This document shows, piece after piece, positions 1 through 64,000 of a stretch of DNA of 64,000 bases. Made by a program: the position numbers and the translations under genes. The notes under the pieces are model-generated. The model searched no databases. It had not been told where the DNA came from and saw only the letters and a list, made by a program, of their open reading frames with translations. Source of the stretch: Pseudosporangium ferrugineum (GTDB lineage Bacteria; Actinomycetota; Actinomycetes; Mycobacteriales; Micromonosporaceae); the NCBI RefSeq assembly GCF_003002065.1, contig NZ_PVZG01000020.1, positions 1-64,000 of the forward strand, written 5' to 3'. Numbering within the stretch: the first letter of the stretch is position 1; each line of letters begins with the position of its first letter.

Positions 1-779
1 TTGTGGTATGCGTGGAAGATCGCGGCGGTCCGTCCGGTGGTCTGCTCCCACGCCTTCAGCGCCTGGTCACGCGGGGTGTCGGTGAAGCCGCCGGCCGCCG
101 CGCCCCACAGCACCCCGCACGACGGCACGAGCAGCGCGTCCACGGTGCAGGTCCCGCCGGCTGCGGGGACCGGCGCCGCAACGCTTCGGCGTACCGTGAG
201 ACGGATCTCCGGCCCGCCGGTCGTGCGGTCGCCGTACTCGACGGAGCGCAGCCGGGTCACCGCGGCGGTGGCAGACGACCTCAGCGCGAAGGCGTACGTC
301 CCCGGCTTGGTCACGACCCTGCCGACGTCGAAGACGGCGACCGTGCTCCTGGCGGACAGCGTGGTGCGACCGACGACGGAGCCCGCGCGGGGCGCACGAC
401 CGGCGGTGAGGGTCCTCTCCGACCAGCGGGTGCTCGGCACCCGCAGCAGGGTCAACGTCGATGCCGGCGGCCTGCCGGCGAGCGGCAGCCGCACCTGAGC
501 CCCCGTCAGCCGGGAACCGGCGGGCAGGGCCCGGACGGTGAACTTCAGGTACGACGTCCGCGTCTCGCCTCCGCTACGCCCGACCACCAGCTTGTCGGCC
601 GCCCCGAAGGTCGTGGCGTGACGGGTGCTGGAGACGTAGGTGTCGTCGGTCGCGTACGTCCGTACGGTCGTGACCGTGGAGGTCGTGGTGGTCGCTTGAG
701 CGACGCCTGCGGGAGCCAGCCCGAGCGTCACGGTGACGGCGACCGATGCGCCGGCGAGCATGCTGCGATGTCCTGCCAC
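1..779 (-). CDS. Secreted GH26-like glycosidase, N-terminal part (runs off the left edge)
   Basis: The frame opens at a GTG (779) preceded by an AGGAAG ribosome site and stays open to the window edge, so only about 259 residues are visible. Residues 1-29 form a signal peptide (charged start, hydrophobic run, AQA cleavage region). Residues ~35-190 are a Ser/Thr-rich beta-rich module of the DNRLRE/CBM96 type, with a YATDDTYV start and a YLKF motif. A new domain then begins with CTVDALLVPSCGVLWG and later TGRTAAIFHAYH, the usual opening of actinobacterial GH26-like beta-mannanase domains. The catalytic Glu residues lie beyond the edge. Expected role: extracellular hydrolysis of plant or fungal mannan-type polysaccharide. 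The domain match is from memory of family motifs, and substrate specificity cannot be judged. Confidence 0.75.
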   Translation of the reverse strand, partial: MAGHRSMLAGASVAVTVTLGLAPAGVAQATTTTSTVTTVRTYATDDTYVSSTRHATTFGAADKLVVGRSGGETRTSYLKFTVRALPAGSRLTGAQVRLPLAGRPPASTLTLLRVPSTRWSERTLTAGRAPRAGSVVGRTTLSARSTVAVFDVGRVVTKPGTYAFALRSSATAAVTRLRSVEYGDRTTGGPEIRLTVRRSVAAPVPAAGGTCTVDALLVPSCGVLWGAAAGGFTDTPRDQALKAWEQTTGRTAAIFHAYH

Positions 780-887
780 GAATTCGTCTTCCTGCACGGA
801 TCGAGGGGTGCAGGTTTCGACGGTCCGGTGGCACCGGTGCAGGCCCCGGGGCTGTGCGGGAGCAGGACGGGTGCGGACGACGGGGGG

Positions 888-1364
888 TCAGGCGGGCCAG
901 AGCAGCACCCGGTAGCTTTCCATCCCGTCGAGCTCCCGCCACCCGGCGTGGGTGGCAGCCGCGTCCGCGTGCTGGGTCCGGGCTTCGACCTCACGGGCCG
1001 CCGCCTGAAGCTCCTCGCGGCCCTGGTGCTCGACCGCCACCCGGTAGGTACCGGGCGCCGCCGGGATCTCGCAGGCGAGCCCGTCACCCGTGTCGACAGC
1101 GATCCGGCCGCTGATCACGGTCAGCTCGTACGGCCCGTCGTTTGCTCCGATCTCGAGCCGTACCCGGGGGCGGGTCAGCTGGTGGGCGCACCGCAGCTGC
1201 AGCACCGTACCCGCGGCGGCGATCATCGCCGCGCGGCCCCGGCTGCCCGGGATCCGTGCCGCCTCGGCGGCAGCGCGTTGGTCCTCGCGGGTGTCCACGC
1301 CGACGTCGCGTACCAGGATCATGCCGTTCGCTGTCTGGACCACTGCCTCGACCGTCGCCGTCAA
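888..1364 (-). CDS. Small cytosolic protein, possible ComJ/Nin-like nuclease inhibitor
   Basis: This 158-aa protein has no signal peptide or membrane segment. I chose the TTG at 1364 because AAGGAG lies 6 nt upstream; an in-frame ATG further up (1424) would overlap the end of the upstream gene. The central part (residues ~75-115) alternates charged and hydrophobic strands and contains GDGLACEIPAAPGTYRVAV. This pattern resembles the C-terminal strand of Bacillus ComJ (Nin), the inhibitor of the NucA nuclease. It lies 56 bp downstream of a secreted NucA/NucB-type nuclease on the same strand, the position expected for an immunity or inhibitor gene. The homology is a by-eye resemblance only; otherwise it is an uncharacterised protein. 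Confidence 0.6.
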   Translation of the reverse strand: MTATVEAVVQTANGMILVRDVGVDTREDQRAAAEAARIPGSRGRAAMIAAAGTVLQLRCAHQLTRPRVRLEIGANDGPYELTVISGRIAVDTGDGLACEIPAAPGTYRVAVEHQGREELQAAAREVEARTQHADAAATHAGWRELDGMESYRVLLWPA

Positions 1365-1420
1365 ACCTGACTCCTTGTCCGGGCGGCGGTGACGCCCCGG
1401 GACGTCACCGCCGCCTTCTC

Positions 1421-2680
1421 TCACCGGGTGATCGCGACGAAGAACGCGTCTCCGTCGATGATGCGCTGCGGTTGGTAGAACCCGTTGTTCAGGTACAGTC
1501 GGCCGGAGTCCTGGTTATCCACCTCGCCGATCAGGCGGGCCGAGCCGTGCCAGGTCTGCCAGCCGTTGGCATTGCCGTCCGCTCCGCCGCTTCCGGTGTA
1601 CGCGCCCTCCCGCGTCGACGCCATCGGATACTCGTCGCAGTTGAGGTTCGGCGTGGCCGAGCCCTCGCCCCAGACGTCGACGCAGACCTTGCGCGCCCAC
1701 TCGCGGTTGGTGCTCTGCAGGTTGCTGTCGACCAGGCGGTGCAGCGGCCGCTGGTTCGCGCCGGCCGACGGCCGGTACTCGCCCGGCGGGCTCTTGCCGA
1801 GGAAGGACGGCCAGGTGCGCACCGGGTTGTGCAGCGCATCGTCGATGTGCTGGACCGATTCCTCGACGCCGGACTCCCAGTTGTCCGCCCGGGCGATCGC
1901 CGCCAGGTCGTAGGTCGGGACGACGTCGGAGAACACCGCACCGTGGTGCTTGCCGGCGACGGCGCCGGCGGAGTCGAACCGCAGGTCGGCCGTGGTCATG
2001 TCGTTCTCGATCCACGGGTCGATCTGCGGGTTCACCGGGATGATCGCCATCCCGAGCCGCACCAGCGACGAGGCCCGGAAGTCGGCGCCGATCCCGGTGT
2101 CGTCCGGCGAGGTCATGGTGACCCACAGGCGGGGCGCCGCCGCCCACTGGCCCAGCGGCTGGGTGATCTCCGCACCCGACGGATTGCAGGTGACCAGGCT
2201 GCCGCAGCCGGTCAGGCCGACCCGCATCGGCGTGGTCTCCCGCTCGGCGCCGCCGAGCGGCTTCCAGTTGTCGAAGGTCAGATAGAAGTCGGCCTTGCGG
2301 GTGCCATTCTGGGCGATGCCGACCAGCGTGTAGTCGAACTCGACGCTGGCGATCACCGTGGAACAGCCCTTGCAGCGCAGCTCCACCTTACGGTGGCCGA
2401 TGTGGCATCGGTTGAACCGGTCCATCATCCAGCCCTGCTGGGTCGAGGCCTGCGCCGCGTGCTCGGCGCGGCAGATCCGCTTCACGTCGTCCTGCGGTAG
2501 GGCAACGGGGAGCGCGCTGCTGGTCTGCGGGGCGGCGGTTTCGGGCGTACGTGTGCCGCCGGACGACTTCGTCACCACCCAGCCGCCCGGATCCGGCCCG
2601 GGGGCGGCGGCGGTGGCCGGGGTGGCGGTGGCCAGCAAGGCGACCGCGGCGGTCAGCAGGGTCGCGAGTCTTCTGCTCAC
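1421..2680 (-). CDS. Secreted protein with C-terminal NucA/NucB deoxyribonuclease domain
   Basis: This is a 419-aa protein with a clear signal peptide (residues 1-25, ATPATAAA cleavage region). A Cys-rich central part follows (RCKGCSTV near 115; Cys pairs near 160), then a C-terminal NucA/NucB domain. The domain is recognised by KVCVDVWGEG followed by the CDEYPMAST motif (Cys at 348) and the DGNANGWQ segment; this family of sporulation/competence DNases carries an equivalent DEYPFAS motif. It probably degrades extracellular DNA or acts as a secreted nuclease toxin. The start overlaps the stop of the upstream ricin-lectin gene by 4 bp (ATGA), so the two are translationally coupled. The function of residues ~30-300 is unknown. 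Confidence 0.8.
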   Translation of the reverse strand: MSRRLATLLTAAVALLATATPATAAAPGPDPGGWVVTKSSGGTRTPETAAPQTSSALPVALPQDDVKRICRAEHAAQASTQQGWMMDRFNRCHIGHRKVELRCKGCSTVIASVEFDYTLVGIAQNGTRKADFYLTFDNWKPLGGAERETTPMRVGLTGCGSLVTCNPSGAEITQPLGQWAAAPRLWVTMTSPDDTGIGADFRASSLVRLGMAIIPVNPQIDPWIENDMTTADLRFDSAGAVAGKHHGAVFSDVVPTYDLAAIARADNWESGVEESVQHIDDALHNPVRTWPSFLGKSPPGEYRPSAGANQRPLHRLVDSNLQSTNREWARKVCVDVWGEGSATPNLNCDEYPMASTREGAYTGSGGADGNANGWQTWHGSARLIGEVDNQDSGRLYLNNGFYQPQRIIDGDAFFVAITR

Positions 2681-4464
2681 GCGAGCTCCTTCCGGGGGCA
2701 GGCCGAGCCGAGGCAGGCGTAGAGCAGCCGGCCGTCGGCGGCGTCGTAGGCCATCGTGTAGCCCTGGTACGTACGGTCGGATTTCTTGCCGAGGCCGTCG
2801 ACGCGCGCGTCGCCGGTGACGACGTGGACCTTCGTGCTCGCGGATGTGCCCTCGAGGGCGACGCCCTTTCGCCCGGCGGCGCTCACAGTCATGGTGGTGA
2901 CGCGGCTGCTGCCTGCCTTTCCGTGCAGGTCGGCGTCGGCCAGCCTCCGCGCCTCGGCGGAGACAATCGGTGTGCGGCGCTGCGCTGAGGGGTGGGCGCG
3001 CGCCGACAGCGCGTTACATTGCTCGCGGGCGGCGACGCACCGCGCCAGCCCCGGAACGGTCTTGAGGCAGCGGGCCGGGTCGTCACCCAGGCAGGCCGCG
3101 AGAGCCCGCTGGTCCACGCCGTTGTGGAAAGCCTTTCCGACCGTACGAGGTGCCGGCGCGGCGGTTGCCGTCGTCCCGGACGCCGGCTTGCCGAGCGTGA
3201 CGCGGTCGACCTCGCCGGTGCTGCGCGGCGTTACCGAGGACGTGAAGCAGTACGGCGGCGTGTTCGCCTCGCCCAGTTCCAGCGAGAACGGGTCCGGCAG
3301 CCCGCAGATGTTCGCCGGGAAGCCCGACACCTGCCCGAGCGACGGCCGGTGCCAGACGTCGTTGCCGTCCAACAGCTGCAGCCGATTCTCGAACGGAGTG
3401 GCCAGCGAGGCGTACTCGGCGTACTGGGTGAACAGGCCGTGCTCGAGGTCGCCGGTGCGGTTGCCGGCGGCGAACCGGGTCGTACCCACGAGGTTGAAGT
3501 CGTAGAAGACGTCCCACTCGCCGGCATCGTTGCCGAGGCTCATCCACGTGTGCATCGAGCCGTCGGCGAGGGTCGAGTCCGGCCGGACGATGGCGTGGAA
3601 TTCCTGCGTCGACTGTTCGGTCTCGACGCCGACCTCCAACCAGTACGCCCCGTGCGCCGTGCTGCCGGTGTCGGCGTCGTAAGCCCCGCGCCACCCCATC
3701 TCGGCATAGTCGTACCCGGGGTTGCCGTTGCTCGCGTCCAGCGGATCCCAGTTCACCTGGTTGGACATCTCGTTGTAGCCCGAGCCCCACTCCGGGTCCG
3801 ACGGCGGCCCGGTGAACGAGACGGGCTGCTGCCGGAAGTTCAGCATCACCCCGTGCACCGGCGGCTGATTGGTGACGCAGAACCCGGTTTCGGACCGGAA
3901 ACCGCAGTCGAAACCGCCGGTACGCACCCGCCAGAACTGAGTGGTGTAGTACGAGGCGCAGGTCCACATCGTGGCCGGCTGCCCGTCCGCGCTGGCGTAC
4001 AGGTCGAGGCAGCGCCCGTCGGCCTTGTTGCGCAGATCGAAGCCGGCCGGCGACCACGACTGCGCCGTCCCGTTCGTCCATCGCTGATTGGTGCCGGTGC
4101 CGCACGCGGCGAGCACCACGTTCGCGCCGTCCTTGGCCGCCGCCTCCTGCAGGCAGAGCCCGGAGGAGAGGTGCTTGATCCGGTAGGTCGGCGGGTTGCC
4201 CGCCGCGACCACCTCGAAGGTCCACCGCTGCGCCTTGACCGCTGCCGGCAGCCCGCTCTTGTAGGCGCGTACCTTGACCTGCGCGCCGGCGGTGTCCGCG
4301 TCGGTCGCCAGCACCTGCAGGTCACCGTCCTCGGCCTGCCCGATGGCAACCGGGTCCGGCGCGGGCGCCGCCGCGACCGCAGGCGCGTCGAGCGCCAGGG
4401 CCATACCGCTGCCGGCCACGACCGTGGCGAGGACGACTGCGCATCGGGATCGGAGTTTTCCCAC
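2677..4464 (-). CDS. Secreted ricin-type beta-trefoil lectin protein
   Basis: This is a 595-aa protein. The GTG start at 4464 has AGAGGAG 5 nt upstream and opens a typical signal peptide ending in AVAAA. Residues ~45-180 hold a RICIN/CBM13 module with repeated GLCLQ/GRCLDL and QRW/QFW motifs, normally a galactose- or xylan-type sugar binder. The remaining ~400 residues, with many aromatic and Cys residues, contain no domain I recognise. It is the first gene of a coupled trio, overlapping the nuclease gene by 4 bp; it may bring the nuclease to polysaccharide or cell-wall surfaces (inference). It diverges from a membrane-protein gene across a 175-bp promoter region. Confidence 0.8.
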   Translation of the reverse strand: MGKLRSRCAVVLATVVAGSGMALALDAPAVAAAPAPDPVAIGQAEDGDLQVLATDADTAGAQVKVRAYKSGLPAAVKAQRWTFEVVAAGNPPTYRIKHLSSGLCLQEAAAKDGANVVLAACGTGTNQRWTNGTAQSWSPAGFDLRNKADGRCLDLYASADGQPATMWTCASYYTTQFWRVRTGGFDCGFRSETGFCVTNQPPVHGVMLNFRQQPVSFTGPPSDPEWGSGYNEMSNQVNWDPLDASNGNPGYDYAEMGWRGAYDADTGSTAHGAYWLEVGVETEQSTQEFHAIVRPDSTLADGSMHTWMSLGNDAGEWDVFYDFNLVGTTRFAAGNRTGDLEHGLFTQYAEYASLATPFENRLQLLDGNDVWHRPSLGQVSGFPANICGLPDPFSLELGEANTPPYCFTSSVTPRSTGEVDRVTLGKPASGTTATAAPAPRTVGKAFHNGVDQRALAACLGDDPARCLKTVPGLARCVAAREQCNALSARAHPSAQRRTPIVSAEARRLADADLHGKAGSSRVTTMTVSAAGRKGVALEGTSASTKVHVVTGDARVDGLGKKSDRTYQGYTMAYDAADGRLLYACLGSACPRKELA

Positions 4465-4639
4465 CCGTGCTCCTCTCGTGCGACAACGAGGGCATGGTGA
4501 GGCGCGCAGTGCACGACGGCGCCGTCGGACGCTGCCCCCGTAGCCGCGTCGACGTCGATAGATGCGAGACCGAGCCTGCCACTCATGCCCGTCGATCTCC
4601 ACGGTTGACTTCCGCCGCGAATCGGGATATTCCGCCGGT

Positions 4640-5137
4640 ATGAATGTGATCCGTCGCGGCTGGTCGATCGGCGCCGCGGCCCTGCTCGTGGCCGGTGCCA
4701 GCCTGCTGCCGTGGTTCCGTACCGGCTGGGCCGACGGGGACGGCTGGGACACCAATACGGCGACCGCATGGACGTCCTCAACCTGGTGGGCGATCGCGGT
4801 AATCATGTGCCTGCTCGCCGCCGGAGCCGGTCTTTTCGGCCTTCGTCCGGGCGGCCTCGGGGCCGGGCTCCGATGGAGCGCCGTGGGCCTCGCTGCGACC
4901 GCCGCCGCGGTCACCGTCGTGACGTGGGTGCGTATTCCGCACCTCGTCCGGGGTGGCGGCATGGGCTGGGCCGCGGCCGGCGCGGAGTCCCGCGATGTCG
5001 GTGACATCGTGCGCGACGACCTGGTGCTGATCCGCATCGACGGGTTGACCCAGCAGGTCGGCTGGGGCGTCTACGCCGGTCTCGCTGCCATGGTGGTGCT
5101 CACCGCCGCGCTCGTCCACCGGGCCCTCCGCCCCTGA
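4640..5137 (+). CDS. Four-segment membrane protein, function unknown
   Basis: This is a 165-aa protein starting at ATG 4640. Four hydrophobic segments lie at residues ~8-25, 50-70, 78-97 and 140-160, with a polar loop containing WFRTGW and a charged DDLVLIRIDGL stretch before the last. No family is recognised; the layout resembles small Trp-rich actinobacterial integral membrane proteins. It stands alone, divergent from the ricin-lectin operon, and ends in a GC-rich inverted repeat. Confidence 0.65.
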   Translation: MNVIRRGWSIGAAALLVAGASLLPWFRTGWADGDGWDTNTATAWTSSTWWAIAVIMCLLAAGAGLFGLRPGGLGAGLRWSAVGLAATAAAVTVVTWVRIPHLVRGGGMGWAAAGAESRDVGDIVRDDLVLIRIDGLTQQVGWGVYAGLAAMVVLTAALVHRALRP

Positions 5138-5177
5138 TGGCAGGCGCGACCGTCCGGGAGAACCCTCAGGGGTGGCG
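5128..5177 (+). terminator. Possible terminator after the membrane-protein gene
   Basis: CCGCCCCTGA over the stop codon can pair imperfectly with TCAGGGGTGGCGG 30 nt further on, forming a GC-rich hairpin without a T tract. Confidence 0.35.
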
Positions 5178-5337
5178 GCCCGGACAACGGGGTCATCACC
5201 GGTGGGCCGCGGCAACGGGGACCACCATGATGGACGCATGTCGATCGATGTCGCGGTGACCCACCGAGCGCCCGCCCAGGAGCCCGATCGAACCACCCGC
5301 CGCCGCCCATCTTGGGGACTGAGTCGAAAATGAACCG

Positions 5338-6002
5338 TCACTGGGTTTGTGTGACGACGGTTTGGTAGCCGAGTTGGTGGAGTTGGTTGACCAGGCGTCG
5401 GGCTTGGCGTGCGGGGGCGAGGCGGTTGAGGTAGTGACCGGCGCCGAGGTCCTGGTAGTCGCTGTCGTTGGTGAGCATGTGCCAGATGGCGGTCAGGATG
5501 CTGTGGCCGACCGCGACGAGGGCGCGTTTCTTGCCGCGGCGGGTGACGATCCTGCGGTAGCGGGCTTGTAGGTAGGTGTTCTTGGTGCGCGATCCCGCGG
5601 CGGCGGCCTCGCCGAGGGTGTCGCGGAGCCAGGAGTCGCCTTTGCGGGTAGTGCCGGCGCCGTGTTTCCCGGCCGATTCGTGGTTGCCGGGGCAGACACC
5701 TGCCCAGGACGCGAGGTGCGCGGCGGTCGGGAAGCGGCTCATGTCGGCGCCGATCTCGGCGAGGATGACTTGGGCATGGTGAGTCCCGACGCCGGGGATG
5801 GTGCTGAGTCGCTCGACCTCGGCCTGCAGCGGCGCGATCTCCTGTCCGATGCGGGCGGTCAGCGTGGTGACGGTCGCGGTGACGGCGTCGATGCGATCGA
5901 TCATCGTGCGGCAGAGGAACGCGTGGTGTTCGCCGAAACGGTCGGTCAGTGCCTCACGCAGGGCAGGGATCTTCGTCGGTCAGCTCGCTGGCGCGCTTGC
6001 GG
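5338..6002 (-). mobile_element. IS110-family transposase remnant (5' truncated and frameshifted)
   Basis: The minus-strand frame 5338-5904 encodes the C-terminal Transposase_20 part of an IS110/IS116 transposase, including IPGVGTHHAQVILAEIG, the SWAGVCPGNHES motif and GKHGAGTTRKGDSWLRD. Homology continues upstream as IPALREALTDRFGEHHAFL, but about 30 codons up the reading frame shifts: RKRASELTD is in another frame. It then stops abruptly at about 6002, next to the MerR-methyltransferase stop codon. The whole N-terminal RuvC-like DEDD domain is absent (~215 of ~400 aa remain), so the element is dead. At its 3' side a 31-codon frame (5238-5333, start ATG) runs into the element and may be the start of an interrupted gene. 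Confidence 0.85.
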
Positions 6003-6012
6003 GGAGGGCTAT

Positions 6013-7128
6013 TCAGGCTACGAGCAGACGAAGACCGAGTTCTGCCGTGTCGAGGGCGACGAGGTCGCGGTTACGCTCTGCCCAACGGCCAGAGGTCAGA
6101 TCATTGCGGAGTTCGTCCACCGCCCGCTGCTCGGCCTGCGGTCCGACCCGGGTCCATACCGATACCGCGCGGCGTACGTGCTCAGCCAGGTAGGCCTGGG
6201 GTCGGCGCCAATGCGCCTCGAAGAAGCGGTCAGCGCAGTCCCATGGGACGAGCACCGGCTCCGCTCGGCCCCCGATCGCCTGAGTCAGGTCGGCCAAGGA
6301 CGGCCAGCCGATGAGAAGGTCAGCGAACTCCGGCAGGTAGTCGCGGGTGAGCCAGAACCGCTCCCGCCAACCGGTGTTGTCGGCGTCGTACGTGAATACC
6401 ACCACGCGGCGGGCCACCCGCCGCATCTCCCGCAGGCCGGCGACCGGGTCCGGCCAATGATGTACGGTGCTGACCGCCATCGCGGCGTCGAAGGACTGGT
6501 CCTCGAACGGCAGGCTCTCGGCTCCGGCCGCGACGCACGCTGCGGCACCTGGGGGACGTTGCGCTCGCATGACCGCCGACGGCTCCACCGCCGTGACGTC
6601 ACGGTCCGGTGGTTCGTAGGAACCGGTGCCCGCCCCGACGTTCAATACCGTTTGGGCGTCACCGAGCGCGCCCCAGATTCGCGCGGCGATTCGCGGCTCG
6701 GTGCGTCGCGTGGCCGGGTAGGCGGACCCGATGGTGTCGTACAGCTGCGCGCCGAACACTTGGAGTTGCTCCTCCGGGCTTGTCCTGAGGCCCATTGCTC
6801 GTGCCTCCAGTTCTCTGTCGATGGCCTTCACCATGGCAGCAGCACGGTCACGCTGCTCCAGCAGCAGACCACGCAGCCGGCGCAGGTGCGCGACCGCGTC
6901 GGTGGCGGGGTCATCAACCAGATCCGCGATCTCTCGCAATCCGAAGCCCAGCCGCCGGTAGGCGAGCACCTCCCGCAGCCGCTCCACGTCGCCCGCGGAA
7001 TAGGCCCGGTATCCCGCGAAGGTCCGCGCCGACGGCCGTAACAGGCCGATCTCGTCGTAGTGATGCAGCGTGCGGACGCTTACGCCGGCCAGCTCCGCCA
7101 CACGTCCCACGGTCAGGTGCTCCTCCAC
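6013..7128 (-). CDS. MerR-family regulator fused to a SAM-dependent methyltransferase
   Basis: This is a 371-aa protein. Residues ~5-75 are a MerR winged-helix domain (VGRVAELAGVSVRTLHHYDE, then GYRAYSAGDVERL), followed by a coiled dimerisation helix to ~125. Instead of a TipAS or other ligand domain, residues ~140-290 form a class I methyltransferase: VLNVGAGTGSY is SAM motif I, and ESLPFEDQSFDAAMAVSTVHHW covers motifs III-IV. The GTG start at 7128 sits about 7 nt after the -10 box, so the mRNA is probably leaderless; an internal GTG nine codons later has a better ribosome site and is the alternative start. The protein may sense a small molecule by methylating it, or regulate its own methyltransferase (inference). 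Its target is unknown. Confidence 0.8.
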   Translation of the reverse strand: MEEHLTVGRVAELAGVSVRTLHHYDEIGLLRPSARTFAGYRAYSAGDVERLREVLAYRRLGFGLREIADLVDDPATDAVAHLRRLRGLLLEQRDRAAAMVKAIDRELEARAMGLRTSPEEQLQVFGAQLYDTIGSAYPATRRTEPRIAARIWGALGDAQTVLNVGAGTGSYEPPDRDVTAVEPSAVMRAQRPPGAAACVAAGAESLPFEDQSFDAAMAVSTVHHWPDPVAGLREMRRVARRVVVFTYDADNTGWRERFWLTRDYLPEFADLLIGWPSLADLTQAIGGRAEPVLVPWDCADRFFEAHWRRPQAYLAEHVRRAVSVWTRVGPQAEQRAVDELRNDLTSGRWAERNRDLVALDTAELGLRLLVA

Positions 7129-7135
7129 GCCTCCG

Positions 7136-7166
7136 ACTATGTGGCATGACGCAACGTGAGGGACAA
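7136..7166 (-). promoter_or_regulatory. MerR-type promoter with 19-bp spacer
   Basis: On the minus strand TTGTCC (-35, 7166-7161) and CATAGT (-10, 7141-7136) are separated by exactly 19 bp, the over-long spacer characteristic of MerR-activated promoters. The spacer carries a CCCTCACG-TTG-CGTCATG imperfect dyad like TipA-class operators. It lies directly in front of the MerR-methyltransferase gene, implying autoregulation. Confidence 0.7.
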
Positions 7167-7671
7167 GCCCTTTCACGGCATGATCGAGTTTTGCTCACCG
7201 GCAGATCCGGACGCAGGCTCGGCGGACAGGCGCCGCTCCCGTAGTTGGCGAGAGTGACGCGTGCTGGCGTCAGCTCGTCTTCCTGCGGCCGGGTGTGGGC
7301 CGTCAGCTGTCGGATGGTGCAGGTCGGCAACATGGCGCGCTGCCCGTCCTACGCGCTGACCTTGACCCGGCCGACGTGGAACGGTGGCCGCCGTCGGCGA
7401 GCCCGCCGACGGCGGCGAACAGGTCGACTCAGTGGGTCGAAGTCACCGCGCTCGGCGAGTCGACCGGCGGCGTAGGCGTGGAGTTGCGTCAATGTCGCCG
7501 CGCTCGACCGACAGCTCGATCGCTCGTTCAGCCGGAAGGTGGCTGGCGGCTGCACGCCCCGGGAGCTCGTTAAAGAAACTTTAAGGAACGCTTGCTCAGC
7601 GTCATGAACTGCTGCACATCGTTGTTCGTATATCTCGGCACAAGCAGTACCGAGACTACGAGGAGCCGTGC
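7167..7671. other. Non-coding stretch upstream of the repeat-protein gene
   Basis: No convincing gene is seen in these ~500 bases; the short open frames are Arg-rich and lack ribosome sites. Near the right end, TCTCGG and CCGAGA (7633-7655) form a small hairpin just before the GAGGAG ribosome site of the following gene. The AT-richer stretch around 7570-7590 is a likely promoter zone. Confidence 0.4.
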
Positions 7672-8577
7672 ATGTATCGACGCGGAGTCAGCAGCCGGAC
7701 GCGCAAGCTGGTGGTTGGAGGTGCCGCCGCAGTGTTGCTCGGCTCGGCGCTCGCGGTCGGCACGGGGATGGGCCAGGCCGCCGAACAGGGCAACGCCGGC
7801 TCCGGCTCCGGCAGCATTGAGGCTTTGGTGCCTGTGCTGGGTTTCAGTCCGGGGGATCCGAACGCGACGGCTGACCGTGTCGGGCCTACCGGGGTGAATG
7901 TTCCCGGTCGCTGTCCGCCCACTCAGGCGCAGGTGAACGCGCAGGTGGCGCTCAAGAATGCGAGCCTTCCGGGTGGAACGGATCTTGAGAGCCGTATCCA
8001 GCGTTTTGAGAAGACGTTGTCGGCGATTCAGGATTTGAAGTGCCCTGCGTCTTCCACGACTTTGCTGGGCCGCTTGAAGTCCTTGACCGCGCTGCGTGGG
8101 AACGCGAACCGTGATGACGTCCTGCGCGGTTTGGGTTTGAACGACACGCCGGCGGACAGGGCGGCCGCCGCAGGACCCGGTGACGCGGCCGCGGGTGGAG
8201 CTACAGGGAACGCCGGAGCCGGCTCCGGTGGCATTGAGGCTTTGGTGCCTGCGCTGGGTTTCAGTCCGGGGGATCCGAACGCGACGGCCGACCGTGTCGG
8301 GCCCACCGGGGTGAATGTTCCCGGTCGTTGCCCGCCCACTCAGGCGCAGGTGAACGCGCAGGTGGCGCTCAAGAATGCGAGCCTTCCGGGTGGAACGGAT
8401 CTTGAGAGCCGTATCCAGCGTTTTGAGAAGACGTTGTCGGCGATTCAGGATTTGAAGTGCCCTGCGTCTTCCACGACTTTGCTGGGCCGCTTGAAGTCCT
8501 TGACCGCGCTGCGTGCGAACGCGAACCGTGATGACGTCCTGCGCGGCTTGGGCTTGAACGAAACGCCAGCGGGATAA
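7672..8577 (+). CDS. Secreted protein made of two near-identical ~112-aa repeats
   Basis: This is a 301-aa protein. Residues 1-37 are a signal peptide ending at GQAA; a short Gly/Ser linker then precedes repeat 1 (residues ~48-160). An Ala/Gly linker and repeat 2 (~187-299) follow. Each repeat contains EALVP, LGFSPGDPNATADRVGPTG, one CPPTQ and one KCPASS cysteine, and a helical DLESRIQRFEKTL segment, so each unit could be a small disulfide-bonded helical domain. There is a GAGGAG ribosome site 6-12 nt before ATG. Codon use is unlike the neighbours (frequent ttg, ttt, cct, gcg-aat), suggesting foreign origin. I know no family for this repeat; an adhesive or structural role is only a guess. Confidence 0.75.
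   Translation: MYRRGVSSRTRKLVVGGAAAVLLGSALAVGTGMGQAAEQGNAGSGSGSIEALVPVLGFSPGDPNATADRVGPTGVNVPGRCPPTQAQVNAQVALKNASLPGGTDLESRIQRFEKTLSAIQDLKCPASSTTLLGRLKSLTALRGNANRDDVLRGLGLNDTPADRAAAAGPGDAAAGGATGNAGAGSGGIEALVPALGFSPGDPNATADRVGPTGVNVPGRCPPTQAQVNAQVALKNASLPGGTDLESRIQRFEKTLSAIQDLKCPASSTTLLGRLKSLTALRANANRDDVLRGLGLNETPAG
7814..8567 (+). repeat. 337-bp in-gene tandem duplication (7814-8150 and 8231-8567)
   Basis: The two copies are offset by 417 bp, in frame, and differ at only a handful of bases over 337 bp, mostly silent (for example cgctgt/cgttgc, ctgtgctgg/ctgcgctgg). Long runs are identical, including everything from gcccactcaggcg to ctttgctgggccgc. The duplication is therefore recent or kept uniform by recombination. 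Confidence 0.9.
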
Positions 8578-8611
8578 AGTCGGGGGGAACGCGCCGGTGA
8601 AACAAGCGGCC

Positions 8612-8866
8612 GGCAGAGCAGCGCCGCGGGCAACGGCGACCTGATCCTTCGCGGATCCTGATTCACCGCACGGAACCGCCTCGCCGGAGGCCCTCGCACC
8701 ACGGGGGTCTCCGGCGTTTCCGTGTGGGCCGACTACGCCTCCGCCGGCCACAGGCGCTGAGATCCGAGCGAACGGCATCAGGCCACGGCTGGCAGAGCAG
8801 CGCCGCGGACAACGGCGACCTGATCCTTCGCGGATCCTGATTCACCGCACGGAACCGCCTCGCCGG
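8612..8866. repeat. 76-bp direct repeat (8612-8687 and 8791-8866)
   Basis: The two non-coding copies differ at one base, with starts 179 bp apart. Each holds CGACCTGATCCTTCGCGGAT followed by an ACCGCACGG segment. The terminator of the repeat-protein gene overlaps the end of copy 1. No gene is visible between 8578 and 8972 apart from these repeats. Confidence 0.85.
8682..8716 (+). terminator. Strong terminator after the repeat-protein gene
   Basis: CGCCGGAGGCCC pairs with GGGTCTCCGGCG (12 bp, one G-U) around a short loop and is followed by TTTC. Confidence 0.65.
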
Positions 8867-8972
8867 CCTCGCACCGCATCGAGGTGAACCAGTCGCTGGT
8901 CAACAAGGCGTCGTGCCGGATGGCGTGGATCGCCCCTTTCGTAAAACAGGTTCCTGACATTGGTGCGGCAGC

Positions 8973-9821
8973 ATGCCGCGCATGTCGATTCCGAGAGTCC
9001 TTCTGACGGTGGCGGCGGCGGGCGCGCTTGTGGCGGGCACGGTGGCCGTCGCGTCGGCGGGTGAGGCGAACAAGGAACCACCGACCGTGACCGCGAGCGA
9101 CGTCATGCCGTACCTGCATATGTTGCAGCAGATCGCCGACCGTAACGGCGGCAACCGGGCCGACGGCACGCCGGGCTATCGCCAGTCGGTCGAGGCGGTG
9201 AAACAGGTGCTGGACGCGAACGGGTTCCACACCAGGGTGCAGGGCGTGAACCTGATCGCCGACTGGCCGGGTGGTGACGAGAAGCGGACGCTGATGGTCG
9301 GCGCCCATCTGGACGGCGTGCCCGAGGGGCCGGGGATCAACGACAACGGCTCGGGGTCCGCGGTGGTGCTGGCGACGGCCGTCGCGGTGGCCCGTTCGCA
9401 CCTGAAGCCGAAGCGGCACCTGCGGTTCGCGTGGTGGGGCGCGGAGGAGAAGGGCCTGGTCGGCTCGAAGGCCTACCTGGACAGGTTGTCGCCGGTGCAG
9501 ATCAAGCACATCGCCGCCTACCTGAACGTGGACATGGCCGGCATCAACGACGCGGGGTCGTACATGGTCATCGACTTCGAGGACGGGACCGCCCAGCCGA
9601 TCTACGACTACCTGAAGACGCAGAACCGGAACACCATCGACATTCCGGCCGGCGGTTCGGACGGCCAGAGCTTCCGGGACAGGGGCATCCCGGTCAGCGG
9701 CTTCAACACCGGCCTCGACGACTGTTATCACAGGGCGTGCGACCGGGTGGAGAACATCAAGCCGGACGTCGAGACGCTGAGCGCCAACACGATGATCCAC
9801 GCGGTCTGGGGGCTGGCATGA
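8973..9821 (+). CDS. Secreted M28-family zinc aminopeptidase
   Basis: This is a 282-aa protein with a signal peptide (residues 1-30, SAGEA). The M28 dizinc core is complete: VGAHLDG (His and Asp ligands), GINDNGSG (bridging Asp), WWGAEEKGLVGS (catalytic Glu pair), LNVDMAG (Asp) and YHRACD (last His). It resembles the Streptomyces griseus aminopeptidase in size and motif order and would remove N-terminal residues from peptides outside the cell. ATG 8973 was chosen; ATG 8982 is an alternative. It overlaps the next gene by 4 bp, so both peptidases are probably made together for nutrient scavenging. Confidence 0.88.
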   Translation: MPRMSIPRVLLTVAAAGALVAGTVAVASAGEANKEPPTVTASDVMPYLHMLQQIADRNGGNRADGTPGYRQSVEAVKQVLDANGFHTRVQGVNLIADWPGGDEKRTLMVGAHLDGVPEGPGINDNGSGSAVVLATAVAVARSHLKPKRHLRFAWWGAEEKGLVGSKAYLDRLSPVQIKHIAAYLNVDMAGINDAGSYMVIDFEDGTAQPIYDYLKTQNRNTIDIPAGGSDGQSFRDRGIPVSGFNTGLDDCYHRACDRVENIKPDVETLSANTMIHAVWGLA

Positions 9822-11281
9822 GAAACAAGATCATCGTCGCCGCGACGACCGCGGCCCTGCTCGGCGTCGCGACCTGGATCGCCCTTCCCAGCGCTTCGGC
9901 GAGCACCGTGGCCGATCCGTACTTCCCCGACGACGGGAATCCGGGTGTGGACGTGCTGCACTACGACGTCGCCATCGGGTGGGACAAGGGTGTGCTGAGC
10001 GGTGACACCACGCTCACCATCAAGGCCACCGCGAAGCTGCCCGAGTTCCACCTGGACCTCAGCGGCCTGACGGTGTCCGCGGTGGACGTCGACGGCCGTG
10101 CGGCGAAATTCCGCCGCGAGGGCGCGCACGAGCTGGTGATCACCCCGGCCAAGGCGATCGTCAAGGGCGCCCAATTCAAGACCCGCATCCGGTACGGCGG
10201 GAAGCCGACCGGAGAGGGGTGGCACGTGTATCCGAACGGCGGCGCACTCGCACTCGGCGAGCCGCACTCGGCAACGTCGTGGTACCCGGCCGACGACCAC
10301 CCGTCGGACAAGGCCACCTTCCACCTGACCGCGACCGTGCCGGACGGCTGGACGGCGATCGGCAACGGCGAGCCGGAGCCGGTCCGCACGGCGAAGGGCA
10401 AGACCGTGTTCCGGTGGAACGAGGACCGGCCGGTGGCGACCTATCTGACCACGGTCGCGATCGACAAATTCACGGTACGCCGGTCGAAGATGCCGGACGG
10501 GACGCCGATGCTCTTCGCGTACGGTGACGGCATCGATCCGCGGCCGGAGTCGGAGGCCGCCGTACCCAAGATCATCAAGCTTTTCAGCAAGCTCTTCGGC
10601 CCGTATCCCTTCGCGTCGGTCGGAGCGATCGCGGTCAACGGCGTCGAAGCGGGCAACGTGCCGCAGGCAATCGAAACGCAACGCCGCCCGACGTTCCAGG
10701 GTGGATTCTTCGACGTCAGCCTGAGCCATGAGCTGGCGCATCAGTGGTTCGGCAACAACGTGTCGTTCACCGACTGGCGGGACGGTTGCATCGCCGAGTG
10801 CTTCGCGCAATACGCCAACCAGCTCTGGGAAGAGGCCGAGTACGACTCCGATCTGGACAATTTCTTCTACGCCGCGATGCTCCGGCAATCCCTCGACGAC
10901 CCGGACTTCTGGTCGGTCAGGCTGTACGACCCGGGACCCGGCCGTGAGCTGCACCCGGCGCTCTACGACAAGGGCTCGATGATGCTGCACGCGCTGCGCC
11001 GGATGGTCGGCGACGACGCGTTCTTCGGCACGCTGAAGCGCTGGCAGCGCGACCACCGGGATGGCAACGCGTCGTTCCCGGACTTCGAGAAGCTGGCCGC
11101 CCAGGTGTCCGGCAAGAATCTGACCGGCTTCTTCGCCGAATGGGCGCACAGCACGACCGAGCCGTCGGACGCGAACCTGCGACCGGGCTCGCTGGCCGGC
11201 GTCCAGCCGCTGCCATCGGACGACGACTCGGACGGCCCCGGCCGCCCGGACGAGCCCGAGATCAAAACCCCCCGAAAGTAA
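9818..11281 (+). CDS. Secreted M1-family metallopeptidase
   Basis: This is a 487-aa protein with a signal peptide (1-30, ending SASAST). An aminopeptidase-N-like beta domain spans ~35-220. The zinc catalytic domain has HELAHQWFG (H304, E305, H308) and the third ligand E327 in CIAECFAQY. The usual GAMEN exopeptidase motif is replaced by VEAGNVPQAIETQ, where the Glu of AIETQ probably takes the N-terminus-binding role, as in short actinobacterial M1 proteins. It is shorter than full aminopeptidase N (~850 aa) and lacks the large C-terminal helical domain. The start codon overlaps the M28 stop (ATGA). The C-terminus is acidic and Pro-rich. Confidence 0.88.
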   Translation: MRNKIIVAATTAALLGVATWIALPSASASTVADPYFPDDGNPGVDVLHYDVAIGWDKGVLSGDTTLTIKATAKLPEFHLDLSGLTVSAVDVDGRAAKFRREGAHELVITPAKAIVKGAQFKTRIRYGGKPTGEGWHVYPNGGALALGEPHSATSWYPADDHPSDKATFHLTATVPDGWTAIGNGEPEPVRTAKGKTVFRWNEDRPVATYLTTVAIDKFTVRRSKMPDGTPMLFAYGDGIDPRPESEAAVPKIIKLFSKLFGPYPFASVGAIAVNGVEAGNVPQAIETQRRPTFQGGFFDVSLSHELAHQWFGNNVSFTDWRDGCIAECFAQYANQLWEEAEYDSDLDNFFYAAMLRQSLDDPDFWSVRLYDPGPGRELHPALYDKGSMMLHALRRMVGDDAFFGTLKRWQRDHRDGNASFPDFEKLAAQVSGKNLTGFFAEWAHSTTEPSDANLRPGSLAGVQPLPSDDDSDGPGRPDEPEIKTPRK

Positions 11282-11299
11282 GGCCCGCCCGGGGTAAGG

Positions 11300-11350
11300 G
11301 GTAGCCCGTCCGTCCGTGCGAGCGAGCGATTCGCGGACGGGTGGGCTACC
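11300..11350 (+). terminator. Terminator of the peptidase operon
   Basis: GGTAGCCC pairs with GGGCTACC, and inner CGTCCG/CGGACG arms extend the stem, 18 bp after the M1 peptidase stop. Confidence 0.7.
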
Positions 11351-11681
11351 GCCTCTGCGTCAGCGCCGGCCGGCGAAGGTCGGCCCGATGCCCGATGCCC
11401 GATGCCCGGGGCGACCGGGCGCGGCCGTTTGCCATGCTCGGATGGGCGGCGGACCGAGTCATCACTTCGGGCGCGGGTCAGTGCGGTGATGATGATGCCG
11501 TGAGTGCGGGCCGCGGCCGGGCCATGGGCGGAGCCGGGCAGGGCCGCCGAAGTCCAGACCAGCCGGCCTGCGGCGTCCGCGATGATCTGCACGCTCATGC
11601 CGTGCCGTCGGTGTTCCCGCCGATCCGGAAGCCGGCGGCCAGGCGGGTGAACGTGTCGCCGAGGCGCAGGCGAGCCGGGGC
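11351..11681. other. Intergenic stretch, no gene recognised
   Basis: About 330 bases between a terminator and the 3' end of the convergent membrane-protein gene. Tandem gatgccc units are seen at ~11387-11406. No ribosome site plus open frame combination was found. Confidence 0.4.
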
Positions 11682-12194
11682 TCACACCCGTGTCGATCGA
11701 TCGGTCGTGTTCACCTCGCCCCTGGACGGGTGTGTTCCGGGCGTTTGCCGGGTCGCTTGGGCGACGCCGTCCACGATGGTCGCCACGGCGATGCCGATCG
11801 CCAGGTTGATCACGGCGGTGGCGATACGTGGGCCGCTCCGGTCGGCCAGGGTCAGCGGCATGATGACCGCGATCAGCGTGGCCAACGCCATGATCCAACC
11901 GAAGAAGCGGCGTGGCTCGGCCACGGTGAGGATGAGCAGGTGCATGAGCCCGGCGGCGAGCAACGCCACGACCGCCGCGCCGGCCGCGTAGGTGACTGTC
12001 GGCGCGCCGCCCCAGACGCCGTGACTGCGCGGCGCCAGGATCGCGACGTCGAACAACCCCCGGGTGACAAGCACGCCCACGACGGTGAGCAGCGCCGCGA
12101 CGACCGCGGTGGCGATGCTGCTGGCCCAGAAGCGGCCGGCGTTCAGGGCGTACGGTTCGGATTCTTGGCGGATGCCGCCACCGTAACCAGACAT
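11682..12194 (-). CDS. DUF6069-like four-helix membrane protein
   Basis: This is a 170-aa protein from ATG 12194 with GGAGGG 8 nt upstream. After a polar Gly-rich N-terminus, four membrane segments lie at ~25-47, 65-85, 92-115 and 120-140, with a PRRFFGW loop typical of the actinobacterial DUF6069 group. The C-terminus is polar. Function is unknown; the gene stands alone and is divergent from the beta-CASP gene. Confidence 0.7.
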   Translation of the reverse strand: MSGYGGGIRQESEPYALNAGRFWASSIATAVVAALLTVVGVLVTRGLFDVAILAPRSHGVWGGAPTVTYAAGAAVVALLAAGLMHLLILTVAEPRRFFGWIMALATLIAVIMPLTLADRSGPRIATAVINLAIGIAVATIVDGVAQATRQTPGTHPSRGEVNTTDRSTRV

Positions 12195-12372
12195 CGGCTT
12201 TCCCTCCGTCACCCCTCCAGCGTCACTCCGGAGGCCGGTGGTCACCACGGCCGAAAGTCCCCTCGCCCGGGAAGGTCGCCGAGGCCGGCAACGGCCCGCG
12301 GGACGTTCGGCACTGGTCGTCGGCGTCCGGCCGGAGCAGCGTGACGGTGAAGGTCGTAAGGGGGACAACGCC

Positions 12373-13761
12373 ATGGCATCGGGCCACGTATCACTTCAGT
12401 TCCTCGGCGCGACCGGTACGGTCACCGGCAGCCGCTTTCTCGTCGGGGCGGATCGGGTGCGGCTGCTCGTCGACTGCGGGATGTTCCAGGGTGAGCGCTC
12501 GCTGCGCCGGCGCAACTGGGTGCCGTTCCCCGTGCCCGTGACCGGGCTCGACGCCGTCGTCGTCACCCACTCGCACCTGGACCACGTCGGCTGGCTGCCA
12601 CGGTTGGTCCGGCAGGGCTTCGCCGGGCCGGTGTACTGCTCGACGTGGACGGCGCAGGTCGCGCCGATCGTCCTGCGCGACGCCGCCCACCTGCAGGAGG
12701 AGGACGCCCGGTACGCCTCCCGCCGCGGCTACAGCCGGCACCCCGACCCGCAGCCGTTGTTCGACAGCGCCGACGCCGAGAAGGCCATCGGGCTGCTCCG
12801 GCCGGTGCCGTACCACCACGAGCAGGCCGTGGCGCCGGGAGTGGCGGTCTGCCTGACCCCGGCCGGCCACATTCTCGGTTCCTCGATCGCCCGGGTGACC
12901 GTCGGTGCGCGCAGTCTCGGGTTCAGCGGCGACCTGGGGCGCGACGACCATCCCCTGCTCACCGGCCCCGAACCCGCGCCCGGCGTGGACGCCATGGTCG
13001 TGGAGTCCACGTACGGAAACCGGCTGCACCCGCCGCGGGACCTGGAGCGGCTCGCCGCACCGATCCGGCGGGCGCTGGCCCGTGGCGGCGTCGTGGTCAT
13101 CCCGGCGTTCGCGATCGACCGGACCGAGGTGCTGCTGATGGCGCTTCGCGAGCTGATGACGGCCGGCCGGCTGCCCCCGGTTCCGGTGTTCGTCGACAGC
13201 CCGATGGCGCTGGCCGCCCTCCAGGTGTACCGGCAGGCGGTGCGGGACGGCGCACCGGAGATCCGCCCGGAGATCCGGACGCGCTCCACCGATCCGTTCG
13301 ACCCTGGCGAACTGCGGCTGGCGAGCACGGCGGAGGAATCGGCCCGGCTCAACGAGCCGCGATCGCCCTGCATCCTGGTGTCCGCGTCGGGTATGGCCAC
13401 CGGGGGGCGGGTGGTCCACCACCTGGCACACCTGGCACCGGAGCCGCGCAACCTGATCCTGCTGCCCGGCTTCCAGGTGGCCGGGACGCGTGGGCGTGCC
13501 CTGCTCGACGGCGCGCGGACGCTGAAGATGTACGGCGGGTACGTTCCGGTCCGTGCCGAGGTGGTAGGGGTGGACGACCTGTCCGCCCATGCCGACGCCG
13601 GCGGGCTGCTCGCCTGGCTGAAGACCGCGCCGGCGCCGCCCCGTACGTGTTATGTGGTGCACGGCGAGCCGCCCGCCTCGGCGGCCCTGGCCGAGCGCAT
13701 CGACCGGGAACTCGGCTGGTGTGCGGTGACACCGCGGGACGGGGAACGCGTGCTGGTGTGA
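12373..13761 (+). CDS. MBL-fold beta-CASP ribonuclease-like protein
   Basis: This is a 462-aa protein (ATG 12373, AAGGGGG upstream). The metallo-beta-lactamase motifs are all present: VTHSHLDHVGWLP (HxHxDH, motif 2), PAGHILGSS (motif 3), and FSGDLGRDDHPLL (motif 4). A beta-CASP insert (VVIPAFAIDRTE, FVDSPMA) and the C-terminal RNA-specificity motif DDLSAHADAGGLL with YVVHGE follow. This is the architecture of CPSF73/RNase J-like processing enzymes of the YsyA/Mbl-KH-less bacterial group. It probably cleaves RNA; the natural substrate is unknown. No operon partner is evident. Confidence 0.85.
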   Translation: MASGHVSLQFLGATGTVTGSRFLVGADRVRLLVDCGMFQGERSLRRRNWVPFPVPVTGLDAVVVTHSHLDHVGWLPRLVRQGFAGPVYCSTWTAQVAPIVLRDAAHLQEEDARYASRRGYSRHPDPQPLFDSADAEKAIGLLRPVPYHHEQAVAPGVAVCLTPAGHILGSSIARVTVGARSLGFSGDLGRDDHPLLTGPEPAPGVDAMVVESTYGNRLHPPRDLERLAAPIRRALARGGVVVIPAFAIDRTEVLLMALRELMTAGRLPPVPVFVDSPMALAALQVYRQAVRDGAPEIRPEIRTRSTDPFDPGELRLASTAEESARLNEPRSPCILVSASGMATGGRVVHHLAHLAPEPRNLILLPGFQVAGTRGRALLDGARTLKMYGGYVPVRAEVVGVDDLSAHADAGGLLAWLKTAPAPPRTCYVVHGEPPASAALAERIDRELGWCAVTPRDGERVLV

Positions 13762-14028
13762 CCTCGACCGGCGGCGCCGGCACCAGCCGGTCTTACCCGG
13801 GTGCAACCTACGTGCCGCCGCTTCCCGCCGGCACTCCGAGTCCCTGGATCACGGTGATGGCGCTGCGGGTGATCCAGAATTATGCACCCGCGAATGATCC
13901 CGTCGATGCACGGTGCCCGTGCCGCTGATCGGGAAGGCCATCGCGGGTTCACTGCCCAGGCCGCGCTCCGGCAGATCTTGTCCCGTGCGGGCGGGGCGCA
14001 TCATTGCGGCGCATTACCATCTCGTGCC

Positions 14029-14217
14029 ATGAGCGACACCACCCTTGCGCTCCTGCCGCTGATCCTGCTCGGCGTGGCCTTCGTCGGTTACTGCTTCTAC
14101 GACATCTCCCGCCACCAGGTGCGTTACCTCCCCAAGTGGGCCTGGGCGCTGATCTGCGTGATCTCGATCCCGCTCGGGGGAATCGTCTACCTGCTCGTGG
14201 GCCGTGGCCACCGATGA
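14029..14217 (+). CDS. Small PLDc_N-type membrane protein
   Basis: This 62-aa protein has two membrane helices separated by YDISRHQVRYLPKWAW, matching the PLDc_N (phospholipase D nuclease N-terminal) module that often occurs alone beside ABC transporters. Its stop overlaps the start of the ABC ATPase gene by 4 bp, so it is probably an accessory membrane subunit of that exporter. Confidence 0.75.
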   Translation: MSDTTLALLPLILLGVAFVGYCFYDISRHQVRYLPKWAWALICVISIPLGGIVYLLVGRGHR

Positions 14218-15089
14218 TCGTCGAGACCTCGGCGCTGACGAAGCGCTACGCGGCACACGCCGCTCTGGACGGCGTCGACCTGGCCGTCCCGGCCGGCTCG
14301 GTGTACGGGCTGGTCGGGCCGAACGGCGCGGGCAAGACCACGCTCCTGGGCATCCTCGCCGGGCTTCGTCGTCCGACCAGCGGATCGGTCCGGCTCGAGG
14401 TGGCGCGTGACCGGGTCGCGACCCTGCCCGACACACCACAGTTCGATCCGTGGCTCACCGGCCGTGAAGTGGTCTCGCTGGCCGCCCGCCTGGCCCCCTC
14501 GACGCCGGCCGGCAAGGTGGACGAGGTGCTGGCCGAGGCGGGGCTCGCCGAGGCCTCCGACCGCAGGGCCGGTGGCTATTCGCGCGGCATGCTGCAGCGG
14601 CTGGGACTGGCCGCCACCATGGTCGGCGAACCGTCTCTGCTGCTCCTCGACGAGCCGGCGTCCGCCCTCGATCCGGCCGGCCGCCGGGAGGTGCTCGACC
14701 TGATCGCCCGGCTGCGCGGCCGCGCGACCGTGGTCTTCTCCAGTCACATCCTGGCCGACGTGCAGGAGGCCTGCGACCGGATAGGCATCCTGCGCGACGG
14801 CCGCCTGCTCTTTCAGGGCAGCCTGGATCAACTGCTGGTGGGCCGGGCGACGCCTTCGGTCGAGCTTCGTCTGCGAAGCGGTGGCGATCAGGCCGCGGCG
14901 CTGCTGCGGCGCCAGGATTGGGTGACTTCGGTACGCCCGGCCGGCGCCGCGCTGATCGTCGGGGTACGCACGATGGACGAGGCGGAGGCCCGCATGGCCG
15001 GCGTGCTCGCCGAGTCCAGCGCGAGGGTGATCAGCGTCGGCCCGCGCGAGGCCGAGCTGGAGGACGTGTTCCTGGAGCTGACGTCATGA
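14214..15089 (+). CDS. ABC transporter ATP-binding protein
   Basis: This is a 291-aa protein. Walker A is GPNGAGKTT, the signature is YSRGMLQRLGLA, Walker B is LLLLDEPASALDP, and the switch His is in VFSSHILADV. A ~80-aa C-terminal extension is typical of the CcmA/NatA-like drug and antibiotic exporter subfamily. It overlaps its neighbours by 4 bp on both sides, forming an operon with the membrane proteins. Confidence 0.92.
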   Translation: MIVETSALTKRYAAHAALDGVDLAVPAGSVYGLVGPNGAGKTTLLGILAGLRRPTSGSVRLEVARDRVATLPDTPQFDPWLTGREVVSLAARLAPSTPAGKVDEVLAEAGLAEASDRRAGGYSRGMLQRLGLAATMVGEPSLLLLDEPASALDPAGRREVLDLIARLRGRATVVFSSHILADVQEACDRIGILRDGRLLFQGSLDQLLVGRATPSVELRLRSGGDQAAALLRRQDWVTSVRPAGAALIVGVRTMDEAEARMAGVLAESSARVISVGPREAELEDVFLELTS

Positions 15090-15835
15090 CCCTGTGGCGC
15101 CTGGAACTGCTGCGTCTGGTGCGGACGCGACGCCTGGTCGCGCTCCTGGCGGTGTACGCGTTCTTCGGCCTGACCGGCCCGCTCACCGCCCGCTACCTCG
15201 GTCGGATTCTCGGTGCCATCGGCACCGAGGGCGTTCAGGTGCAATTCCCCGAGCCCACGCCCGCCGACGGCATCACACAGTTCGTCGGCAACGCGTCGCA
15301 GATCGGTCTGCTCGTCGTCGTCCTGGTCTCGGCGTCGGCGCTGGCGTTCGACGCACGCCGGGAGATGGCGGTCTTTCTGCGGACGCGGGTCGCCGGCGTA
15401 CGTTCGATCGTCCTGCCGGCGTACGCGATCAACGTCGCCGGCGCCGTGGCCGGCCTGCTGCTCGGTTCGGCCTGCGCCTGGTACGAGACAGCGATCTTGC
15501 TGGGCGCCCCACCGGCCGGCGCCATGCTGGCCGGGATCGCCTACGGGTCGGTGTCCCTGGCCTTCGCCGTCGCCCTCGTGGCGTTCATGGCCGCCCTGGT
15601 GCGGAGCGTCCTCGCGGCGGCGGGCAGCGCGCTGGCCGTCCTGCTGCTCACCGGCATCCTCGGCAGCGCCGCCCGGGTGGGCACGTGGCTTCCGACCGGG
15701 CTGCTGGGCGCCCTCGGCGAGCTCACCGCCGGCCGGGCGCCCGGCGACTATCTGCCGGGCCTCGCGGTGACGCTGATCCTCATCGTCCTCGCGCTGGCCG
15801 GCGCGGTCCGGCTCGGTGACCGCCGCGAACTCTGA
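15086..15835 (+). CDS. ABC transporter permease
   Basis: This is a 249-aa integral membrane protein with six predicted segments (~18-38, 72-92, 108-130, 140-165, 172-195, 222-242), an ABC-2-type permease layout. It forms the channel for the preceding ATPase, which it overlaps by 4 bp. The substrate is unknown. Confidence 0.85.
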   Translation: MTLWRLELLRLVRTRRLVALLAVYAFFGLTGPLTARYLGRILGAIGTEGVQVQFPEPTPADGITQFVGNASQIGLLVVVLVSASALAFDARREMAVFLRTRVAGVRSIVLPAYAINVAGAVAGLLLGSACAWYETAILLGAPPAGAMLAGIAYGSVSLAFAVALVAFMAALVRSVLAAAGSALAVLLLTGILGSAARVGTWLPTGLLGALGELTAGRAPGDYLPGLAVTLILIVLALAGAVRLGDRREL

Positions 15836-16138
15836 CGTCCGGCCGGCCGGTCGCACGGCGGGCCACGACGCCGCGCCGGACCGTCGGCAGGCCGGGCCTT
15901 CGGGTGTGCCCAGCCGGCGGCCCGACGGCGAGGCCGCCCCGCGACCGGCTCCACGGTCAGACCCGTCGCCGCGGGCCCATCGGCCCTGACCGATCCGGCT
16001 CGGCACGCGGATCGTGGGGGCAGCGGTGGGAGCCGGTCACCGGCGGCGGAGGGAGTCAGGTGTGGGCGGACCGTGGTGTGCGGAGCGGGACGGTGCCGGC
16101 CAGCACGAACCAGATCGCCGACGGGAAGGTGGCGGGCG
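15836..16138. other. Intergenic stretch, no gene recognised
   Basis: Starts with CCGGCCGGCCGG palindromic sequence that may terminate the ABC operon; nothing else is identifiable in these 303 bases. Confidence 0.35.
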
Positions 16139-16354
16139 GTGACCCGCCACCGGCCGATGGCCGTCCGAGCCGTCTTCGGCCTCCTCGTCTTCCTGGGGAT
16201 CACGGCTGTTGCGGGCGGCGTGGAGATAGCCTTCCTCCCGGCGCGGTCCTGGCTCGAGGCCGTCTACGGCGCGGTGGGTGTCCTGCTGGCCCTGATGCCG
16301 GCCCTGCCGTCGGTGAGGCGGCATCTCGGCGCGAACGCTCGGCGTGCGCGCTGA
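16139..16354 (+). CDS. Small two-helix membrane protein
   Basis: This 71-aa frame starts at GTG 16139 with GAAGG 8 nt upstream; ATG 16157 is the alternative. Two hydrophobic segments (residues ~10-28 and 38-57) are separated by a short loop, with a basic C-terminus. No family is recognised. Confidence 0.5.
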   Translation: MTRHRPMAVRAVFGLLVFLGITAVAGGVEIAFLPARSWLEAVYGAVGVLLALMPALPSVRRHLGANARRAR

Positions 16355-16367
16355 TGATCCCGCCTGG

Positions 16368-16529
16368 TCAACGTCGGAACAACCGCGCCAGGAGCCCGGT
16401 CGGCGGCTCGTTCTCGTGGCCGGCGCAGCGTTCAGCCTTCGGAATTCCCCGCAGGGTCTGCTCGACGTGCTGGCCGCAGCCGGCCCAGGTGGTCTTGCCG
16501 CACCTGCGGCAGGTGACCTGACGACACAT
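16368..16529 (-). CDS. 53-aa Cys-rich zinc-ribbon-like protein
   Basis: The gene starts at ATG 16529 with GAGGGAG 6 nt upstream. Four cysteines in CRRCGK and WAGCGQH, plus a Cys-x2-His near residue 35 (CAGH), suggest a small zinc-binding protein. This tiny protein type is widespread in actinobacteria and often sits near copper- or sulfur-responsive genes. A CsoR-type palindrome lies 39 bp upstream of the start, so its expression is probably controlled by a CsoR/CstR repressor. Function is unknown. Confidence 0.75.
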   Translation of the reverse strand: MCRQVTCRRCGKTTWAGCGQHVEQTLRGIPKAERCAGHENEPPTGLLARLFRR

Positions 16530-16567
16530 GCTCCACTCCCTCTCGTGATCGGCTCGCTCTTGCGACT

Positions 16568-16583
16568 ATACCCCAGGGGGTAT
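16568..16583. promoter_or_regulatory. CsoR/CstR-type operator
   Basis: The sequence ATACCCCAGGGGGTAT is a near-perfect palindrome matching operators of the CsoR-RcnR-CstR repressor family. It precedes the 53-aa Cys-rich gene and abuts the response-regulator fragment on the other side. Confidence 0.6.
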
Positions 16584-16785
16584 GCAACGACGGCGGTCTT
16601 CCGCGCGGGCCGGATTCCGGATGTTCGTCGACCCGGAACCCGACATCGACGTGGTCGGTGAGGCCGCCACCGGCCGGGAGGCGATCGAGGTGGCCCGCAC
16701 GCAACGGGCTGACGTCGTACTGATGGATCTGCGCATGCCGGAGATGGACGGCCTGGAGGCGACCCGCCGGATCGGGCAGGACGGG
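16582..16785 (+). pseudogene. Fragment of a NarL-type response regulator receiver domain
   Basis: About 60 codons read as the middle of a receiver domain: [17 protein letters not shown], then the phosphorylation strand [14 protein letters not shown] (Asp near codon 49) and EATRRI. The N-terminal acidic pocket, the second half of the receiver and the whole HTH domain are missing; the frame then continues as unrelated Pro/Arg-rich sequence. This is a decayed remnant. Confidence 0.7.
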
Positions 16786-16861
16786 AACCTGGGATCGCGC
16801 CCAGCCGGTGGTCATCGCCTACCAGGGCGGCCTGGTCTGACCGCGTCCGCGCAACGGCCGG

Positions 16862-18097
16862 TCACGGCTCGAGCAGGGTTTCGAGGACCGCCTCCTCATG
16901 GATGGCGACCCCCGCGTCCGTCATGGCCGCCGCCAGGTCCGGGTCCCAGGGGGCCGGGATCGGCCGGCCGGTGAGGGGCTGGCGCGGGGTTCCGTGGTCG
17001 TGGGCCCGGGCGACCGCGCTGCGGTAGTCGTGCGCCGTGAATCGCCAGGGCCGGGCCGGGTAGCGGGCGAAGATGCGGGTGGCGATGGCGATGCCGGGCC
17101 AGTCGAAGTCGCCGTGGTAGGCGAGGACGACGTCGGGGGATCGGGTCAGGGCATCGAGGAGGGCCAGGGTGACCGTTGTCGGGTTGCCCATCGTGCAGAC
17201 CACGGCGCGGTCCCAGGCCGCGTCGGCGACGGCTTCGAGAACGCGGGGATTTTCGCAGACGTAGATGGTCTGCGGGGCGACGTGCAGTGGTGTGAGGCGG
17301 CGGATCTCCCGCAGGGTCAGGTGGGTTTCGGCGTGGCGGTCGGCGCGGTGGCACAGCCAGGGGTCCGCGGCGGGGCGCAGGCCGTACGTGAGCACGGTGG
17401 TCGCGACTGTGTCGCCGGTGACACCGGCAGCGTCCCAGAGGGCGCGGCGGGCTTCGGCGTTGGCCGGGAAAGGCGCGGTGAGGGCGAGGGCCAGGCCGCG
17501 AAGGACGACGCGGGCCAGGGGAGTGTCGTCGTCGAGGCCGTGGGCGGTGCCGGTGACTGTCTGGGCGAGCTCGCCACGGGACCAGGTGCGGGCGTGGACT
17601 CCGACGGTCAGCCCGAGCGCGCTCGACGCCTGGTCGACGAGGCGGCGGACGTCCTCGGAGCTGAGGCGCGCCGGGAGTCCTTGCCGCCAGAGCCAGTCGA
17701 GCCACGGCGGCGCCCAGGCGCAGTCGCCGAGGCCGGCGGCCACGAGGGCGGCGTCGGCGTGGTCACGCAGGAGGGACCGCCGGGCAGCCGAGGCCGCCGC
17801 GTCGGCGCGGCGGTCGGGGACCGGGCCGACGATCTGTTCCACCACGGCGAGCAGTCCGACGCCCGCGGCCGAGTTCCGCAGCCGGCGATCGAGCGTCGCC
17901 AAGTCGATGGTCATCTGCGTGCCGACGACGCGGTCGAGCAGTTCGCCCAGCGCTGAGCGTTGCTCCGGGTCGAGCCCGCTGATCGTCAGCCGTCCGGTGG
18001 CGGTACGGCCGTTGCGGATCAGGCGGCGGTGGATGGTGGTCCACAGAGGGAGGAGTTGAGGCGATTGCAGATAGGCCAGAGCACCCGCGGGAATCAT
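16862..18097 (-). CDS. jetD: Wadjet JetD, TIGR02679 type (Toprim nuclease subunit)
   Basis: This is a 411-aa protein. The C-terminal half carries a topoisomerase VI-like Toprim fold: catalytic Glu in YVCENP (E282), then the DxD metal pair in YHGDFDWPG (D330, D332). These match the DUF2399/DUF3323 family (TIGR02679), the nuclease subunit that cleaves plasmid DNA after loop extrusion by the SMC complex in Wadjet systems. The start overlaps the jetC stop by 4 bp (ATGA). It is the last gene of the operon and appears intact. Confidence 0.85.
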
Positions 18098-21000
18098 GCC
18101 GGCAGCACCGTCCGGCGGCGGCCGTCCCAGCGGAAGTGCAACGTGGCGACGCCGTTGCGGGCCGGGTCGCGCAGACATTCGTAGATGCCCAGCGACGGCA
18201 CCTCCGGGAAGCAGCCCCACAGGCGTTCGCTGGTCAGCACGGCGTCGAGGTCGAGGTCGACCAGCAGTCCGAGGAGCCGGCCGTGGGTGGGCTCGTCGAC
18301 CTTCGCGAACGCGTCGTCGAGCAGGATGAGCCGGGGTGCCTGCGGGTGCGCCTCGCCGACCGAGGTGAAGTGGGCGGCCGCCGCGGCGAAGAGCACCAGG
18401 TACGAGACCACTCGCTGCTCGCCTTGCGACATCGCGGTGCGCGCCGACAGCGTACGCTCGCGGTCGGGGTTGGCCTGGTCGGTGACCTTGACGGTGAAGG
18501 CGAACCAGGCGCGGTAGTCGAGGGCGGCGCGCAGGTGCACGGCGTACCCGGCGGACGGGTCGGCGCGCCTCGCGTCCTCCACGCGCCGGGCCAGCGCTTC
18601 CCGCAGGCGGTCGTTGTTCTCCCTGGTCCGCAGGTTCAACGGGGTGCGCAGGAGGGTGACCGCCGTCCGCAGGTCCGCGTCCACGTCGTCGCGCAGGGTC
18701 CAGACCAGGCGTGCGCCCAGACCGTGCGAGGTGCGTACCTCGGCGAGCGTCTTGTTCATCACGGCGACCAGGCTCTCCGCGGATCGGACCTGGCGCGACA
18801 GCGCGTCGCCCAGCTCGCCCAGCAGGAAACGCTCGAACGCCTGGCCCTCGCGTTCGGCCACCGCGGATCTCTTGTGGTCCAGCTCGGCGCCGAGGCGGGC
18901 GGTCGCCTGCGCCACCGGGTGCTGCCCGAGGTCGTCGGCCAGCTCGATCACCTTCACTCCGTCGCGGTCCTCCCAGAGCAGGTCGAAGCCGCCCGCCAAC
19001 CGGTTCCGCACGTCGTTGTAGCGCTGGTGCAGGGCGTTCTCACCGACGTCGTGCCGCGGCGGGTCCAGGGCCTCCCGCAACTGCCCGGCGAGCTCGTCGA
19101 GCCGGCGGATCCGGTCCCGGGGGGTTCCGGTGATCTCGTCGACGGAGACGGCCGGCGACAGCGTCAGCGCCTCGGCGACGCCGGGCAGCGTGAGGACCCG
19201 GGGCAGGTCCGTGCCGGCCCGCAGCGCGAGATCCTCCTGACGGGTCAGCTCGGCGCGGGCGTGGTCGCGCTCGTTCTCCGCGCGTACCCGGCGGTCGCGG
19301 GCGTCCTCGTAGTCCCTGCGCGCCGCCGGCACGCCGGCCTCGGCCGCGCGGATCCGGCTCACCGCGTCTTCCTCCCGCCGCAGGATCGCGGCGGGCTCGG
19401 CGCCCAGAGACTCTTCGAGTACGGCGTACGCCCGTGCCTCGGCCAGGTGGATGCCGGCCGCGGCCTCCGCTTCGTCGGCTGTGCCGGCCGCCCGACCGAC
19501 CGCCTCGGCGTGGCGGGCGATCAGGGACGCGTACTGGTCGAGTTCGGCGGCGAACCGACCGGCCGCCCCCGCATGCCGGGGCAGGTCGGCGCCGAGCTGC
19601 CGGAGGCGCTGGTCCACGGCGCTCAGCTCGTCGCGGTCGTCCGGCAGCAGACGCGCCTCGGCCGCGGCCCGGACTTCGCCGCGCCGGCGGTCGGCGGTGG
19701 TGCGCAGCTCCCGAGCCTGGCGGCGGGCGGCGGCGACCTCGCGTCCGAGCCGGTTCACCGTGGTCTCGGCCTCCTGCCGGCGGCTCCACCCGGCGCGCAG
19801 ATCCATCCCGTCGGGCAGCTGTCGCAGGACCTCGGCCAGACCGGCCCGCCGCCGATCCTCCTCGGCAAGGCCGGTCTCGAGCCCGTCGATCTCGGCGGAG
19901 AGTTCCGTACGGCGCCGCTCCAGCTCGGCGAGCCGACGCCGGCGCAACGCCTCCCGGTTCGCCGCGCCGACGTACTCGGCCGCGGGTTTCGTCCATGCGC
20001 CCCGCACGACGTCGAGCTGCCAGCGGCCCGCATCGTCGATCCAGCTCGCGGCGCCGGATCCGGCGCCGAGCCCGATGCCGGCGAGCAGGCGTTCCACCCC
20101 GTCGCCCCCGGCGACCGGGATCAGCACTCCGGCGAGCGACGGCCCGCGGACGGCGGGGCCGGGCCTCAGCAGCACTTCGCCGCCGGACGGGTCCAGCACG
20201 GTGCCGTCCGTGGCGACCAGGGCGTCGAGCAGCCCGCTCGCCTCCAGGGCCGCCTCCAGTCCCGCCCGGCGCCCGGCATCGAGGTGCCCGGCGAAATCCA
20301 CCAGCCGGTACAACGGCGTGCCCGCCCGCGGTGTCCGGGCGGTACCGCGGAACCGGGTCGGCGGCGGCTCAGGATCGGTCAGCTCACTCCACCTGCGGTG
20401 CTCCGCGTTCGCCTCGTCGTGCTCGCTCCGGGCTCGGGACAGCTCGGTGAGCAGCAGGTCACGCCGGCCCTGTGCCGCTGCCCGCAGCGGCTCGGCGGCC
20501 GCCTCGGCCGCCGCGCGGACCTCGGCGGGGACGGTCTCGGCGAGGGGGTCCTCGTCCAGGAGCAGACCCCGGACCCCGGCGAGGCCGGCTTCCGCCAGGT
20601 GCGGCGAGGCCAGCCATTCCCGTACGGCGTGAGCGAAGGCTCGACTGTTCTCGAGCAGGCCGGTCGTCACGTCGGACAGCCGGCCCAGCGCCAGGGCGTG
20701 CTGGTCGTCGAGCAGGTCACGGTCGGCCTCGGCGCGGGTGGCGGCCCGGTCGGCGGCTCCGGCCTGATCCAGCAGCTGCCGCACCTCCTGTACGGCGTGC
20801 CGGCGTCCCCGCACCGCCGCCTCGGCCGCCGCGAGCCGCTCGCCGTACCGCCGGAACTCCTCCGAGGCCAGGTCGTGCAGCAGGATCCGCAGCGCGGGTT
20901 CCGCGGGAGCCGGCCCCTCGCGCAGTTCGGGCACCACGGCGAGGTGGCCGACGTCCAGCCCGGCCTCGGCGGCGAGCGCAGTCAGCTGCCGATGCCCGTC

Positions 21001-22188
21001 GCGGAGCCGGGTCGTCGTTTCCGCCAGCCGCTGCGACTCCGCGGCCAGGCGCTCCGCTGCCCCGGTGGCCGTCTGCCGGTCCGCCGCGGCCGCGCGTGCC
21101 GCCGCCCGGGCCGCGGCGTCCAGCGCCTCGACGGCGACGCGGCGCTGGCCGAGCTCCTGGACCGCCCGGTAGCCCGCGCTCTCGCGCAGCGCCGCGAGCT
21201 CGGCACGACTCTCGCGTTCCTGGCGCGACCAGCGATCAAGGATCTGCTGCGCCCGGCCTTCGTGTTCGAGAGCGGCATCGACCTCCCGCTCGGCCTGGCC
21301 GCCTCGCCGGCGCCACCGCCGCAGCTCGGCGAGTGCCTCGTCCACCGTACGGGTCCGGCGCCGCAGCTCGCCGTGCAGATAGCCCCGGTACGAGGTCATG
21401 AGCTCCGCCAGCGCCGCGTGTGTCGCCTCGAGCCGGCCCAGGTCCGCTCGTACGGACTCCAGGTCGTCCAGGTTGTGCGCGACGTTGTCCAGGACGTCGT
21501 CGTCGACCGGCGGCAGGGCCTCGCTCAGCTCCAGGGTCAGCTGGCCGGCCTCGATCCGGTCGCCGACCGTCGGACGGCGCAGCCGGTACAGCAGGTGGAC
21601 CAGATTGCGATAGCGGCCCGCGTCGGTGATGCCGAAGACCTCACGGCCGACCCGGGCCCGGTAGTCGCGCGCGGTGGCGTAGATCGCGCCCTCGCCGAGG
21701 GCTTCCCGAAGCCGGTCGACCGGGACGGGCTGGTGGTCCACGACGAGGTCCACGTCGATGCCGACCCGCGACGGGGTGAGAAAGAACGCGAGCCGGGCCT
21801 CGGCGGTCGACGACGACCACCGGACGACGGCGCCCAGCGTGAGGAACCGCTCGGCGCCTTCCTCGTCGATTCGCCGCAGCTCCAGCCAGGCGTGGCCCTG
21901 CCGGTTGACCCCGGTCGCGCCCTCGCTCATCAACCAGCGGAAGGTGGTCCGGCCGGCGCCCGTCGCGTCGAGCCGCTTCGTGTCACCGTCCAGCAGGAAC
22001 GGCAGGAGGATCTCCAGCGCCTTGGACTTGCCCGCGCCGTTCTTGCCCCGCAACAGCAGGCGGCCGTCCTCGAAGTCGAAGACCTGCTCGCCGTACTGCC
22101 AGATGTTGCTGATGCCGGCGCGGTGCAGCCGGAAACGGTGCGCCCGGGCCGGCGGGGCCTCGGTGGCGACGGCGATGGCCGTGGTCAT
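18094..22188 (-). CDS. jetC: Wadjet JetC, TIGR02680 SMC-like ATPase
   Basis: This is a 1364-aa protein. Walker A is GKNGAGKSK (residues 48-56). Long Arg/Glu/Ala-rich coiled coils occupy ~250-560 and ~740-1110, with a hinge-like region around 600-720. The C-terminal head has signature AMSQGEQRVVSY, Walker B RLILLDDAFAKVD and a switch-like LTSERLWGC. This is the condensin-like motor of a Wadjet system, which recognises and extrudes small circular DNA. It overlaps jetB (4 bp) and jetD (4 bp). Confidence 0.9.
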   Translation of the reverse strand: MTTAIAVATEAPPARAHRFRLHRAGISNIWQYGEQVFDFEDGRLLLRGKNGAGKSKALEILLPFLLDGDTKRLDATGAGRTTFRWLMSEGATGVNRQGHAWLELRRIDEEGAERFLTLGAVVRWSSSTAEARLAFFLTPSRVGIDVDLVVDHQPVPVDRLREALGEGAIYATARDYRARVGREVFGITDAGRYRNLVHLLYRLRRPTVGDRIEAGQLTLELSEALPPVDDDVLDNVAHNLDDLESVRADLGRLEATHAALAELMTSYRGYLHGELRRRTRTVDEALAELRRWRRRGGQAEREVDAALEHEGRAQQILDRWSRQERESRAELAALRESAGYRAVQELGQRRVAVEALDAAARAAARAAAADRQTATGAAERLAAESQRLAETTTRLRDGHRQLTALAAEAGLDVGHLAVVPELREGPAPAEPALRILLHDLASEEFRRYGERLAAAEAAVRGRRHAVQEVRQLLDQAGAADRAATRAEADRDLLDDQHALALGRLSDVTTGLLENSRAFAHAVREWLASPHLAEAGLAGVRGLLLDEDPLAETVPAEVRAAAEAAAEPLRAAAQGRRDLLLTELSRARSEHDEANAEHRRWSELTDPEPPPTRFRGTARTPRAGTPLYRLVDFAGHLDAGRRAGLEAALEASGLLDALVATDGTVLDPSGGEVLLRPGPAVRGPSLAGVLIPVAGGDGVERLLAGIGLGAGSGAASWIDDAGRWQLDVVRGAWTKPAAEYVGAANREALRRRRLAELERRRTELSAEIDGLETGLAEEDRRRAGLAEVLRQLPDGMDLRAGWSRRQEAETTVNRLGREVAAARRQARELRTTADRRRGEVRAAAEARLLPDDRDELSAVDQRLRQLGADLPRHAGAAGRFAAELDQYASLIARHAEAVGRAAGTADEAEAAAGIHLAEARAYAVLEESLGAEPAAILRREEDAVSRIRAAEAGVPAARRDYEDARDRRVRAENERDHARAELTRQEDLALRAGTDLPRVLTLPGVAEALTLSPAVSVDEITGTPRDRIRRLDELAGQLREALDPPRHDVGENALHQRYNDVRNRLAGGFDLLWEDRDGVKVIELADDLGQHPVAQATARLGAELDHKRSAVAEREGQAFERFLLGELGDALSRQVRSAESLVAVMNKTLAEVRTSHGLGARLVWTLRDDVDADLRTAVTLLRTPLNLRTRENNDRLREALARRVEDARRADPSAGYAVHLRAALDYRAWFAFTVKVTDQANPDRERTLSARTAMSQGEQRVVSYLVLFAAAAAHFTSVGEAHPQAPRLILLDDAFAKVDEPTHGRLLGLLVDLDLDAVLTSERLWGCFPEVPSLGIYECLRDPARNGVATLHFRWDGRRRTVLPA

Positions 22189-23405
22189 GAACGAACCTCC
22201 TCGCTCGTCGCGTACCGGGCTGCGGCCGCGAGCAGCACCAGGCCGCCGTCCGGTCCGTCGCCGCGGACCCCGCGCGCGGGCACCGGGCGGTCTGCCGTCG
22301 TCGTCTCATCCGGCTCCGTGTCGGCGATCGTCGGCACCGACCGGGCGAGCAGCCCCATGCCGGCCAGCAGGGCCACGACCTCCTCGCGGAGTGCGACCGG
22401 GTCGTTGACGTACCGCGCCGCCCAGCGCCGGGCGTGGCGTTGCGTCAACTCGCCGACGATCCGGTCCAGGTGGCCGTCCGGGATCGGCACGCCGACGACG
22501 AGCGTCCCGGCAGCCGGCCGCAGCTCCTCGACCAGCCGGCCGACGACCAGCAGGGCCGCCTGCGCCACGGTGCCGTTGCCGGGAAAACGTACGTCGGTGA
22601 GCTCGTCGTCGGGATCGAACAGGGCCACACCCTCGGCGCGCAACTCCGTCAGCAACCCCAGGTGCTCCAGGTACGCACGCTCGTCGCGGCGTTGCTCGCG
22701 ACGCAGCCAGGCGCGGTCAGCAGACCCGAGATCGTCCACATAGGTCACCGGATGTTCGATCAGCCGCCGCCGGACGGCGTGCCGTGAGCCACCCGGCCCG
22801 GCCTCCGCGGCGGCGCGGACGAACTCGGCCGGCGACCCGGCGCGACCCGGCGGCGTCGCCAGCAGGTGCGCCACGATGTCCCGATCGATCGTGAGCAGCG
22901 CCTCGACGTGCTGGTCCTCGGCGTAGTCCGCGACGGTTCCCTGCTCCTCGCGCAGGGCGCCCCAGGCGATCAGCCGGCGCAGGGCGGCGCTGAGGGCCCG
23001 TCGCTCGGCCGGGCGCTGCGCCTCGTCCAGCGCGATGCCCGCCTCGGCCGCCGCCGCCCGGATGTCGGCGATGAGGCTGGACAGCAGGATCTGTTCGGCC
23101 CCGGTGAGCAGCACGGCGACCGCGAGGCACAGGTACGCGTACATGCGCGGGGTGAAGGGGCCGCTGTCCCGCAGCAGCGGCCGGCCGAGACCGGGACCCA
23201 GGCCGGTTTTGAACAGCCGCGCGAAGCCCGCCTCGACGATCAGCCGGTAGCCCAGGAAGTTGCCGAACCAGTTCTTCAACCACTCCGCGTGCCGGCGTAC
23301 GAGCGGGAAATCGGCGTTCTCGCGCAACAGCAGGGGCGCGGCGAGCAGGGCACGCACCGCGCGGCGACGCTCGGCGGCGAGGGCGATGTCGGGTGCGTCA
23401 GTCAC
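22185..23405 (-). CDS. jetB: Wadjet JetB, TIGR02678/DUF2398 (kite-like subunit)
   Basis: This is a 406-aa protein starting at GTG 23405, overlapping the jetA end by 8 bp. Helical winged-helix-rich protein with FPLVRRHAEWLKNWF, PFTPRMYAYLCLAVAVL and YVDDLG segments typical of TIGR02678/DUF2398. In Wadjet complexes this subunit corresponds to the kite protein (MukE-like) bridging the kleisin to the SMC heads. Confidence 0.85.
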   Translation of the reverse strand: MTDAPDIALAAERRRAVRALLAAPLLLRENADFPLVRRHAEWLKNWFGNFLGYRLIVEAGFARLFKTGLGPGLGRPLLRDSGPFTPRMYAYLCLAVAVLLTGAEQILLSSLIADIRAAAAEAGIALDEAQRPAERRALSAALRRLIAWGALREEQGTVADYAEDQHVEALLTIDRDIVAHLLATPPGRAGSPAEFVRAAAEAGPGGSRHAVRRRLIEHPVTYVDDLGSADRAWLRREQRRDERAYLEHLGLLTELRAEGVALFDPDDELTDVRFPGNGTVAQAALLVVGRLVEELRPAAGTLVVGVPIPDGHLDRIVGELTQRHARRWAARYVNDPVALREEVVALLAGMGLLARSVPTIADTEPDETTTADRPVPARGVRGDGPDGGLVLLAAAARYATSEEVRS

Positions 23406-24918
23406 CGGGGGTCTCCACGCGACCGATCACGATGCCGAGGTCCTCGATGGTGAAGTCGCCGGTCACGGAACGCAACGTCAGGATCGAGCGAGGCTTGCTG
23501 ATCAGCTCGCATCGCAACTCCAGGTCGTCCAGGACGGTGACGGCGCCGCCCAGCGCGGGGTCGCCGGCGCCGAGCGCCCGCGCGGTCAGCTCCAGCACGA
23601 GCTGGATTGCGGGTGCGGAGAGCCACACCGCGCCCAGGTCGTCCCCGGCCGACAGCAGCTCGGCCGCCGCCGCTGCCCGCCTCTGCTGTTCGGCCGCGGC
23701 GGCCTCGACCAGGGCCCGCTGCTGGGCGCTGCGGTCCGGAAGCCCCGCCGCCCGGCCGCGGGCGGCGCGGACCCCCCGTTCGCGCAGCGCCACCGGAACC
23801 TCGACCGAAGCCACCGGCCACCAGCTGGTCGTCGCGGGAACGACCGCCTCCGGCTCCGGCGCGATGCCCAGGTGCCGCGCGCCGTGCGAGCCGAACGCCG
23901 AGGAGAAGATGTCCGCGGCACTGTCCTCGTCCGCCGCGTCCAGCCAGGCGGCCAGGCGCAGCAACTCCCGTCGTCGCGAGGTGCCCCGGCCTGTCGACCG
24001 CACCAGCCGCTTCGCGTTGGCCAGCAGCGATTGCAGGGCGCGCAGGGTGGCATCGCGCAGCTGGGTGACCTCGCTGCGCCGCCCGTCCACATCGGCGAAC
24101 CAGGCCCGCAGGCCGGCCCAGTCCGCCGCCTCCTGTCCGCGACCGGCCTGGATCACGACTCCGGCTCCGGCCGCCGCGCCGGCCAGCCCGTCGGCGCGCA
24201 GGGTGGCGATCAGGGCGGGCAGGTGCGGCCACAACCGGTCCAGATGCCGCTCGATGCGCGGGGCGAGCAGGACGATCTCCTCGGTGATCGACTCGATGTA
24301 GTCGAGGAGCAGGTCCTTGAAGCCCGCGTACTCGCCTGTGTCGAGGTCGTACCGGGCCAGCACCTGACCGAGAAAGGCATAGAAGTCGCGGACTGAGTCC
24401 CGGAACGCCCAGAACTGGGCGAACACCGTCGCGACCGTTTCCCGCGCGGTGGTGCCGTCGATGCCTCCCGGCGCCGCGACCCGGTCGGCCAGGTTCGCCA
24501 GGCCGACGTTGATGAGGCCGAGCAGCTCGCGGCTGATCTCCCGGGCGGTGTCGGCACTCGACAGCACCTCGTCGGCCTGGCGCTGGACACGCTCACCCAG
24601 CGGTGACAGCTGATAGCGTGACCGGGCCCGCTGGTACTCCTCGATGCTCTTCACCCGCACGGTGTGCGAGCTCGGCAACAGGTTGCCCCAGCCCTTCAAC
24701 TTCTCCAGGCGGTTCACGGCCGTGTCGAGGGACAGGTTGACGCCCCGCCCGGCCAACCCTTCGACGACCTGCTGCGCGGACAGATCCGCCATCAGCGAGG
24801 CCGTGAACAGGCGCATGATCGCCAGGTAGTCGGCGTGCTCCGGAGCGGTCAGATAGGCGAAGGCCGACAGCCGGGCCAGATCCTCCTCCGGCTCCTCCAC
24901 GGCCAAAGAATATGTCAC
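23398..24918 (-). CDS. jetA: Wadjet JetA, TIGR02677/DUF2397 (kleisin-like subunit)
   Basis: This is a 506-aa protein. The GTG start at 24918 forms a GTGA overlap with the SEC-C gene stop, which fixes the start. The N-terminal LSAFAYLTAPEHADYLAIMRLF motif region is diagnostic of TIGR02677/DUF2397, the kleisin-like subunit. It heads the jetABCD operon, and the four Jet genes are all overlapping on one strand. I recall this DUF2397/2398/2399 set as Wadjet type II; the type number should be confirmed. Confidence 0.87.
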   Translation of the reverse strand: MTYSLAVEEPEEDLARLSAFAYLTAPEHADYLAIMRLFTASLMADLSAQQVVEGLAGRGVNLSLDTAVNRLEKLKGWGNLLPSSHTVRVKSIEEYQRARSRYQLSPLGERVQRQADEVLSSADTAREISRELLGLINVGLANLADRVAAPGGIDGTTARETVATVFAQFWAFRDSVRDFYAFLGQVLARYDLDTGEYAGFKDLLLDYIESITEEIVLLAPRIERHLDRLWPHLPALIATLRADGLAGAAAGAGVVIQAGRGQEAADWAGLRAWFADVDGRRSEVTQLRDATLRALQSLLANAKRLVRSTGRGTSRRRELLRLAAWLDAADEDSAADIFSSAFGSHGARHLGIAPEPEAVVPATTSWWPVASVEVPVALRERGVRAARGRAAGLPDRSAQQRALVEAAAAEQQRRAAAAAELLSAGDDLGAVWLSAPAIQLVLELTARALGAGDPALGGAVTVLDDLELRCELISKPRSILTLRSVTGDFTIEDLGIVIGRVETPGD

Positions 24919-25871
24919 CTGGGAGACGACGGCGATTTCCCGTTCATCCAGGGCCGGCCGCAGCACTTCTTGTACTTGCGTCCGGAGCCGCACCAGCAGG
25001 CGGCGTTCCGTTCCGGCGGCCAGTCGATGGTCACCCGGTCGGGTGCGGTTTCGCAGTAGCGCCGTTTGATGGCCGGGTCCGTCGGCGACCCGCCATGGAG
25101 CCGGGCGAATGCGATGAGGTCGTCGACGTCGGCGGCGACGACAGTGATCGACGGGACCCCGCCGTCGCGCACCTCCCGCCACCGGTGTTCGGCCGCGGCG
25201 TAGTACTCGTCGTCCGGTTGGTCGTAGACGCCGGGCCACTGCTGCTGGGCCAGCCGGCGTTGGTCGCGCCGGAACGTGAGCATGCGGGTCTGCCGGGGGA
25301 TGAAGCCGGAGTCCATCAGGTCGAGAACGTCCTCGGCCGTCGTCGGCTTCTCCGGATCCGTCAGCTCAGGGACCAGGGTGTCGAGCAGGTCGGGAGAGCG
25401 GCCGAGCCGTTGGCGTACCTGCTGCCGGTTGCGCAGCATGATGGTGGTGCCGATGGTGGGCCACTTGTCGCCGCGGCGGAGGGCGTCGAGTTGTTCGTCG
25501 GTGAGGCGGGCCGCGGCGCGGTCGTACCAGCGGGCTGCCTGGTCGAGGTCGCCGTGCGCGGCGAGGAGTTCGGCGGCGAGTTCGCATTGCCGTTCGCCCA
25601 GGGCATGGTCTTTCGCCGCGGTGTTCAGCTCGGCGTACGCCATCATCGTGTCGCCGGCTTGCAGGTGCAGGTCGGCGAGTTGAATGCGGGCATCACACCC
25701 GTATTCACCCCCGCCTTCGACGAGTTCGTCGAGGATGGCCCGGGCACGGTCCGAGCGTCCGGCCCGCTGCCAAGCGTCGGCGGCCTCCAGGAGGATCTCC
25801 GGACGCTCATCCGGGTACCTGTCGGCGTCGGTTTCGAGCTCTGCTGCCAGCTTCGTGTCGGCGTTCGCCAT
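24915..25871 (-). CDS. TPR-like protein with C-terminal SEC-C zinc motif
   Basis: This is a 318-aa protein. Residues ~1-125 are Ala-rich paired helices of TPR style (ILLEAADAWQRAGRSDRARAI; ELAAELLAAHGDLDQAARWYD). The C-terminus has the complete SEC-C motif CWCGSGRKYKKCC, a zinc-binding element shared with SecA and many small adaptor proteins. The gene lies between the truncated type I jetD and the second Wadjet operon and overlaps jetA of the latter by 4 bp (GTGA). It is therefore co-translated with that system. An accessory role in defence is an inference from position. Confidence 0.8.
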   Translation of the reverse strand: MANADTKLAAELETDADRYPDERPEILLEAADAWQRAGRSDRARAILDELVEGGGEYGCDARIQLADLHLQAGDTMMAYAELNTAAKDHALGERQCELAAELLAAHGDLDQAARWYDRAAARLTDEQLDALRRGDKWPTIGTTIMLRNRQQVRQRLGRSPDLLDTLVPELTDPEKPTTAEDVLDLMDSGFIPRQTRMLTFRRDQRRLAQQQWPGVYDQPDDEYYAAAEHRWREVRDGGVPSITVVAADVDDLIAFARLHGGSPTDPAIKRRYCETAPDRVTIDWPPERNAACWCGSGRKYKKCCGRPWMNGKSPSSPR

Positions 25872-26025
25872 GGCGCGGATCGTACTGGCCGGCGGGTGCC
25901 GGCCATGCCGGTGGTCGCTCGAGCGGGTGAGGCAGCCGACGCACGGTGGCAGTCCTCTTCCACGTCGGCGGCGCCGGGGTCTTCGGCTCAGCGGAACTCT
26001 CTCGCCACGACCCGGACGAGCTGGG

Positions 26026-26208
26026 TTACGGCGTGGGTGAGGGGGGTTTGGCCGGTGCCCCGTCCGGTGCGGCCGCGGCGAGGGTGGCGCGGAAGTGGTC
26101 GAGGATGCGTAGCCGTCCGCGTCGATGTCGCACCGCCCCCGCCCATCGCTGTCCCAGCTTGCCGCGGACAGCGGCGACGGCGTCCTGCGGGGTGATGAGG
26201 GTGCTCAT
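26026..26208 (-). pseudogene. Truncated type I Wadjet jetD (first ~60 codons only)
   Basis: ATG 26208 overlaps the stop of the type I jetC (ATGA), the normal place for jetD. The first ~26 residues (ITPQDAVAAVRGKLGQRWA) look like the start of the DUF3322 domain. The frame then becomes Arg/Pro-rich and stops at codon 61, whereas full JetD is about 380-400 aa with a Toprim (DUF2220) domain. Nothing resembling that Toprim motif occurs before the SEC-C gene. In another frame, the 19 codons ending at a TGA near 25997 read LTHAVTQLVRVVAREFR and may be a remnant of a gene end, consistent with an internal deletion. Confidence 0.65.
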
Positions 26209-29200
26209 GCGTCCGGGAGTCCGACCAGGAGCTTCGCCCAGGAGCGGCCCTGGGTGTTCTTGAGGATCACGTACTCCGCGTCCACGTGCGGTTCGATCGC
26301 GCTGTGCTTGTCGTTCGGGGCTCCGATGATCAGCTGGAAGCCCAGTCCCCGCCAGGCTCCGATGGCGCGGCCGGTGAAATGGGCGTCTGCCTTGATCAGC
26401 GCCTCGTCGAGGAAGACCGGGGCGTAGCGGGGGCGGGCGGCGCCCGCGTCGCCCAGTTGGTATCGCAGGGCGGCGCCGACGATGAAGGCGACGAGTTCCT
26501 GGGACTCGCCGCCCGACTTCTCGCCGATGTGGTCGTAGACGGCGACGTGCTTGCCGTCGAGGTCGATCTTCTCGGCGCTGATCCGGACGTGGTTGCGTAT
26601 GTCGACGAGGTCGGCGAAGTCGGGGGCGGTGCGGCGGATACGGTCGATGACCTTGACCATCCGGTGGTAGGCGCGTTCCCGGTCGTCCTCCGTCACCGCC
26701 TTGTCGATGAGGGCGCGCACGTCGCGCAGTTCCTTGCGGAAGCGGGCGCGGGCCGTGGAGTGGCTCTCCTGGGGGTCGATGCGCAGCCGGTGTCCGTCGT
26801 CGGCGAACGGCAGGCCGGCGAGGATGCGGTTGACCGGGTCGATCCGGTCGCGGATCTCCCGTACGGCGGCGGCCAGCTCGCTGTCCAGGCCGGTCAGGTC
26901 GTTGCCGGACAGGTTGAGCAGGCTGTCGCGCCACTCGGTCTCCAGCTCGTGCAGGCCGCTGGTCTCCAGGTCGGTGAGCAGGCGGTCGAAGTCGCGGTAG
27001 GAGGCGTCCGGGTCGATGCCGAGGTTGGGGTTCGGCCAGCGTTCGAGGAAGGTCGAGAAGGTGTCGTGCAGCGCCTTCCTCGACCGGCCGATCGACTCCG
27101 CCGCGGAGCGCCGGTCGGCGTCGACCCGCTCGGCGGCGCGTTTCACACCCGCGTCGAACTGGGCGAGCACCTCCGCCGGGCCGGCGCCCTCCGCGTCCCT
27201 GTCGAAGAGGGTCTCCAGGTAGTCCCGGTGCTCGGGGCTGAGGTCGATCCCTGAGTCCTCGGCCCTGTCGAGCGCCAGCTGGGCGCTGTCCACCTCGTCG
27301 ACGATCGACGCCCAGGATTCACCGACCTTGGTCACCATGTCCTTCTGCCGCCCGACGCGTTCGGTCAGGTCCCTGACCTGGCGCTTGAGGGCGTCCAGGT
27401 CGCGCTGCAGCCGATCGATCTCCGGGTTGCCGGCCCGGATCTCCGCCAGGACGCGGTTCCAGCGGTCCTGCTCCGCAAGGACCGCGTCGACATCCACCTG
27501 CTTCCACGACAGCTCGGTCAGGATCTGGTACGCCGTACGCCGGGCCTCAGTCGCGTTGAGGTTCGCCTCCGCCCTCTCGACCCCCGCGGTGGCGGCGTCG
27601 AGGCGCTCACGCGTCCGGCCGATCCGGGTCTCGAGGCCGGCGAGCGTCCTGCTGTTCGAGAAGCCGAGGACGTTGGCCCGGCCGTGGCCGCCGTGCGCGC
27701 CCCGGCCGCCCTCCGAGGTCTGTCCGGTGATCGTGAGTGCCTTGGAATACTGCGGGAGCAGCCTCGGGGTGTCGACACAGACGAAGGCGAACCGGCGGGC
27801 GAGTTCGCCCTTGAGCCAGGCGGTGAACGGCGACGGCCGGTAGTCGAGCCGGCCGGGCAGGGTCTTGCCGTCGAGCCCGGCCTCGTCGCGCTGCCCGGTG
27901 CGGACGCCCTCGAACTGGATGCGCCGCGCGGTCGGCACCGCGTTGATCGCCTCCCGGAACGCGTTCAACCGGCCGATGTCGATCAGGATCCGGGTGGCGA
28001 ATCCGCCGAGCGCCAGGTTGAACGCCTCGCGCCACGGCTCGAACTCCGTCCGTACCTCGATCAGCTCGCCGACGAACGGCAGGTCATCGGGGCTGAGGCC
28101 GGCGGCGTCGGCCAGCGCCGCGCGAGCGGCGTGCAGGTCGGCCGGGATGTTCCCCCGGCGGGCCCTGGCCGCGTCGCGCTCGGCGCGCAGGCCCGCCAGC
28201 TCGCGCTCGGCGTCCTTCTTCTCCGCCATCGCCGCGGCGTACGCCTGCTGAGCGGTCCGCCGGGCGTCGACGTCGGCCACCGAGCGGTGCGCCGTCTCGA
28301 CCAGCGCGGCGAAGTCGTCACCGGTCGAGACCGAGGCCCCGATCGTGTCCAGCACCCTGTCCAGCCGCTCCCGGGCCTGCCCGACCTCGCCCAGCCGCCG
28401 TTCCACGCCGCGGAGCTCCCGCTGGGCGGTCTCCAGGCGGTCGCCACCGGAGGCGCGGATCGTGTCGGCGATCCCGTCGTGCCGCGCCTCGGCCGCCTCG
28501 GCCAGGGCGCGGGTCTCCGCGAGCTCGGCCTGGGCCCGGCGGTGCCGCTGATCCAGGTCCTGCTCCGCCGAGCGCAACAGGTCGAGCCGGCGTTGATGAC
28601 GCCACAGCGCGGCGGGCGAGGCCGCATCGGCGAACGAGCCGATCTCGTCGATCGACCGCAACCGGTCCACCGCGTCGTCGATGGTGCGCCGGTGCTCGCG
28701 GATCGGGGTCAGCGCCTTCACCTGCCGGCGGGCGGTGATCATCCGGGCGCGGGTGCCGGACAACTCGTCGAACTGCTGCACCACCGCGTCCGCGGTGGCG
28801 AGCGTGGCCGGCTCCTCCAGGACCATCGTCTTGTACAGGGCGTCGACCGTGGTGATCTGCTGGCCGGCCTGGATCCGCCCGAGCAACGCGATCGCCTTGT
28901 GACCGTCGCCGGCGGCGCCGATGCCGAGCGTGGTGTGCAGGCGCGCGGTGAATTCCCGGTCGGTGTCGCTCCAGGTCAGGCCGGTTGCCACGACGTCGGC
29001 GCGGGCGAACTTGCGGCTCGCGGGGCCTTCCAGCGTCCGCAGCTGATATGCCTGGTCACAGGTGGCGCGGACCGCCACGACGTCGTCCAGGTTGCGGGCC
29101 GACGACGGCACGTACCAGGCCCGCAGCGCGGTGAACTCGGCGCCGGTGTGGTCGACCCAGGTCATCGCGATGGCCGACCACGTGTCGCGGCCGTCGCCGC

Positions 29201-29543
29201 GCAGCACCCGCAGCTTCGTCTCGCCGCCGGCGCGGGACTCGTCGAGCTTGCCACGCGCGTACGAGAGGACGTTGCGCTGGTCCTTGCCCCGGGGCCGGCC
29301 GACCACGCCGCCGTTGGACGCCCCGTTGAAGGGGGTGGTGTGCGGCATCAGCAACGCGATGTACGAGTCCATCAGCGTCGACTTGCCCGATCCGGAGCCT
29401 CCGCTCAGCAGCGTCGCACCCGGCGCGAGCCGCAGGTGGTGGTAGCCGTCGTAGCCGCCCCAGTTGACCAGTTGCAGGTCCCGCGCGACCCACTGCTGAC
29501 CCCGCGATGCCGCCGGGACCAGCCCGAACAGCGTGTCGATCAT
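26205..29543 (-). CDS. jetC: Wadjet type I JetC, SMC-like ATPase
   Basis: This is a 1112-aa protein starting at ATG 29543, 2 nt after the jetB stop. Walker A is GGSGSGKST (48-56). Coiled coils cover ~220-420 and ~560-870, with a hinge region between. The C-terminal head has the signature EKSGGESQELVAF and Walker B APVFLDEALIKAD. This matches the COG4913-like SMC of the DUF3375/DUF4194 set. Its partner jetD is destroyed, so the complex could still extrude or bind DNA but not cut through its own nuclease. Confidence 0.88.
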   Translation of the reverse strand: MIDTLFGLVPAASRGQQWVARDLQLVNWGGYDGYHHLRLAPGATLLSGGSGSGKSTLMDSYIALLMPHTTPFNGASNGGVVGRPRGKDQRNVLSYARGKLDESRAGGETKLRVLRGDGRDTWSAIAMTWVDHTGAEFTALRAWYVPSSARNLDDVVAVRATCDQAYQLRTLEGPASRKFARADVVATGLTWSDTDREFTARLHTTLGIGAAGDGHKAIALLGRIQAGQQITTVDALYKTMVLEEPATLATADAVVQQFDELSGTRARMITARRQVKALTPIREHRRTIDDAVDRLRSIDEIGSFADAASPAALWRHQRRLDLLRSAEQDLDQRHRRAQAELAETRALAEAAEARHDGIADTIRASGGDRLETAQRELRGVERRLGEVGQARERLDRVLDTIGASVSTGDDFAALVETAHRSVADVDARRTAQQAYAAAMAEKKDAERELAGLRAERDAARARRGNIPADLHAARAALADAAGLSPDDLPFVGELIEVRTEFEPWREAFNLALGGFATRILIDIGRLNAFREAINAVPTARRIQFEGVRTGQRDEAGLDGKTLPGRLDYRPSPFTAWLKGELARRFAFVCVDTPRLLPQYSKALTITGQTSEGGRGAHGGHGRANVLGFSNSRTLAGLETRIGRTRERLDAATAGVERAEANLNATEARRTAYQILTELSWKQVDVDAVLAEQDRWNRVLAEIRAGNPEIDRLQRDLDALKRQVRDLTERVGRQKDMVTKVGESWASIVDEVDSAQLALDRAEDSGIDLSPEHRDYLETLFDRDAEGAGPAEVLAQFDAGVKRAAERVDADRRSAAESIGRSRKALHDTFSTFLERWPNPNLGIDPDASYRDFDRLLTDLETSGLHELETEWRDSLLNLSGNDLTGLDSELAAAVREIRDRIDPVNRILAGLPFADDGHRLRIDPQESHSTARARFRKELRDVRALIDKAVTEDDRERAYHRMVKVIDRIRRTAPDFADLVDIRNHVRISAEKIDLDGKHVAVYDHIGEKSGGESQELVAFIVGAALRYQLGDAGAARPRYAPVFLDEALIKADAHFTGRAIGAWRGLGFQLIIGAPNDKHSAIEPHVDAEYVILKNTQGRSWAKLLVGLPDA

Positions 29544-29545
29544 GC

Positions 29546-30208
29546 TCACGCGGTGGCCTCGTTCCGTTCGCGCAGCCACCGGTCCAGCTCGGCGAGCTTC
29601 TCCGTGCTCAGCACGACCTCCACCATCGGGGTGATCCTGTACCGGCCCGCGGACTCCTCGGTGAGCAGCCCCTCGGTGACCAGCCGCTGCACCGCGTTGC
29701 GTACCTCCTGCTGGCGCCTGGCCAGGTTGTGGTCGTGCGGGTCGAAGTACGTCAGCACGGTCTGCTCCAGCTCCTCGATGTCGACCCGCGCGGACGTCTC
29801 GCCCGTGCCGTGTTCCCGCTGGAAGACCGTGCGGAGGTGGACCAGGACCAGGGTCTCGGCCCGGTTGTACGGGTCGTCCTTGAGCAGGATCGGCACGTCC
29901 AGCTCCACGGAACGGACCTGCTGCTTGTACGCGACGCCGCGGTCGTGGTCGACCACCAGACGGACGAACAGGTCGTGCATCCGCGATTCGATGATCTGCT
30001 GGTTCTCCAGCAACGTGCGCCAGTACGCCGGGTTCTTCTCGGCGAGCAGGAACTTGCGCCGTAACAACTGGACCAGCACCCGGCGTACGTCCGCCTCCAG
30101 CGTGCCCGCGTCGCCGGCGAACAGCTCGGCCGGATCCTCCTCCATCGGGACCGGGTCGATGAACCCGGCCGCCGGCCAGTCGTCGCCGGTCCCGTCCGGC
30201 TCAGTCAT
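29546..30208 (-). CDS. jetB: Wadjet type I JetB, DUF4194
   Basis: This is a 220-aa protein from ATG 30208 (GGGAG 8 nt upstream); a GTG two codons earlier is possible. It overlaps the jetA stop. Winged-helix-rich with [19 protein letters not shown] and a [17 protein letters not shown] segment, as in DUF4194 kite proteins. It links the kleisin JetA to the SMC JetC. Confidence 0.85.
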
Positions 30209-31706
30209 CGTCACCGCTCCCGTCCACGCGCGCCGGATTCGCCGTCACCACACCGCCCAGAGCGAACCGTCTCCGGGTCCGGTCCGGTCGCACCGCCTCG
30301 ACCACCGCGACCTCGGTCGTCTCGGTCATCCCGGCGCCGTGGGCGACCTCCAGCAGGCCGAGCAGGTCGACCGGTCGCCGGATCTCCTCGTCCGCCGCAC
30401 GGAACGCGGCCACCACGTCGACGGCCACCGCCCCGTCGGCGAACGCCTCCAGGTGTGCGCGCAACTCGGCGTACCGGGGTCCGCCCCACGCCCGGGTGTC
30501 CGCGGCGGGCAGGTCGTCGGACCCGTCCCAGTCCCGCAGCGGCGCCGGCGGCTGCGGTGGCCGCGGGTCGCTCGTCCGCTGGCGCAGGTGTCCGACGTCG
30601 GCGACCGGCAGGCGGCGCAGCGGCTCGACGGCCTCGCCGCGGCGGGAGCCGGGAACCCACCGGTGCAGGCCCGACATCACGTCCCTCAGCAGCTCGTCCA
30701 CCTGGCGGTCCCGCATCGGGTCGTGGTTGCGGACCTGGGTGGTGATGACGTGCGACGCCTGCCGCTGGGCGGCCAGCACCTCCTTGACCCCCTGTTCGAT
30801 CCGCCGGGAGATCTCGGTCAGCTCGCGCCGCTGCTGCTGCGGCAGCAGCTCGGTGAACCGATGCCGCAGCACCGTACGCAGCCGGTCCCACAGGCCGTCG
30901 ATCTGCGCCGGGTCGCCGATCAGGCGCAGCGCCCCGGCGAAGGCGCGGCCCTCCGGCGTCGCGTCCAGGATCCGCCGGCCGCGGGCGAGGTATTCGCGCA
31001 GCACCTCACCGGTGGGCCGCACGTCGTGCCGCAACTCCGCGACGACGTCCCGCTGGATGGCCTTGATCGACTCGGCCACGCGGGCGAAGTCGGCGGGCAG
31101 CTCCCGCGCCAGGTGCAGCACGTTCTCGGCCGCCTCGAGCAGTTGCTCGTCGTCGACCGTCTCGACGGCGCCACCCTTCTCGAGCCGGGTCAGCTCCCTC
31201 TGCCGCTGCTGGATCTCCTCGTGCAGGCGCACCATCCGGGACATCAGGTCCGGATCGGCGTCCTGCGCCAGCCGCTCGATCGCCTCCAGCAACGTCCTGA
31301 CCCGCGACTCCGACACCCGCGTACGCGTTCCGCCGACCCGCCCGGCGACCTCGAGCGCCCCGACGCCGTACGCCGAGAGCCGGTAGACCTCGGCGTCGTC
31401 GTCGGCGGAAACCTGCCGCACCAGCCATCCCGCCTGCACCCACTGCCGGCAGAGATCACGCGCGGTGCCCGCGGGCAGCGGCTGGTTGTCCTCGTCGCCG
31501 TAGCCGGCGGCCCGCAACTGGTCGAGGGCGTCGTTGATCTCCGCGTGCGCGTCCGCCACCGCGACCGCCGGGCGCTCGGCGGTGAAGACCATCGCCAGCA
31601 CCGTCACCACGAACGGCGCGTGCGTCTGGTGCAGCAGCGCGAGCATCGGATTCTGGAACGCCCGGAGCGCTCCCTGGTAAGCGCCTTCGACACCTCGGGT
31701 AGCCAT
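30201..31706 (-). CDS. jetA: Wadjet type I JetA, DUF3375
   Basis: This is a 501-aa protein; I prefer ATG 31706 to an in-frame TTG three codons upstream. The N-terminus has [16 protein letters not shown] and [20 protein letters not shown], and the middle has the long helical segment [17 protein letters not shown], as in DUF3375 kleisin-like proteins. It is the first gene of the type I Wadjet operon. Confidence 0.85.
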
Positions 31707-31810
31707 CAGGGCCAAAGCCTACGATGCTGCTCCGAGCCGGAGGCCCGGCGGTAGCCCGGCCCGGACCGGGGGCCCGAGATCGCCGGGACCTCCCGAAACG
31801 TGAGCGTGCC

Positions 31811-31930
31811 TCAGCGGGTGCGCGGGCTCTCCGCCGTACGGATGCGTCGTCTGACGGGTTTTGCGAGGTACATCGCGGTGTCGGCGCGCTCCATGACGTC
31901 CTCGGGGGTCTGGCCCGCTCGGCAGTTCCG
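31811..31930 (-). pseudogene. Fragment of the C-terminal end of a GGDEF domain
   Basis: The last ~40 codons of a minus-strand frame read TPEDVMERADTAMYLAK followed by a basic tail, the conserved end of diguanylate cyclase (GGDEF) domains. The GG(D/E)EF motif and everything upstream are absent. Confidence 0.6.
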
Positions 31931-31959
31931 GTTCATGGGGCGCGGGCGCGCATGGTGAA

Positions 31960-31986
31960 GCCCGGGGACATGGCCAGTCCCCGGGC
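31960..31986 (-). terminator. Perfect 10-bp hairpin ending the tRNA-like RNA locus
   Basis: On the plus strand GCCCGGGGAC and GTCCCCGGGC pair perfectly around a 7-nt loop. It lies 8 bp beyond the outer helix of the second tRNA-like module, so it probably terminates the minus-strand transcript from the 32349-33080 gene. Confidence 0.7.
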
Positions 31987-31994
31987 CTCCGCTT

Positions 31995-32153
31995 ACCACT
32001 GAATTGCACACACCAGCACGTTTAAGAGTGTGGATCATTCGTGAGGACATCGGGTTTTGCCTTTAAACTACCGCCGCTCGAAGCGCGGCGGACCGGACTT
32101 GAACCGGCATCCGCTGTCATCGTCCGTACCCGGTCGACCTGGTGTTCAGTGGT
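31995..32153 (-). ncRNA. Permuted tRNA-like module 2
   Basis: Read on the minus strand, elements come in the order: leader (32153-32109), T-arm GCCGGTTCAAGTCCGGT (32108-32092), 3' acceptor strand CCGCCGC (32091-32085), 7-nt spacer, 5' acceptor strand GCGGCGG (32077-32071), TA, D-arm with GTTT/AAAC stem and GG in the loop (32068-32054), and a trailer. The acceptor strands are fully complementary. Leader ACCACTGAA/CACCAG (32153-32139) pairs with trailer CTGGTG and TTCAGTGGT (32016-32011, 32003-31995), a 15-bp clamp with a 7-nt bulge. The anticodon-stem region is only weakly paired (CCG/CGG, GTCC/GGAC). A normal tRNA would have the 5' half first. Function is unknown. Confidence 0.65.
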
Positions 32154-32168
32154 GAATGCTGACGTTGG

Positions 32169-32281
32169 AGCGAAGAATCTGAGTTTCATACCGGCTGCCT
32201 CTGCCAGTTGGGCTACCCCCGCGTGTGGTGCGGGGGGCGGGGCTCGAACCCGCACTGGGACCGGTGGATTCAGCTTCAGCT
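32169..32281 (-). ncRNA. Permuted tRNA-like module 1
   Basis: On the minus strand: leader with repeated AGCTGA units, strand ACCGG (32265-32261), 7-nt variable region, T-arm GCGGGTTCGAGCCCCGC (32253-32237), 3' acceptor strand CCCCCGC (32236-32230), encoded ACCA, CAC spacer, 5' acceptor strand GCGGGGG (32222-32216), TA, D-arm GCCCAACTGGCAGAGGC, and strand CCGGT (32194-32190). Both the acceptor (7 bp) and the anticodon-like stem CCGGT/ACCGG (5 bp) pair perfectly. Beyond these, leader GAATC, GAA and AGC pair with trailer GATTC-TTC-GCT (32179-32169). The halves are therefore joined at the acceptor end and open at the anticodon, the reverse of a normal tRNA. The trailer has ATGAA where an anticodon loop would begin. 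Confidence 0.7.
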
Positions 32282-32296
32282 TCAGCTGTCAGCTTT

Positions 32297-32336
32297 GCGC
32301 CGGGTTTCCCGGCGCACCCCCGCGCTCCCACGGGGG
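32297..32336 (-). ncRNA. Two hairpins preceding the tRNA-like modules
   Basis: Starting 12 nt after the stop codon of the upstream protein gene, CCCCCG/CGGGGG (32336-32317) forms a 6-bp hairpin. It is followed at once by GCGCCGGG-AAA-CCCGGCGC (32315-32297), a perfect 8-bp hairpin. Neither has a T tract. They could be a partial terminator, a stability element or the 5' domain of the RNA. Confidence 0.6.
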
Positions 32337-32348
32337 AATCGGTGACGG

Positions 32349-33080
32349 CTACCCGAAGAGGTAGCCGAAGACGGCCGCACCGACCCGCTGGTCGGCGGCC
32401 TCGGTGTTGTTGGCCTCCTCGCGGGCGAACTTGACCGCGGTCTGCAGGGCCTGCACCCGGTCGAGGATCTCGTTGACCCGCTTGGCCGGCAGCGCGCCGG
32501 AGAACTTGACGGTCGTCCAGTAGCCGACGGTGACGTCCTCGTAGTAGACCTCGACCTGGGCCGGGTGCTTCTCGGTGGCCTCGGCCTTCACGTGGTTGCG
32601 CGGCACCTTCTTGGTGCGGTTGGTCCGCACCGCCTCGGTGCGCCAGCTGTCCGTCGAGTCGTCCCGCTGCCACGACTCGGCCGCGTCCAGCACCGGGAGC
32701 TTCTTGACGAACGTGTGCAGGTCGGCGAGCTGCTTCTCGAGGAACAGCAGGTACGTCACCGGGACCTGGGCGGCGATCGTGCGGCCGTCGACCACGACGT
32801 CGGCCCGCGCCGTACAGTTCGTCCAGTCCTTCGTCGCGGTGATGTCGAAGAGCCGGGTCAGCGTCCCGGACACCTCGCGCAGGATCTCCTCGGCCTTGAT
32901 CTGCACCCGCGTCGACTCGGGGGGCAGCTGCTCGCCCTCCTCGTCCTTCGGCTGGTACGTCCGGGAGATGCCGGCCAGCGGACCGGTCTTCTGCACGGCG
33001 TGGTGGGCGTCGCTCAGCTCGGCGAACGCCTTGCTCTTGACGCCCTTCTCGACGGCGATGATCTGGTTGAGCTTCGGCAC
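32349..33080 (-). CDS. Conserved-looking 243-aa hypothetical protein upstream of the tRNA-like RNA
   Basis: The gene starts at GTG 33080 with AAGGGG 7 nt upstream. No signal peptide, membrane segment or known catalytic motif is visible. The protein is rich in Lys, Val and Thr, with motifs ISRTYQPKDEEGEQLPPES, LFDITATKDWTNC, VPVTYLLFLEKQLADLHTFV and VPRNHVKAEATEKHPAQVE. The sequence looks like a widely conserved actinobacterial family (I believe DUF7873, to be checked). The basic KKVPRNHVKAEATEKH stretch could contact RNA. The tRNA-like RNA starts 12 nt after its stop on the same strand with no terminator T tract between, so protein and RNA are probably one transcription unit. Confidence 0.8.
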   Translation of the reverse strand: MPKLNQIIAVEKGVKSKAFAELSDAHHAVQKTGPLAGISRTYQPKDEEGEQLPPESTRVQIKAEEILREVSGTLTRLFDITATKDWTNCTARADVVVDGRTIAAQVPVTYLLFLEKQLADLHTFVKKLPVLDAAESWQRDDSTDSWRTEAVRTNRTKKVPRNHVKAEATEKHPAQVEVYYEDVTVGYWTTVKFSGALPAKRVNEILDRVQALQTAVKFAREEANNTEAADQRVGAAVFGYLFG

Positions 33081-33242
33081 GATGTCCCCTTTCAGCCGAA
33101 GGAAGGTAGCACCCGGGACGCCGCCGGGCCGACCGGTTTCCGCGCAGGACCCGAGCCGTCGACGTGCTGGGCGACACGACCGTGCCCGGCGAGGTGCTTG
33201 CCGCTCTGCGCCGGCAGGAACCGGCCGCCAGGCCGGAGCGGC

Positions 33243-34100
33243 CTACGCCTGACTCCTTTCGTCAAGGGCGGCCACCAGGCGGGCGACGTTGATGTCGTGG
33301 TTGGTCCTGCCGACCACGCGCGGGGCGTTCACCGGGCCCGGGACCGTGTGGCCGCCGCCGTGCACGGTGTAGAGGGTGACCGGCGGGTGTCCGGGTTGCC
33401 GGTATTCGGTGCGCTCGACCGAGGTGGCCCGGTCCGAGGCGGGCAGTCTCACGCTGACCGGCGGCGCGGTGATGCCGTTGCGGTGGGCGAAGTAGGCCGC
33501 GGTCTCGGGAGCTGTCAAGGTGCGTCCGCCGACCTTGAAGAGCTTGCGGGCCCACCACGTCATCTCGGTCCGGGAGTATCCGACGATGGGATCCTCGGTG
33601 CCGTGGACCAGGACGATCGGTAGGCGTGCGGGCGGCGCGCCGGCCAGCAGGAAGCTCTCCGGCGCGGGCATCGTCGCGGCGATCACGGCCGCGCCGGCGA
33701 TGAGGTCGGGGGCCTCGTGGGCGAGGCGCATCACGAACTGGCCGCCGTTCGAGTAACCCGCGGCGTATACCCGGGTCGGGTCGATGTCGTGGGTGCGGGT
33801 GAGCTTGTCGATCAGTGCCCGGGTGAATCCGACGTCGTCGGCGTTCTCCATGCGGGCGGGGAAGGCGCTCTCTCGCCGGGCGTCGTTCCAGTTGCCCTTG
33901 TGGCCGTCCGGGTAGACCACGACCGTGTCGCCGCCGTCGGCCAGCGCGTCGTATGCCCCTCCGGTGAACTTGCGGTGCTTGGCGCCGGTCTGTTTCGAGC
34001 CGTGAAAGACAAGTACCAGGCTGCGCGCCGGCCGGCCGGTCACCTCACCGACGACCTCGTACGTCCGCGTCGTGCCGTTCACCGTGATGCTCTCGGTCAT
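33243..34100 (-). CDS. PHB-depolymerase/LpqC-like alpha/beta-hydrolase
   Basis: This is a 285-aa protein from ATG 34100 with AAGGAG upstream. Motifs are LVLVFHGSKQTG (oxyanion region), YAAGYSNGGQFVMRLA (nucleophile Ser in GYSNG), LVHGTEDPIV (acid region) and HGGGHTVPG (catalytic His). There is no obvious signal peptide, so it is probably a cytosolic esterase of the polyhydroxybutyrate-depolymerase/feruloyl-esterase family. It is divergent from a TetR gene, with a perfect palindrome overlapping its 5' leader; the TetR protein probably represses it. Confidence 0.85.
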   Translation of the reverse strand: MTESITVNGTTRTYEVVGEVTGRPARSLVLVFHGSKQTGAKHRKFTGGAYDALADGGDTVVVYPDGHKGNWNDARRESAFPARMENADDVGFTRALIDKLTRTHDIDPTRVYAAGYSNGGQFVMRLAHEAPDLIAGAAVIAATMPAPESFLLAGAPPARLPIVLVHGTEDPIVGYSRTEMTWWARKLFKVGGRTLTAPETAAYFAHRNGITAPPVSVRLPASDRATSVERTEYRQPGHPPVTLYTVHGGGHTVPGPVNAPRVVGRTNHDINVARLVAALDERSQA

Positions 34101-34111
34101 GGCTGCCTCTC

Positions 34112-34168
34112 CTTGAAACGGATGAACCATCCGTTTCAAGGTAGCAGAAGTGGATAACCCATCCGCTA
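34112..34168. promoter_or_regulatory. TetR operators between the esterase and its regulator
   Basis: CTTGAAACGGATG and CATCCGTTTCAAG form a perfect 13-bp inverted repeat with a 3-nt spacer (34112-34140). A second, imperfect dyad GTAGC...GTGGAT/ATCCGC...GCTAC follows (34141-34168). Both share the GGAT core and lie between divergent genes. Confidence 0.7.
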
Positions 34169-34179
34169 CGCTTGTGGGC

Positions 34180-34764
34180 ATGACCACCGCTCCGCTGCGC
34201 AAGGACGCCGCCCGTAACTGGCAGCGCATCGTGGAGGTGGGCCGCCGCCTGATCGACCAACAGGTACCGATCCAGCTGAACGAGGTGGCCAGGGCCGCCT
34301 CGCTGGGCGTCGCCACGGTCTACCGGCATTTCCCGACCCCGGAGGCCCTGATCGAGACCGTGGCCGCGCCCGGCCTGTCCGAGTTGGTGCGGCATGCCGA
34401 GCAGGCCGTGGCAAGCGACGAGGCGTGGCCGGCCTTGCGCGACTTCCTGTACGCGGCCGTCGACGCCCAGATAACCGACGCGTCCATCGCGTCGGTGCTC
34501 GCGTCGCCGCAACCCGCGCTGCCGCTGACGGGCGAACTCCTGGGGCGCCTGAACGACCTGTCCGCGGACCTGCTGGACAGGGCGAGAGCCGCCGGCGCGG
34601 TCGATCCATCCATCACCCCGGGTGATGTGGCCTCGCTGTTGTGCGGTGTCACCTTCGCCGCCAGGGTCCACTCGCCCGAAGGTGTCCGTTCCCGGACCGA
34701 GACCGCCCGCCGCTACCTGGACGTCTTGTTCGGGGGGCTGCACACCCGCCCGCCGGCGAATTAA
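34180..34764 (+). CDS. TetR-family regulator of the divergent esterase
   Basis: This is a 194-aa protein. The N-terminal HTH has VARAASLGVATVYRHFPTPEALIE, and the ligand domain is all-helical (residues ~75-190). It is probably an autoregulator acting on the palindromes directly upstream. The ligand is unknown; being paired with an esterase suggests an ester or aromatic acid. Confidence 0.85.
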   Translation: MTTAPLRKDAARNWQRIVEVGRRLIDQQVPIQLNEVARAASLGVATVYRHFPTPEALIETVAAPGLSELVRHAEQAVASDEAWPALRDFLYAAVDAQITDASIASVLASPQPALPLTGELLGRLNDLSADLLDRARAAGAVDPSITPGDVASLLCGVTFAARVHSPEGVRSRTETARRYLDVLFGGLHTRPPAN

Positions 34765-34840
34765 TCGACGCGAATCAATCTGTGGCTAGGGTGGGGGCAC
34801 AACTGCGTCTCGGTCCACCGGCGTTCGCGAGGAGACAGCC

Positions 34841-36850
34841 ATGAGACCATCCCGCCTCCTGGTGCCCGTCGTCGTCACGATGGTGAGTCTCGCCGGTGCG
34901 GTGCCCGGTGTCCGTGCGGCTGTCCCGCCGGTGGCGCCGAGCGCGATGGCGTCGGGCGATCAGCCGTACGCCTCGTACTGGCATCCGAACACCATTCTGT
35001 CCTGGGACCCGGCGACGGATCCGGACGCCCGCTTCAACCGGGCCCGCGTTCCGCTCGCCCCACGTGCCTCGGACCCCGCGCTGAGAGCCAACCCGAACGC
35101 CCGCGCCGGGGAGGGCAGGATCGCCTCGCTCGTCTCCTTCGCCCCGACGTCGCGCAACCCGTCGCAGGGCTCGGCGGACCCCAGCTACTACGCGTTCTCG
35201 TACTGGCAGTACGTCGACACCTTGGTCTTCTGGGGTGGGTCCGCGAGCGAGGGTCTCATCCTGGCCCCGAACGCCACGGTCATCGATGCCGCCCACCGTA
35301 ACGGGGTCAAGGTCTACGGGACGTTGTTCTTTCCGCCCACCGTCTATGGCGGCCAGCTGCAATGGGTGCGTGACTTCGTCCAGAAGTCCGGCAACAGCTA
35401 TCCGGTCGCCGACAAACTGGTGCAGGTGGCGCAGCACTACGGCTTCGAGGGCTGGTTCATCAATCAGGAGACCGGCGGCGGCAATACCGCACTCGCCACC
35501 GAGGTACGCCGCGCGCTCACCTATGCTCGTTCGCGCGGACCGGTCGAGTTCATGTGGTACGACGCGATGACCGAGAGTGGCGCGGTGGCGTGGCAGGACG
35601 CACTGAACTCCAGCAACGATGCGTTCCTTCAGGACGGCTCCGTCCGGGTCTCCGACTCCATGTTCCTGGACTTCGGCTGGAACTCGAGCAAACTCGCGTC
35701 CTCACGCCGTGTCGCTCGCGGGCTCGGACGCAGCGAGTACGAGCTGTACGCCGGCATCGACACCGAGGCCAACGGCTACAACTCGTCGGTCGACTGGAAT
35801 GCCGCGTTCCCGGCCGACCAGCCGCACGTGACCGGACTCGGCCTCTACCGCCCTGAATGGACATGGAAGTCGTCATCGTCGCGGGCCGATTTCTACCAGC
35901 GCGAGGCTCGGTACTGGGTGGGCCCCACCGGCGACCCTTCCAGCTCCGGCACGACCGCGCCCTGGAAGGGCCTGGCGACCTACGTCGCCGAGTCCACCCC
36001 GGTGGTCGCCAAGCCGTTCGTCACCACCTTCAACGCAGGACACGGTGACATGTACGCCATCGAAGGCGAACAGGTGGCGACGGGTGGCTGGAACAACCTG
36101 TCGTTGCAGGATGTGCCGCCCACCTATCGCTGGGTCGTGCAGTCGTCCGGTACGAAGCTGACTCCGAGCATCGATTTCTCGGATGCCTACGAGGGCGGCA
36201 GTTCCCTGCGGCTGTCCGGCCGGCTGGATGCCGCCAACACCGTGCGCCTCTACCAGACCCGGCTGCCCGTGAACGCGGACACCAGGCTGTCGATCGTCGT
36301 CAAGGCCCCCATGGCCGGCGCGGCAAGGGTGGCAGCGGCGGTGGCCTTCGCCGACGATCCCACCTCGTTCACGTACCTCGACATCGGCGCCACCGCCGGT
36401 ACCGCCTGGGAGACCAGGGATCTCGACCTGTCCGCGTATGCGGGGCGCACGATCGCTCAGCTCGGTCTTCGCATCGCTGCGGACACCCAGGTCGACGCGT
36501 ACTCCCTTCGGATCGGCCGGCTCGCCGTCCACGACGGCCCGGTGGCCGCCGTCGACGCGCCGTCCGGGCTGTCCGTGCTCGGCATGACGGACGTGTCGGC
36601 GATCCGCAAGTCCCTGCGGCTGGCCTGGAATGCGGCGGGCGGGCCCGTCCACCACTACGACGTGTTCCGTCGTGGTCCGGACGGTGGGCGCACGTACCTC
36701 GGTGGCACGACGAACACCGCATACTTCGTGGCACAACTCGATCGCGCCGGCGGCGAACTCAGGACCACCGTCGAGGTGGAAGCGGTGGGGGCCGAAGGAG
36801 GTCGATCCGCGGCCACCGGCACCGAGGTGCAGTGGAGCGACCTTGATTGA
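34841..36850 (+). CDS. Secreted GH85 endo-beta-N-acetylglucosaminidase
   Basis: This is a 669-aa protein with a signal peptide (1-26) and GAGGAG before ATG. The GH85 core spans residues ~45-380: SYWQYVDTLVFWGG, VKVYGTLFFPP, then the catalytic GFEGWFINQET, where the Asn and Glu of the N-x-E pair form the oxazoline-stabilising residue and acid/base. FMWYDAMTESG and FLDFGWN follow. Residues ~440-560 are a beta-sandwich, with a C-terminal Fn3/CBM-like part. It releases N-glycans by cutting the chitobiose core and is exported. Confidence 0.88.
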   Translation: MRPSRLLVPVVVTMVSLAGAVPGVRAAVPPVAPSAMASGDQPYASYWHPNTILSWDPATDPDARFNRARVPLAPRASDPALRANPNARAGEGRIASLVSFAPTSRNPSQGSADPSYYAFSYWQYVDTLVFWGGSASEGLILAPNATVIDAAHRNGVKVYGTLFFPPTVYGGQLQWVRDFVQKSGNSYPVADKLVQVAQHYGFEGWFINQETGGGNTALATEVRRALTYARSRGPVEFMWYDAMTESGAVAWQDALNSSNDAFLQDGSVRVSDSMFLDFGWNSSKLASSRRVARGLGRSEYELYAGIDTEANGYNSSVDWNAAFPADQPHVTGLGLYRPEWTWKSSSSRADFYQREARYWVGPTGDPSSSGTTAPWKGLATYVAESTPVVAKPFVTTFNAGHGDMYAIEGEQVATGGWNNLSLQDVPPTYRWVVQSSGTKLTPSIDFSDAYEGGSSLRLSGRLDAANTVRLYQTRLPVNADTRLSIVVKAPMAGAARVAAAVAFADDPTSFTYLDIGATAGTAWETRDLDLSAYAGRTIAQLGLRIAADTQVDAYSLRIGRLAVHDGPVAAVDAPSGLSVLGMTDVSAIRKSLRLAWNAAGGPVHHYDVFRRGPDGGRTYLGGTTNTAYFVAQLDRAGGELRTTVEVEAVGAEGGRSAATGTEVQWSDLD

Positions 36851-36870
36851 GCACACCCGCCACGCCGGCC

Positions 36871-36986
36871 CCACGGTCGGCGGCCCCTCGATCACCCGGT
36901 CCTCCGGCGACGGAGACCCGCCCGTGGTCAGCTCGGCCGGCTGCGGGCCGGGCTACGCCACCAGTCCCCGGGTCGACTCGCACTGA
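36871..36986 (+). pseudogene. Duplicated 3' fragment of the small secreted Cys-protein gene
   Basis: These 116 bases are nearly identical to 40189-40304, the last 38 codons plus stop of the small secreted protein gene 3.3 kb downstream (TVGGP, ITRSSGDGDPPVVSSAGCG, VDSH stop). The 5' part of the gene is absent here. Confidence 0.8.
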
Positions 36987-37049
36987 GCGGCGGTGGGGCG
37001 CGGCGTTCCTGGCCGCGTGGCGCCGTCGGGGAGAAGCGGCCGGAGAGGG

Positions 37050-38114
37050 CTAGCTCACGGTGATGACGGTGGTGATCGCGGCGGCGAGGGCGAGCACCAC
37101 CGCTGCTGCCAGGAGGACGCGCGGGTTTCCGGCGTTCAGGGTCCAGCCGGTTCCGGTTCTGCTCGGTACGACCGCGGCGGGATCGTCGGGGTTGAGGTAG
37201 ATCGTGCCGGCGGCGCGCCAGAAGCGGTCGTCGTCGCGGCGGAGGAGGCCGGTGGGTGGCTCGTCGGTGACGGTGGTGGGCAGGCGGGTGCCCGCGGGGC
37301 CGACGCGGACGAGGAGGTGGGCCCACACGGCCAGCGAGCCGAGGACGGGCGGCACGGTGGCCAGGGCGAACAGCCAGGGGGAGCGGTTGCCGGTCCAGAG
37401 GACGGCGGCGAGGCCGAGCAGCATGAGGTCGATCAGGGCGGTGCTGACCATGACGGCCCGCGCGATGGCGGTGAGGTAGCGCCGGTAGCGGGCGGCGCCG
37501 TCGCGGGGGCGGGTGACGTCGATGTCGGCGCGGGCGCGCAGGACCAGGGCGGTTGTCGCGGCCGCGAGGGTGGTGGCGAGGACCTGGGCGATCACCGGGC
37601 CGAGGGCGACGGGCCAGGTGAGGGCCGGGGGCAGGTGCGGGTAGCCGATGATGCCCGCGCCGGTCGTGCCGGCGATGATCACGAGCGAGGGGATCGCCCA
37701 CGGCCACGGGAAGCGGACCGGGTCGGTGCGCAGCGAGGTGTCGGCGGCGATGCCCTGGCGGCTGTGTTCGTACCATCCGTGGTGTTGCTTGGTGTGGTTG
37801 ATCGTGCGGTTGGCGCGGGCCCACAGGACCGCCGCGGTGGCGGTGAGGAGGATCGCGCCGACGGCGCCGGACACGGCAGTGCGCAGGATGGCGCCGGAGA
37901 TCACCGCGAGGGGGGTGATCACGGCGGCGGCGGTGATCAGGCGGTGGGCGTATCGCCGGCGCTGGGTGACGATCTCCGGGGCGTTCGTCTGGTCGGGTGG
38001 CACGCGCACTCCGAAAGGGACGGTGGCCGCATTCAGCAGGGCGTGCGGCAGGAGGTACAGCACGGCGCCGAGTACCGCGGTGCTACCCAGGTTGACGACT
38101 GTGATGATCAGCAT
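37050..38114 (-). CDS. DUF1648/DUF5808-type membrane protein
   Basis: This is a 354-aa integral membrane protein with about eight hydrophobic segments. The N-terminal LLPHALLNAATVPFGVRVPPDQ resembles DUF1648 of SdpI-like proteins. The C-terminal DDDRFWRAAGTIYLNPDDPA motif is the DUF5808 signature. Homologues commonly sit after a YtrA-type GntR gene, as here (15 bp downstream). Role probably in envelope stress or peptide resistance; inferred only. Confidence 0.8.
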   Translation of the reverse strand: MLIITVVNLGSTAVLGAVLYLLPHALLNAATVPFGVRVPPDQTNAPEIVTQRRRYAHRLITAAAVITPLAVISGAILRTAVSGAVGAILLTATAAVLWARANRTINHTKQHHGWYEHSRQGIAADTSLRTDPVRFPWPWAIPSLVIIAGTTGAGIIGYPHLPPALTWPVALGPVIAQVLATTLAAATTALVLRARADIDVTRPRDGAARYRRYLTAIARAVMVSTALIDLMLLGLAAVLWTGNRSPWLFALATVPPVLGSLAVWAHLLVRVGPAGTRLPTTVTDEPPTGLLRRDDDRFWRAAGTIYLNPDDPAAVVPSRTGTGWTLNAGNPRVLLAAAVVLALAAAITTVITVS

Positions 38115-38128
38115 GAGGGGTGCCCGTT

Positions 38129-38584
38129 TCAGTCGGTGGTAGCTCGTGACGCGGTGCTGCCGGCGTCCGGGCGGGGCTCCGTCGTGGGCAGGTCCGAGAA
38201 CCGGTCCAAGGTCGTACGGACGAAGCCCTGAATCTCTTCCCGGGAGAGCCCGCGGACGTCGGCCTCGGCGAGCAGCGTGCGGGCGCGTCGTCGCCAGTCG
38301 GCGGCGGCCTCGGCATCGGTGATGGGCTGTTTGACGCCCGGATGCACGATCGCGCCGCTCTTGCGGTTGACGCGGATGATCCCCTCCCGGCGCAGCAGGT
38401 CGTAGGCCTTGTTGACGGTATGGAAGTTGATCGCGAGGTCGACCGCCAGCTGCCGGGTCGAGGGCAGCGCGGCGCCCGCCGCCAGGTGCCCGTCCGCGAT
38501 GGCTTCCACCACGCGGTCGCGGATCTGCTGATAGATCGGCGTCTCGCTGTCGAGGTCAAGGAGCAGCTGCACGCTAGCCATCAT
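38129..38584 (-). CDS. GntR-family (YtrA-type) regulator
   Basis: This is a 151-aa protein. The winged helix has TPIYQQIRDRVVEAIADGHL, LPSTRQLAVDLAINFHTVNKAYDLL and VNRKSGAIVHPG, with a short C-terminal helix pair typical of the YtrA subgroup. No ribosome site precedes the ATG-ATG start. TATAAG lies about 12 nt upstream, so the mRNA may be leaderless. ATATC-T-GATAT (38583-38593) is a possible autoregulatory site over the start. Confidence 0.85.
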   Translation of the reverse strand: MMASVQLLLDLDSETPIYQQIRDRVVEAIADGHLAAGAALPSTRQLAVDLAINFHTVNKAYDLLRREGIIRVNRKSGAIVHPGVKQPITDAEAAADWRRRARTLLAEADVRGLSREEIQGFVRTTLDRFSDLPTTEPRPDAGSTASRATTD

Positions 38585-38658
38585 ATCTGATATACATCTT
38601 ATAGAACAGACGCCGGTCGCGGTCCTCGCGCCACGCTGTCGATCAAGGAGACGAGATC

Positions 38659-39921
38659 ATGAGCCCTGCCCACCCGGCCGCCCCGACGAGCCGGCGCATC
38701 CTCCGTGTCGTCATGTCCGTGGCGGCGTTGCTGGCCGGTTCCGGAGTTACCGTCGCCTCCTCCTCCGCCGCCACCTCCCACTCGATCCCGCCGGCCGCCG
38801 CGCCGGCCGCCGGCTCCCTGCGCGACGTCGCCCAGCGGATGCTGGACATCGGCAACCCCGGTTACCTGGCCCGGATCAACGACGGCCGGCGCGTCTCCAC
38901 CACCGCCGCCGGAGTCGCCGACCGTGCCACGGGCCGGGCGCTCCGCGCGGACGACCAGTTCGAGATCGGCAGCAACACCAAGACCTTCACCGCCACGCTG
39001 ATCCTGCAACTGGTCGACAGGAAGGCGGTCCGGCTCGACTCGCCGGTCTCGGCGTACCTGCCGGGCGTCGTCCCCGGCGGCGACGACATCACCGTGCGCA
39101 TGCTGCTCAACCACACGAGCGGCCTGTTCAGTTACACCGGCGATCCCGGGGTGTTGTCCCTCCTGCAGAACGACCCGCAGCACAACTGGACCGAGCAGGA
39201 ACTGCTCACCGCCGCCTTCGCCCACCCGCCGACATCCGCCCCCGGCAAGATGTGGTCGTACTCGAACACGAATTACACCCTGCTCGGAATGATCGCGGAA
39301 AAGCTGACCGGCTCGAGCCTCGCCGACCTCGTCCGAGAGCGCATCGCCCGCCCGCTCGGACTCGAGGACACCTATTACGCCGACCCGCGGGCCACCGGCA
39401 CCGGCCGGGGATACGCGCACGGATACGCGATCATCTTCGCCGGCGGCACCCCGGAATACACCGACTACACGGGTGCGAACATCGGCGGCTGGGCCGGCGC
39501 CGCCGGGGCGGTCATCTCCACCGCCGGCGACCTGTCACGCTTCTACTCCGCCCTTCTCAAAGGCGAACTGTTCTCCCGTACGCAGCTGCGCCAGATGAAG
39601 ACCACGATCGCCCTGCCGCCCGAATTCCCCATCAAGGGCGGCTACGGCCTCGGGCTGATCGAGTTCGACACGCCCTGCGGCAAGGCCTGGGGCCACGGCG
39701 GCGACACCCAGGGCCACCACAGCACGACCGCGGTCTCCGGCGACGGCCGCCGCACCGCCGTCAGCGACAGCACCGGTAAGGCGAGCGACCTCGCACCCAA
39801 CGACGGGATCACGCGCTGGATCACCGCGGAGTTCGCCGCCCAGAAGGTGGTCGTCTGCCACATGCTCGGCAAGCCGGTGCCGGATTCCCTCATCCGGGAG
39901 CTGCACGGCGGCGCATCGTGA
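38659..39921 (+). CDS. Secreted serine hydrolase (class C beta-lactamase / D,D-peptidase fold)
   Basis: This is a 420-aa protein with AAGGAG before ATG and a long twin-Arg-free signal peptide (1-38). Penicillin-binding motifs are complete: SNTK (SxxK) in FEIGSNTKTF, YSN in WSYSNTNY, and HGG in WGHGGDT in place of KTG. It is most like secreted D-alanyl-D-alanine carboxypeptidases/esterases of the beta-lactamase class C family. It is divergent from the GntR gene, which could control it. Confidence 0.87.
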   Translation: MSPAHPAAPTSRRILRVVMSVAALLAGSGVTVASSSAATSHSIPPAAAPAAGSLRDVAQRMLDIGNPGYLARINDGRRVSTTAAGVADRATGRALRADDQFEIGSNTKTFTATLILQLVDRKAVRLDSPVSAYLPGVVPGGDDITVRMLLNHTSGLFSYTGDPGVLSLLQNDPQHNWTEQELLTAAFAHPPTSAPGKMWSYSNTNYTLLGMIAEKLTGSSLADLVRERIARPLGLEDTYYADPRATGTGRGYAHGYAIIFAGGTPEYTDYTGANIGGWAGAAGAVISTAGDLSRFYSALLKGELFSRTQLRQMKTTIALPPEFPIKGGYGLGLIEFDTPCGKAWGHGGDTQGHHSTTAVSGDGRRTAVSDSTGKASDLAPNDGITRWITAEFAAQKVVVCHMLGKPVPDSLIRELHGGAS

Positions 39922-39977
39922 TCAAGGGGTCCGCTTGTTAGCATGCCCACAGTGGACTCAATCGTGTGATTACGGGG

Positions 39978-40304
39978 GTGATCAGATTGCGGAGAACGCT
40001 TATCGGATTGGTGGTGGCCGCCGGTCTCGGCACGGGCGCGGCGCTCGTTGTTCAGTCGCCGGCGGCTGCTTATGTCTACAACTGCTCGGCCTGGACCAAC
40101 GGTGACGGCAACGTCGCCTATGCGCACTGCTCGTCGGGCACGGGCTCCTACCGGGTCCTCACCGACTGCGCGAACGTCGGCCGGGTGACCACGGTCGGCG
40201 GCCCCTGGATCACCCGGTCCTCCGGCGACGGGGACCCGCCCGTGGTCAGCTCGGCCGGCTGCGGGTCGGGCTACGCCACCAACCCCCGGGTCGACTCGCA
40301 CTGA
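39978..40304 (+). CDS. Small secreted protein with four cysteines
   Basis: About 108 aa from GTG 39978; GTG 39966 is an alternative start. Residues 1-32 form a signal peptide (LIGLVVAAGLGTGAALV, ending SPAAA). The mature part has four Cys (YNCSAW, YAHCSS, LTDCANV, SAGCGSG) and is Gly/Ser-rich, so it is probably a small disulfide-bonded extracellular protein. No family is recognised. Its last 116 bp are duplicated at 36871-36986. Confidence 0.65.
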   Translation: MIRLRRTLIGLVVAAGLGTGAALVVQSPAAAYVYNCSAWTNGDGNVAYAHCSSGTGSYRVLTDCANVGRVTTVGGPWITRSSGDGDPPVVSSAGCGSGYATNPRVDSH

Positions 40305-40389
40305 GGCGACGGCGCTTCGGTCTTGAGCCGGGCCAAGGCGACCGGCGCTGTAGCGACGGACCACAACGAGGGTCGGCAGGCGTTGCTGG

Positions 40390-41328
40390 TTATGGCGTTC
40401 CTTCCAGGAGGGGTTCCGCCGCTTCCAGGCGGGGGGCCGCGATGCCCAGCCGCCGGGCCTCCGCCAGGGCGTCGCGGCAGATCTCCCGGGGCTCGTGGGC
40501 TTCGGGGCCGGAGTGTGCCTCGAAGCTCACGCGCAGCAGCGTGATGTGGGCGGTCAGCCAGGCGAGGGCGGGGGCGGTCAAGCGGGCGGGTGCTCGGAGC
40601 GGCAGCACGTACGCGCGGTGGCGGCGTAGGTCGATGCCGCGGGCTTCGATGACCGGCAGGAGTTCGCGGGCGGTCAGGAGCGCCTCGCGGAAGGCGGCCG
40701 TCGAGCCGGGGAGCGCGGCGAGGGAGCCCAGTCGCAGGCCTTGGGAGTGGATGCCCGCGTTGAGGGCGAAGTGGAGCCACAGCCAGCCGCGGAAGTCGGG
40801 TTGTTCCCGGGGGCGGAGGCCGGCCTCGCGGAACGCCCGGCGTACCGAAAGCTCGCGGTCTGTCGGGGGTTGGCCCAGCGTGCCGAAGAGGACCGTGGGC
40901 AGGAGGTTGCCGCGGAGGACGCCGTCGGGGTCGAAGCCGCCGCCGGCTTGGGGGGAGCCCCAGGCTGTCCGGTCGGCGGGGAGGGTGCCGATCGCGGTCA
41001 GGGGCTCGGCCCAGAGGTTGCCGAAGATCAGGACGGTGGCGTTGCCGAGGCGTGGGGCCAGGAAGGCGGTCGCCTCCGGGAGGCTGTGGTGCGGCAGGCT
41101 GAGCACGATCAGGTCGAAGTCGTGGTCCGGAGCCAGTTCCTCGCGGTAGCGCACCGGCCACTTCTGGACGACGCGCCGCCGGAGGCGGCGCAGGTCGAGG
41201 TCGATGGTGTTCCCGTAGGTCGCCGCGCGGCCCGGGCGGACGTAGAACTCGATCTCGTGTCCGGCCTGTTCCAGGGCCCAGCCGTAGATGGTGGCGATCG
41301 CGCCTCGGCCGAACATCAGGATCTTCAC
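40390..41328 (-). CDS. Ketopantoate-reductase-like NAD(P)-dependent dehydrogenase
   Basis: This is a 312-aa protein. An N-terminal Rossmann motif MKILMFGRGAIATIYGWAL is followed by the ApbA/PanE-type LIVLSLPHHSLPEATAFL and FGNLWAEP segments. The C-terminal helical domain is less conserved, so its substrate may not be ketopantoate. It is divergent from a TetR gene, and one of two matching operators overlaps its leader. Confidence 0.78.
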   Translation of the reverse strand: MKILMFGRGAIATIYGWALEQAGHEIEFYVRPGRAATYGNTIDLDLRRLRRRVVQKWPVRYREELAPDHDFDLIVLSLPHHSLPEATAFLAPRLGNATVLIFGNLWAEPLTAIGTLPADRTAWGSPQAGGGFDPDGVLRGNLLPTVLFGTLGQPPTDRELSVRRAFREAGLRPREQPDFRGWLWLHFALNAGIHSQGLRLGSLAALPGSTAAFREALLTARELLPVIEARGIDLRRHRAYVLPLRAPARLTAPALAWLTAHITLLRVSFEAHSGPEAHEPREICRDALAEARRLGIAAPRLEAAEPLLEGTP

Positions 41329-41354
41329 GCTGCACCTCGTGGGCTACGATCGAT

Positions 41355-41403
41355 GTGGAGGCAATCTCCACTTAACCCGAGAAGATATGGAGACGATCTC
41401 CAT
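41355..41403. promoter_or_regulatory. Two matching TetR operators
   Basis: GTGGAG-gcaat-CTCCAC (41355-41371) and ATGGAG-acgat-CTCCAT (41387-41403) are perfect inverted repeats of the same design, centred 32 bp apart (three helical turns), between the divergent dehydrogenase and TetR genes. Confidence 0.75.
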
Positions 41404-41421
41404 TTGTCAACGAGGTAGCGC

Positions 41422-41991
41422 ATGACCGCCGACAAGCCGCTGCGTGCCGACGCCCGGCGCAACCGCGAGGCCCTGATCGCCAGGGCCCGGGAGCTCTTCG
41501 ACTCGGGAGACTTCTTCGACCTGCGCTTCGACGACTTCGCCGCGCTGGCCGGGGTGGGCGTCGGCACGCTCTACCGCCATTTCCCCACCCGGGAGGCGCT
41601 GGCCGAGGCGGTCTACCACCACGAGGTCGCCACCCTGTGCGACCGCGCCCGGCACCTGCGGGCCACGCTGCCCGCGGACGAGGCGCTGGCCACGTTCCTG
41701 CGGGGCATGGTCGACCACATCGACGCCCACGAGGGCCTGGCCCGGACGCTGGCCACGCTCATGGCCACCGGCTCGGGCGCGCTCGCCGAGGGCAGCCGGG
41801 CCCTGGAACAGGCCGTCACCGACCTCGTGGCCGCCGCCGTGGCCGGCGGCGCCGTCCGCGACGACGTGGGGGCGGGCGCCGTCATGATGGCGCTGCACGG
41901 CATCGGCGCGGCCCACGACCGCCCCGATTGGCGGGCCGAGGCCGACGGGGTCATCACCCTCGTCCTGGACGGGCTGCGCCGGCCGCGCTGA
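41422..41991 (+). CDS. TetR-family regulator
   Basis: This is a 189-aa protein. HTH motif is FAALAGVGVGTLYRHFPTREALAEAV, with an all-helical ligand domain and a SBP-like C-terminal part (GVITLVLDGLRRP). GAGG ribosome site before ATG. It probably represses itself and the divergent dehydrogenase through the two 17-bp palindromes. Confidence 0.85.
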   Translation: MTADKPLRADARRNREALIARARELFDSGDFFDLRFDDFAALAGVGVGTLYRHFPTREALAEAVYHHEVATLCDRARHLRATLPADEALATFLRGMVDHIDAHEGLARTLATLMATGSGALAEGSRALEQAVTDLVAAAVAGGAVRDDVGAGAVMMALHGIGAAHDRPDWRAEADGVITLVLDGLRRPR

Positions 41992-42051
41992 TCGCGGGTC
42001 CCGTCCGCAACGGCGGGGCCCGGGGGTGCGCGGCCGTCGTACCCTCGCGGC

Positions 42052-42528
42052 GTGGATCTCGCTCTGGCTGTCCTCATCGCTCTCGCGGCGTTCTACGCCG
42101 GCGCCGTCACGCTGCTGGTCGTGGCGCGCACCGCCTCGGTGCGGGCGGCCCCGGCCGCGGCCGCGCGGGTCGCGGCCGTGGTCGGCGCGGCCTTCCTGCT
42201 GATGGTCCTGGTCGCCCACGTGGCGTATCCGGCGACGGTGGCGCTGGCCGTCGTCCTCTCGTTCGCCGCCGCGCGCCGGGTGCTGGTCGACGACCTCGGA
42301 CCCCGCAGGGCCGCGGTGACCGGCGCCGTCGCCGCGCTCCTCATCGGCGCGGCGTTCCTGTTCGTCGCGTATCTCGCGGTGCTGGCCCTGATCGGCGCCC
42401 TGGGGGTCTACCGGCTGCTGCGGCTGCGGCTGCGTACGCGCCCGGCGCTGGTGGTCATGGGCGGCACGCTGGGCGGCCTGCTCGCGGCGGCGGCTGCCAC
42501 CTTCGCGGCGGCCCTCGCCACCATGTGA
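42052..42528 (+). CDS. Ala/Val-rich membrane protein, function unknown
   Basis: This is a 158-aa protein from GTG 42052 without a clear ribosome site. Four to five hydrophobic segments (~5-27, 40-72, 84-117, 128-155) and few polar loops. No family recognised. Confidence 0.55.
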   Translation: MDLALAVLIALAAFYAGAVTLLVVARTASVRAAPAAAARVAAVVGAAFLLMVLVAHVAYPATVALAVVLSFAAARRVLVDDLGPRRAAVTGAVAALLIGAAFLFVAYLAVLALIGALGVYRLLRLRLRTRPALVVMGGTLGGLLAAAAATFAAALATM

Positions 42529-42656
42529 CCCGGGGTCACCGCCACGGAGACCCGCGCGTACTCCGGCCGGGGTGATCCCGGCGGCACGACTTTCGGCCGA
42601 GGGGGTCCGTCCTCAGGGGGAAGCTGTCCCGCATCGACGTCGGCCATGCTCTGCCG

Positions 42657-45281
42657 ATGTTCGTTACAAGATCATTGAGCCGTCGCCGGGCGATCTCCGG
42701 CACGGCGCTCGCCGCGGCCGTCGTCCTGACGGTCACGTCCGGCGCCGCCACCGGAACGGCGGCGACGGTCACCAGGCCGGCGGCCGGTGCCGCCCGGACC
42801 TTCACCCTCATCACCGGGGACACGGTGACCGAGGCGGGGAACGGCGCGATCGGCATCGTGCGCGGACCGGGCCGCTCGGCCATGCGGTTCGTCCATCACC
42901 GTACGGCGGACGCGCACTACGTGATCCCGGTGGACGCCGTCCCGCTGATCGGCTCCGGGCGGGTGGACGCGCGGCTGTTCGACCTCACCCGGCTCCGGCG
43001 CGACGGCTACGACGACCGTGGCGGCGCGGAGTTGCCGCTTCTGCTCGAATCGAAGACCGGACCCGCGGTCGCCGCCCGCGCCCGGGTCACCGTGGCGCGG
43101 GAGCTGCCCACGCTCGGGTTGACGGCGCTGCGGACCCGTGCGGCGGACCGCGGCAGGCTGTGGCGCGCCGCGGTCGTGGACGGCGGGACGAACCGGGTCT
43201 GGCTGGACGGCAAGCGCCGCGTCGCCGACGACGTCAGCAACGCGCAGATCGGCGTGCCGGCGGCCTGGCAGAAGGGGCTCACCGGGGCCGGGGTGCCGGT
43301 CGCGGTGCTCGACAGCGGCATCGACGCGAGCCATCCGGACCTGGCCGCACAGGTCGCCGAGTCGGCGAACTTCACCACCGACGAGGGCATCGACGACCAC
43401 GTCGGCCACGGCACCCACGTGGCGTCGATCCTGGCCGGCACGGGCGCCGCGTCGGCGGGGAAGTACCGGGGCGTGGCTCCCGGCGTACGGTTGAACGTCG
43501 GCAAGGTCTGCGGTTCGGAATTCTGCTCGGAGTCGGCCATCATCGCCGGGATGCAGTGGGCGGCGCCGCGATCGCGGGTGATCAACGTCAGCATCGGCGA
43601 CTGGGACACGCCCGGCCTCGATCCGGTCGAGAAGGCGGTCACCGACCTGACCGCCCGCTACGACAGCCTGTTCGTCGTCTCCGCCGGCAACGACGGCGAG
43701 AGCGGCAACTCCGACGGCACCATCAGCTCGCCCGCGGGCGCCGACGCGGCCCTGGCCGTCGCGGCGGTCGACTCCGCGGACCGGATCGCCGACTTCTCCA
43801 GCCGCGGGCCGCGCGTGGGTGACGCGGGGCTCAAGCCGGACCTCGCCGCGCCGGGGGTCGGCATCGTCGCGGCCAGGGCGGCCCACAGCGACACCGACGA
43901 GGGCCCGGCGGACGGCTACACCGCCATGTCCGGTACGTCGATGGCCGCCCCGCACGTCGCGGCCGCGGCGGCGATCCTCACCGGACTGCACCCGGACTGG
44001 ACGGCGGCCCGGCGCAAGGAGGCGCTGATGGGGTCCGCCGCGTGGCTGGACGGCTTCGGCGTGCTGGAGCAGGGTGCCGGCCGGGTGGACGTGGCCCGGG
44101 CGATCACCCAGGAGGTGACCGTCGACGGCGGCAGCCTGAGCTTCGGGCGGCAGGCGTGGCCGCACTCCGACGACAAGCCGGTGACCAGGACCGTCACGTA
44201 CCGCAACGCCGGGGCGAAGCCGGTCGCCCTGGCCCTCGCGCTGCACCCCGCCCGGCCCGGGTTCAAGCTCCGGGCGCGCACCCTCACCGTGCCGGCCGGC
44301 GGCAAGGCGTCCACCTCCCTGACCGTGGACACGCGGGTGCCGGGCCCCACCGGGGTCCAGGACGGCTACCTGCTCGCGACCGGGCCCGGCGGCGTGCAGG
44401 TGCGCACGCCGTACGCGGTCGACAAGGAGGTCGAGAGCTACACGGTCAAGCTCGACTACCGCAACCGCGACGGCTCCCCGGCCGGTGACGTGGCGACCAT
44501 GCTCGAGGGCCTGGACGTCCGGTCGTCGTGGTTCGAGCTCGGCACCGTCTCCTCGATGACGTTCCGGCTGCCGCGCGGCACGTACGGCCTGGCCGGCTAC
44601 GTGTTCCGGGGCCGGGACACGGAGACGGAGGCGGACGACGAGGCCTCGGTCCTGGGGCAGCCCGCGCTGCGGGTGGACCGCTCCATGACGCTGACCATGG
44701 ACGCCCACAGGGCCCGGCCGATCCGGGTGACCGTGCCGCGGCGCGATGCCGGTCAGCTCTGGGCCGGCATCTACCTGCGGTGGAAGAAGGTGGACAGCGG
44801 CGTGGACCTGCCGTCGTTCGCGATGGCGGCGATCGGGACCGTCGGCTCGCGCAGGCCCGCCCCGGACTTCGTCACCGTTCTCTCCGGTACGTTCGCCCGG
44901 CCCGGCCGCAACAGTCCGTACCTGTACGAGCTGTACCTCATCGAGCGGGGCATCGTGCCCGGCGGATATCGGCGTGCCGTGCGGGACGCCGACCTGGCCA
45001 CGGTGGACGCTCACTACTCCGCGGAAGCCTCCGGGGCGGTCGGCGCGCGGTCGTGGCAGGGGACTCTCGGCGACAATCCGAACTGGACGGGCTACTCCGG
45101 TGAGGCGACGTTCGACATGCCGTTCCGGCGTACCGAGCACGTCAGCGTCGACCGCGACCTGCGGTGGGGCACGCAGGTCGTCGCCGAGTCCGAGGCCGGC
45201 GCGTCCTCCGTGTACGGCGAACCACGGACGTATCCCGCGGGCCGGGTGACCACCGAGAGGTGGCGGGTCGGCGCGCCGTAG
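42657..45281 (+). CDS. Secreted S8 subtilisin-like serine protease
   Basis: This is an 874-aa protein with a signal peptide (1-37, ending GTAAT). A propeptide follows to ~190. The catalytic domain has Asp in AVLDSGIDASHPD, His in VGHGTHVASI and Ser in MSGTSMAAPHVAAAAA, with oxyanion Asn in VVSAGNDG. C-terminal beta-sandwich domains (~490-870) with TRTVTYRNAGAKPV are typical of large actinobacterial subtilases. It ends in a perfect hairpin shared with the convergent PKS operon. Confidence 0.9.
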   Translation: MFVTRSLSRRRAISGTALAAAVVLTVTSGAATGTAATVTRPAAGAARTFTLITGDTVTEAGNGAIGIVRGPGRSAMRFVHHRTADAHYVIPVDAVPLIGSGRVDARLFDLTRLRRDGYDDRGGAELPLLLESKTGPAVAARARVTVARELPTLGLTALRTRAADRGRLWRAAVVDGGTNRVWLDGKRRVADDVSNAQIGVPAAWQKGLTGAGVPVAVLDSGIDASHPDLAAQVAESANFTTDEGIDDHVGHGTHVASILAGTGAASAGKYRGVAPGVRLNVGKVCGSEFCSESAIIAGMQWAAPRSRVINVSIGDWDTPGLDPVEKAVTDLTARYDSLFVVSAGNDGESGNSDGTISSPAGADAALAVAAVDSADRIADFSSRGPRVGDAGLKPDLAAPGVGIVAARAAHSDTDEGPADGYTAMSGTSMAAPHVAAAAAILTGLHPDWTAARRKEALMGSAAWLDGFGVLEQGAGRVDVARAITQEVTVDGGSLSFGRQAWPHSDDKPVTRTVTYRNAGAKPVALALALHPARPGFKLRARTLTVPAGGKASTSLTVDTRVPGPTGVQDGYLLATGPGGVQVRTPYAVDKEVESYTVKLDYRNRDGSPAGDVATMLEGLDVRSSWFELGTVSSMTFRLPRGTYGLAGYVFRGRDTETEADDEASVLGQPALRVDRSMTLTMDAHRARPIRVTVPRRDAGQLWAGIYLRWKKVDSGVDLPSFAMAAIGTVGSRRPAPDFVTVLSGTFARPGRNSPYLYELYLIERGIVPGGYRRAVRDADLATVDAHYSAEASGAVGARSWQGTLGDNPNWTGYSGEATFDMPFRRTEHVSVDRDLRWGTQVVAESEAGASSVYGEPRTYPAGRVTTERWRVGAP

Positions 45282-45313
45282 CGACGGCCCGGCTCGCGGC
45301 TTGCCCGGGCGGA

Positions 45314-45344
45314 CGCCGGCATCGACCGATCGTTGATGCCGGCG
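45314..45344. terminator. Bidirectional terminator between subtilase and PKS operon
   Basis: CGCCGGCATC (45314-45323) and GATGCCGGCG (45335-45344) pair perfectly over 10 bp around an 11-nt loop, between two convergent genes. Confidence 0.75.
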
Positions 45345-45350
45345 GGACGG

Positions 45351-46694
45351 TCAGGCCGATACCGCCCGGAAGTGGTTGATCCGGGGCAGGTGCTCCTCGC
45401 GCAGGGCGGTGTCCTCGACGCCGAGGCCTTCCGCCGGGGCCAGGCACAGCACGCCCACCTTGCCGTTGTGGCGGTTGGCGTGGACCTCGCGGACGGCGTC
45501 GCTGGTCTGCTCCAGGCCGTACACCATGGACAGGGTCGGGTGGACCATCGCCTTGGCGATGAGGCGGTTGGCCTCCCACGCTTCGCGGTAGTTGGCGAAG
45601 TGGGTGCCGATGATGCGCTTCAGCCGCATCCACAGGTGGCGGTTGTCGTACGAGTGCTCGTAGCCCGAGGTCGAGGCGCAGGTGACGATCGTGCCGCCGC
45701 GGCGGGCCGTGTAGACGCTGGCGCCGAAGGTTTCCCGGCCGGGGTGCTCGAAGACGATGTCCGGGTCGTCGCCGCCGGTGAGGTCGCGGATGCGGGCGCC
45801 GAATCGCCGCCACTCCCGCTGGTCCTGGGTGTTCTCGTCGGTCCAGAAGCGGAAGCCCTCGGCGGCGCGGTCGATCACGAGGCTCGCCCCCATCGAGCGG
45901 ACCAGGTCGGCCTTCTCGGGGCTCGACACCACACAGACGGGGATGCCGCCGCCGTTGAGGACCAGCTGGGTGGCGTACGACCCCAGCCCGCCCGCCGCGC
46001 CCCAGATGAGCACGACGTTGCCCTGCCGCATGCAGGCGCCGTTGGGCGAGACCAGCTGCCGGTACGCGGTCGAGTGCACCAGCCCCGAGGCCGCCGCCTC
46101 CTCCCAGGTCAGGTGGCGCGGCTTGGGCATCAGCTGGTTGGCCTTGACCAGGGCGAGGTCGCCGAGGCCGCCGTAGTTGGTCTCGAAGCCCCAGATGCGC
46201 TGCTCCGGGTCGAGCATGCTGTCGTCGTGCCCGTCCGGGGCGGTCAGCTCCACGTTGAGGCAGTGCGCGACGACCCGGTCGCCCGGCCGGACGTTGCGCA
46301 CGGCCGCGCCCGTACGCAGGACCACGCCGGCCATGTCCGAGCCGACCACGTGGAACGGCTGGTCGTGCTTGGCGGCGCCGGGAACGGTCTTGCCGTAGCG
46401 GCGCAGGAAGCCGAACGTCGGCATCGGCTCGAAGATCGAGGTCCACACGGTGTTGTAGTTGATCCCGCTGGCCAGCACCGCCACCAGCACCTCGTCCGGG
46501 CCGACCTCGGGGGTTGCCACCTCCTGCACGTGCAGGGCCTTGGCCGGGTCCCGGTCGCGGACGGGAACGCCGGTGAACATGTCCGACTCCGCGGCCAGGA
46601 CGACGGCCGCCCGGTAGCTCTCCGGGACCGGGCACGCCTCGACCTCCGCGGCGGTGGCGGAGCCGTCGAGGACGATGTCGAGGAGTTCGCTCAT
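45351..46694 (-). CDS. ccr: Crotonyl-CoA carboxylase/reductase
   Basis: This is a 447-aa protein of the medium-chain dehydrogenase fold, with the CCR-specific sequences ASGINYNTVWTSIFEP, HVVGSDMAGVV, IWGFETNYGGLGD and LIWGAAGGLGSYATQL (NADPH Rossmann), ending RLIAKAMVHPTLS. It reductively carboxylates crotonyl-CoA (or longer enoyl-CoAs) to ethylmalonyl-CoA (alkylmalonyl-CoA). Being the last gene of the PKS operon (4-bp overlap with the thioesterase gene), it probably feeds an ethylmalonyl-type extender to one of the AT domains with an unusual motif. Confidence 0.92.
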   Translation of the reverse strand: MSELLDIVLDGSATAAEVEACPVPESYRAAVVLAAESDMFTGVPVRDRDPAKALHVQEVATPEVGPDEVLVAVLASGINYNTVWTSIFEPMPTFGFLRRYGKTVPGAAKHDQPFHVVGSDMAGVVLRTGAAVRNVRPGDRVVAHCLNVELTAPDGHDDSMLDPEQRIWGFETNYGGLGDLALVKANQLMPKPRHLTWEEAAASGLVHSTAYRQLVSPNGACMRQGNVVLIWGAAGGLGSYATQLVLNGGGIPVCVVSSPEKADLVRSMGASLVIDRAAEGFRFWTDENTQDQREWRRFGARIRDLTGGDDPDIVFEHPGRETFGASVYTARRGGTIVTCASTSGYEHSYDNRHLWMRLKRIIGTHFANYREAWEANRLIAKAMVHPTLSMVYGLEQTSDAVREVHANRHNGKVGVLCLAPAEGLGVEDTALREEHLPRINHFRAVSA

Positions 46695-47440
46695 GAGGTG
46701 GTCTCCAGCCGGCTGCGGAGCAGGTCGAGGATCTGCTCCTGGTGGTGGGTGAGGAAGAAGTGGCCGCCGGGGAAGACCCGCAGGTCGAAGGCGTCCGACG
46801 TGTGTTCCTTCCAGGCCTCGACCTCGTCGGGGGTGACCCGCGGGTCGGCGTCTCCGGTGAGAGCGGTGATCGGGCAGCTCAGCGGCGCCCCGCCCGGGAA
46901 CCGGTAGGTCTCGATCGCCCGGTAGTCGCCGCGGAGGGCCGGCAGGATCATGCGCAGGAGGTCCGGGTTGCCGAGGATCGCCCGGTCGGTGCCGCTGAGC
47001 GCGGCCATCTCGGCGATGATGCCCGCGTCGTCGAGGGTGTGGACCCACTCGTCGCGGCGGCGCGACGGAGCGCGGCGGCCGGAGACGACCAGATGCCGAG
47101 GCACGATGCCGTGCTCCCGGAGGCGGCAGGCGACCTCGAAGGCCAGCGTGGCTCCCATGCTGTGGCCGAAGAGCACCAGCGGCCGGTCGGCGAGGGGAAG
47201 GAGGAGCTCACCGATCCGGTCGGCCAGCTCGCCGATGCTGTCCAGGCACTTTTCCGTACGCCGTTCCTGCCGCCCGGGGTACTGCACGGCCAGCACGTCG
47301 GCGACCGGCGCGAGGGCCCGCGAGACCGGCAGGTAGAAGGGCGCCGAGCCGCCGGCGTGCGGGAAGCAGACCAGCCGGGCCGTGCCGGGCGGCCCGGGGG
47401 TGAACCGCCGGATCCAGAGGTCTCGTTCCAGGTCCGTCAT
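46691..47440 (-). CDS. Type II (editing) thioesterase
   Basis: This is a 249-aa alpha/beta hydrolase with [14 protein letters not shown] at the start, nucleophile Ser in [13 protein letters not shown], acid in [11 protein letters not shown] and His in [10 protein letters not shown]. This is the classic TEII that removes stalled acyl groups from PKS carrier proteins. It overlaps both neighbours by 4 bp. As no type I TE is visible in the last module, a role in final release is also possible. Confidence 0.9.
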
Positions 47441-49125
47441 CTGTCCTCCTCGTCGAGCCAGTACCGTCGGCGCTGGAAGGCGTATGTCGGCAGCTCCACG
47501 AGCCGCCCCTCGACCTCGTCCACATCGGACCGCCCGGCCGCGTGGCCGTCGGCCACCTCGGCCAGCCCGCGCAGCAGCTCGGCGGTGCCGGTGCCCGACA
47601 CGGTCGCGCGATGGGCCAGCCGGGTCCGCCGGGACAGTGAGTACGCGACATCGGCCGGCGACAGGTCGCCGTTCTTCGCGCAGTGGTCCAGCAACCGGGA
47701 CGCCTGCGCGCGCAGCGCCTCGGGAGTGTGACCGGACAGGTGCCACGCGATGGTCGCCGGTGGCGGTCCGCTCGGCGCCGGCTCCGGCGGCTCGGCCTGC
47801 TCCAGGACGACGTGGGCGAGCGTGCCGTTGACGCCGAACGCGGACACCGCCGCGCGGCGCGGGCGTCCGGCGTCCGGCCACCGTTCCGCCTCGGTGAGCA
47901 GCCGTACCGCCCCCTCGGACCAGTCGACCTGCGGGGTGGGGGCGTCGACGTGCAGCGTGCGCGGGAGCAGCCCGTGCCGCATGGCCTGGATCATCTTGAT
48001 CACGCCGCCGACGCCGGCCGCCGCCTGCGTGTGGCCGAAGTTCGACTTCATCGAGCCGAGGTACGCCGGGGTGGCGCGGTCCCGCCCGTACGTCGCCAGC
48101 AGCGCGTGGGCCTCGATCTGGTCGCCGAGCGGGGTGGCGGTGCCGTGCGCCTCCACGGCGTCGACCTCGGCCGCGGTCAGGCCGGCATCCGCGAGGGCCG
48201 CCCGGATCAGCCGCTCCTGGGACGGGCCGTGGGGCGCGGTGAAGCCGTTCCCGGCGCCGCTCTGGCCCGTCGCGCTGCCCCGGACCAGGGCCAGCACCGG
48301 GTGGCCGTGGCGCCGCGCGTCGGCCAGCCGCTCCACGACCAGCAGGCCCGCGCCCTCGGCCAGGCCCATCCCGTCGGCCGCGGCGGCGAACGAGCGGCAG
48401 TGGCCGTCGGCGGACAGGGCGTCGCCGTTGCGGGCGCTCTCCTCGAACATCTCGGTGGTCGCCATCACGGACACGCCGCCGGCCAGCGCCAGCGAGCATT
48501 CGTTGCGGCGCAACGCCTGCACGGCCAGGTGCAGGGCCACCAGCGAGGACGAGCAGGCCGTGTCCAGGGCCACCGCCGGGCCCTCCAGGCCGTACGTGTA
48601 CGCCAGGCGGCCGACCGCGATGCTGCCGGCGCTGCCGAAGTAGGTGTGCCCGGCGACCGGCGCGGGCCGGCGCAGCCGGTAGCTGTAGTCGTGGAAGATC
48701 ACCCCGGCGTACACGCCGGTCCTGGTGCCGCGCAGCGTGACCGGGTCGATGCCGGCCCGCTCGAACGCCTCCCACGACGTCTCCAGCAACAGGCGCTGCT
48801 GCGGGTCCGAGGCCAGCGCCTCCGCCTCGGACAGGCCGAAGAACGCGGGGTCGAAGCCGGCGGCGTCGTGCAGGAAACCGCCGCCGGCGCAGGGCATGCC
48901 GGCCGTCTCCCAGCCCCGGTCGGCCGGGAAGCCACCGATGGCGTCCCGGCCCTGCGCGACGAAGTCCCACAGCTCCTCGGGGCCGGTGACCCCGCCGGGG
49001 AACCGGCAGGCCATGCCGACGACGGCCACCGGCTCCTCCGCGCCCGCCGCCTCCCGCTTCAGCCGGTCGTTCTCCCGCATCGCCGCGCGCAGCGCGGCGG
49101 CCAGCCGGTTCACGTCGACGGTCAC
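47437..49125 (-). CDS. KS-only PKS protein (no AT or ACP)
   Basis: This is a 562-aa protein with an N-terminal docking coil (1-30). The ketosynthase spans ~31-445 and has Cys191 in DTACSSSL, His327 in [11 protein letters not shown] and His365 in KSNFGHTQ; the residues are intact but flanks deviate (Q336 for the usual P, GTLAHV for GTNAHV). The usual KS-AT linker follows (~458-520), then immediately the post-AT motif [13 protein letters not shown] (545-557). The ~300-residue AT and any ACP are absent. It lies last among the PKS proteins, before the TEII. It resembles discrete KSX-type proteins of polyether clusters that move the finished chain; that parallel is inference. Confidence 0.85.
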
Positions 49126-52100
49126 GGCCGGCCGCCTTCCAGGGCCAGATCGATCAGCGCCGACAGGTCCGCGGCGTCCAGGTCGTCCGGCTCCGGGAAG
49201 AGCTGCTCGCGCAGGAAGCGGGCCATGGCGATCGGTGTCGGATGGTCGAACGCCACGGTGGCGCGCAACCGCAGGCCGGTCGCCGCGCCGAGGCGGTTGC
49301 GCATCTCGACCGACGTCAGGGAGTCGAAGCCGAGCTCCTTGAACGACATGTCCGGCGTGACGTCCCCGGCGGAGGCGTGACCGAGCGCCCCCGCGACGAC
49401 CCCGCGTACCACCTCCAGCAGGGCCTCGTCCTGCTCGGCCCGGCTCAGGCCGGCCAGCCGCTCGGCCGGCGAGGTCCCGGCGGCCGGCTCGTCCCGGACG
49501 ATGCGGCGGGCGTTGGTGCGGATCAGCCCGCGCAGCACGGCCGGCAGCGGCGTGGCGCCGGCGCGGAGTACGGCATGGTCCAGCCGTAACGGGAACACCA
49601 CGGGCCGGGTGCCGCCGACCGCCGCGTCGAACAGCGCGAGACCGTCGGCGGCGGAGATCGGCAGCACCCCGGCGCGGGCCATCCGGTCGGTGAGTCCGCC
49701 GCGGTCCAGGTGCCCGGTCATGCCGCTGGCCTGCGACCAGTAGCCCCAGCCGAGGCTGACCGCCGGCAGCCCGTTCGCCCGGCGATGTGCGGCGAGGGCG
49801 TCCAGGAAGGCGTTGGCCGCCGCGTAGTTGCCCTGCCCGGCGCCGGCCAGCACGGACGCCGCCGACGAGTAGAGCACGAACGCCTCCAGCGGCAGGTCCC
49901 TGGTCAGCTCGTGCAGCGCCAGCGCGGCGTCGGCCTTGGGCCGTAGCACGGCGTCGATCTTCTCCGGGGTCAGCGCCGTGACCAGGCCGTCGTCGAGCAC
50001 GCCGGCGGTGTGGACCACCGCGGTCAGCGGACGGTCGACCGTGGCCAGCAGGTCCGCGAGCGCGGCCCGGTCGGCGACGTCACAGGCGGCGATCCGCACC
50101 TCGGCACCGGCCGCAGTCAGCTCCGCCGCGAGCTCGCCCGCGCCGCCGGCGTTCTCGCCGCTGCGGCTGACCAGCAGCAGGTGCCGGACGCCGCGGGCGG
50201 TGACCAGGTGCCGGGCGAGCAGGCCGGCCAGGGCGCCGGTGCCGCCGGTGATCAGCACCGTGCCCTCGCCGCCGAACGGCCCGGGCTCGCTCGCCGGCGG
50301 CGCGATCCGGACGAGCCGGGGGGCGAGCACCACACCGTCGCGGATGACGACCTGCGGCTCGGCCGCGGCCGCGGCCGCCAGCGGGGCTTCGCTGTCGTCG
50401 GTGTCCACCAGGACGAACCGGTCCGGGTGCTCCGACTGCGCGGACCGGACCAGGCCCCACACCGGGGCGTGGACCAGGTCCGTCACGTCACCGGCGGGGA
50501 CGGCGCCCCTCGTCACCACCGCGAGCCGGGAATCGGCGAACCTCTCGTCGGCCAGCCACGTGCGCACCGCCTCGGCCGCCCGCGCCGTCGCCGCCCGGGC
50601 GTCGGCCGCGTGCAGGTCGAGGAAGACCAGGGGAGGAACCGCGCCGAGGTGGTCGAGGTCGTCGACGGTCACGTGCTCCGGCCCGGTCGCGGGCACCGGG
50701 ACGCGGACGAGGTCCAGGCCGTACAGGGAGTCGTCCGGCGAGGCCTGCCTGGGTGCGCCGTACGTGACCGATCCCAGCGTTGCCACGGGCTTGCCGAACC
50801 GGTCGCTGAGCTGGACGGAGACGGCGTCGCCGGCGAGCTGCACGGTCCGCACCCGCAGCGCCTGGGCCCGGGCGGCGTACAGCGAGACGTCCTGCCAGCG
50901 TACGGGGATCCGGTCCGCGGAAAGGGCCGAGGCCAGCAGCTCGGGGTGGATCAGGAACCGGTCGTCCTCCTCGTCGATCCGCACCTCGGCGAAGGTCTCA
51001 CCGCCGCGCCGCCACGTCCGTGCGCCGTCCGGGACGGCTCCCGGCGGCGGCCACTCGGTGAGGTCGAACTCCGGTACGGCGGCGCCGACGGCCAGGACAC
51101 CGCGGGCGTGGGCCACCCACGCCTCGCCGTCCGCCCGGGAATGCAGCGTGAAGGCCCGGCGATCTTCGGCGTCGGCCGCGCCGATGCGCAGCTGGAGGCG
51201 GCGGGCCCCGTCGGCCGGCACCGTCAGCGGCGCGCCGATCTCCAGCTCCGCCAGGACGTCGCAGCCGACCTCGTCGCCGGCCCGGACGGACAGTTCGACG
51301 AGGGTGGATGCCGGCAGCGCCTGCCCCGCGGTCCACGGCCTGCCGGCCTCCAGCCGCCCCAGCACCACCAGGCCGTCGCCGTCGGCCAGCGGCAGCGTCG
51401 AGGTCAGCAAGGCGTGCCCGAGCGGGTTCTCCTCGGCCGGCCGGGCGGTCCGCCCGGCGTACTCCGGCCAGAACCGGCTGCGCTGGAAGGGATAGGTCGG
51501 CAGCTCGACCCGGCGCACGCTGCCCTCGGTGAAGGTGGCGGCCCAGTCCGCCGGCACGCCGCGGACATGAAGCTCGGCCAGCGCGGTGAGCATCCGCCGG
51601 CGGCCGTTCTCGTTGCGGCGCAACGATCCCAGGACCGCCGCGTCGGGCACCGTCTCGTCGAGGATCTCCTGGATCGGCACGGCCATCGTCGGGTGCGGGC
51701 TCACCTCCAGGAAGATCCGGTGCCCCGCGCCGAGCAGGCCGCGGACGGCGTCCTCGAACCGGACCGGCTCGCGCATGTTGGCCAGCCAGTACGCCCCGTC
51801 CAGCGTGCCCGGGGCCGGCCGCTCGCCGGTCACCGAGGAGAAGAACGGTACGGTGCCGCGCCGGGCCGTGACCGGGGCCAGCACCGCCGCCACCTCGTCC
51901 CGGATGCCGTCGACCTGGGCGCAGTGCGTCGCCACCGAGGACGGCACCACCCGGGCCCGGATCCCCTCGGCGGTCAGCTCCGCCACCAGCCGCTCCACCG
52001 CTGCCACGTCCCCGCCGACCGTGACCGAGGTGGGGGAGTTCACCCCGGCGAGGCTCAACGCGCCGCCGAAGGCCTCGAGCCGGTCGCGGACCCGGTCGGC

Positions 52101-55100
52101 CGGCAGCGAGACCGACGCCAGCACGCCCCTGCCCACCAGGTGTTCCTGCAACAGCCGGCTGCGCAGGCCGACCACCCGGGCGGCGTCGGCGAGGTCGATC
52201 TCACCGGCCACGTACGCCGCCGCGATCTCGCCCTGGCTCGAGCCCGTCACGGCCGCCGGCGTCACGCCCCACGACCGCCACACGGCCGCCAGCGACACCA
52301 TCACCGAGAACAGGGCCGGCTGCAGCACGTCGATGCGGGCCAGCGGCGGCGCGTCCGGCGCTCCCCGGATCACGTCCAGCACCGACCAGCCCAGCAACGC
52401 CTCGAACGCCGCCGAGCACGCCGTCAGTTCGGCTCGGAACACCGGCGAGGTCTCGAGCAGGTCGCGGCACATGCCCTCCCACTGGGAACCCTGGCCGGGG
52501 AAGACGAACACCACCTCGGCGTCGCCGCGGGCCACGCCGCGTACGACGTTCTCCGCGTCGGCGCCGGAGGCCAGCGCGGCCAGCCCGGCCCGTACGTCGC
52601 CGCCGACGACGACGGCCCGGTGGACGAGCGTGGCCCGCGTGGTGGCCAGGGAATAGCCGACGTCCGCCGGCCCGGACGTGGCCACCGGCCCGTCGAGGGC
52701 GGCGGCCAGCGCGGCCAGGGCCGGGTCGCTCCTGGCCGACAGCGCAAGGGCGACGACCTCGTCCGCCGGTGCCTGCGGCGCGACGGTCGCCGCGGCCGGC
52801 GGCTCCTCGACGATGACGTGGGCGTTGGTGCCCGACAGCCCGAACGAGGAGACGCCGAACCGGCGCGGGTGCCCCGTCTCCGGCCACGGCCGGGCCTCGG
52901 TCAGCAGCCGCACGTCGCCGGCGGTCCAGTCGACGTGCGGCGTCGGCTCGGCGACGTGCAGGGTCCGGGGCAGCACCCCGTGCCGCATCGCCAGCACCAT
53001 CTTCATCACCCCGGCCACGCCGGCCGCGGCCTGGGCGTGGCCGATGTTGGACTTCAGCGAGCCCAGCCACAGCGGACCGGCGTCGCCGCGGTCCCGGCCG
53101 TACGTGGCCAGGATCGCCTGCGCCTCGATGGGGTCGCCCAGCTTGGTGCCGGTGCCGTGGGCCTCGACCGCGTCCACGTCGGCGACGGTCATCCCGGCGT
53201 CGGCCAGCGCCGCCTGGATCACCCGCTGCTGCGACGGGCCGTTCGGCGCGGACAGGCCGTTGGAGGCACCGTCCTGGTTGACCGCGGTGCCCCGGATGAC
53301 GGCCAGCACCTGGTGACCGTGGCGTTCGGCGTCGGACAGCCGCTCGAGCAGCACCATGCCGATGCCCTCGGAGAGCACGGTGCCGTCGGCGTCGCCGGAG
53401 AACGCCCGGCACACCCCGTCGGCGGCCAGGCCCTGCTGGCGGCTGAACTCGACGTAGCTCAGCGGCGAGGACATCGTGGTCACGCCGCCGGTCAGCGCCA
53501 GCGGGCACTCGCCGCGGCGCAGGGCCTGCACGGCCAGGTGGATCGCCGACAGCGACGAGGAACAGGCCGTGTCGACGGTCATCGCCGGGCCCTCCAGGCC
53601 GAACACGTACGCCACCCGGCCGGACATGACGCTGGCGGCGTTGCCGACGCCCGCGTAACCGCCGGTGAGGTCGTCGCCCTGCAGGACATGGGCGGCGTAG
53701 TCCTGGATGTTGCTGCCCACGAACACGCCCGTCCGGCTGCCGCGCAGCGACGCGGGATCGATGCCGGCCCGCTCCAGCAGCTCCCAGGAGGTCTCCAGCA
53801 GCAGCCGCTGCTGCGGGTCGATGATCAGCGCCTCCCGCGGGTTGATCCCGAAGAACGCCGGGTCGAAGCCGGCGAACCCGTCGAGGAAGCCGCCGCGCCA
53901 CACGTAGGACTTGCCGGCGCCGCGTTCCGGGTCGTACCAGCTCCGGTCCCAGCCGCGGTCGGACGGGAACGGGCCGACCGCGTCCCGGCCCTCGTCGACC
54001 AGCTGCCACAGCTGCTCGGGCGAGGTCACCCCGCCGGGGAACCGGCAGCTCATGGCCACGATCGCGATCGGCTCGTCGGCGGTCGCGGCGACCGGGGCCG
54101 GGCCGGCCGGCCGCTCGTCCTCGCCGAGCACCGCGGACCGGAGGAAGCCGGCCAGCGCCTGCGGGGTGGGGTAGTCGAACACCAGTGTGGACGGCAGCCG
54201 GAAGCCGGCGGCCGCGCTCAGCCGGTTGCGGACCTCGACCGCGGTCAGCGAGTCGACGCCCAGATCCTTGAACTGATGCTTGGGGCCGACCGCTTCGGCG
54301 TCCGGGAAGCCGAGGACCGTCGCCACGTGCTCGCGGACGAGGGTGAGCAGCTCCCGGTGGCGCTCGGCGGCGGACAGGCCGGAGAGCCGTTGCCGCAGCG
54401 GGGATTCCGCCTCGGTGGACTCCGGTTCGAGCAGGTGCCGTGCTTCCGGGACGCCGGACAGCAGCGGACGCGGCCCGGCCGAGGTGAAGACGGGCACGAA
54501 CCGGTCCCAGTCGACCTCGGCCACGGTCACGTCGGTCTCGTCGTGGGCGACGGCCTGCCGCAGTGCCTCGCAGGCCACCGCTGGACGCAGGAAGCCGGTG
54601 CCGCGCAGGCGATGCTCGGCCTGGTCCCCGCCGAAGTCCCACAGCCCCCAGGCGATCGACAGGGCCCGCAGCCCTCGTGCCCGCCGCCGCCGGGCCAGGG
54701 CGTCGAGGTGGGCGTTCGCGGCGGCGTAGGCGGCGTGGTCGGCGCTGCCCCACACGCCTACCACCGACGAGAACAGCACGAAGGCGTCCAGGTCGTGGTC
54801 GAGGAGGTCGTCGAGGAGGTCGGCGACGCCCGCCTTGGTCGCGATCGTCTCGGCGAACTCCTCCCCGCTCAGCCCGGCGACCGGGGTGAGGCGCGCGAGG
54901 CCGGCGGCGTGGACCACGGCCCGGATCGGGGCGAAACTCTCCAGCATCGCCGACAGCTCGGCGCGGTCGGTGAGATCGCAGTCGACGACGCTGAGTTCGG
55001 TGCCGTGCTGCGCCAGGTCGGCGCGGAGTTCGTCCTGGCCGTCGCCGGCGCCGGCGAGCACGACGTGCTCCGCGCCCTCGCGCGACAGCCAGCGCGCGAC

Positions 55101-58100
55101 GTGCCGTGCCGCCGGGCCTCCGTCGCTGGTGACCAGCACCGTGCCGGCCGGTTGCCAGTCGCGGGTCGGGGGGACGGCGCCGAGCGGAGCCCGCCGCAAC
55201 CGCCGTACGTGGACCCGGCCCTCGCGGATGGCCACCTGGTCCTCGCCGCGGGCGTCCCCGAGGACGGCGCGCAGCAGGGAGAGCGCCTGCTCGTCGAGGG
55301 TGCCGGGCAGATCGACCAGCCCGCCCCACAGCTCCGGGTGCTCGAGGGCGACGACCCGGCCCAGGCCCCAGATCCGGGCCTGCTCCGGGCGTACGTTCTC
55401 GCCGTTCACCGACACCGCGCCCGAGGTCACGCACCACAACCGGGTGCCGCCGCCGGCCAGCGCCTGCGCGAGCGCCAGGACCTCCGGTGCCGGCAGCAGG
55501 GCCACGACGTTGTCGTGCCGGCGCAGCGCCGCACCGTCGATGCCGGAGGCCACCTCGGCGCCGAGGGCCCGCGAGATCGCCGCCGCCCGCTCGTCGCCCG
55601 GCGTGGCGAGGATCAGCCAGCTGCCCCCCGGCGCGGCCTCGGCGGCGACGGGAAGGGCGTCCCAGCCGATCCGGTACCGCAGGCCGTCGGCGAGGGACGG
55701 CCGCGCCGCGGTGCCGGCCTCCAGCCAGTAACGCCGGTGCTGGAAGGCGTACGTCGGCAGGTCGACGCCGCGGCCCTCGAACGGCCAGGTCACGTCGACG
55801 CCGCCGGCGTGCAGCTCGGCGGCGCTGTGCCGGAAGCGCTCCAGGCCGCCGTCGTCGCGGCGCAGCGTTCCGGTGGCCAGGGCCTCGATGCCGGCGGCCT
55901 CGGCGGTCTCCTGCACCGCGGTCGTCAGCACCGGATGGGGGCTCAGCTCGACGAAGGTCGTGTGCCCGTCCCGCAGCAGGGCATCGACGGTCTCGGAGAA
56001 CCGTACGGTTTGCCGCAGATTGCGGTACCAGTACCCGGCGTCGAAGGTCGAGGTGTCGGCCGGTTCCCCGGTCGTCGTGGACCGGAGCGGGATGTCCGCG
56101 GCCCTCGGCGTGATCGACGACAGGTCGGTCAGCAGCCGGTCCCGGATCGACTCGACCTGCTCGGAGTGCGAGGCGTAGTCGACCGGCATGCGGCGTACCC
56201 GGACCCCGGCCGGCTCCAGCTCGGCGTACAGCTCGTCGAGCGCCGCAGGTTCGCCGGAGACGACCACCGACGCCGGCCCGTTGACCGCCGCGACCGAGAT
56301 CCGCCCCTGCCAGCGGCGGAGCAGCGTTGTCACCTCGTCGACGTCCAGCGCCACCGACGTCATGCCGCCGCGCCCGGCCAGGTCCTCGGCGATGGCCCGG
56401 CTGCGCAGGATCACCACGGCCGCGGCGTCCTCGAGGCTGAGGGCGCCGGCCACGCACGCGGCGGCGATCTCGCCCTGGGAGGTGCCGACGACGACGTCCG
56501 GAGTGACGCCGTACGACCGCCACAGCGAGGCCAGCGACACCATCACCGCGAACAGCGCCGGCTGGACCACCTCGACCCGTTCCAGCATCGCCGGATCGGC
56601 CAGCACGTCCCGCAGCGACCAGTCGACCAGCCCGCCGAACGCCGCCTCGCACTCGGCCATCCGCTCGGCGAACACCGGCGAGGCGGCCATCAGCTCGACG
56701 GCCATGCCGGTCCACTGCGAGCCCTGGCCGGGGAAGACGAACACGGTCCTGCCCCGGTCCGGCGCCGCCGCGCCCCGGACCAGTCCGCCGGCCGGCCGGT
56801 CCTCGATCAGCGCGGCCAGCGCCGCCTCCCGGTCCTCGCCCAGCACCACGGCGCGGTGCTCGTGCTGGTCCCGGGTCGCGGCGAGCGAGTACGCGACGTC
56901 GGCGCCGGAGAGCGGGTGCGACCGCAGGTGGGCGAGCAGCCGCTCGGCCTGGGCCCGCAGCGCCGCCGGGGACCGGCCGGACAGCATCCAGGGCAGGGTG
57001 CCGTCGCCGCCGGACGCGGGCGTCACCGCTTCGGGCGCCTGCTCGATGATCACGTGGGCGTTCGTGCCGGAGATGCCGAACGCCGACACCCCGGCCCGCC
57101 GCGGCCGCCCGGTCTCGGGCCACGGCTGGGCCTCGGTCAGCAGCGACACCGCGCCGGAGGCCCAGTCCACGTGCGGGGTGGGCTCCTCGATGTGCAGGCT
57201 GCGGGGGAGCAGCCCGTGCCGCAGGGCCTGCACCATCTTGATCACGCCGGCCACCCCGGCGGCGGCCTGCGCGTGCCCGATGTTCGACTTCACCGATCCG
57301 ACCCACAGTGGACGGTCGGCCGGGCGGGCCTGCCCGTACACGGCGAGCAGCGCGGCGGCCTCGATCGGGTCGCCCAGCGTGGTGCCGGTGCCGTGGGCCT
57401 CCACGGCGTCGACGTCCGCGGGGGACAGGCCCGCGCTGTCCAGGGCGTCGCGGATCACCCGCTCCTGGGCCGGCCGGCTGGGCGCGCTCAGGCCGTTGGA
57501 CGCCCCGTCCTGGTTGATGGCGCTGCCGCGGATCACCGCCAGCACCCGGTGGCCGTGGCGTTCGGCGTCGGCCAGCCGCTCCAGCACGAGCACGCCGGCG
57601 CCCTCGCCCCAGGCCATGCCGTCCGCCGACGCGGCGAAGGACTTGCAGCGTCCGTCCGCGGCGAGCCCCCGCTGCCGGCTGAACTCGATGAACCCGCGGG
57701 CGGTGGACAGCACGGCCACCCCGCCGGCCAGCGCGAGCGTGCACTCCCCGGCCCGCAGCGACCGGGCGGCCAGGTGCAACGACACCAGCGAGGACGAGCA
57801 GGCGGTGTCCACGGTGATCGCCGGGCCCTCGAACCCGAAGGTGTACGCGATCCGGCCCGAGGCCACGCTCATCGCGTCGCCGGTGATCAGATAGCCGGAC
57901 ACCTCCTCGGCCACGTCCTGGTCGCGGAAGCCGTAGCCGGTGTAACACATGCCGACGAACACGCCGGTGCGGCTGCCCCGCAGCGTCGACGCCCGGATCC
58001 CGGCCCGCTCCAGCGCTTCCCACGACGTCTCGAGCAGTTGCCGCTGCTGCGGGTCCATGCCCAGCGCCTCGCGGGGCGAGATGCCGAAGAACTCCGCGTC

Positions 58101-58412
58101 GAAGTCCGCGCTGTCGTGCAGGAATCCGCCGTGCCGGACATAGGTACGGCCGGCCTTGCCCGGCTCCGGGTCGTACAGGGCGTCCAGGTGCCAGCCGCGG
58201 TCGTCGGGCGCCTCGGAGATCACGTCCGCGCCGTCGGCGACCACCCGCCACAGGTCCTCGGGCGAGCCGACGTCGCCGGGGTAGCGGCAGGCCATCCCGA
58301 CCACGGCGATCGGCTCCCGGTCCCGCTCCTCCAACTCCCGCACCCGCCGGGCGGCCTGGCGCAGCTCCACCGTGGCCTGCTTCAGGACGTGGCGCAGCTT
58401 GTCGTCGCTCAT
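49122..58412 (-). CDS. Bimodular type I polyketide synthase: KS-AT-KR-ACP, KS-AT-DH-KR-ACP
   Basis: This is a 3096-aa protein. Domains: docking coil 1-32; KS1 33-458 (C205, H340, H380); AT1 ~556-860 (S645 in GTSQG; YASH 746-749, methylmalonyl-type); KR1 ~905-1310 (S1215-1216, Y1229, but the NADPH motif is VTSDGGPAA, not GGTGxxG, so probably inactive); ACP1 (S1388). KS2 ~1447-1870 (C1617); AT2 ~1967-2265 (S2059 in GSSQG; VATH 2160-2163, unusual specificity); DH ~2330-2555 lacking the catalytic His (AGQ instead of ADH) and Asp (LLASALS); KR2 ~2560-2945 ([13 protein letters not shown] 2806-2808, B-type; Y2863); ACP2 (S3031); docking tail. It overlaps both neighbours by 4 bp. The last extension should leave a beta-hydroxyl. 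Confidence 0.93.
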
Positions 58413-61400
58413 GAGATGCCAAACTCCTTGCTGAGCACGTCGAACACGTCCTCGTCGGCGGTCAGGTCGTCGTCGGCGGAGGACCCGTCGTCGAGGGTCC
58501 GCAGCAGCGCCCGCAGCCGCGCCGCCACCTCGATCCGGGTCTCCGGCCCGGGTTCGGCCGCGGCCATCGTGGCCTGCAGCCGGTCCAGTTCCTGGAGGAG
58601 ATCCGCCGGCCCGTCACCCAGCTCGGACACCAGGTGTTCGGCGAGCCGGGACGGGGTCGCGTGGTCGAACGCGACCGTGACCGGCAGCCGGAGCCCGGTC
58701 GCCGCGGTCAGCCGGTTGCGCAGCTCGACCGCCGTCAGCGAGTCGAAGCCGACGTCCCGGAACGCCTGGTCGGCCCGGACCTCGTCGGGCGACCCGTGGC
58801 CGAGCACCGCCGCGGCCTGGTCCCGGACCAGGGCCAGCACCGTCCGCAGGCGGTCGCCGGCGGGCAGCGCCGCCAGCCGCTCCCGCAGACCGGGGTCCGT
58901 GGCCTCCCCGGGCGTGCCGTCGATCGCCCGGGTGGCCTCGGGGATCTCGGAGAGCAGCGGGCTGGGCCGCCGGGCGGTGAAGCTCGGCGCGAACCGGTCC
59001 CAGCGGACGTCGGCGACCGCCACGCAGGTCTCGCCCAGCGCCACGGCCTGCCGCAGGGCCAGGACGTTGAGCTCGGGGTCCATCGGCGGCAGCCCGATCG
59101 CGTCGAGCTGTTCGCGCATCCCCGGCGCGGCGGCCATGCCTCCGCCGCCCCAGGAACCCCACGCCACCGAGGTGGCGGCCAGGCCGCGGGCGCGGCGGTT
59201 CTCGGCCAGCGCGTCGAGGTGGGCGTTGGCGGCGGCGTACGCGCCCTGCCCGCCGGCGCCCCACACGCTCGACAGCGAGGAGAACAGCACGAAGGCGTCG
59301 AGCCGCCGGTCACCCAGCAGGTCGTCCAGGTGCGTCGCGCCGGCCGCCTTGGCCGCCAGGGTCGCGGCCACGGTCGCGGGCGTCGTGCCGTCCACCGTCG
59401 CGACCTCGCCGATCCCGGCGGCGTGCACGACGGCGGTGAGCTCGCCCGGCAGCCCGGCCAGCAGCGCCGCCAGCTGGTCGCGGTCGGAGACGTCGCAGGC
59501 GGTGATGTGGACGGCGGGCCCGAGCTCGGCCAGCAGCTCGGCCGCGCCGGGGGCGTCCGGGCCGCGCCGGCTGGTCAGGACCACGTGCTCCGCGCCGTCG
59601 CGGACCAGCCACCGCGCGACGTTCGCTCCGGCCGCGCCGGTGCCGCCGGTGACCAGCACCGTGCCGCGCGGCTGCCAGGCGTCGGTGGCCCGGTCCGCGG
59701 GCAGCGGTGCCCGGCGCAGCCGCCGGGCGAAGGTGCCGGAGGGCCGGATCGCCACCTGGTCCTCGGTGCCGGAGAACACCGCCGCCAGCCGGCCGGCGGC
59801 CGTGTCGTCGAGGTGCGCGGGCAGGTCGATCAGGCCACCCCACCGGTCCGGGTGCTCCAGGCCGATGACCCGGCCCAGGCCCCACACCTGCGCCTGCTCC
59901 GGCCGGGTGGCCATCCCCCGGGTGAGGCACCACAAAGGACCGCCGACGCCGGCGTCGCCGAGGGCCTGCGCCAGCGTCAGCGTCCCGGTCAGCCCGTCGT
60001 CGCCGAGGGCCAGCGCCGACACCACGGCGTCCGCCTCCGTGCCGGACACGGCCGCGGCGACCTTCTCCCGGTCGGTGACGTCGGCGAGCTCCAGATCGAC
60101 GACCCGGGAGCCGTGTACGGCCAGCGCCCGCCGCACGTCGCCGGCGTCGGTCCCCGGGCCGGACACCAGCAGCACGGTGCCGGGCGCCGGCGCGGTGCGG
60201 TCGGCGAGCGCCTGCCAGTCGACCCGGTAGCGCCACCCGTCGACGGTGGAGCCGGCCCGCCACGAGGCCAGCCGGGGCAGCGCGGCGCTCAGCGGCGCGT
60301 CGTCCGCCAGCCCGAGCTCGCCGGCGAGGTCGCCGCGTTCCACCGCCGCCCAGAGCCGCTCGTCGGCCGCGTGGGTCACCGGCGGCGCCGCCTCCAGGAA
60401 GAAGCGCCGGCGCTGGAAGGGGTACGTGGGCAGCTCGACGTGGCGGCCCGGCGCCGGCCAGGTCACCGCGACGCCGCGGACGTGCAGCTCGGCCGCGCTG
60501 GTCAGCATCCGGCGCGGCCCGGCGGTGTCGCGGTGCAGGGAGCCGGCCGCGACCACGTCCCGGTCCAGGGCCTCGGCCGTCTGCTGGATCGCCACGGTCA
60601 TCACCGGGTGCGGGCTGATCTCGACGAACGTGCCGAAGCCCGCCCCGGTCAGCTGCTCGACCGCCGGCCGGAACCACACCGTCTCACGCAGGTTCCGGAA
60701 CCAGTAGCCGGCGTCCATGGCCGGCCCCTCGATCCACCGCCGGTCCGTGGTGGAGAAGATCGGCAGCCGCGGGGCGCGCGGTGCGACCGGGGCCAGCACC
60801 TCGGCCAGCTCGGCCCGGAGGTCCTCCACCTGGCCCGAGTGGCCGGCGAAGTCCACCCCCGGCAGCTGCCACCGCATCAGCCGCGCGCGCGACAGCGCCT
60901 TGTTGAGCTCGTCCAGCGCGTCGGTGTCGCCGGTGACCGTGACGCTGGCCGGGCCGTTCACCGCGGCGATCCACAGCCCGGTGTCCCAGCGGTCGGAGAG
61001 CCCACGGACCTGCTCCTCCGGCGCGAGGACGGTCTGCATCGTGCCGCGCCCGCACAGCGCCAGCAGCGCCCGGCTGCGCAGGGCCACGATCCGTGCGGCG
61101 TCGGGCAGCGAGAGCGCCCCGGCGACGTAGGCGGCGGCGATCTCGCCCTGGGAGTGCCCGACCACCGCGTCCGGCCGTACGCCCAGCCGGTCCCACACCC
61201 TGGTCAGCGCGGCCATCATCGAGAACAGCACCGGCTGCACCACGTCGACGCGGTCCATCGACGGGGCGTCGTCCGTACCCTTGATCACGTCCAGCACCGA
61301 CCAGCCGGTCAGCGGCCGCAGCGCGTCGTCGCAGGCGCCGAGCTCGGCGCGGAAGGCCTCGTCGGATTCCAGCAGGTCGCGGCCCATGCCGGCCCACTGC

Positions 61401-63103
61401 GTGCCCTGGCCCGGGTAGACGAACACCACCCGGCCGGGGTCACCGGCGGCCAGACCCTGACTCGGGCGCCGTTTCCCGGGTTCGTCGTCGCCGCCGCCCG
61501 GCAGCAGGGCCGTCAGGCCCCGGTCGAGTTCCGCGCGATCGTCGCCGACGATGACCGCGCGGTGCTCGAACCTCGCCTTGGCGGCAAGGGAGTGCGCGAT
61601 GTCGGCCGGCTCGGCCTCGACGTGCCGGAGCCGGGCGGCCTGGGCCTGGAGCGCGGCCTCGGACCGTGCCGACAGCACCCAGACGACGGGGGTCTGCGAC
61701 GGAGGCGCGGGCTGCTGTTCCTCGACCGGGGGCCCTTCGAGGACGAGGTGCGCGTTGGTGCCGGAGATGCCGAACGCGGACACGGCGGCCCGGCGCGGAC
61801 GCCCGGCGTCGGGCCAGGGCCGCTCGCCGGTCAGCAGCTCGATGGCCCCGGCGCTCCAGTCGACGCGCGGCGAGGGCGCGTCGATGTGCAGGCTCCGCGG
61901 GAGCACCCCGTGCCGCATGGCCTGGGTCATCTTGATGACGCCGGCGACGCCGGCGGCGGCCTGGGTGTGGCCGATGTTGGACTTGACGGAACCCAGGAAC
62001 AGCGGGGTGCCGCGATCCTGACCGTACGTGGCCAGCAGCGCGGCCGCCTCGATCGGGTCGCCGAGGGTGGTGCCGGTCCCGTGCGCCTCGACGGCGTCGA
62101 TGTCCGCGGTGGTCAGCCCGGCGTCGGCCAGCGCCTGCCGGATGACCTGTTGCTGGGCGAGGCCGTTGGGCGCGGTGAGGCCGTTGGAGGCGCCGTCCTG
62201 GTTGACGGCCGAGCCGCGGATCAGGGCGAGGACGGGGTGGCCGTTGCGGCGCGCGTCGGAGAGCCGTTCCAGCACCAGCATCCCGGCGCCCTCGCCCAGC
62301 CCCACGCCGTCCGCGGCGGCCGCGAACGCCTTGCAGCGGCCGTCCGGCGCGACGCCGCGCTGCCGGCTGAACTCCACGAAGGCGGTGGGGGTGAACATCA
62401 TCGTGACGCCGCCGGCGAGGGCCAGGGAGCACTCGCCGCGGCGCAGGGACTGGGCGGCCAGGTGCGCGGCGGTCAGCGACGACGAGCAGGCGGTGTCGAC
62501 GCTGACCGCCGGCCCTTCCAGGCCGAAGGTGTACGACAGCCGCCCGGACAGCACGGCGAACGTGTTGACGGTGCCCAGGTAGCCCTCGAGCTCCGGCGGC
62601 GCGCCGTGCAGCCGGCTGGCGTAGTCCTGGTACGTGGCCCCGACGAACACCCCGGACCGGCTGCCCCGCAACGAGAACGGGTCGATCCCGGCCCGCTCCA
62701 GGGCCTCCCACGCCGTCTCCAGCGCCACCCGGTGCTGCGGGTCCATCGCCAGCGCCTCGCGGGGCGAGATGCCGAAGAACTCCGCGTCGAAGTCGGCGGC
62801 GTCGTGCAGGAAGCCGCCCTCCCGGGAGTACGTCCGGCCGGCCCTGGCCGGGTCCGGGTCGTACAGGCCGGCCAGGTCCCAGCCGCGGTCGGCCGGGAAG
62901 CCGGACACGGCGTCGACCCCGTCGGCGGCGAGGCGCCACAGCTGCTCGGGCGTGGCCGCGCCGCCCGGGTAGCGGCAGGCCATGCCCACGATCGCGATCG
63001 GCTCGCGGTGGGCCTCCTCCAGCTCGCGGACCCGTTCGCGGGTCCGGCGCAGGTCGGCCACGGCCCGGTTCAGGTAGTCGCGGAGCTTCTGTTCCTCAGG
63101 CAA
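58409..63103 (-). CDS. Monomodular type I polyketide synthase: KS-AT-KR-ACP
   Basis: This is a 1564-aa protein from TTG 63103, preceded by GGAAGG. N-terminal docking coil 1-33; KS 34-457 (C206, H341, H379); AT ~557-870 with S651 in GHSQG and FAGH at 752-755 in place of YASH or HAFH, as seen in ethylmalonyl-type ATs; KR ~955-1385 with intact NADPH motif (VTGGTGAAG 1151-1159), S1275-1276, Y1289, no LDD and W1315 (A-type); ACP ~1410-1490 with S1455; C-terminal docking helices ~1495-1564. It overlaps the next gene by 4 bp (ATGA). Confidence 0.93.
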
Positions 63104-63994
63104 GGCGGGTCACCTTCCGGCGGGTCACGGCGAGCCGAGCTCGCGGTCGAGGAGTGCGAACATCTCCTCGTTGCTGACGGAGTCGAGGTCGTCGGTGGTG
63201 TCCGGCCCGAGCCGGCGCAGCAGGGTGCGCAACCGGCCGGCCAGCGCGACGCGGGACTCGTCGTCCAGCGTGTCCAGCGACCGTTCCAGCTGGGCGAGAT
63301 CGTCGCGCCGGCCGAACTCGCCGGCGATGTGCCCGGCCAGCGCCATCGGCGTCGGGAAGTCGAACACCAGCGTGTCCGGCAGGCGCAGCCCGGTGGCGGC
63401 CCGCAGGCGCCTGCCGAACGTGGTCAGGCTCAGCGAGTCGAACCCGAGTTCGCGGAACGTCAGGTCCTCCGGCACCGCCCCGGCGTGCCCCAGGACGGTC
63501 GCCACCTCGGTGCGGACCAGGTTCCGCAGCACCCGGCCGCGGTCCTCGTCCGGCATCGCGGCCAGCCGGTCGGCCAGCGACCGGTCCGGTTCGGACGGCC
63601 CGGATTCCGTGTCGTCCGGCCAGAACCGGGTGTGCTGGAACCGGTGCGTCGGCCCCGGCGGCGCGGGGACCTCCTCGGCCGGCGGCTCTTCGAGGATGAG
63701 GTGGGCGTTGGTGCCGGAGATGCCGAACGAGGACACGCCCGCGCGCCGCGGCCGGTCGTCCGCCGGCCAGGGCACGGAGTCGGTGAGCAGCTCCACCGAC
63801 CCGGCCGTCCAGTCGACCCGGGACGAGGGCCGGTCGACGTGCAGGGTCCGGGGCAGGGTGCCGTGCCGCATGGCCTGGGTCATCTTGATGACGCCGGCGA
63901 CGCCGGCGGCGGCCTGGGTGTGGCCGATGTTGGACTTGACGGAACCCAGGAACAGCGGGGTGCCGCGCTTCTGACCGTACGTGGCCAGCAGCGC
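61908..63994 (-). repeat. 134-bp near-identical KS segments (61908-62041 and 63861-63994)
   Basis: The two segments encode the same part of two neighbouring KS domains (around [18 protein letters not shown]) and differ at only two bases, while flanking KS sequence differs much more. This points to recent recombination or gene conversion. Confidence 0.8.
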
Positions 63995-64000
63995 CTCCGC
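63125..64000 (-). CDS. PKS protein, C-terminal part: KS end directly followed by ACP, no AT (cut by right edge)
   Basis: About 291 residues are visible. They begin inside a KS ([33 protein letters not shown]). Only ~20 residues later comes [13 protein letters not shown], the post-AT motif that normally follows AT, then an ACP ([16 protein letters not shown], Ser in GFDSL) and a C-terminal docking helix. The whole KS-AT linker and AT domain are missing. If not supplied in trans the module cannot load an extender; it may pass the chain on without extension or be a starter module. It is 21 bp upstream of the next PKS gene. Confidence 0.88.

Follow-up and report, generated by a model that had tools for sequence, protein, structure and literature searches.

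The window, i.e. the stretch of 64,000 nucleotides of Pseudosporangium ferrugineum contig NZ_PVZG01000020.1 that was analysed, carries two sets of Jet genes of different type side by side, which an earlier note had taken for two different Wadjet systems. This raises the question of whether both sets are complete plasmid-cutting systems, and if not, what may have become of the incomplete one.

Gene content and organisation of the locus

Domain searches (Pfam, PADLOC) assigned both sets to Jet families, and located on the minus strand between positions 31715 and 16862 a type I set, JetA1-JetB1-JetC1, followed head to tail by a full type II set, JetA2-B2-C2-D2, confirming the earlier family assignments (DUF3375/DUF4194/SMC and TIGR02677-02678-02680-02679). 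The type I genes are jetA1 (30201–31715, kleisin, DUF3375; Pfam PF11855 E-value 7e-113, PADLOC JetA1 695 bits), jetB1 (29546–30214, KITE protein, DUF4194; Pfam PF13835 E-value 5e-41, PADLOC JetB1 E-value 1.7e-109) and jetC1 (26205–29579, SMC ATPase; PADLOC JetC1 1664 bits). Their ORFs are open across 1850 codons, and the JetC1 ATPase motifs are all present, i.e. Walker A GGSGSGKS, the SGGE signature and Walker B VFLDE.

The type II set was identified by profile matches as jetA2 (23398–24900, DUF2397/TIGR02677; GTG start at 24900 selected by alignment of homologues), jetB2 (22185–23405, DUF2398/TIGR02678), jetC2 (18094–22188, TIGR02680 SMC, 1016 bits) and jetD2 (16862–18097, DUF3323 and DUF2399, TIGR02679), all within one operon, which is complete as had been claimed. 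Motifs read from the sequence include Walker A GKNGAGKS and C-terminal SQGEQ and LILLDDAF in jetC2, and both acidic TOPRIM-like motifs, VCENP and GDFDWPG, in jetD2. With all four genes, full-length matches, an overlapping operon and intact ATPase and nuclease motifs, the set corresponds to the type II Wadjet of PADLOC, and on these sequence features it is likely a working anti-plasmid system.

Gene junctions overlap or nearly touch, as described before, except across 24.9–26.2 kb. This interval contains a jetD1 fossil directly after jetC1, and an intact gene for a SEC-C/TPR protein that the earlier note had overlooked. A promoter and terminator scan of 24.7–26.4 kb returned three weak terminator-like sites, including a minus-strand one at the stop codon of the SEC-C gene, and no marked RNA fold. 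The anatomy of the locus is secure.

The jetD1 pseudogene

The stop codon of jetC1 shares the tetranucleotide ATGA with an ATG, and in many relatives jetD1 starts with the same coupling. This ATG opens a frame of 60 codons, in which residues 1–26 correspond to the JetD1 N-terminus and residues 35–55 match JetD1 about 310–330 residues into the protein, the intact length in relatives being ca. 400–430 residues. In nucleotide alignment with the intact jetD1 of a related locus (L002), the 202 bp pseudogene (minus strand, 26007–26208) retains three pieces of a gene of ca. 410 codons, jetD1 nucleotides 1–77, ca. 884–970 (one base missing) and ca. 1167–1233, collinear and with about 85% identity over the aligned pieces. 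Two internal deletions of ca. 0.8 kb and 0.2 kb and a 1-bp frameshift thus separate it from an intact gene, and most of the catalytic TOPRIM domain is gone. An assembly slip as the cause of the broken gene is disfavoured by the several lesions and the ordinary divergence.

No JetD_C domain (PF09983) was found anywhere in the 8.65-Mb, 99.99%-complete genome. Since its jetD1 is a fossil and JetD_C is absent genome-wide, the type I set amounts to a JetABC core that lacks its nuclease, and the claim that the first operon is a full Wadjet does not hold. In comparison to type I Wadjet/MksBEFG (JetABCD; Corynebacterium glutamicum MksBEFG), JetA1, JetB1 and JetC1 are homologous over their full length and in the same order, as an operon of DUF3375 kleisin, DUF4194 KITE protein and MukB-like SMC with the ATGA coupling to the jetD position; the window differs in that JetD (DUF3322 and DUF2220/JetD_C) with its TOPRIM acidic residues is missing.

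Recurrent loss of JetD among relatives

Within the JetABC1 family of the window, jetD1 was absent downstream of jetC1 in 35 of 76 scoreable loci. Whole-genome searches found no JetD_C in 31 of 34 JetD1-less genomes, and JetD_C acting in trans is conceivable in 3 of the 34; all six JetD1-containing controls had the domain. On the JetC1 tree the JetD1 character changes 15 times, and at least 13 of these changes are forced by well-supported branches. Positioned jetD debris was recognised in the window and in L016, L034 and L071, together with a short N-terminal piece in L006 and weak traces in L033 and L037. The direction of change is loss, at least where debris persists at the exact jetD1 site.

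The remaining genes were uninterrupted (jetA, jetB and jetC) in 33 of the 35 JetD1-less loci, one of the two exceptions being a contig edge and the other, L070, truly broken. This recurrent loss of the cutter with intact motor genes suggests an independent function for the motor. The type II nuclease domain DUF2399 was present in 5 of 30 JetD1-less genomes vs 11 of 20 JetD1-containing ones, and 22 of the 30 had neither JetD_C nor DUF2399. No type II set occurred within 10 kb of the other jetD1 losses, and type II is not a general substitute for a lost JetD1.

Searches beside the JetD1-less operons for a replacement gene found no family common across lineages, only synteny within Microbacterium. 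In that genus, the JetD1-less operons (L050, L055, L057, L061, L072, L073) have conserved neighbours, unlike the varied flanks of JetD1-containing operons, as if they had turned into resident chromosomal genes; the shared flanking genes are as expected from vertical inheritance. The N-terminus of JetB, reported as the JetD contact region, did not differ visibly between operons with and without JetD1, and a literal IFDR motif was absent from both groups. At the sequence level, JetB thus gives no sign of retooling after JetD loss.

Rarity of the tandem and its surroundings

The organism, a soil actinomycete, was placed within Actinoplanes (L001, A. xinjiangensis, has 92% JetC1 identity). No type II gene was near the type I genes in any of 78 related JetABC1 loci (flanks up to 10 kb). 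A genome survey run with JetA2 identified orthologous type II sets in seven Actinoplanes congeners (JetA2 ca. 75% identical), and only in the window is the set preceded by the SEC-C/TPR gene and a nuclease-less type I core; in G047 the orthologous set is 5 Mb from the type I genes, and in G066 it is on another contig. Among 394 genomes drawn from across the class, DUF3375 was matched in 68 and DUF2397 in 93, and about eight genomes besides that of the window had both over the cut-off. The nearest such pair elsewhere was ca. 290 kb apart on one contig, and most pairs were on different contigs. The adjacency of type I and type II is singular within these samples (76 type I loci and the class draw), and the earlier view of the side-by-side pair as unusual is borne out, none of the other genomes sampled having it.

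The designation of the locus as an island has weak support: those neighbouring genes that could be assigned to families are unremarkable (M28 and M1 peptidases, beta-CASP hydrolase, ABC transporter, GH85, regulators), and no tRNA gene was found by the locus. An ABC-transporter module at 13966–15924, beside the type II end, shares 96% DNA identity with G008, the flanks beyond it not being common to both, and represents a recently moved segment. G008 is without both Jet operons in the ca. 40 kb read, and comparison with it gave no empty insertion site, as the flanks past the ABC-transporter piece differ. Plasmid searches with the type I portion returned only short matches of 77–81% DNA identity. 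Between 45351 and 63883 the minus strand carries a succession of very long ORFs (3096 and 1564 codons, 75–77% GC). The series extends, with similar repeats, beyond the end of the window (L171) and resembles a modular biosynthetic gene cluster. Elsewhere in the same genome (L160; contig C23, 90–98 kb) there is a further, divergent type II-like operon of 27–35% identity, and the strain therefore has at least two type II-like systems.

The SEC-C/TPR gene

The intact gene between the two sets (minus strand, 24915–25871; 318 aa, Pfam PF02810 E-value 2e-9) ends 14 bp before jetA2. The genus survey identified six close copies (79–100%) in Actinoplanes, five of which, counting that of the window, lie immediately beside a gene of a type II Wadjet. 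These adjoining copies (the window, L155, L156, L157 and L158) are associated with three divergent Jet lineages in two arrangements, i.e. upstream on the same strand in the window and G019, and downstream and convergent in G007, G041 and on contig C65 of the same genome as the window. Those of G007 and G041 look frameshifted, and the G019 copy is without its N-terminal part. No Wadjet gene was found within 1.5 kb on each side of the ca. 50% identical homologues in other genera, and the SEC-C protein had no match in plasmids. It may be an accessory factor or a hitchhiker.

The copy on contig C65 (4,076 bp; L158), the second in this genome (86%), is convergent with the C-terminal piece of another JetD2 (45% identity, residues 205–450), next to a putative IS3-type transposase pair, called by eye from the translation. 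The contig represents what is left of an additional type II system.

Selection on the JetABC core

Average pairwise dN/dS values for JetA, JetB and JetC were 0.10, 0.16 and 0.13 among JetD1-less pairs vs 0.13, 0.21 and 0.23 among JetD1-containing pairs, the group means being only roughly comparable since the groups differ in divergence (dS), and one JetD1-less pair (L062/L071) not forming a pure JetD1-less clade. On the window branch the estimates were 0.14 for JetA1, 0.20 for JetB1 and 0.24 for JetC1, and on two sister branches 0.11–0.13, 0.05–0.07 and 0.12–0.14, respectively, with jetA1 of one locus (L081) compared over part of its length. The window values are far below 1, yet raised for JetB1 and JetC1, as early relaxation would give. 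The locus thus has a three-subunit core without nuclease under purifying selection, as in MksBEF, with a window estimate that averages in the selection preceding jetD1 loss in one strain, and with this pre-loss time included, continued selection and early decay cannot be told apart with a single strain.

Function of the JetABC1 core

In type I Wadjet, JetABC is thought to extrude DNA loops, and confers the sensing of DNA shape; once a small circle has been extruded completely, JetD is activated and cuts (PMC10586767; PMC10123090). The review PMC10586767 further proposes that Pseudomonas aeruginosa MksBEF, which helps to organise the chromosome, came from JetABCD via loss of JetD. The MksBEFG of C. 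glutamicum acts on plasmids and not on the chromosome, and has been contrasted with P. aeruginosa MksBEF in this respect (PMC7083940). The core of the window is alike to MksBEF without MksG in having kleisin, KITE protein and SMC and no nuclease; the difference is that its loss is recent enough to have left a fossil, and the likeness is one of gene content, a chromosomal role being putative.

We consider it probable that the locus combines a nuclease-less type I core, now MksBEF-like, with a complete type II system that restricts plasmids, and that it is a snapshot of a repeated transition from Wadjet to MksBEF. JetABC1 would still assemble an ATP-driven, loop-extruding SMC complex, which without JetD would load onto and extrude DNA but could not cut what it reels in. 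Its role would then resemble that of MksBEF, to organise or hold the chromosome or other DNA, and the restriction of small circular plasmids would fall to JetABCD2. By analogy, we infer the MksBEF-like role with moderate confidence; JetABC1 may be an SMC complex that has survived the loss of its nuclease, or one that is just starting to decay.

The latter possibility, a dying JetABC1 which lost its nuclease recently, perhaps as redundant beside type II, and in which disabling mutations have yet to accumulate, is the less likely but a serious alternative. It is favoured by the raised dN/dS of JetC1 and JetB1 over the sister branches, by the debris still being so similar to intact jetD1 that the loss is not ancient, and by the adjoining complete type II set; against it, the three ORFs are open with intact ATPase motifs, and JetD1-less cores of relatives persist across genera at dN/dS values of 0.10–0.16. 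It is improbable that JetABC1 recruits JetD2, or the SEC-C protein, into a hybrid restriction complex: the genes are on the same strand with possible co-expression and jetD2 is intact, but JetD1 and JetD2 fall into different Pfam families, JetD2 already comes with a core, the other JetD1-less loci have no type II neighbour, and the core persists in the 22 JetD1-less genomes that lack either kind of JetD.

The reading of the earlier note, that two functional Wadjets are stacked and so exclude plasmids more broadly, is rejected as most unlikely in spite of strong Jet-family matches for both sets, because the type I set has lost its nuclease to a pseudogene without a replacement JetD_C and all four subunits are reported as necessary for plasmid restriction (PMC10586767; PMC10123090). 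The replacement of one system by the other, which the note had offered besides stacking, fits at this locus and fails as a rule.

Returning to the nuclease-less, MksBEF-like core, a wider generalisation is put forward tentatively, at somewhat less than even odds: that actinobacterial type I cores have lost their nuclease again and again (in one JetC tree, at least 13 changes) and live on as SMC complexes that are under selection and independent of JetD, the weapon becoming a condensin.

Significance

The finding bears on how the chromosomal MksBEF/MukBEF condensins relate to plasmid-cutting Wadjet, and its interest lies less in the tandem than in a nuclease loss that recurs and can be traced, the motor being kept. 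Close pairs with and without JetD (the window vs G047, L071 vs L075, L034 vs L031), several with fossils, make the conversion testable within a genus. For annotation, matches to JetABC do not equal a working Wadjet, and nearly half of the sampled JetABC1 family would be miscalled unless JetD is required. If the proposed reading is true, an anti-plasmid weapon would have been turned into a condensin naturally and repeatedly, with the window capturing one such conversion in which the nuclease persists as a fossil and another Wadjet adjoins.

What the first reader, a model, noticed from the sequence alone, without database searches (positions are those of the whole stretch)
31960..33080. A protein gene followed by two tandem RNAs built as circularly permuted tRNAs
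On the minus strand, right after a 243-aa conserved-looking gene, two consecutive modules each contain a T-arm and 3' acceptor strand, a 6-7-nt joint, then the matching 5' acceptor strand and a D-arm. Acceptor strands pair perfectly (GCGGGGG/CCCCCGC and GCGGCGG/CCGCCGC), T-loops have TTCGAGC and TTCAAGT, and D-loops contain GG. In each module the outer leader and trailer are complementary exactly where the anticodon arm would be: 5 bp plus GATTC-TTC-GCT in module 1; 15 bp in module 2. Two separate modules with the same permuted logic, closed by a perfect hairpin terminator, argue against random tRNA debris. The RNA looks like a tRNA joined at its acceptor end and open at the anticodon. It could mimic anticodon-nicked tRNA, bait an anticodon nuclease, or be matured by ligation. 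Permuted tRNA genes are known in some archaea and algae and permuted tmRNA in some bacteria; I know of no such bacterial tRNA pair linked to a protein gene. Function is inference.
Basis: partly seen in the sequence, partly recalled or inferred. Interest (0 to 1): 0.95.

Follow-up and report, generated by a model that had tools for sequence, protein, structure and literature searches.

The report
Two-headed tRNA-mimic RNA with DUF7873
Next to a protein gene of unknown function lies a conserved, uncatalogued RNA of about 390 bases that carries two 'inside-out' tRNA copies; large viruses of bacteria carry the same gene-plus-RNA pair, and it may work like bacterial Y RNAs but with a different protein and two tRNA heads.

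Summary
Behind the DUF7873 gene (PF25283), two T-arm/acceptor/joint/acceptor/D-arm modules sit in a longer structured RNA (about window 32345-31951, minus strand). The same RNA follows DUF7873 in related actinomycete genomes and in most phage loci read; in the Micromonosporaceae sample 94 of 95 comparable DUF7873 places have it within 800 nt. The domain-2 model has 33 pairs, 29 with double compensatory changes; covariation score 0.68 against 0.24 shuffled. It is not tRNA debris.

The 'anticodon ends' continue into conserved helices and there is no anticodon arm. Permuted tRNA heads have a precedent in bacterial Y RNAs (YrlA), but this genome has no Rsr/Ro60; Y RNAs beside Rsr occur separately in relatives. 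The likely partner here is DUF7873, an unrelated, confidently folded protein.

DUF7873 occurs in large phages of Vibrio, Klebsiella, Rhizobium, cyanobacteria and actinobacteria, often inside tRNA arrays. Most sampled chromosomal copies form one clade nested among phage copies, under purifying selection. The first head copies the D-arm and A73 of tRNA-Leu (79 of 88). Function is inferred: an RNP that presents tRNA-like heads to a tRNA-recognising enzyme.

The parts
32349..33080 (-). DUF7873 (PF25283) gene, 243 aa, the likely protein partner
   Evidence: Pfam E 7.5e-119; AlphaFold2 mean pLDDT 94; pN/pS about 0.1 between Actinoplanes species
32297..32336 (-). two 5' hairpins right behind the stop codon (CCCCCG..CGGGGG with GAGC in the loop, and GCGCCGGG..CCCGGCGC)
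   Evidence: read; similar hairpins at this place in Streptomyces and phage loci; folds in the single-sequence prediction
32153..32296 (-). domain 1: conserved GCTGA../CTCAGATTC..TCGCTCCA..GTCAGC body capped by permuted tRNA-like module 1
   Evidence: alignment A5; model R1 also hits it (44.6 bits); the body pairing was seen by eye and was not resolved by RNAalifold on A5
32230..32253 (-). module 1, T-arm and 3' acceptor strand
32223..32229 (-). module 1 joint ACCACAC (A73-CCA-CAC)
   Evidence: N73=A in 72 of 88 first modules, C74 in 86%
32197..32222 (-). module 1, 5' acceptor strand and tRNA-Leu-like D-arm
32002..32152 (-). domain 2: outer helix ACACCAG/CTGGTGT, internal loop GGTCGACC/TTAAACG, clamp helix, permuted tRNA-like module 2
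   Evidence: alignment A4, 33 pairs, 29 with double compensatory change; covariance model R1 hit 130.4 bits, E 1.5e-38 (the window is one of the 32 rows R1 was built from)
32085..32108 (-). module 2, T-arm and 3' acceptor strand
32078..32084 (-). module 2 joint GCTTCGA
   Evidence: C74 in 96% of second modules
32054..32077 (-). module 2, 5' acceptor strand and D-arm
31958..31988 (-). domain 3: 12-bp hairpin with conserved 7-nt loop (TGGCCAT; YGGNYAY in relatives), flanked by GTGGT/ACCAT; no U-tract

Best explanation
The locus encodes a two-part ribonucleoprotein: the protein DUF7873 and, in the same orientation right behind it, a structured RNA of about 390 nt with two circularly permuted tRNA-like heads. 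It probably works like the bacterial Y RNA-Rsr particle: DUF7873 binds the conserved body of the RNA (for example the AUCGACC/UUAAACG internal loop), and the heads, which keep T-loop/D-loop elbow and acceptor stem but have no anticodon arm, dock an enzyme that recognises tRNAs by elbow and acceptor (a tRNA-processing, modifying or degrading enzyme, or an aminoacyl-tRNA synthetase that does not read the anticodon). The first head copies tRNA-Leu. The module is common in large tRNA-rich phages and has been kept in actinomycete chromosomes. Shown: RNA structure, covariation, linkage to DUF7873, distribution, Leu likeness of head 1, purifying selection on the gene. Inferred: that DUF7873 binds the RNA, the docking function and its target.
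For: RNA conserved behind DUF7873 in Actinoplanes, Streptomyces and phages; 94 of 95 comparable DUF7873 places in the Micromonosporaceae sample have the RNA within 800 nt on the same strand, and 94 of the 97 strongest separate R1 places compared are beside DUF7873; the other three are at Y RNA/TROVE loci. Covariation: A4 score 0.684 against 0.242 shuffled and at most 0.141 slid; A5 0.535 against 0.132. No TROVE/Rsr in this genome; 53 of 94 DUF7873 genomes in the family sample lack TROVE. Phage homologues in tRNA arrays. Chromosomal clade of 13 rows with 98/90 support among phage sequences. Head 1 nearest tRNA is Leu in 79 of 88, against 13% Leu in the library; Y RNA heads show no such bias in 12 modules. 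Y RNA precedent: stem binds Rsr, tRNA-like head binds PNPase (PMC8394870).
Against: No direct evidence that DUF7873 binds the RNA. Head 1 is missing in several loci (for example L014, L023, L037, L051, L064, L074, L097, L098), so it cannot be strictly required. One genome keeps an intact RNA beside a 30-residue remnant of DUF7873 (G461, L256); one phage contig pair (L162/L163) and Lak phage (L224) have DUF7873 without a detectable RNA. The fold of DUF7873 matched no known RNA-binding family.
Confidence: 0.5

Rival explanations
1. The joints are cut as in pre-tRNAs and two-piece permuted tmRNA: RNase P and 3' processing open both acceptor ends, giving an RNA in pieces held by its helices, with free CCA ends. 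Head 1 could then be charged by leucyl-tRNA synthetase, which in bacteria does not need the anticodon (own knowledge). The particle would be a tmRNA-like adaptor without tag reading frame.
For: C74 in 86-96% of joints, and encoded CCA in about 40% (head 1) and 28% (head 2) of distinct joints; in viral copies U at -1 in 55 of 70 and CCA in 38 of 70 second heads; L099 holds a complete tRNA-Thr inside a joint; joints range from 4 to 185 nt; A73 in 72 of 88 and Leu D-arm in head 1; the cyanophage Pam2 head-1 D-arm equals that of E. coli tRNA-Leu letter by letter.
Against: Most joints are 6-9 nt, as if a closed loop; in chromosomal copies CCA in head 2 is rare (7 of 88) and U-1 is not preferred; Y RNA heads have similarly short joints and are described as closed tRNA mimics (own knowledge). 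T-arm and variable loop are not specially Leu-like. No G3-U70 identity, unlike tmRNA.
Confidence: 0.2
2. A diverged member of the Y RNA/YrlA family in which DUF7873 replaced Rsr.
For: Same permuted head topology; weak YrlA matches, 29.5 bits, E 1.9e-4 for module 1 and up to 37.1 bits in phages.
Against: Scores far under the Rfam cut-off of 69 bits; no TROVE in the genome; two heads in a ~390-nt RNA instead of one head in 90-150 nt (PMC8394870); body sequence unlike the Y RNAs found beside TROVE in relatives; both families coexist in 41 genomes.
Confidence: 0.12
3. The RNA is a 3' regulatory region of the DUF7873 mRNA (autoregulation or stability), not an RNP component of its own.
For: Nearly always directly behind the gene on the same strand; DUF7873 has conserved basic stretches (RTKKVPRNHVK).
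Against: Unusually elaborate for a 3' UTR; tRNA-like heads, one of them Leu-like, are not needed for that; RNA intact where the gene is reduced to a remnant.
Confidence: 0.1
4. Decoy or bait: mimic of anticodon-nicked tRNA or inhibitor of tRNA-attacking defence nucleases.
For: Phage tRNA array context; competitive inhibition has been proposed for YrlA (PMC7790460).
Against: No anticodon arm to bait an anticodon nuclease; conserved in actinomycete chromosomes; PADLOC finds no defence family for the protein.
Confidence: 0.06
5. Debris of two ordinary tRNAs or chance.
For: None found.
Against: Covariation, distribution and controls.
Confidence: 0.01

Closest known systems
Bacterial Y RNA / YrlA (RF02553) with Rsr (Ro60, TROVE PF05731)
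   Same: Head built of T-arm, acceptor, short joint, acceptor, D-arm, with a helix in place of the anticodon arm; gene next to its protein partner; known in bacteria and phages.
   Different: Two heads instead of one; ~390 nt with three domains; DUF7873 instead of Rsr; head 1 Leu-like; not reached by the Rfam model at its cut-off.
tmRNA, especially two-piece permuted tmRNA, with SmpB
   Same: tRNA-like domain whose anticodon arm is replaced by a long helix; permuted gene order with a joint between 3' and 5' acceptor strands; protein partner.
   Different: Two heads, no Ala identity pair G3-U70, not found by ARAGORN, protein partner not SmpB; a tag reading frame was not looked for formally.
GOLLD and ROOL RNAs
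   Same: Large structured RNAs of phages, often near tRNA islands (PMC12286853).
   Different: Different structure and size; ROOL is reported without known protein partners and both as RNA-only cages; this RNA is tied to DUF7873 and has tRNA-like heads.
Permuted tRNA genes of algae and archaea
   Same: Order 3' half then 5' half.
   Different: Those give working tRNAs after circularisation and have an anticodon arm (own knowledge); here there is none.

Membership tests
YrlA / bacterial Y RNA | Match to Rfam RF02553 at its gathering score (69 bits) | tested here: not met
   29.5 and 21.1 bits in the window; at most 37.1 bits in phage loci
YrlA / bacterial Y RNA | Circularly permuted tRNA-like head without anticodon arm | tested here: met
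   topology; whether the acceptor stays closed in the cell was not testable
YrlA / bacterial Y RNA | Rsr/Ro60 (TROVE) partner, usually encoded nearby | tested here: not met
   no TROVE in the genome; 53 of 94 DUF7873 genomes in the sample lack it
YrlA / bacterial Y RNA | Basal stem bound by Rsr | not testable with these tools
   needs a binding assay
tmRNA / permuted tmRNA | tRNA-Ala identity G3-U70 in the tRNA-like domain | tested here: not met
   G-U at 3-70 in 2 of 98 first and 3 of 113 second heads
tmRNA / permuted tmRNA | Detected by tmRNA models | tested here: not met
   ARAGORN none; no Rfam tmRNA hit in the window
tmRNA / permuted tmRNA | Tag reading frame | not tested
   no frame analysis was run
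Permuted tRNA gene | Anticodon arm restored when the ends are joined | tested here: not met
   ends pair in variable helices without an anticodon loop and continue into conserved structure
GOLLD / ROOL | Match to the Rfam families | tested here: not met
   no hit at gathering score or E<=10 in the locus, nor E<=5 in eight phage loci
DUF7873 (PF25283) | Pfam score over cut-off | tested here: met
   396.3 bits, cut-off 27

The most novel reading that the evidence does not exclude
A new, phage-spread ribonucleoprotein in which one RNA carries two tRNA heads that are opened at the acceptor by the tRNA-processing machinery; head 1 imitates tRNA-Leu well enough to be charged by leucyl-tRNA synthetase or to engage another tRNA-Leu enzyme, and DUF7873 takes the place that SmpB or Rsr has in known tRNA-mimic particles. 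It would act on translation or tRNA metabolism in infected cells and, once domesticated, in actinomycetes.
Probability: 0.2. Interest if true: 0.97.

Novelty: new variant of a known kind. Interest (0 to 1): 0.86.

Why it matters
Bacterial tRNA-mimic RNPs are few (tmRNA-SmpB, Y RNA-Rsr). A further one, with two heads and an unrelated protein whose family reaches from Klebsiella and Lak jumbo phages to Streptomyces chromosomes (the RNA itself was not detected in Lak phage), gives a concrete function to look for in a large DUF family, makes the question of what phages gain from tRNA mimicry testable, and adds an RNA class that Rfam 15 lacks.

Tried and rejected
tRNA debris: rejected by covariation and distribution. 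Link to the neighbouring Wadjet-like genes: none of JetA, JetB, JetC lies in the other 80 loci. Known RNA class: the Rfam gathering scan of the window gives only two ASpks hits elsewhere. Known protein function: nothing in NCBIfam or PADLOC for the window protein; in PHROGs nothing for the window protein and only weak matches (best 0.0018) to uncharacterised families for distant phage relatives; PDB by sequence nothing significant; Foldseek no match at E<=0.001; VIA-align best 3kdq_A, Z 10 at rmsd 8, an uncharacterised protein, taken as possibly a common arrangement. First Leu-likeness test selected module 1 by its D-stem, which is circular; repeated with selection by order only. Papers: no held text mentions DUF7873. 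The original Y RNA survey (10.1261/rna.047241.114) is not held, so I could not check whether it already lists some of these RNAs.

Full report
OBSERVATION. Letters, loops and perfect acceptor pairing are as stated. Standard tools see nothing: ARAGORN finds no tRNA or tmRNA in the window, and the Rfam gathering scan finds only two ASpks hits elsewhere. A permissive Rfam scan gives module 1 a weak YrlA (Y RNA-like) match of 29.5 bits, E 1.9e-4, and module 2 one of 21.1 bits, against a cut-off of 69. That was the first pointer to a known relative.

CONSERVATION. The gene is DUF7873 (PF25283, E 7.5e-119). A scan of species genomes returned 80 loci, from Actinoplanes and other Micromonosporaceae and from Streptomyces. 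The downstream sequences read show the same RNA, in most cases with both modules, the same linkers and the same closing hairpin. In some (L014, L023, L037, L051, L064, L074) head 1 is missing or replaced by a short hairpin while head 2 and the body stay. A mechanical scanner for the topology gives 2.03 modules per 900 nt downstream in 191 loci, against 0.16 shuffled, 0.27 on the other strand and 0.36 upstream.

COVARIATION. Domain 2 was aligned from 32 diverse loci, phage and chromosome. RNAalifold predicts 33 pairs, 29 of them with changes on both sides. In all, 95.5% of cells pair, against 72.5% when shuffled and at most 45.7% when slid; the covariation score is 0.684 against 0.242 and at most 0.141. 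The outer helix (ACACCAG/CTGGTGT in the window, AATGGCAA/TTGTCATT in a Gordonia phage, AAGGCAA/TTGCCTT in another), the clamp helix, T-stem, acceptor and D-stem all covary, and the loop AUCGACC/UUAAACG between outer helix and clamp is conserved in sequence. Module 1: 99.6% of cells paired, score 0.535 against 0.132. Across loci there are 46 and 69 distinct acceptor stems, with 6.66 and 6.41 Watson-Crick pairs of 7. The 3' hairpin keeps a YGGNYAY loop on freely changing stems of about 12 bp, and no U-tract follows it in the window.

LINKAGE. A covariance model of domain 2 (R1) scores the window at 130.4 bits (the window is one of the rows it was built from). Searched over 201 genomes of the family and compared with the DUF7873 places, 94 of 95 comparable DUF7873 places have the RNA within 800 nt downstream on the same strand; the exception is a partial gene (G458). 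The cross-check printed 105 DUF7873 places, but ten of those without a partner lie in genomes that the RNA search did not include. From the printed list I compared 97 hits, one per place, down to about 48 bits; second hits to module 1 of the same locus and one further Y RNA-type place near 49 bits (G464) were left out. Of the 97, 94 lie beside DUF7873, and the other three lie at loci with TROVE genes. Counter-cases: G461 keeps an intact RNA with only a 30-residue remnant of the gene, phage contigs L162/L163 have the gene without the RNA, and Lak phage shows no detectable RNA.

NOT A Y RNA, BUT LIKE ONE. Weaker R1 hits in the same family proved to be single-head RNAs, most of them next to genes with the TROVE domain (Rsr/Ro60; four of these proteins confirmed with Pfam), that is, ordinary bacterial Y RNAs. 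Their bodies (GGUUACUUC...) differ from the DUF7873 RNA. This genome has no TROVE protein. In the family sample 41 genomes have both, 53 only DUF7873, 20 only TROVE. From the literature, YrlA is a tRNA mimic whose stem binds Rsr and whose head binds PNPase (PMC8394870); it is not cut by the Salmonella anticodon nuclease (PMC7790460); Y RNAs and Rsr are suspected in phages too (PMC12282133).

PHAGES. DUF7873 occurs in 73 to 79 phage records: Vibrio, Gordonia, Rhizobium, Klebsiella, Serratia, Arthrobacter, Pseudanabaena, Rhodococcus, Microcoleus and Lak phages, and in at least 418 viral contigs. In several it lies inside a tRNA array. The RNA is readable behind the gene in most loci read. A tree of 61 proteins puts 13 chromosomal sequences in one clade (98/90) among phage sequences, with Nonomuraea apart, as expected for a phage module kept by chromosomes. 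Most deep forks are unresolved, so the direction of transfer is not proved. pN/pS between Actinoplanes genes is about 0.1.

WHAT THE HEADS IMITATE. I compared heads with 408 distinct tRNAs from the fetched genomes and phages. Selecting heads by order only, the first head is nearest to tRNA-Leu in 79 of 88 distinct sequences (Leu is 13% of the library; real tRNAs find their own amino acid in 83 of 150), with A73 in 72. When ties are shared out the count is 75.5 of 88; the signal sits in the D-arm (81.6 of 88 by D-arm alone), not in the T-arm (15.1 of 88). The window's head 1 has the D-arm of this genome's own short-variable-loop tRNA-Leu(TAG) but for one letter. The cyanophage Pam2 head has the canonical Leu D-arm TGGCGGAATTGGTAGACGCG, identical to E. 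coli leuV, so the mimicry seems to follow the host type. The second head is mixed (Gly 33 of 82, U73 in 61). Twelve Y RNA heads show no Leu bias.

IS THE JOINT CUT? C74 is nearly constant and CCA is encoded in many joints. In viral copies U precedes the 5' acceptor of head 2 in 55 of 70 and CCA follows N73 in 38 of 70; in chromosomal copies this is largely lost for head 2. One viral joint holds a whole tRNA-Thr. These fit RNase P-type processing, at least in phages, but most joints are 6-9 nt and could be plain loops. Undecided.

PROTEIN. AlphaFold2 with 72 sequences gives mean pLDDT 94, pTM 0.69: two long helices, a central sheet with a long conserved basic hairpin (RTKKVPRNHVKAEATDKHPAQ) and a long helix near the C-terminus (conservation). 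No catalytic motif was recognised and no solved relative found. I take it for an RNA-binding scaffold; this is inference.

MECHANISM. Most likely DUF7873 binds the body and the heads present a tRNA elbow and acceptor to a tRNA-recognising enzyme. Structure, linkage and mimicry are shown; binding, target and effect are inferred. Confidence in a real, conserved RNA paired with DUF7873 is above 0.95; in the Y-RNA-like mechanism about 0.5.

Noticed in passing
window 26205-31715, minus strand: JetA-, JetB- and JetC-like genes (DUF3375, DUF4194, SbcC/MukB-like), probably a Wadjet plasmid-defence operon, directly behind the RNA; adjacency not seen in 80 other loci.
   Followed up: partly
window 53052-53126 and 57288-57362: Two Rfam ASpks hits over cut-off, perhaps within polyketide synthase genes.
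   Followed up: no
L141 4950-5159 and 6803-6937 (Microcoleus phage): A HEARO RNA followed by a large ORF sits between DUF7873 and a later 33-bit R1 hit, as if a mobile element split the RNA.
   Followed up: partly
L135 2072-2600 (Gordonia phage Phendrix): A phage-encoded tmRNA by Rfam (89 bits) in the same tRNA array.
   Followed up: no
L099, joint of module 1 (about 103-175 nt behind DUF7873): A complete tRNA-Thr(tgt) gene embedded between the two acceptor strands.
   Followed up: partly
L255 2834-3076 and L226 492-721: Two Y RNA-type permuted modules in tandem: in L255 beside a TROVE gene, in L226 about 4 kb upstream of DUF7873, where my pattern search found no TROVE gene.
   Followed up: partly
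L296 (G000:C21:717-790): Host tRNA-Leu(TAG) with a short variable loop, unlike the class II Leu tRNAs.
   Followed up: partly
L256 (G461), 2594-2686: Intact RNA beside a 30-residue remnant of DUF7873.
   Followed up: partly
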